From the NCBI GenBank assembly GCA_017382775.1, contig JAFNZQ010000305.1:1-11549 (forward strand): a DNA stretch of 11,549 bases. Reading direction: 5' to 3'. Under the pieces are notes generated by a model. That model was not told the origin of the DNA, did no database searches, and saw nothing but the letters and a program-made list of their open reading frames with translations. Each line of letters begins with the position of its first letter. Within the stretch, counting starts at the first letter, position 1. The position numbers and the translations under genes are program-made. The stretch comes from Spirochaetaceae bacterium (GTDB lineage Bacteria; Spirochaetota; Spirochaetia; Treponematales; Treponemataceae). Below are positions 1 through 11,549 of this stretch, piece by piece.

Positions 1-679
1 CCACCTTTTTTTTGGGAACGGATTCTCCGGTTATGGATCGTTCATCCACAAAACTTTCACCGGAAAGAATTTTTCCGTCCAAGGGGATTTTTCCACCGGG
101 TTTCACAACAAAAATTTCTCCCACTTTTACTTCTTCGGCAGGAATTGTTTCCAATTGTTCGTTCCTCTTAACCGAAGCCACATCAGGGCGACCGTCCATT
201 AGTTGGGCAATGTTTTTTCGACTGCGAGATACGGATAAATCCTGGAGGAATTCACCCAAATTGTAAAGGAACAAAACTGCAAAACCTTCTTCGATTTCTC
301 CCAAAAAAATTGCTGCCACGGATGCCACCGACATGAGGGCATTTTCATCTAAAAAATGTCCTGTCGCCAAACCGGTGACCGCTTTTTTGAAAATTTCAAA
401 GGCACACAAAAAATAAGCCAAAAAGAAAAGGCCAACGAAGGCGTAGGGTGGCGCGTCCACGGGCAAAAATCCCCGTTGCAACAAAATTGCGGAAATAAAT
501 ACCACCAATGAAGAGGCCAATTTTGTCAAAGTCGCCTTTATTTCCGATTTTCCGATTTCCCGATTATGATCGCACCCACATCCGCATCCGCCGTGGGAAT
601 GAGATTCGTGTTCGCTGTGAGAATGACCGCAACATCCGCCATGGGAATGAGATTCGTGTTCGCTGTGAGATTTATTCAT
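1..679 (-). CDS. P1B-type heavy-metal-transporting ATPase, N-terminal part (cut by window edge)
   Basis: This is a metal-efflux P-type ATPase of the ZntA/CadA kind, predicted to pump divalent soft metals (Zn, Cd, Pb or Co) out across the inner membrane. About 226 residues are visible, starting at an ATG inside the last codons of the upstream regulator and preceded by an AAGGAG site 9 nt upstream. The first 39 residues hold 10 His and 5 Cys in a duplicated 16-residue unit, in place of the usual HMA domain with CxxC. Four hydrophobic segments follow; the third begins after the LDENALM stretch, and the fourth runs into GEFLQD and SRSRKNIAQLMD, which is typical of this subfamily. The actuator domain ends with VDERSITGESVP, carrying the TGE dephosphorylation motif. 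The CPC metal site and the DKTG phosphorylation site lie outside the window, so the metal cannot be assigned. Co-transcription with a SmtB-like repressor supports Zn/Cd/Pb/Co. Confidence 0.9.
   Translation of the reverse strand, partial: MNKSHSEHESHSHGGCCGHSHSEHESHSHGGCGCGCDHNREIGKSEIKATLTKLASSLVVFISAILLQRGFLPVDAPPYAFVGLFFLAYFLCAFEIFKKAVTGLATGHFLDENALMSVASVAAIFLGEIEEGFAVLFLYNLGEFLQDLSVSRSRKNIAQLMDGRPDVASVKRNEQLETIPAEEVKVGEIFVVKPGGKIPLDGKILSGESFVDERSITGESVPKKKV
585..670 (-). repeat. 48-bp tandem duplication encoding the His/Cys-rich ATPase N-terminus
   Basis: Two copies with a 48-bp period are seen: 585-622 and 633-670 match over 38 bases with a single difference (593 against 641). In protein they give SHSEHESHSHGGCCGH followed by SHSEHESHSHGGCGCG. 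The near identity at DNA level suggests a recent in-frame duplication that doubled the number of potential metal ligands. Confidence 0.9.
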
Positions 680-1004
680 CGTGGCTATCTCCTTCGTGAC
701 AGTTCTCTCCGGAAATATGCTGCATTGCACTTTGGATAATGTTGATTATGTGATGATCATCGAGGCTGTACAGAACATTTGTTCCGGATTTTCTGGTTTT
801 TACGATTTTTGAGCGACGTAAATCCTTCAACTGATGACTGGCTGCGGTTTGGGATAATCCCGCCGCAAGGGCCAAATCTCCGGAACTGCATTCTCCCCGG
901 GAATTAAGTCGCAACAAAATTTTAAGCCTGGGAACACTGGCAAAAAGCATGTATATTTCTTCCAACTTTGCAAAATCGTCTTCGGTCATTGCATCAAAAT
1001 TCAT
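672..1004 (-). CDS. ArsR/SmtB-family metal-sensing transcriptional repressor
   Basis: A 110-residue winged-helix repressor, the normal size for ArsR/SmtB dimers. The recognition region reads LAAGLSQTAASHQLKDLR, followed by the wing around RKSGTNVLYSL. The C-terminal helix carries D83-x-H85-x10-H96, which aligns with the SmtB/CzrA alpha5 zinc site (DHH...ALDH in SmtB). The fourth ligand position is G99, with E100 beside it. The alpha3 region is GECSSGDL and keeps only one Cys (C39) of the ELCVCDL motif of ArsR/CadC proteins, so alpha5-type Zn/Co sensing is likelier than As or Cd sensing through alpha3. The tail contains extra Cys and His (NCHEGDSHDE). A GGAG site lies 5 nt before the ATG. The stop codon overlaps the ATPase start by 8 nt, implying translational coupling. 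The gene is expected to repress itself and the ATPase until metal binds. Confidence 0.92.
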   Translation of the reverse strand: MNFDAMTEDDFAKLEEIYMLFASVPRLKILLRLNSRGECSSGDLALAAGLSQTAASHQLKDLRRSKIVKTRKSGTNVLYSLDDHHIINIIQSAMQHISGENCHEGDSHDE

Positions 1005-1014
1005 AATCGCTCCA

Positions 1015-1052
1015 ATATTGAATATATGAACAAATGCTCATGTATTCAATAT
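1015..1052. promoter_or_regulatory. Palindromic operator for the ArsR/SmtB repressor
   Basis: The core is AATATATGAACA, a 2-bp AA spacer, then TGCTCATGTATT. This is the 12-2-12 geometry typical of SmtB/ArsR operators, with 10 of 12 positions symmetric. The symmetry continues outward through ATATTG and CAATAT, giving an 18-2-18 palindrome with 16 of 18 pairs. It covers the -10 box and the predicted start of the repressor transcript, so binding would block RNA polymerase. Confidence 0.85.
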
Positions 1053-1076
1053 ACACCGATTTTGGAAATTTGTCAA
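1048..1076 (-). promoter_or_regulatory. Sigma70-like promoter of the repressor-ATPase operon
   Basis: On the minus strand, a perfect TTGACA at 1076-1071 is followed by a 17-bp spacer and TATATT at 1053-1048. Transcription would begin near 1041, giving a leader of about 37 nt with a GGAG Shine-Dalgarno. The -10 box lies inside the palindromic operator. Confidence 0.8.
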
Positions 1077-1096
1077 CAGAAAAATTAACTTTTTTA

Positions 1097-1125
1097 TTGA
1101 CAAAAAATTTTATTTGTGCTAGAAT
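1097..1125 (+). promoter_or_regulatory. Sigma70-like promoter of the PotD-like gene
   Basis: A perfect TTGACA at 1097-1102 is followed by a 17-bp spacer and TAGAAT at 1120-1125, with an extended -10 TGC just before it. The predicted start is near 1132, giving a leader of about 46 nt that contains a perfect hairpin. Its -35 box lies 20 bp from the divergent -35 box of the metal operon. Confidence 0.75.
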
Positions 1126-1140
1126 TCCTCAATAAATCAG

Positions 1141-1166
1141 TTATTTGAAAAGGAATTTTCAAATAA
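1141..1166 (+). promoter_or_regulatory. Perfect hairpin/palindrome in the potD leader
   Basis: TTATTTGAAAA (1141-1151) and TTTTCAAATAA (1156-1166) are exact reverse complements separated by GGAA. In RNA this gives an 11-bp stem with a GNRA-type tetraloop. The AAGGA Shine-Dalgarno starts at the very next base (1167-1171). It could act as an RNA element that gates the ribosome site or stabilises the 5' end, or as a DNA operator just downstream of the transcription start. The sequence alone cannot decide. Confidence 0.65.
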
Positions 1167-1177
1167 AAGGACTTGAC

Positions 1178-2200
1178 ATGAAAAAATTATGTTTTGCGTT
1201 TGTTTTTTGTGCCATGCTTTTCGTCTCTTGTGGCGAAAAGAAGAACGTTCTTCACCTTTTTAATTGGACCTATTATATGCCGGATTCAATTATTCAAAAG
1301 TTTGAAGAAAAGTTTGATGCCGAAGTTCAACTGGACACCTATGCATCCAATGAAGAAATGTTTGCCAAACTTCTTGGCGGTGCCACCGGTTACGATTTGG
1401 TTGTTCCCGGCCAAGATTTTATCGAAGTAATGATAAAATTGGATATGATTTCCGAAATCGATCTGTCCAAAATTCCCAATACAAAATATTTGAATCCCAA
1501 AACCTTGGCCAAAGCCAAGTTTGATCCCCATATGCAGTACAATGTACCTTATTTTTTCGGTGCATCGGGAATTATGGTTAATAAAACCAAGGTTCCGCCG
1601 GATTATCCACGGGATTGGAGCATTTTCGCCGATGAACGATTTAAAGGAAAAATGTGCATGATGGACGATCGCCGAGAAGTTATCGGCGATGCACTGAATT
1701 ATTTGGGATATTCCGTCAATTCCGTTGACGATAAGGAATTGGAAGAGGCCTATCACCTAATTAACGACAAATGGAAACCCAATTTGGCTAAATTCGATGC
1801 GGAAAGTTTCGGAAAGTCTTTCGCTTCCGGCGATTTTTGGGTTGCCCAGGGATATCCCGAAGTTGTGTTTTCCGAATATCCGGAAGATAAGTGGGATGAC
1901 ATTGATTTCTTCATTCCCGAAAGTGGCGGTCCCTCATATTTGGAAGGATTTTGCATTCCCCGAACAGCCAAAAACCGTGATTTAGCCCACGAATTTATCA
2001 ACTTTTTCCATACTCCGGAAATTTATGCGGAATTTTTGGATTATTTCCGATTTCCTGCAACGGTAAATTCCGGCGCCGCTGAATTTACAAAATTGAAACC
2101 TCATTACACTCCCGAAGATGTGGAAAATTGCGAATTGCGCGTGGAATTGGGTGAAAATCTCCAAAAATACGATGCAATTTGGGAAAAAATTCGACACTAA
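1178..2200 (+). CDS. potD: Spermidine/putrescine-type ABC transporter substrate-binding lipoprotein (PotD/PotF-like)
   Basis: A 340-residue periplasmic binding protein that should capture polyamines for an ABC importer. The N-terminus MKKLCFAFVFCAMLFVSC is a lipoprotein signal peptide with a loose lipobox (FVS before the Cys), predicting a membrane-anchored mature protein. PotD-family landmarks are HLFNWTYYMPDSI near the mature start, GYDLVVPGQDFI, FFGASGIMVNK, MMDDRREVIGDALNYLGYS (the D and E align with polyamine-contacting residues of E. coli PotD), ESGGPSYLEGFCIPRTAKNRD and INFFHTP. Where E. coli PotD has a Trp after GGIF, this protein has a Tyr. The ATG at 1178 has AAGGA 6 nt upstream; the longer TTG-initiated frame would begin inside the leader hairpin and is less likely. 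No permease or ATPase genes flank it, because the next gene is convergent recR. Ligand specificity is inferred only from family similarity. Confidence 0.85.
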   Translation: MKKLCFAFVFCAMLFVSCGEKKNVLHLFNWTYYMPDSIIQKFEEKFDAEVQLDTYASNEEMFAKLLGGATGYDLVVPGQDFIEVMIKLDMISEIDLSKIPNTKYLNPKTLAKAKFDPHMQYNVPYFFGASGIMVNKTKVPPDYPRDWSIFADERFKGKMCMMDDRREVIGDALNYLGYSVNSVDDKELEEAYHLINDKWKPNLAKFDAESFGKSFASGDFWVAQGYPEVVFSEYPEDKWDDIDFFIPESGGPSYLEGFCIPRTAKNRDLAHEFINFFHTPEIYAEFLDYFRFPATVNSGAAEFTKLKPHYTPEDVENCELRVELGENLQKYDAIWEKIRH

Positions 2201-2210
2201 TCGTTAAGAT

Positions 2211-2268
2211 GCCCTCGCAGCGGCAGAATGCTAGAAAGTCATTCTGGCACGAAAGCTGCGAGCGAGGG
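2211..2268. repeat. Long imperfect inverted repeat between convergent potD and recR, possible terminator
   Basis: CTCGCAGC on the left can pair with GCTGCGAG (2255-2262); alternatively CCCTCG pairs with CGAGGG (2263-2268). Inside, CAGAATG (2224-2230) pairs with CATTCTG (2240-2246) across a 9-nt loop. The right half is coding for the last residues of RecR. No clear T-run follows on either strand, so a role as a shared terminator is only inferred from its place between convergent genes. Confidence 0.45.
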
Positions 2269-2824
2269 TAAGTTTGTCAGCATATTCAATATCACCGCCC
2301 ACCGGAAGCCCGGAAGCAAGACGGGTTATTTTCAGTTCCGGATTGATTTCTTGAAGGATTTTTTGTAAATACAAGGCTGTGGTATCGCCTTCAATGGTGG
2401 GATTTAGGGCGAAAATTACTTCTCTCACATTATTTTCATTCAGACGTTTTATCAGTTGGGGAATGGCCAATTTTTCCGGCCCAATGCCTTCCAAGGGTGC
2501 AATCACTCCGTCCAACACATGGAACACTCCGGAATATTCACCGGAGCCGTTTATGGTAACCACATCTTGGGCCTGTTCCACCACACAAATTGTGGATGTG
2601 TCCCTGGTCGGATCGCTGCAAATTGGGCATGGATCAACTTCGGTGTAACTTCCGCAGACGGAACACTTTTTGATTTTTGACTGTATTGCGGTTAATTCCG
2701 ATGCGAATTGTTGTAAAAACCCGGCGTCGGCTTTTAGGCAAAAATAGGCCAATCGCATTGCCGTTTTTTTTCCGATTCCGGGCATGGACGAGAAAGATTC
2801 CGCTAGGTTTTCAATGGCGTTCAC
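2231..2824 (-). CDS. recR: Recombination mediator protein RecR
   Basis: RecR works with RecO (and RecF) to load RecA on SSB-coated single-stranded gaps. The 197 residues are the full usual length. The helix-hairpin-helix region is MPGIGKKTAMRLA (about 14-26). A four-Cys zinc finger uses C54, C57, C66 and C69. The Toprim fold begins at ICVVEQ (about 79), with NPTIEGDTTA, and the conserved end is GLPVGGDIEYADKLTLARSFRAR. Translation starts at GTG, which overlaps the ybaB stop as GTGA. There is no strong Shine-Dalgarno, so translation probably depends on ribosomes finishing ybaB. It is the third gene of dnaX-ybaB-recR, a widely conserved order. The 3' end forms half of an inverted repeat shared with the convergent potD end. 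Confidence 0.97.
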   Translation of the reverse strand: MNAIENLAESFSSMPGIGKKTAMRLAYFCLKADAGFLQQFASELTAIQSKIKKCSVCGSYTEVDPCPICSDPTRDTSTICVVEQAQDVVTINGSGEYSGVFHVLDGVIAPLEGIGPEKLAIPQLIKRLNENNVREVIFALNPTIEGDTTALYLQKILQEINPELKITRLASGLPVGGDIEYADKLTLARSFRARMTF

Positions 2825-3138
2825 AGTGAAAAATCCGAAAACATCCCGTTTGCAAGGGCAGGAGAAAGCTTTTCGTTCAATGTTTCACGAATTTTGGTTT
2901 GGGCATCGTGGTGAGCGGAGATGATTAAATCTTGGAGCATTGCCACATCCCGATTGTCCACAGCTGTGGGATCGATCACAATTTTTTCCAATTCAAAGTT
3001 TCCGTTTAATGTAACTTTAACAAGACCGCCGCCGGACATTCCTTCCGCGGTTATTTTTTTCATTTGTTCAAGGGCTGTTGAAAATTGTTGCCGCAAATTT
3101 TGGGCATTTTTCAACAAACTCATGGGATCAATCGTCAT
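2821..3138 (-). CDS. ybaB: YbaB/EbfC-family nucleoid-associated DNA-binding protein
   Basis: A 105-residue small nucleoid-associated protein. Family members form dimers that bind DNA and are usually encoded between dnaX and recR, as here. Typical features are the N-terminal helix (MSLLKNAQNLRQQFSTALEQMKK), the Gly-rich turn SGGGLVKVTLNGN, the strand LEKIVIDPTAV and the long C-terminal helix with DLIISAHHDAQTKIRETLNEKL. The ATG is preceded by GGAGGT at ideal spacing. This site lies within the last codons of the tau reading frame of dnaX, whose stop is 11 nt inside ybaB. The recR start overlaps its stop by 4 nt. The exact cellular role in this organism is not shown by the sequence. Confidence 0.95.
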   Translation of the reverse strand: MTIDPMSLLKNAQNLRQQFSTALEQMKKITAEGMSGGGLVKVTLNGNFELEKIVIDPTAVDNRDVAMLQDLIISAHHDAQTKIRETLNEKLSPALANGMFSDFSL

Positions 3139-3539
3139 TTTTCACCTCCGTGGCGTTAAACAGTTTTTTCAATATTTCGATTTCCACGGGTAAAGTTTCT
3201 CCCGGGCTACTGTCCGATGTAATTATAGCAGAATTAACGGTAAATGTCAAGTGTTTTCCTGTGATTTTAGACAAGGCGTTTAAAATCTGGGCTCGAGTTG
3301 ATTCAATTTGGTGTTTTTCGAAATCTGAATTTACGGTAAATTCGTACTTTCCGCCGTCAAATTTCCAGTCCGTGGTTTTTTCCAGCAACACTGCCGCCAT
3401 TGAGCCTTCTCGATGCAAAACGGCGATTAGTTCATTTTTGATTCCCGATAAATCCTCTAATTTTATTTCAGTGGGAACGAAAGGTTTTTCTTCTGATGGA
3501 GGAGAGGGAATTTTCGTTACAAAATCAGTTTTTTTTTTT
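3128..3539 (-). CDS. dnaX: Tau-specific C-terminal extension of DnaX, read in the +1 frame
   Basis: This open frame continues dnaX after the 11-A run but is +1 relative to the ATPase frame, and it has no credible start codon of its own. Joined by loss of one A (or an equivalent shift) it gives a 526-residue tau, adding about 133 residues that start TDFVTKIPS. The first part is Pro/Glu/Lys-rich and linker-like. It is followed by a folded region with IKNELIAVLHREGSMAAVLLEKTTDWKF in pieces and KHLTFTV near the end, as in other DnaX C-termini. In E. coli, tau-only domains IV-V bind DnaB and the alpha polymerase subunit, and the same role is inferred here. The frame stays open through to ybaB and overlaps its start by 11 nt, which argues against a decayed gene. 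Confidence 0.8.
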
Positions 3540-4709
3540 ATCGGCCGATGTGTAATCAACCTGTCCCGACGACACCATTTGCCGTAACTGGGTTAAATCA
3601 CACAGGATTTCTTCGGCTGTGGCGGTCTTTTTCAATGTGCAAAGTCGGATAATGGCCGCTTCCACCTCGTATCGAGGGCTTGCGGAAAAACGCAGGTCGC
3701 GAAAAAGTTGTAAAAACACCGAAAGTGCCCTTTCGATTCTGGGAATGTCCCATCCGGAAAGGACTTTTTGGGAAATTTTTTCGTGATTTTCACCTATCAC
3801 CGAGGCGTTGGTCACTCCGGAGCGAACCAGCAAAAGTCCTCGTAAATAGTCAATGCAATTCACCGTAAATTGTTCCACGGAAATTCCCGATTGCAGAAAA
3901 TCGTCAAACTTCTGTAAAACCGACAGGCTTTCTCCCTCAACGCAAAATTCGAAAAAGTCGTTCATTGTGGAAATATCCACCAGTCCCAACATGGATTGCA
4001 CTCTTTCCGCCGTTAAATTTCCGGCTGTGTAGGACACAGCTTGATCGTAAAGGGTGTAAGCGTCGCGAATACTTCCCGTGGCTTGGGATGCAATTTTCAA
4101 CAAGGCTTCGTTTTCAAAGGGAATTTTCTGTTCTTGGGCAACGTTGGTCAGCAATTCGCAAATACGTTCCGGAGAAACCAGTCTGTAATTAAAATGCTGG
4201 CAGCGACTTTTTATTGTGGCAGGAACTTTTTGAATTTCCGTTGTTGCGAAAATGAAAATAACGTAGGCCGGAGGTTCTTCAATGGTTTTCAAAAGGGCGT
4301 TGAAAGCACTTTGGGAAAGCATATGAACTTCGTCAATTATAAAAATTTTGTATTTGCACAAAACCGGCGGAAAAAGTACATCATCGCGGATTTGCCGAAC
4401 GTCGTTTACACCGGTGTTGCTCGCTCCGTCGATTTCGAAAACATCCGTGGAAACTCCGGCGGTGATTTGCTTGCAGGATTCACAAACTCCGCAAGGTTCG
4501 CCGTCTTGAAGGTTGGTACAGTTTACGGCCTTTGCCAAAATACGGGCGCTGGAAGTTTTGCCGCAACCGCGAGGGCCGGAAAAAATGTAGGCGTGGGCGA
4601 TTTTTCCGTTTTGTACGGAATTACGCAGAGTTTCCGCGACAAATTCTTGTCCGATTAAATCGGCAAAACGTTGAGGACGTTTGATAATGGCAGTGGCTTT
4701 ATACGACAT
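3525..4709 (-). CDS. dnaX: DNA polymerase III subunit gamma (DnaX ATPase frame)
   Basis: This frame encodes the clamp-loader motor that opens and loads the beta clamp. It gives 394 residues from MSYKATAIIKRPQ. Visible elements are Walker A GPRGCGKT (45-52), a zinc module with C64, C73, C76 and C79, DGASNTGVNDVR, Walker B IIDEVHM (124-130), LLKTIEEPP, sensor-1 ATTE and the SRC arginine-finger motif (168-170). The product ends KKKN-stop inside an A11 run just after the predicted third domain, which is where E. coli gamma ends. I prefer the ATG at 4709 to the in-frame ATG at 4727. The -10 box ends exactly 6 nt before 4709, there is no Shine-Dalgarno, and 4727 would lie upstream of the predicted transcription start. 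It heads the dnaX-ybaB-recR operon. Confidence 0.95.
   Translation of the reverse strand: MSYKATAIIKRPQRFADLIGQEFVAETLRNSVQNGKIAHAYIFSGPRGCGKTSSARILAKAVNCTNLQDGEPCGVCESCKQITAGVSTDVFEIDGASNTGVNDVRQIRDDVLFPPVLCKYKIFIIDEVHMLSQSAFNALLKTIEEPPAYVIFIFATTEIQKVPATIKSRCQHFNYRLVSPERICELLTNVAQEQKIPFENEALLKIASQATGSIRDAYTLYDQAVSYTAGNLTAERVQSMLGLVDISTMNDFFEFCVEGESLSVLQKFDDFLQSGISVEQFTVNCIDYLRGLLLVRSGVTNASVIGENHEKISQKVLSGWDIPRIERALSVFLQLFRDLRFSASPRYEVEAAIIRLCTLKKTATAEEILCDLTQLRQMVSSGQVDYTSADKKKN
3529..3539 (-). promoter_or_regulatory. dnaX: A11 slippery run joining the gamma and tau frames of dnaX
   Basis: On the coding strand GAT is followed by eleven A and then CTGA. Read as is, the product stops as KKKN. 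One A fewer (or two more) opens the 526-residue tau frame; one more A gives KKKKLIL then stop. Homopolymeric A runs at this place are known to produce gamma and tau by transcriptional slippage in Thermus thermophilus, and by -1 ribosomal frameshifting at A AAA AAG in E. coli. Here tau needs +1 or -2, which favours slippage of RNA polymerase. A sequencing error in the homopolymer is the main alternative. Confidence 0.75.
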
Positions 4710-4715
4710 AGTTAT

Positions 4716-4744
4716 ATGATAGCACATATTTTTTTTTTAGTCAA
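4716..4744 (-). promoter_or_regulatory. Promoter of dnaX-ybaB-recR, predicted leaderless
   Basis: On the minus strand, TTGACT at 4744-4739 is followed by a 17-bp spacer that opens with an A-tract, then TATCAT at 4721-4716 with an extended-10 TGC in front. Only ATAACT separates the -10 box from the ATG at 4709, so transcription should start on or next to the A of the start codon. Confidence 0.78.
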
Positions 4745-4779
4745 GTGGGATGAAAATTTTCCTCAAATCAAATTTTCTG

Positions 4780-4808
4780 TTGACTTTTGGCGAAAAATGA
4801 TTTATAAT
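4780..4808 (+). promoter_or_regulatory. Promoter of the UvrD-like helicase gene, predicted leaderless
   Basis: TTGACT at 4780-4785, a 17-bp spacer and a perfect TATAAT at 4803-4808. The ATG at 4815 follows after 6 nt (CCTTCT) with no room for a Shine-Dalgarno in the transcript. Confidence 0.82.
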
Positions 4809-4814
4809 CCTTCT

Positions 4815-7013
4815 ATGGATCATATTCTCAACACTCTCAATGATGAACAAAAACGGGCTGTAATCCATTCCGGCTCGCCGCTTTTGATTTTGGCAGGCGC
4901 AGGAACGGGGAAAACTCGTGTAATCACAACGAAAATTGCCTATTTAATTCATAATGGTGTTGATCCGCGGTCCATTTTAGCCGTAACTTTTACGAAAAAA
5001 GCCGCCAACGAAATGCGTGAACGAGCCTGTATGCTAAATCCTTTGGCGGAAAAAGCCCAAATTTGTACCTTCCATTCCTTTGGAGCAAAATTTTTGCGAT
5101 ATTATGGTGAGCAAGACGGAATTTCATCCAATTTTGTGATTTATGATGAAGACGACAGCGTGAGTTTGTTGAGAAAGGCAATTCCCGATTGTCCAAAATC
5201 TGACGCAAAGGAATTTATTTTCAAAATTGCTCGTGCCAAGGATTTTTGCCTTTCTCCCGACGATGATTTATCCGCCATAGATTCCTCTCCCGAATTTGCC
5301 GCGATTTATTCCATTTACGAGACAGCTTTGAGAAAAACCGGAAATGTTGACTTCGGCGACTTGATTTTACGTCCAAGGCAAATCCTAAAAAAATTTCCGG
5401 AAATACAACAAAGGATAAGCCGCCGTTTTTCCACAATAATGGTTGACGAGTACCAAGATTCCAACGTTGCTCAATTTGAACTTTTGCAGGCCTTAAATTC
5501 TCCGTCCACCTATTTGTGCGTTGTGGGTGATGACGATCAGTCAATTTATAAATTTCGCGGTGCGGAAATTAAAAACATTTTGTCTTTTCCCGATCAATTC
5601 GCCGGCACCGAAAAAATATGTTTATTAACCAATTACCGTTCTGTGGAACCCATTTTGGAAGCAGCCAACAAATCCATAAGAAACAACTGCGGTCGCCATG
5701 GAAAAGAATTGGTTTCCCACCGTGGTCCCGGTGAAAAACCCTCCGTTCTTCAATTTGAAAATACCGATGAAGAGACGCAAAAAATCTGCCAACTAATAAA
5801 GGAAGGAATTAAGCAAGGGCAGTCTTACTCCGATTGGGCAATTATCTATCGTACAAACGCCCAGTCGCGGGCCTTTGAACAGGAATTTTCTCGCAACAAA
5901 ATTCCCTACAAGGTTTTCGGAAATTCCGGATTTTTTGAGCGTGAAGAGGTTAAGGACGGTCTTGCCTACATTTCGGTTTTTTTAAATCCCACGGATACGG
6001 TAAATTTCATGCGAATTATCAACAAGCCCGCCCGCAAACTTGGGGAGAAAAGTCTTGGGAAAATCCTCTCTGTGGCAGAGAATAAGGGCGTGGATTATTT
6101 CACCGCCGGAAAGGAAGCAATGCCTTTGCTGAGCAAAGATGCTCAAAAAGGGCTGAATGACTTTTTTGAAATTTTCCGAGAAGCCGGAGAAAAAATCCGC
6201 ATGGACAGAGATGCCACCCGGAATGGCTCGCTTTTTTCGGAAACCGATTATGATTCCAAGGAGCGGCAAACCTGCCTTTCGGAATTTGTGAACATTCTTT
6301 TTGAAAAAAGCGGCCTCAGAGAACTGTATCAAAAAAAAGATGAGGAAAACAACACAGATCGTTTGTTCAACTTGGAAGAATTATCTCGTTTGGCAGGGGA
6401 ATATCCTGCAACCGGCGAAGGCCTTTTGCAATTTTTGGATAATACAAATTTGGACAACACCATGATTCAAAAAGAGACTTCAGATGATGTGGTCACTTTA
6501 AGCACCTTGCACAACACAAAGGGGCTGGAATTTGGTCGTGTTGTAATAAGCGGTTTGGAACAGGGGCAATTTCCCAGGGAGGATAAAACCTTTGATGAGC
6601 TGGAAGAAGAACGGCGACTTTTTTATGTGGGAATAACCAGGGCTAAGGACAAGGTAATTTTCACATACTGTAAGTATCGACGAACGTATACCGGCGACAT
6701 GTGGTACTACAAGCCCAGCATTTTCCTTAAAGAAGTGATGGGTGAAGATGATGAAAAATCCGAGGATTTTTCCGAGACCAAAAATTTTTGGTTCAATAAT
6801 ATACGTTCAACTCCGTCTAAATCTCCATGGGAACGGGAATGGCCTGTGGGACAGCGAATTTTTTCCGATGATTACGGCTACGGGGCCGTGTACAAACATT
6901 CTTACACGGAAGAAGGCCTCATTATAACAGTGTCCTTCGAAACCGGATTGCGAAAAAACTTTTCCATTCCCGCCGAGAAGTACAAACTCGTAAAAGCGAA
7001 CGATGAGTACTGA
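4815..7013 (+). CDS. uvrD: UvrD/PcrA/Rep-type superfamily 1 DNA helicase
   Basis: A 732-residue ATP-driven 3'-5' helicase, the usual length for UvrD/PcrA. It would act in nucleotide excision and mismatch repair and in clearing RecA or stalled polymerases. Motifs in order are the Q-motif LNDEQKRAV, Walker A AGAGTGKT (27-34), Ia AVTFTKKAANEMR, Ic TFHSFG, II VDEYQD (210-215), III VGDDDQSIYKFRGA (237-250), IV IIYRTNAQSR, V TLHNTKGLEF and VI EERRLFYVGITRAK. The last ~50 residues (WPVGQRIFSDDYGYGAVY onward) resemble the PcrA C-terminal Tudor-like domain that contacts RNA polymerase. The GDDDQSIY form also occurs in Rep, so UvrD, PcrA and Rep cannot be told apart with certainty. The ATG at 4815 matches the conserved LNDEQ start and a promoter 6 nt upstream; the longer upstream frame would run through that promoter. 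Its stop is 2 nt from the convergent serC stop. Confidence 0.95.
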   Translation: MDHILNTLNDEQKRAVIHSGSPLLILAGAGTGKTRVITTKIAYLIHNGVDPRSILAVTFTKKAANEMRERACMLNPLAEKAQICTFHSFGAKFLRYYGEQDGISSNFVIYDEDDSVSLLRKAIPDCPKSDAKEFIFKIARAKDFCLSPDDDLSAIDSSPEFAAIYSIYETALRKTGNVDFGDLILRPRQILKKFPEIQQRISRRFSTIMVDEYQDSNVAQFELLQALNSPSTYLCVVGDDDQSIYKFRGAEIKNILSFPDQFAGTEKICLLTNYRSVEPILEAANKSIRNNCGRHGKELVSHRGPGEKPSVLQFENTDEETQKICQLIKEGIKQGQSYSDWAIIYRTNAQSRAFEQEFSRNKIPYKVFGNSGFFEREEVKDGLAYISVFLNPTDTVNFMRIINKPARKLGEKSLGKILSVAENKGVDYFTAGKEAMPLLSKDAQKGLNDFFEIFREAGEKIRMDRDATRNGSLFSETDYDSKERQTCLSEFVNILFEKSGLRELYQKKDEENNTDRLFNLEELSRLAGEYPATGEGLLQFLDNTNLDNTMIQKETSDDVVTLSTLHNTKGLEFGRVVISGLEQGQFPREDKTFDELEEERRLFYVGITRAKDKVIFTYCKYRRTYTGDMWYYKPSIFLKEVMGEDDEKSEDFSETKNFWFNNIRSTPSKSPWEREWPVGQRIFSDDYGYGAVYKHSYTEEGLIITVSFETGLRKNFSIPAEKYKLVKANDEY

Positions 7014-7015
7014 CT

Positions 7016-8119
7016 TTACGCCCTTGTTTTGTGGCGATTCTCTTTTGCGAAATCTTCCATAAAGCGAATCAATGCTTCCACACCGGCCAAAGGCATGGCG
7101 TTGTAAATGGATGCACGCATTCCTCCGGCTAGTCGGTGGCCGGCAAGGTTTATCAGCCCGTGGCTTTCCGCTTCGGAAACGAACTTTTTGTTCAGCTCTT
7201 TTTCCAAATCACCTTCCACGTTCCGAATGAGAAAGGGAACGTTCATCAATGAGCGGCTTCCCTTTTCCACCGGCGCCCAAAAAAAGTCGCCGGAATCCAA
7301 ATAGTTGTAAAGCAAATCCGCCTTTTCCTTGTTGCGTTTTTCCATGGCCGCGGCACCGCCGTTGGAACGAATCCATTTCAAAACCAGGTTCATCATGTAG
7401 ATTGTATAACAAGGAGGCGTATTGTACATTGAACCGCTTTCGGCATGAATTTTGTAGTCAAGATAAAGGGGAGCGTTCCCCACTCCGCAACACAAATCTT
7501 TTTTCACCACCACCAAGGTAACACCGGCGGGAGCGAGATTTTTCTGTGCTCCTGCATATAAAAGGGCAAAACGGGAAACATCCAAGGGTTCCGACAATAT
7601 GCAGCTGGAAATATCCGCCACCAACGGAACTTCTCCGCAACAGGGAATGGCAGAATATTTTGTTCCCATAATTGTATTATTCATTGTTATGTGTAGATAG
7701 TCGTAATCCCCTTGGATTTCGGGAATTTCGGGGATGCGACGATATTTTTCATCCGCACTTGATGCAACACAGTCGGCTTGCAAAAATTTTCCACCCTCTT
7801 TCCAAGCCTTATTTGCCCAAACGCCGGTATCAACATAGGCCGCCTTGCCACGCCGTTTCAAATTAAGGGGTATGCAGGAAAACTGCAACGTTGCACCGCC
7901 TTGTAAAAAAAGGACGTAATAATCATCACTGACTCCTAAAAGTTCCCGAACCAAAGCTTCGGTTTCTTCAATAATCGGCTCATAAAATCGGGAACGGTGA
8001 CTCATTTCCATCACACTTTGGCCGGACTCGTTGTAATTGAGCATTTCATCTCTTGCTTGGGCAAGAACCTCTTCCGGAAGTTGGGAAGGTCCTGCGGAAA
8101 AATTGTAAACTCGATTCAT
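7016..8119 (-). CDS. serC: Phosphoserine aminotransferase SerC
   Basis: A PLP enzyme that converts 3-phosphohydroxypyruvate plus glutamate to O-phosphoserine, the second step of serine synthesis. Many SerC enzymes also act in pyridoxine synthesis. The 367 residues match the usual ~360. It starts with NFSAGPSQLPEEVL. Landmarks are MEMSHRSRFY (H41, R42), FLQGGATLQF for phosphate/cofactor contacts, MNNTIMGTKY, the LVADISSCILS strand holding the PLP aspartate, and YAGAQKNLAPAG with the Schiff-base lysine K193. The ATG has a strong GAGGAG site 5 nt upstream. No serA or serB is adjacent. The gene is divergent from guanine deaminase, with separate promoters. Its stop lies 2 nt from the helicase stop, with no hairpin seen between the two. 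Confidence 0.97.
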   Translation of the reverse strand: MNRVYNFSAGPSQLPEEVLAQARDEMLNYNESGQSVMEMSHRSRFYEPIIEETEALVRELLGVSDDYYVLFLQGGATLQFSCIPLNLKRRGKAAYVDTGVWANKAWKEGGKFLQADCVASSADEKYRRIPEIPEIQGDYDYLHITMNNTIMGTKYSAIPCCGEVPLVADISSCILSEPLDVSRFALLYAGAQKNLAPAGVTLVVVKKDLCCGVGNAPLYLDYKIHAESGSMYNTPPCYTIYMMNLVLKWIRSNGGAAAMEKRNKEKADLLYNYLDSGDFFWAPVEKGSRSLMNVPFLIRNVEGDLEKELNKKFVSEAESHGLINLAGHRLAGGMRASIYNAMPLAGVEALIRFMEDFAKENRHKTRA

Positions 8120-8134
8120 TTTAACTCCTCGTAG

Positions 8135-8163
8135 AGAATACTCTAAAATAACATTTTTGTCAA
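8135..8163 (-). promoter_or_regulatory. Promoter of serC
   Basis: On the minus strand, a perfect TTGACA at 8163-8158, a 17-bp spacer and TATTCT at 8140-8135. If transcription starts about 7 nt downstream, the mRNA begins inside the GAGGAG Shine-Dalgarno (8130-8125), giving a leader of only about 10 nt. Confidence 0.75.
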
Positions 8164-8194
8164 CAAGTAATTTCCGAAGATTTTATTTTTTCCC

Positions 8195-8223
8195 TTGACA
8201 AATTCAAGAATCAGAATTATAAT
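8195..8223 (+). promoter_or_regulatory. Promoter of guanine deaminase-ridA, predicted leaderless
   Basis: A full consensus promoter: TTGACA at 8195-8200, a 17-bp spacer and TATAAT at 8218-8223. The ATG at 8230 follows after 6 nt (AAGAAT) and there is no Shine-Dalgarno. Its -35 box lies 31 bp from the divergent serC -35 box. Confidence 0.87.
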
Positions 8224-8229
8224 AAGAAT

Positions 8230-9498
8230 ATGGAAAATTTGGTCTTACATGGTGATTTTGTTTATTCGAAAAGTAGTGATGATTTAGCCATTTACGAAGA
8301 TTCATATTTGATAATTGAAAACGGTTTGGTTCAGGGAATTTACCCGAAAATTCCCCCCGAATTTGCAGGTTTTGCCTTTCACGATTTTGTGGGAAAGTTG
8401 ATAACACCGGGATTTGTTGATCTTCACACCCACGCAGCCCAATATTCCATCAAAGGGATTCAAATGGATTTGGAATTGCTCCCTTGGCTGAACAACTATG
8501 TTTTTAAGGAAGAAAGTAAATTCGCCGACGAAGAATACGGTGCAAAGGTGTACGGATACTTCACCGACGAATTGCTGAAAAGTTCCACCACGAGAGCGGT
8601 AATTTTTGCCAGTATTCATTCCAAAACCACATTGAATTTCATGGATATGTTGGAAAAATCCGGCCTTAAATGCTATGTGGGAAAGGTGAACATGGACAGA
8701 AATTCTCCGGATTACCTTTGCGAAACCACGGCGGATTCGGTTAAATCCACCAAGGAATGGATTGAGCGGTGTTCTGCCTACAAAAATACTCGCCCCATTC
8801 TCACTCCGCGATTTTTCCCATCATGTAGTGAAGAATTACTGACAGAATTGAGTAAAATCCACGGAGAGACCAACCTGCCCGTGCAATCCCACTTGTCGGA
8901 AAATCTTTCGGAAGTTGCCTGGGTGAAAGAACTTTGCTCCGATGCGAAGACATACAGCGAGGCTTATCATAAATTCGGCCTTTTCGGCGGCCGTGGCGGA
9001 AAGGTTGTAATGGCCCATTGCGTCCATTTGGAAGACCGCGACATAGAACTTTTGAAGGAAAACCAAGTTTTCGTTGCCCACTGTCCTCTTTCCAACATGA
9101 ATTTAACCAGTGGCGTTTCGCCCATAAAAAAATTGCTTAAAGCCGGAGTGAAAGTCGGAATTGGAACAGATGTTGCGGCCGGCGAAAGTTTGAGCGTAAC
9201 CGAAAACTGCAAGGCTGCAATACAGGCATCGAAGTTGCGTTCCCACTTCCTTGGAGACAAGTTCGATCAGCTTACCGCAAAGGAGGCCTTTTTCCTTGCA
9301 ACATTAGGTGGTGGGGAATTTTTCGGCAAAGTCGGAAGTTTCGAAAAAGGCTACGAAGGCGACGTTGTGGTTTTTGACGACGAAAATTTAAAATCCGGTC
9401 GAAAATTCTCACCGGCGGAACGGTTGGAACGCCTTTTTTACACTGGAACCTACTCGAACGTTTTTGCAAAATACGTTTCGGGTAAAAAAATAAAATAG
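8230..9498 (+). CDS. guaD: Guanine deaminase (amidohydrolase superfamily)
   Basis: A zinc enzyme that hydrolyses guanine to xanthine and ammonia in purine salvage or catabolism. The 422 residues fit the family. The metal-binding signature is PGFVDLHTH (H66, H68); H221 in SHLSE with E224, H263 in MAHCVHL and D314 in GIGTDVAAGES complete the usual catalytic set. TPRFFPSCS carries R194, which aligns with the guanine-binding arginine, and AHCPLSNMNLTSG is characteristic of guanine deaminases rather than general cytosine or chlorohydrolase relatives. The start is fixed by a consensus promoter whose -10 box ends 6 nt upstream. ridA follows after 10 nt with a Shine-Dalgarno that overlaps this gene's stop, so the two form an operon. 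No xanthine dehydrogenase or purine permease is nearby. Confidence 0.92.
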   Translation: MENLVLHGDFVYSKSSDDLAIYEDSYLIIENGLVQGIYPKIPPEFAGFAFHDFVGKLITPGFVDLHTHAAQYSIKGIQMDLELLPWLNNYVFKEESKFADEEYGAKVYGYFTDELLKSSTTRAVIFASIHSKTTLNFMDMLEKSGLKCYVGKVNMDRNSPDYLCETTADSVKSTKEWIERCSAYKNTRPILTPRFFPSCSEELLTELSKIHGETNLPVQSHLSENLSEVAWVKELCSDAKTYSEAYHKFGLFGGRGGKVVMAHCVHLEDRDIELLKENQVFVAHCPLSNMNLTSGVSPIKKLLKAGVKVGIGTDVAAGESLSVTENCKAAIQASKLRSHFLGDKFDQLTAKEAFFLATLGGGEFFGKVGSFEKGYEGDVVVFDDENLKSGRKFSPAERLERLFYTGTYSNVFAKYVSGKKIK

Positions 9499-9508
9499 GA
9501 GTTTTCTT

Positions 9509-9883
9509 ATGAAAAAGAAAATTGAAACCGCCAAGGCACCGGGCGCAATCGGACCTTATTCCCAGGCTACACAGGTGGGAAATACCGTTTTTGTTTCCGG
9601 ACAGCTTCCGGTAGATCCTGCCAGTGGTGAATTGGTAACTGAAATTAAAGCGGCTGCAACCCAGTCTCTTTCAAACATGAAAGCCATTTTGGAAGAAGCC
9701 GGCTACACAATGGATGATGTTACCAAAACAACCGTTCTTTTGGCAAACATCGTAGACTTTGCCGCTGTAAATGAAGTTTACAGCCAGTTTTTTGCTGCAC
9801 CCTATCCGGCACGCAGTTGTTTCGCTGTGAAAGATCTTCCCAAAGGCGCTTTGGTGGAGATTGAATGCATCGCTGCAAAATAA
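9509..9883 (+). CDS. ridA: RidA-family reactive enamine/imine deaminase
   Basis: A 124-residue protein of the RidA (YjgF/YER057c/UK114) family, which forms trimers and hydrolyses reactive enamine/imine intermediates made by PLP enzymes, releasing ammonia. Family features are APGAIGPYSQA near the N-terminus, VFVSGQLPVDPASGELV, QSLSNMKAILEEAG, YPARSCFAVKDLP with the substrate-carboxylate-binding R102, and ALVEIECIA with E118. The ATG is preceded by AGGAG overlapping the guaD stop codon. Co-transcription with guanine deaminase is conspicuous. RidA could protect PLP enzymes such as SerC, or the pairing may only reflect ammonia-releasing chemistry; neither is shown. A hairpin terminator follows 12 nt after the stop. 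Confidence 0.96.
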   Translation: MKKKIETAKAPGAIGPYSQATQVGNTVFVSGQLPVDPASGELVTEIKAAATQSLSNMKAILEEAGYTMDDVTKTTVLLANIVDFAAVNEVYSQFFAAPYPARSCFAVKDLPKGALVEIECIAAK

Positions 9884-9895
9884 CAAAAGGGTAAT

Positions 9896-9927
9896 AATCG
9901 GCGATTTCCTTCGGGGAATCACCGATT
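9896..9927. terminator. Likely bidirectional terminator between ridA and xseA
   Basis: A 14-bp imperfect stem with a TTCG loop (9910-9913) closed by C-G: left arm from 9896 to 9909, right arm from 9914 to 9927. It has one C/A mismatch (9902/9921) and one T/G wobble (9907/9916). A short TTTT run overlaps the right end on the plus strand. The cUUCGg loop is unusually stable in RNA from the plus strand. Placement between convergent genes suggests it serves both. Confidence 0.72.
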
Positions 9928-11133
9928 TTACTGCACAACTGCGGTAAAATCACCGTCTGCCACACGAATTTGCAACAAATCCGCGGTGGAAACATCCCCG
10001 GATGATTTTACCACAGAACCGTTTTTTCGAACAATGGCAAATCCCCGTTTAAGAATGTGATTTGGATCGGCCAGTTGAATTTTCTGCGTGGCAAAATCCC
10101 ACCGTATTCGTGACATGGAAATTTTTTCATGCATTGAGTTGATTAAACTTTCTGTGGCAAAATCCAGTGAACGAACCAAGTTTCCTTTGGCATTTTCAAT
10201 GAAAAAATTCCCATCGGTTTTGGAGAAAGTTTTTATCAGTAGACGGGCGTGCTCTATCCTTGCCCGAATTGAATTTTCCAGTTTTTCAACACATAAATCC
10301 ACATAGGAAAGTATTTCCGCTTTGGGATGTCGTGTAACCATTTCGGCGGCGGCTGTGGGAGTGGCTACGCGACAATCGGCGGCAAGGTCGCAAAAGGGAC
10401 AATCCTGCTGATGTCCCACCGCACTTATAATGGGCGTTTCGCATTCTGCAACGGCGCGAATAACTTTTTCGTCGTAAAACGGAAGCAAATCTTCAAAGGA
10501 GCCGCCACCGCGACCGACGATTATTACGTCGCAAAGTCCCAGTCGATCCGCACAACGTATTTGGGCGGCAATGTTCGTGGCAGCTAAATCTCCCTGAACC
10601 GCGGCCGGAAACAAAATTATATTTACGGAACTGTCTCGTCTGTGGGAATTGGAAATTATGTCGTGAATTGCATCCCCCGTGGGTGATGTTACCACTCCCA
10701 CGATTCGCGGATATTCCGGAATTGGGATTTTTCGGCTTTCGTCAAAAAGGCCTTCCGCTGCCATCCGTTTTCGCAACTCTTCCAGTTTTGCTAAAAGTTC
10801 TCCCTCACCACTTCGTTCCACCTTTTGAACTGTAATGCTGTAATTGCTGCGTTTTCCGTAGGGAGAAATTTTTCCCGTAACAATGACTTTATCGCCCTGT
10901 TTGGGTAAAAATGCAATGGATTGATAAAGCCACTTGAAAATTACGGCGCTGAGGGTGTCATCCGTTTCGTAATCTTTCAATGTGAAGTAATAATGTCCTG
11001 TGGAAGAAGCACTGACTCCGGAGACTTCACCTTCCACGGAAATATCGGTAAAAGATTCTTTGAAAAGGGATGATACCTTTTCGGTTATTTGTGAGATCGA
11101 AAAAATTTGTTTTCCCATTAGCGTTGCGGCCAC
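9928..11133 (-). CDS. xseA: Exodeoxyribonuclease VII large subunit
   Basis: The large catalytic subunit of ExoVII, which with XseB degrades single-stranded DNA from both ends. It is 401 residues from GTG. An N-terminal OB fold binds DNA (FSISQITEKVSSLFKE, VEGEVSG, GHYYFTLKD, VTGKISPYGKRSNYSI, about 10-105). The catalytic domain contains RIVGVVTSPTGDAIHDII, IIVGRGGGSFEDL (204-216) and ISAVGH(241)QQDCPFCDLAADCRVATPTAAAE. A helical region and the end HILKRGFAIVRK...G follow. The normally conserved E in GHE is Q242 here. The GTG is preceded by TGAGGT; an in-frame ATG lies five codons later but lacks such a site. No xseB is downstream in the window. It follows the STAS-domain gene by 12 nt and is probably co-transcribed with it. 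Confidence 0.96.
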   Translation of the reverse strand: MAATLMGKQIFSISQITEKVSSLFKESFTDISVEGEVSGVSASSTGHYYFTLKDYETDDTLSAVIFKWLYQSIAFLPKQGDKVIVTGKISPYGKRSNYSITVQKVERSGEGELLAKLEELRKRMAAEGLFDESRKIPIPEYPRIVGVVTSPTGDAIHDIISNSHRRDSSVNIILFPAAVQGDLAATNIAAQIRCADRLGLCDVIIVGRGGGSFEDLLPFYDEKVIRAVAECETPIISAVGHQQDCPFCDLAADCRVATPTAAAEMVTRHPKAEILSYVDLCVEKLENSIRARIEHARLLIKTFSKTDGNFFIENAKGNLVRSLDFATESLINSMHEKISMSRIRWDFATQKIQLADPNHILKRGFAIVRKNGSVVKSSGDVSTADLLQIRVADGDFTAVVQ

Positions 11134-11145
11134 TGCTACCTCAAA

Positions 11146-11549
11146 TTATTTTGATGTTTTTTCTATAATTTTCTCGGCTTCCATAATTGCTTTTTCCAAA
11201 TTGGCGTTAAAATTTCCTGCGGGGAACAATTTGTTCAAATTATGTCGCGAGAACAATTTTTTAGGTTGTTCCGTAAGATTGGCGATGAAAAGTTGTTTTC
11301 CGCTGTGGCGAATTTGATCGTACAATTGCTCGAAAGAATGGATTCCTGCCGCGTCGATATAAAGTGCATCCCGCATGTCCAAAACCAAAACGGTAAAATC
11401 ACGATTAATATCGGAAATTGCTTGTTCCACCTTGCTGACAGTTCCGAAAAATACGGATCCGTAAATTTTTATTACCACAATTTTATCGTTTAAGCTGGGG
11501 ATGTTAAAAGGCTTTACGCTCATCAATCGCACAGCCTTTTGTATGAAGA
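11146..11549 (-). CDS. STAS domain, probable C-terminus of a SulP-family anion transporter (cut by window edge)
   Basis: About 134 residues are visible and the frame stays open to the window edge, so the gene probably begins outside. The sequence FIQKAVRLMSV, then IVVIKIYGSVFFGTVSKVEQAI and VLVLDMRDALYIDAAGIHSFEQL, matches the end of SulP transporters. In those, a last membrane helix runs into a STAS domain bearing the (G-P/S-L/V-FFG) motif and a D-A-A/T-G loop. In SulP proteins the STAS domain is cytoplasmic and regulates transport of sulfate, bicarbonate or dicarboxylates. The GTG at 11532 or ATG at 11523 could in principle start a free-standing STAS protein, but no clear Shine-Dalgarno is seen. 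Substrate is unknown. xseA starts 12 nt after its stop. Confidence 0.8.
   Translation of the reverse strand, partial: FIQKAVRLMSVKPFNIPSLNDKIVVIKIYGSVFFGTVSKVEQAISDINRDFTVLVLDMRDALYIDAAGIHSFEQLYDQIRHSGKQLFIANLTEQPKKLFSRHNLNKLFPAGNFNANLEKAIMEAEKIIEKTSK

Follow-up and report, generated by a model that had tools for sequence, protein, structure and literature searches.

In Thermus thermophilus, dnaX is reportedly subject to transcriptional slippage, as described by Larsen in 2000. The dnaX gene of Escherichia coli takes another route, a -1 programmed ribosomal frameshift at A_AAA_AAG aided by stimulators, with tau as the default product (PMC5009743, in the section cited here). According to passages in two sources, Thermus gamma is translated from slipped mRNAs because stop codons lie in both of the frames that do not encode tau (PMC1088944, PMC5009743). 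Split dnaX genes that need recoding to give tau were reported as new by Antonov 2013 (PMC3711429), where the relevant section lists 17 genes from 12 genera. All 17 have tau at -1 at the DNA level and 12 contain poly-A, of which nine are A10 and one each is A9, A8, and A7. Transcriptional realignment was proposed for these genes, and the same text attributes a shift direction that differs among relatives to transcriptional realignment and one that relatives share to ribosomal shifting (Antonov 2013, PMC3711429). In Blochmannia vafer and Blochmannia floridanus, dnaX is interrupted at a homopolymer, and slippage was proposed to restore tau (PMC3017870, as far as the cited passage goes). For the spirochaete Borrelia burgdorferi, a statement in PMC9879097 holds that the frameshift element is apparently absent and that perhaps tau only is made. 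Apart from this statement, we found no earlier account of slippage or register change in spirochaete dnaX in the openly readable literature.

The dnaX gene is split at a run of eleven A's in the assembly

The window analyzed here is a stretch of 11,549 nucleotides and represents an entire contig (G000:C254) of a metagenome-assembled genome (MAG) of 1.44 Mb in 308 contigs, which is 81.5% complete. Its minus strand carries the gene order dnaX-ybaB-recR, with the following features.

3525 to 4709, minus strand: dnaX zero frame, gamma-length, 394 aa, ending in KKKN-TGA (TIGR02397, PF13177, PF12169)
3529 to 3539, minus strand: A11 run, candidate RNA-polymerase slippage site, exact count in the assembly
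3128 to 3528, minus strand: tau C-terminal frame, +1 to the gamma frame, 69% identical to residues 391-525 of the related protein P0002
3517 to 3519, minus strand: stop codon of the third frame (KKKKLIL tail)
2821 to 3138, minus strand: ybaB/ebfC, whose ATG shares 11 nt with the end of the tau frame
2231 to 2824, minus strand: recR, the final gene in dnaX-ybaB-recR
4716 to 4744, minus strand: promoter-like TTGACT-17-TATCAT upstream of dnaX, a consensus match alone

On the ATG side, dnaX starts at 4709 of the minus strand with a protein that begins MSYKATAI, and the gamma frame ends SADKKKN-TGA, its stop codon lying at 3527-3525. Pfam and NCBIfam profiles place the ATPase, the lid, and domain III within this zero frame, and TIGR02397 (dnaX_nterm) matches it with 437 bits. 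The match of PF12169, which represents domain III, stops at residue 369, and the A11 run begins at codon 391; the gamma stop therefore follows domain III, as the initial annotation had placed it. After the run, the +1 frame reads RPIKKKTDFVTK and closes at the TGA at 3130-3128, which gives a tau of 526 aa (390 codons before the run and 136 from its start). The frame arithmetic first proposed for this locus, namely an ATPase frame ending in KKKN, a +1 tau frame, and a 526-aa tau, was right, and the assembly confirms that dnaX is split at A11 with tau in the +1 frame. A third product had also been proposed, and its KKKKLIL frame exists; it would merely be gamma with a different short tail, as in Thermus.

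Only one frame is open at A11, and it runs for 136 codons from the run start, whereas the two frames that do not encode tau meet stops 4 and 6 codons from that point. The +1 frame is free of stops for 132 codons after the run, for which base composition gives a chance of ∼1e-4. Runs of at least 10 A or T occur 17 times in the 1.44-Mb genome (20 overlapping pattern hits), and three of them have length 11. By simple proportion, the chance that one such run falls on the coding strand no more than 300 nt from the boundary is ∼0.002. The base that follows A11 is C, and the in-frame heptamer is A_AAA_AAC.

Upstream of dnaX, the promoter-like site contains an A10 run inside its 17-nt spacer, and its -10 element ends 6 nt before the ATG. 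This suggests that the dnaX mRNA is leaderless and that a spacer of variable length is possible. Another sigma-70-like site, TTGACA-17-TATAAT (12/12, with a TG before the -10), lies at 3222-3250 of the minus strand, where the sequence encodes the tau C-terminus; it precedes ybaB by ∼83 nt and may give ybaB-recR a transcript of its own. Our promoter scan returned 5 sites of any quality versus 2.8 in shuffles.

The +1 frame resembles the C-terminus of tau

We searched ∼5.8 billion proteins with the DnaX sequence, scored 8000 candidates, and listed the best 120. P0001 is identical to the gamma of the window and has 3 member sequences on 2 contigs. Since the longer of these contigs has 16,315 bases and the window 11,549, the 394-aa product is not confined to the window contig. 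The nearest other protein among the matches listed, P0002, is 91% identical in the gamma part; the named matches belong to Treponema sp. at 58-60% identity. P0002 is a protein of 525 aa encoded in a single uninterrupted frame, with KKK at the matching site. The +1 frame of the window resembles the end of P0002 with 69% identity over 137 residues, a result that bears out the gamma/tau reading of the initial annotation. NCBIfam PRK06647 (gamma/tau) gave a weak match to the +1 frame (positions 465-563 of the 568-position profile, E 9.5e-4), and Pfam gave no match on this frame. Together with the named Treponema sp. matches, PRK06647 puts the window close to Treponema. Judged by the similarity to P0002 and by the overlap of its end with the start of ybaB, the +1 frame is the tau C-terminus. 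When the C-terminal region of P0002 was used as query, P0002 alone was found (1 of 223 candidates), and hence no uninterrupted copy from the species of the window was present among the 223.

A runs at the gamma/tau boundary recur in other Spirochaetota

Our family search matched 257 of 274 genomes, and the dnaX open frame of the window (403) was the shortest among the matches listed, the next being 495. The phylum search matched 374 of 392 genomes; short dnaX frames among the matches listed came from the same family (G056, G058, G061, and G064) and from elsewhere. We took 18 short-frame loci and 2 others for inspection. An A9-A11 run followed by tau out of register was present in six of these 18 (L173, L174, L180, L182, L189, and L190). 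Seven others (L175, L176, L177, L178, L184, L185, and L186), as read by eye, are tau genes that are short by nature, their frames finishing in a motif like that of a C-terminus or where the next gene begins. Two of these seven, L184 and L185, have tau in frame at an A10 run and lack the two nearby stops. In L187 the gene is cut by the contig end. One same-family locus, L188 (G064), has a zero frame of 419 aa with tau at f+2 and no run of at least 7 A's at the junction. G016 (L132, G016:C331) was the one genome besides the window to give its dnaX match as two adjacent pieces in one of our searches, but its break lies at the ATPase-lid region (query residues 187-199), away from any long run; we therefore left it out as not a slip site and attribute the break to error or decay.

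Three further same-family loci, L179, L181, and L183 of genus g20, are gamma-default and have tau at -1 across T_TTT_TTA, with no A run. This heptamer occurs in all three short-frame g20 species taken; it is known from HIV and is named in a passage of PMC5009743. It is a candidate for a -1 ribosomal shift that would produce tau in g20.

Gamma-default dnaX genes are found elsewhere in a one-contig assembly (G563) and in a chromosome record, that of Candidatus Haliotispira prima (L032). L032 was the best match by E-value in our scan of named genomes, whose relatives are 35-47% identical. In family f8, seven of seven genomes combine a run of A9 or A10 with a zero frame that measures 386-399 aa, and all seven have a conserved end motif (recognized by eye) in the f+2 frame. 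The layout in f8 has exceptions: in L195 a second frame is also open, and the remaining frame stays open for as many as 15 codons in L194 and 20 in L196 before it closes.

We used a set of 70 genes from the order, made up of the window, 29 others, and 40 chosen from the family matches listed. The longest A run within codons 350-460 was 6 in 10 genes, 7 in 10, 8 in 2, 9 in 3, 10 in 8, and 11 in 1. In the other 36 of the 70 it was shorter than 6. Many relatives thus have an uninterrupted dnaX with no A run, an observation that, by the initial annotation, would refute a programmed site. We did not take it as a refutation because 11 of 69 relatives have A9-A10 there and other spirochaetes have A9-A12; it does speak against the slip device in that the device is not universal among relatives. 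A run of at least nine A's occurs in 12 of the 69 order relatives versus a mean of 4.5 and a maximum of 9 in 1000 synonymous-codon shuffles, although one of the 12 (L015) has its run at codon 542, outside the linker. For runs of at least ten, the count is 8 of 69 versus a shuffle mean of 1.7 and a maximum of 5. Both off-frame stops fall within 12 codons for 9 of 11 linker runs, compared with 2700 of 16,374 positions in the 69 relatives.

We then pooled 190 loci without dropping any, 111 from Spirochaetota (the window and L032 included) and 79 others, none titled spirochaete, and called a frame closed if it closes within 12 codons. Of the 111 Spirochaetota genes, 35 have an A9-A12 run close to the end of domain III; this pool is not random but enriched for short frames and two families. 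For runs at codons 361-460, two closed frames and one open frame surround 27 of the 35 A9-A12 runs versus 133 of 661 A3-A5 runs; the genes are related, so these counts are not independent draws. Eight of the 35 lack the two closed frames, and three of these eight belong to f8, which otherwise counts in favor of a slip site. In the remaining 79 loci, the same layout surrounds 13 of 15 A9-A12 runs versus 166 of 421 A3-A5 runs. In Fibrobacter, all five loci scanned (L046, L048, L050, L052, and L063) have A10 at codon 385 with tau in frame, and the other two frames stop 3 and 5 codons on.

The register of tau differs between species of genus g71

A search of family f19 matched 22 of 26 genomes. 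Five species of genus g71 gave the following runs and tau registers.

L200: A10, tau at +1
L201: A11, tau at f+2
L202: A12, tau at f+2
L203: A10, tau in frame
L204: A11, tau at f+2

In all five, counting from where the run begins, the off-frame stops come at 3-4 and 7 codons. A sixth g71 genome (G595) was left out; its dnaX was recovered as two incomplete parts, and a stop interrupts one of them. The three registers amount to a tau-default state, a +1 gamma-default state, and a -1 gamma-default state.

We compared the g71 C-termini in their own frames, never joined to the gamma part. In all 10 pairs pN (0.25-0.44) was lower than pS (0.69-0.82), with synonymous sites so near saturation that dN/dS ratios are unreliable; the gamma parts gave pN of 0.06-0.13 and pS of 0.66-0.85. 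Since protein-guided alignment can itself favor pN below pS, we repeated the comparison on nucleotide alignments. The tau frame again had pN (0.21-0.42) below pS (0.64-0.79) in 10 of 10 pairs, with a difference of 0.2 to 0.5 between the two. The two frames that do not encode tau gave pS of 0.18-0.60 and pN of 0.34-0.49; there, pS either fell below pN or exceeded it by no more than 0.14. This pattern points to purifying selection: the g71 C-termini that are out of DNA register are, by their substitutions, still selected as protein.

These data lead to a broader proposal, about which we are evenly divided. Across its poly-A junction, dnaX would lack a fixed reading frame and would walk through all three registers between sister species while the run, the stops, and the C-terminus stay under selection, and the window would represent the A11/+1 state in another genus. 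Slippage in those spirochaetes would be efficient enough to make the register in the DNA almost neutral.

Alternative readings of the run

Long homopolymers are error-prone and mutable, and the count of exactly eleven A's could be an error or drift. The same MAG holds a second gene broken at such a run, a PF00860 xanthine/uracil permease interrupted at T10 (L123:1182-2469, G000:C226), whose pieces match PF00860 profile positions 1-103 (upstream) and 96-383 (downstream). Its best match is an intact 420-aa sibling in one frame with 93% identity, which does not separate error from mutation. The tilS gene of this MAG has an A10 run within an intact frame. Three of the 17 runs of at least 10 are in recognized genes (dnaX, the permease, and tilS) and two of the three break the frame, the remaining runs having been classed by open frames rather than annotation, with two or three short frames ambiguous. 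Since homopolymer indels, by error or mutation, occur in the MAG, the count of eleven needs checking.

The genome could truly be A10, with the assembly or the reads in error, or the population could be mixed. The gene would then be a single-frame tau gene, with slippage to gamma possible. The uninterrupted P0002 with KKK at the site and the broken permease both speak for this reading. Against it, the 394-aa product is found on 2 contigs of unlike length, though perhaps from one sample; the P0002 C-terminal query recovered no other uninterrupted copy (1 match in 223 candidates); and gamma-default dnaX is seen again in G563 and L032. We consider an A10 genome unlikely, yet deserving of serious attention. 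It overlaps with the slippage explanation: with ten A's, the claim of a gamma default falls and tau becomes the default, but the slip site stands.

Runs this long readily gain and lose bases, and the break in dnaX could be an ordinary frameshift mutation or a sign of gene decay that serves no program, with tau lost or made only by leakage. The permease of the same MAG, broken at a homopolymer with no known program, is consistent with such decay. However, the break in dnaX coincides with the gamma/tau boundary, the tau frame continues unbroken to its end and is P0002-like, and the layout recurs in other phyla. The out-of-frame C-termini of g71 are also still under selection, though with synonymous sites near saturation. 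Decay is improbable in light of these findings.

Programmed ribosomal frameshifting would require tRNA-Lys to slip +1 (or -2) into the tau frame. AAA-on-AAA re-pairing is perfect along the run, and A_AAA_AAC could permit a -1 shift, but -1 leads to the KKKKLIL tail and a stop, so that such a shift would give no tau in the window. The initial annotation had drawn this same conclusion and our frames agree with it. Other dnaX genes of the family may use ribosomal shifting, as L179, L181, and L183 with tau at -1 across T_TTT_TTA would allow. In the window, the predicted fold of the 60 nt downstream of A11 is weak (-5.4 kcal/mol, z -0.61), and orthologous runs in sister species need different shifts, the mark of transcriptional realignment in the cited text of Antonov 2013. 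We judge ribosomal shifting at this run to be quite improbable. Lastly, it is very improbable that gamma and a C-terminal fragment are two separate proteins arising by internal initiation or re-initiation, since the TTG at 3559, a start available to the tau frame before gamma terminates, has a start signal that seemed poor by eye, P0002 is one continuous 525-aa frame, and the fragment has no Pfam domain match.

A putative gamma/tau switch by RNA-polymerase slippage

Directly before the run lies a palindrome, noted by the initial annotation without a role, and we folded the RNA around it.

3540 to 3549, minus strand: palindrome ATCGGCCGAT directly before the run, largely the 3′ arm of the predicted hairpin
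3543 to 3561, minus strand: predicted 7-bp RNA hairpin (arms 3555-3561 and 3543-3549, -7.0 kcal/mol)

The palindrome does adjoin the run, and most of it forms the 3′ arm of this modest 7-bp hairpin, which ends 3 nt upstream of A11. Compared with shuffles, the upstream fold is modest and not outstanding (z of -1.63 for 30 nt, -0.82 for 40 nt, and -0.96 for 60 nt); of 200 shuffles, 15 match the 30-nt upstream segment in stability. A hairpin in the nascent RNA can stimulate slippage, as a passage of PMC5009743 states, and the predicted hairpin is a possible, weak stimulator here.

The run, its frames and stops, the conserved tau frame, and the relatives' sites in three registers are read directly from the DNA. 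With these at hand, we regard it as rather likely that A11 acts as a gamma/tau switch through RNA-polymerase slippage, and the run is probably a functional gamma/tau slip site. RNA polymerase would make dnaX mRNAs that vary in their number of A's. By standard translation, a run of 11 A's in the mRNA, or of a length that differs from 11 by a multiple of three, would give gamma ending in KKKN, a run of 12 A's gamma ending in KKKKLIL, and a run of 10 or 13 A's readthrough into the 136-codon tau C-terminus, which would link the clamp loader to polymerase and helicase. Slippage, its efficiency, and the production of both proteins are what we infer from the comparative data. If the polymerase yields a mix of mRNA lengths regardless of the run length in the DNA, the frame written in the DNA would matter little and could drift between lineages; in the lineage of the window it would have settled with gamma as the default product.

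RNA-polymerase slippage had been put forward as the simplest route, and the comparative data back this since direction is not conserved in relatives. With tau at +1 behind A11 in the window and at +1, in frame, or at -1 in g71, there is no fixed direction, which by the distinction drawn in the cited text of Antonov 2013 points to transcriptional realignment. A ribosomal shift of fixed direction would not explain the three registers of g71, and RNA-polymerase slippage would. Gene callers will take such essential genes for truncated or broken.

Comparison with known systems

Like Thermus, the window has an A run in dnaX with early stops in both non-tau frames, and gamma and tau would come from one gene. 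The Thermus-type traits seen here are a run of at least nine A's at the gamma/tau boundary and off-frame stops nearby in both frames; an mRNA heterogeneous in run length and gamma and tau near 1:1 are the further traits of that type. Thermus, in the passages cited, has A9 with tau in one DNA frame, whereas the window has A11 and gamma is encoded in the DNA by a zero frame of 394 aa. E. coli likewise obtains gamma and tau from one gene, but the window has A_AAA_AAC in place of A_AAA_AAG, and a -1 shift does not switch between gamma and tau. A stem-loop downstream and a Shine-Dalgarno-like stimulator upstream are further traits of the E. coli type. The Blochmannia genes resemble the window in that dnaX is interrupted at a homopolymer and tau could be restored by slippage; their break lies downstream of the slippage site in the tau-only region and is discussed together with gene erosion (PMC3017870, in the passage cited).

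The window also shares its layout with the GeneTack cluster of Antonov 2013, in which gamma ends the zero frame at poly-A and tau lies in another frame. Unlike those genes, which are -1 in the cited text, the window is A11 and +1 (or -2). In relatives, tau is likewise at f+1 in L200 and lies at f+2 in L032, L201, L202, and L204. Taken together, gamma and tau made by slippage and gamma-default dnaX genes are already known; the window adds the A11 run and the +1 direction, and its relatives supply the non-conserved direction, which, by the cited text of Antonov 2013, was not reported for dnaX.
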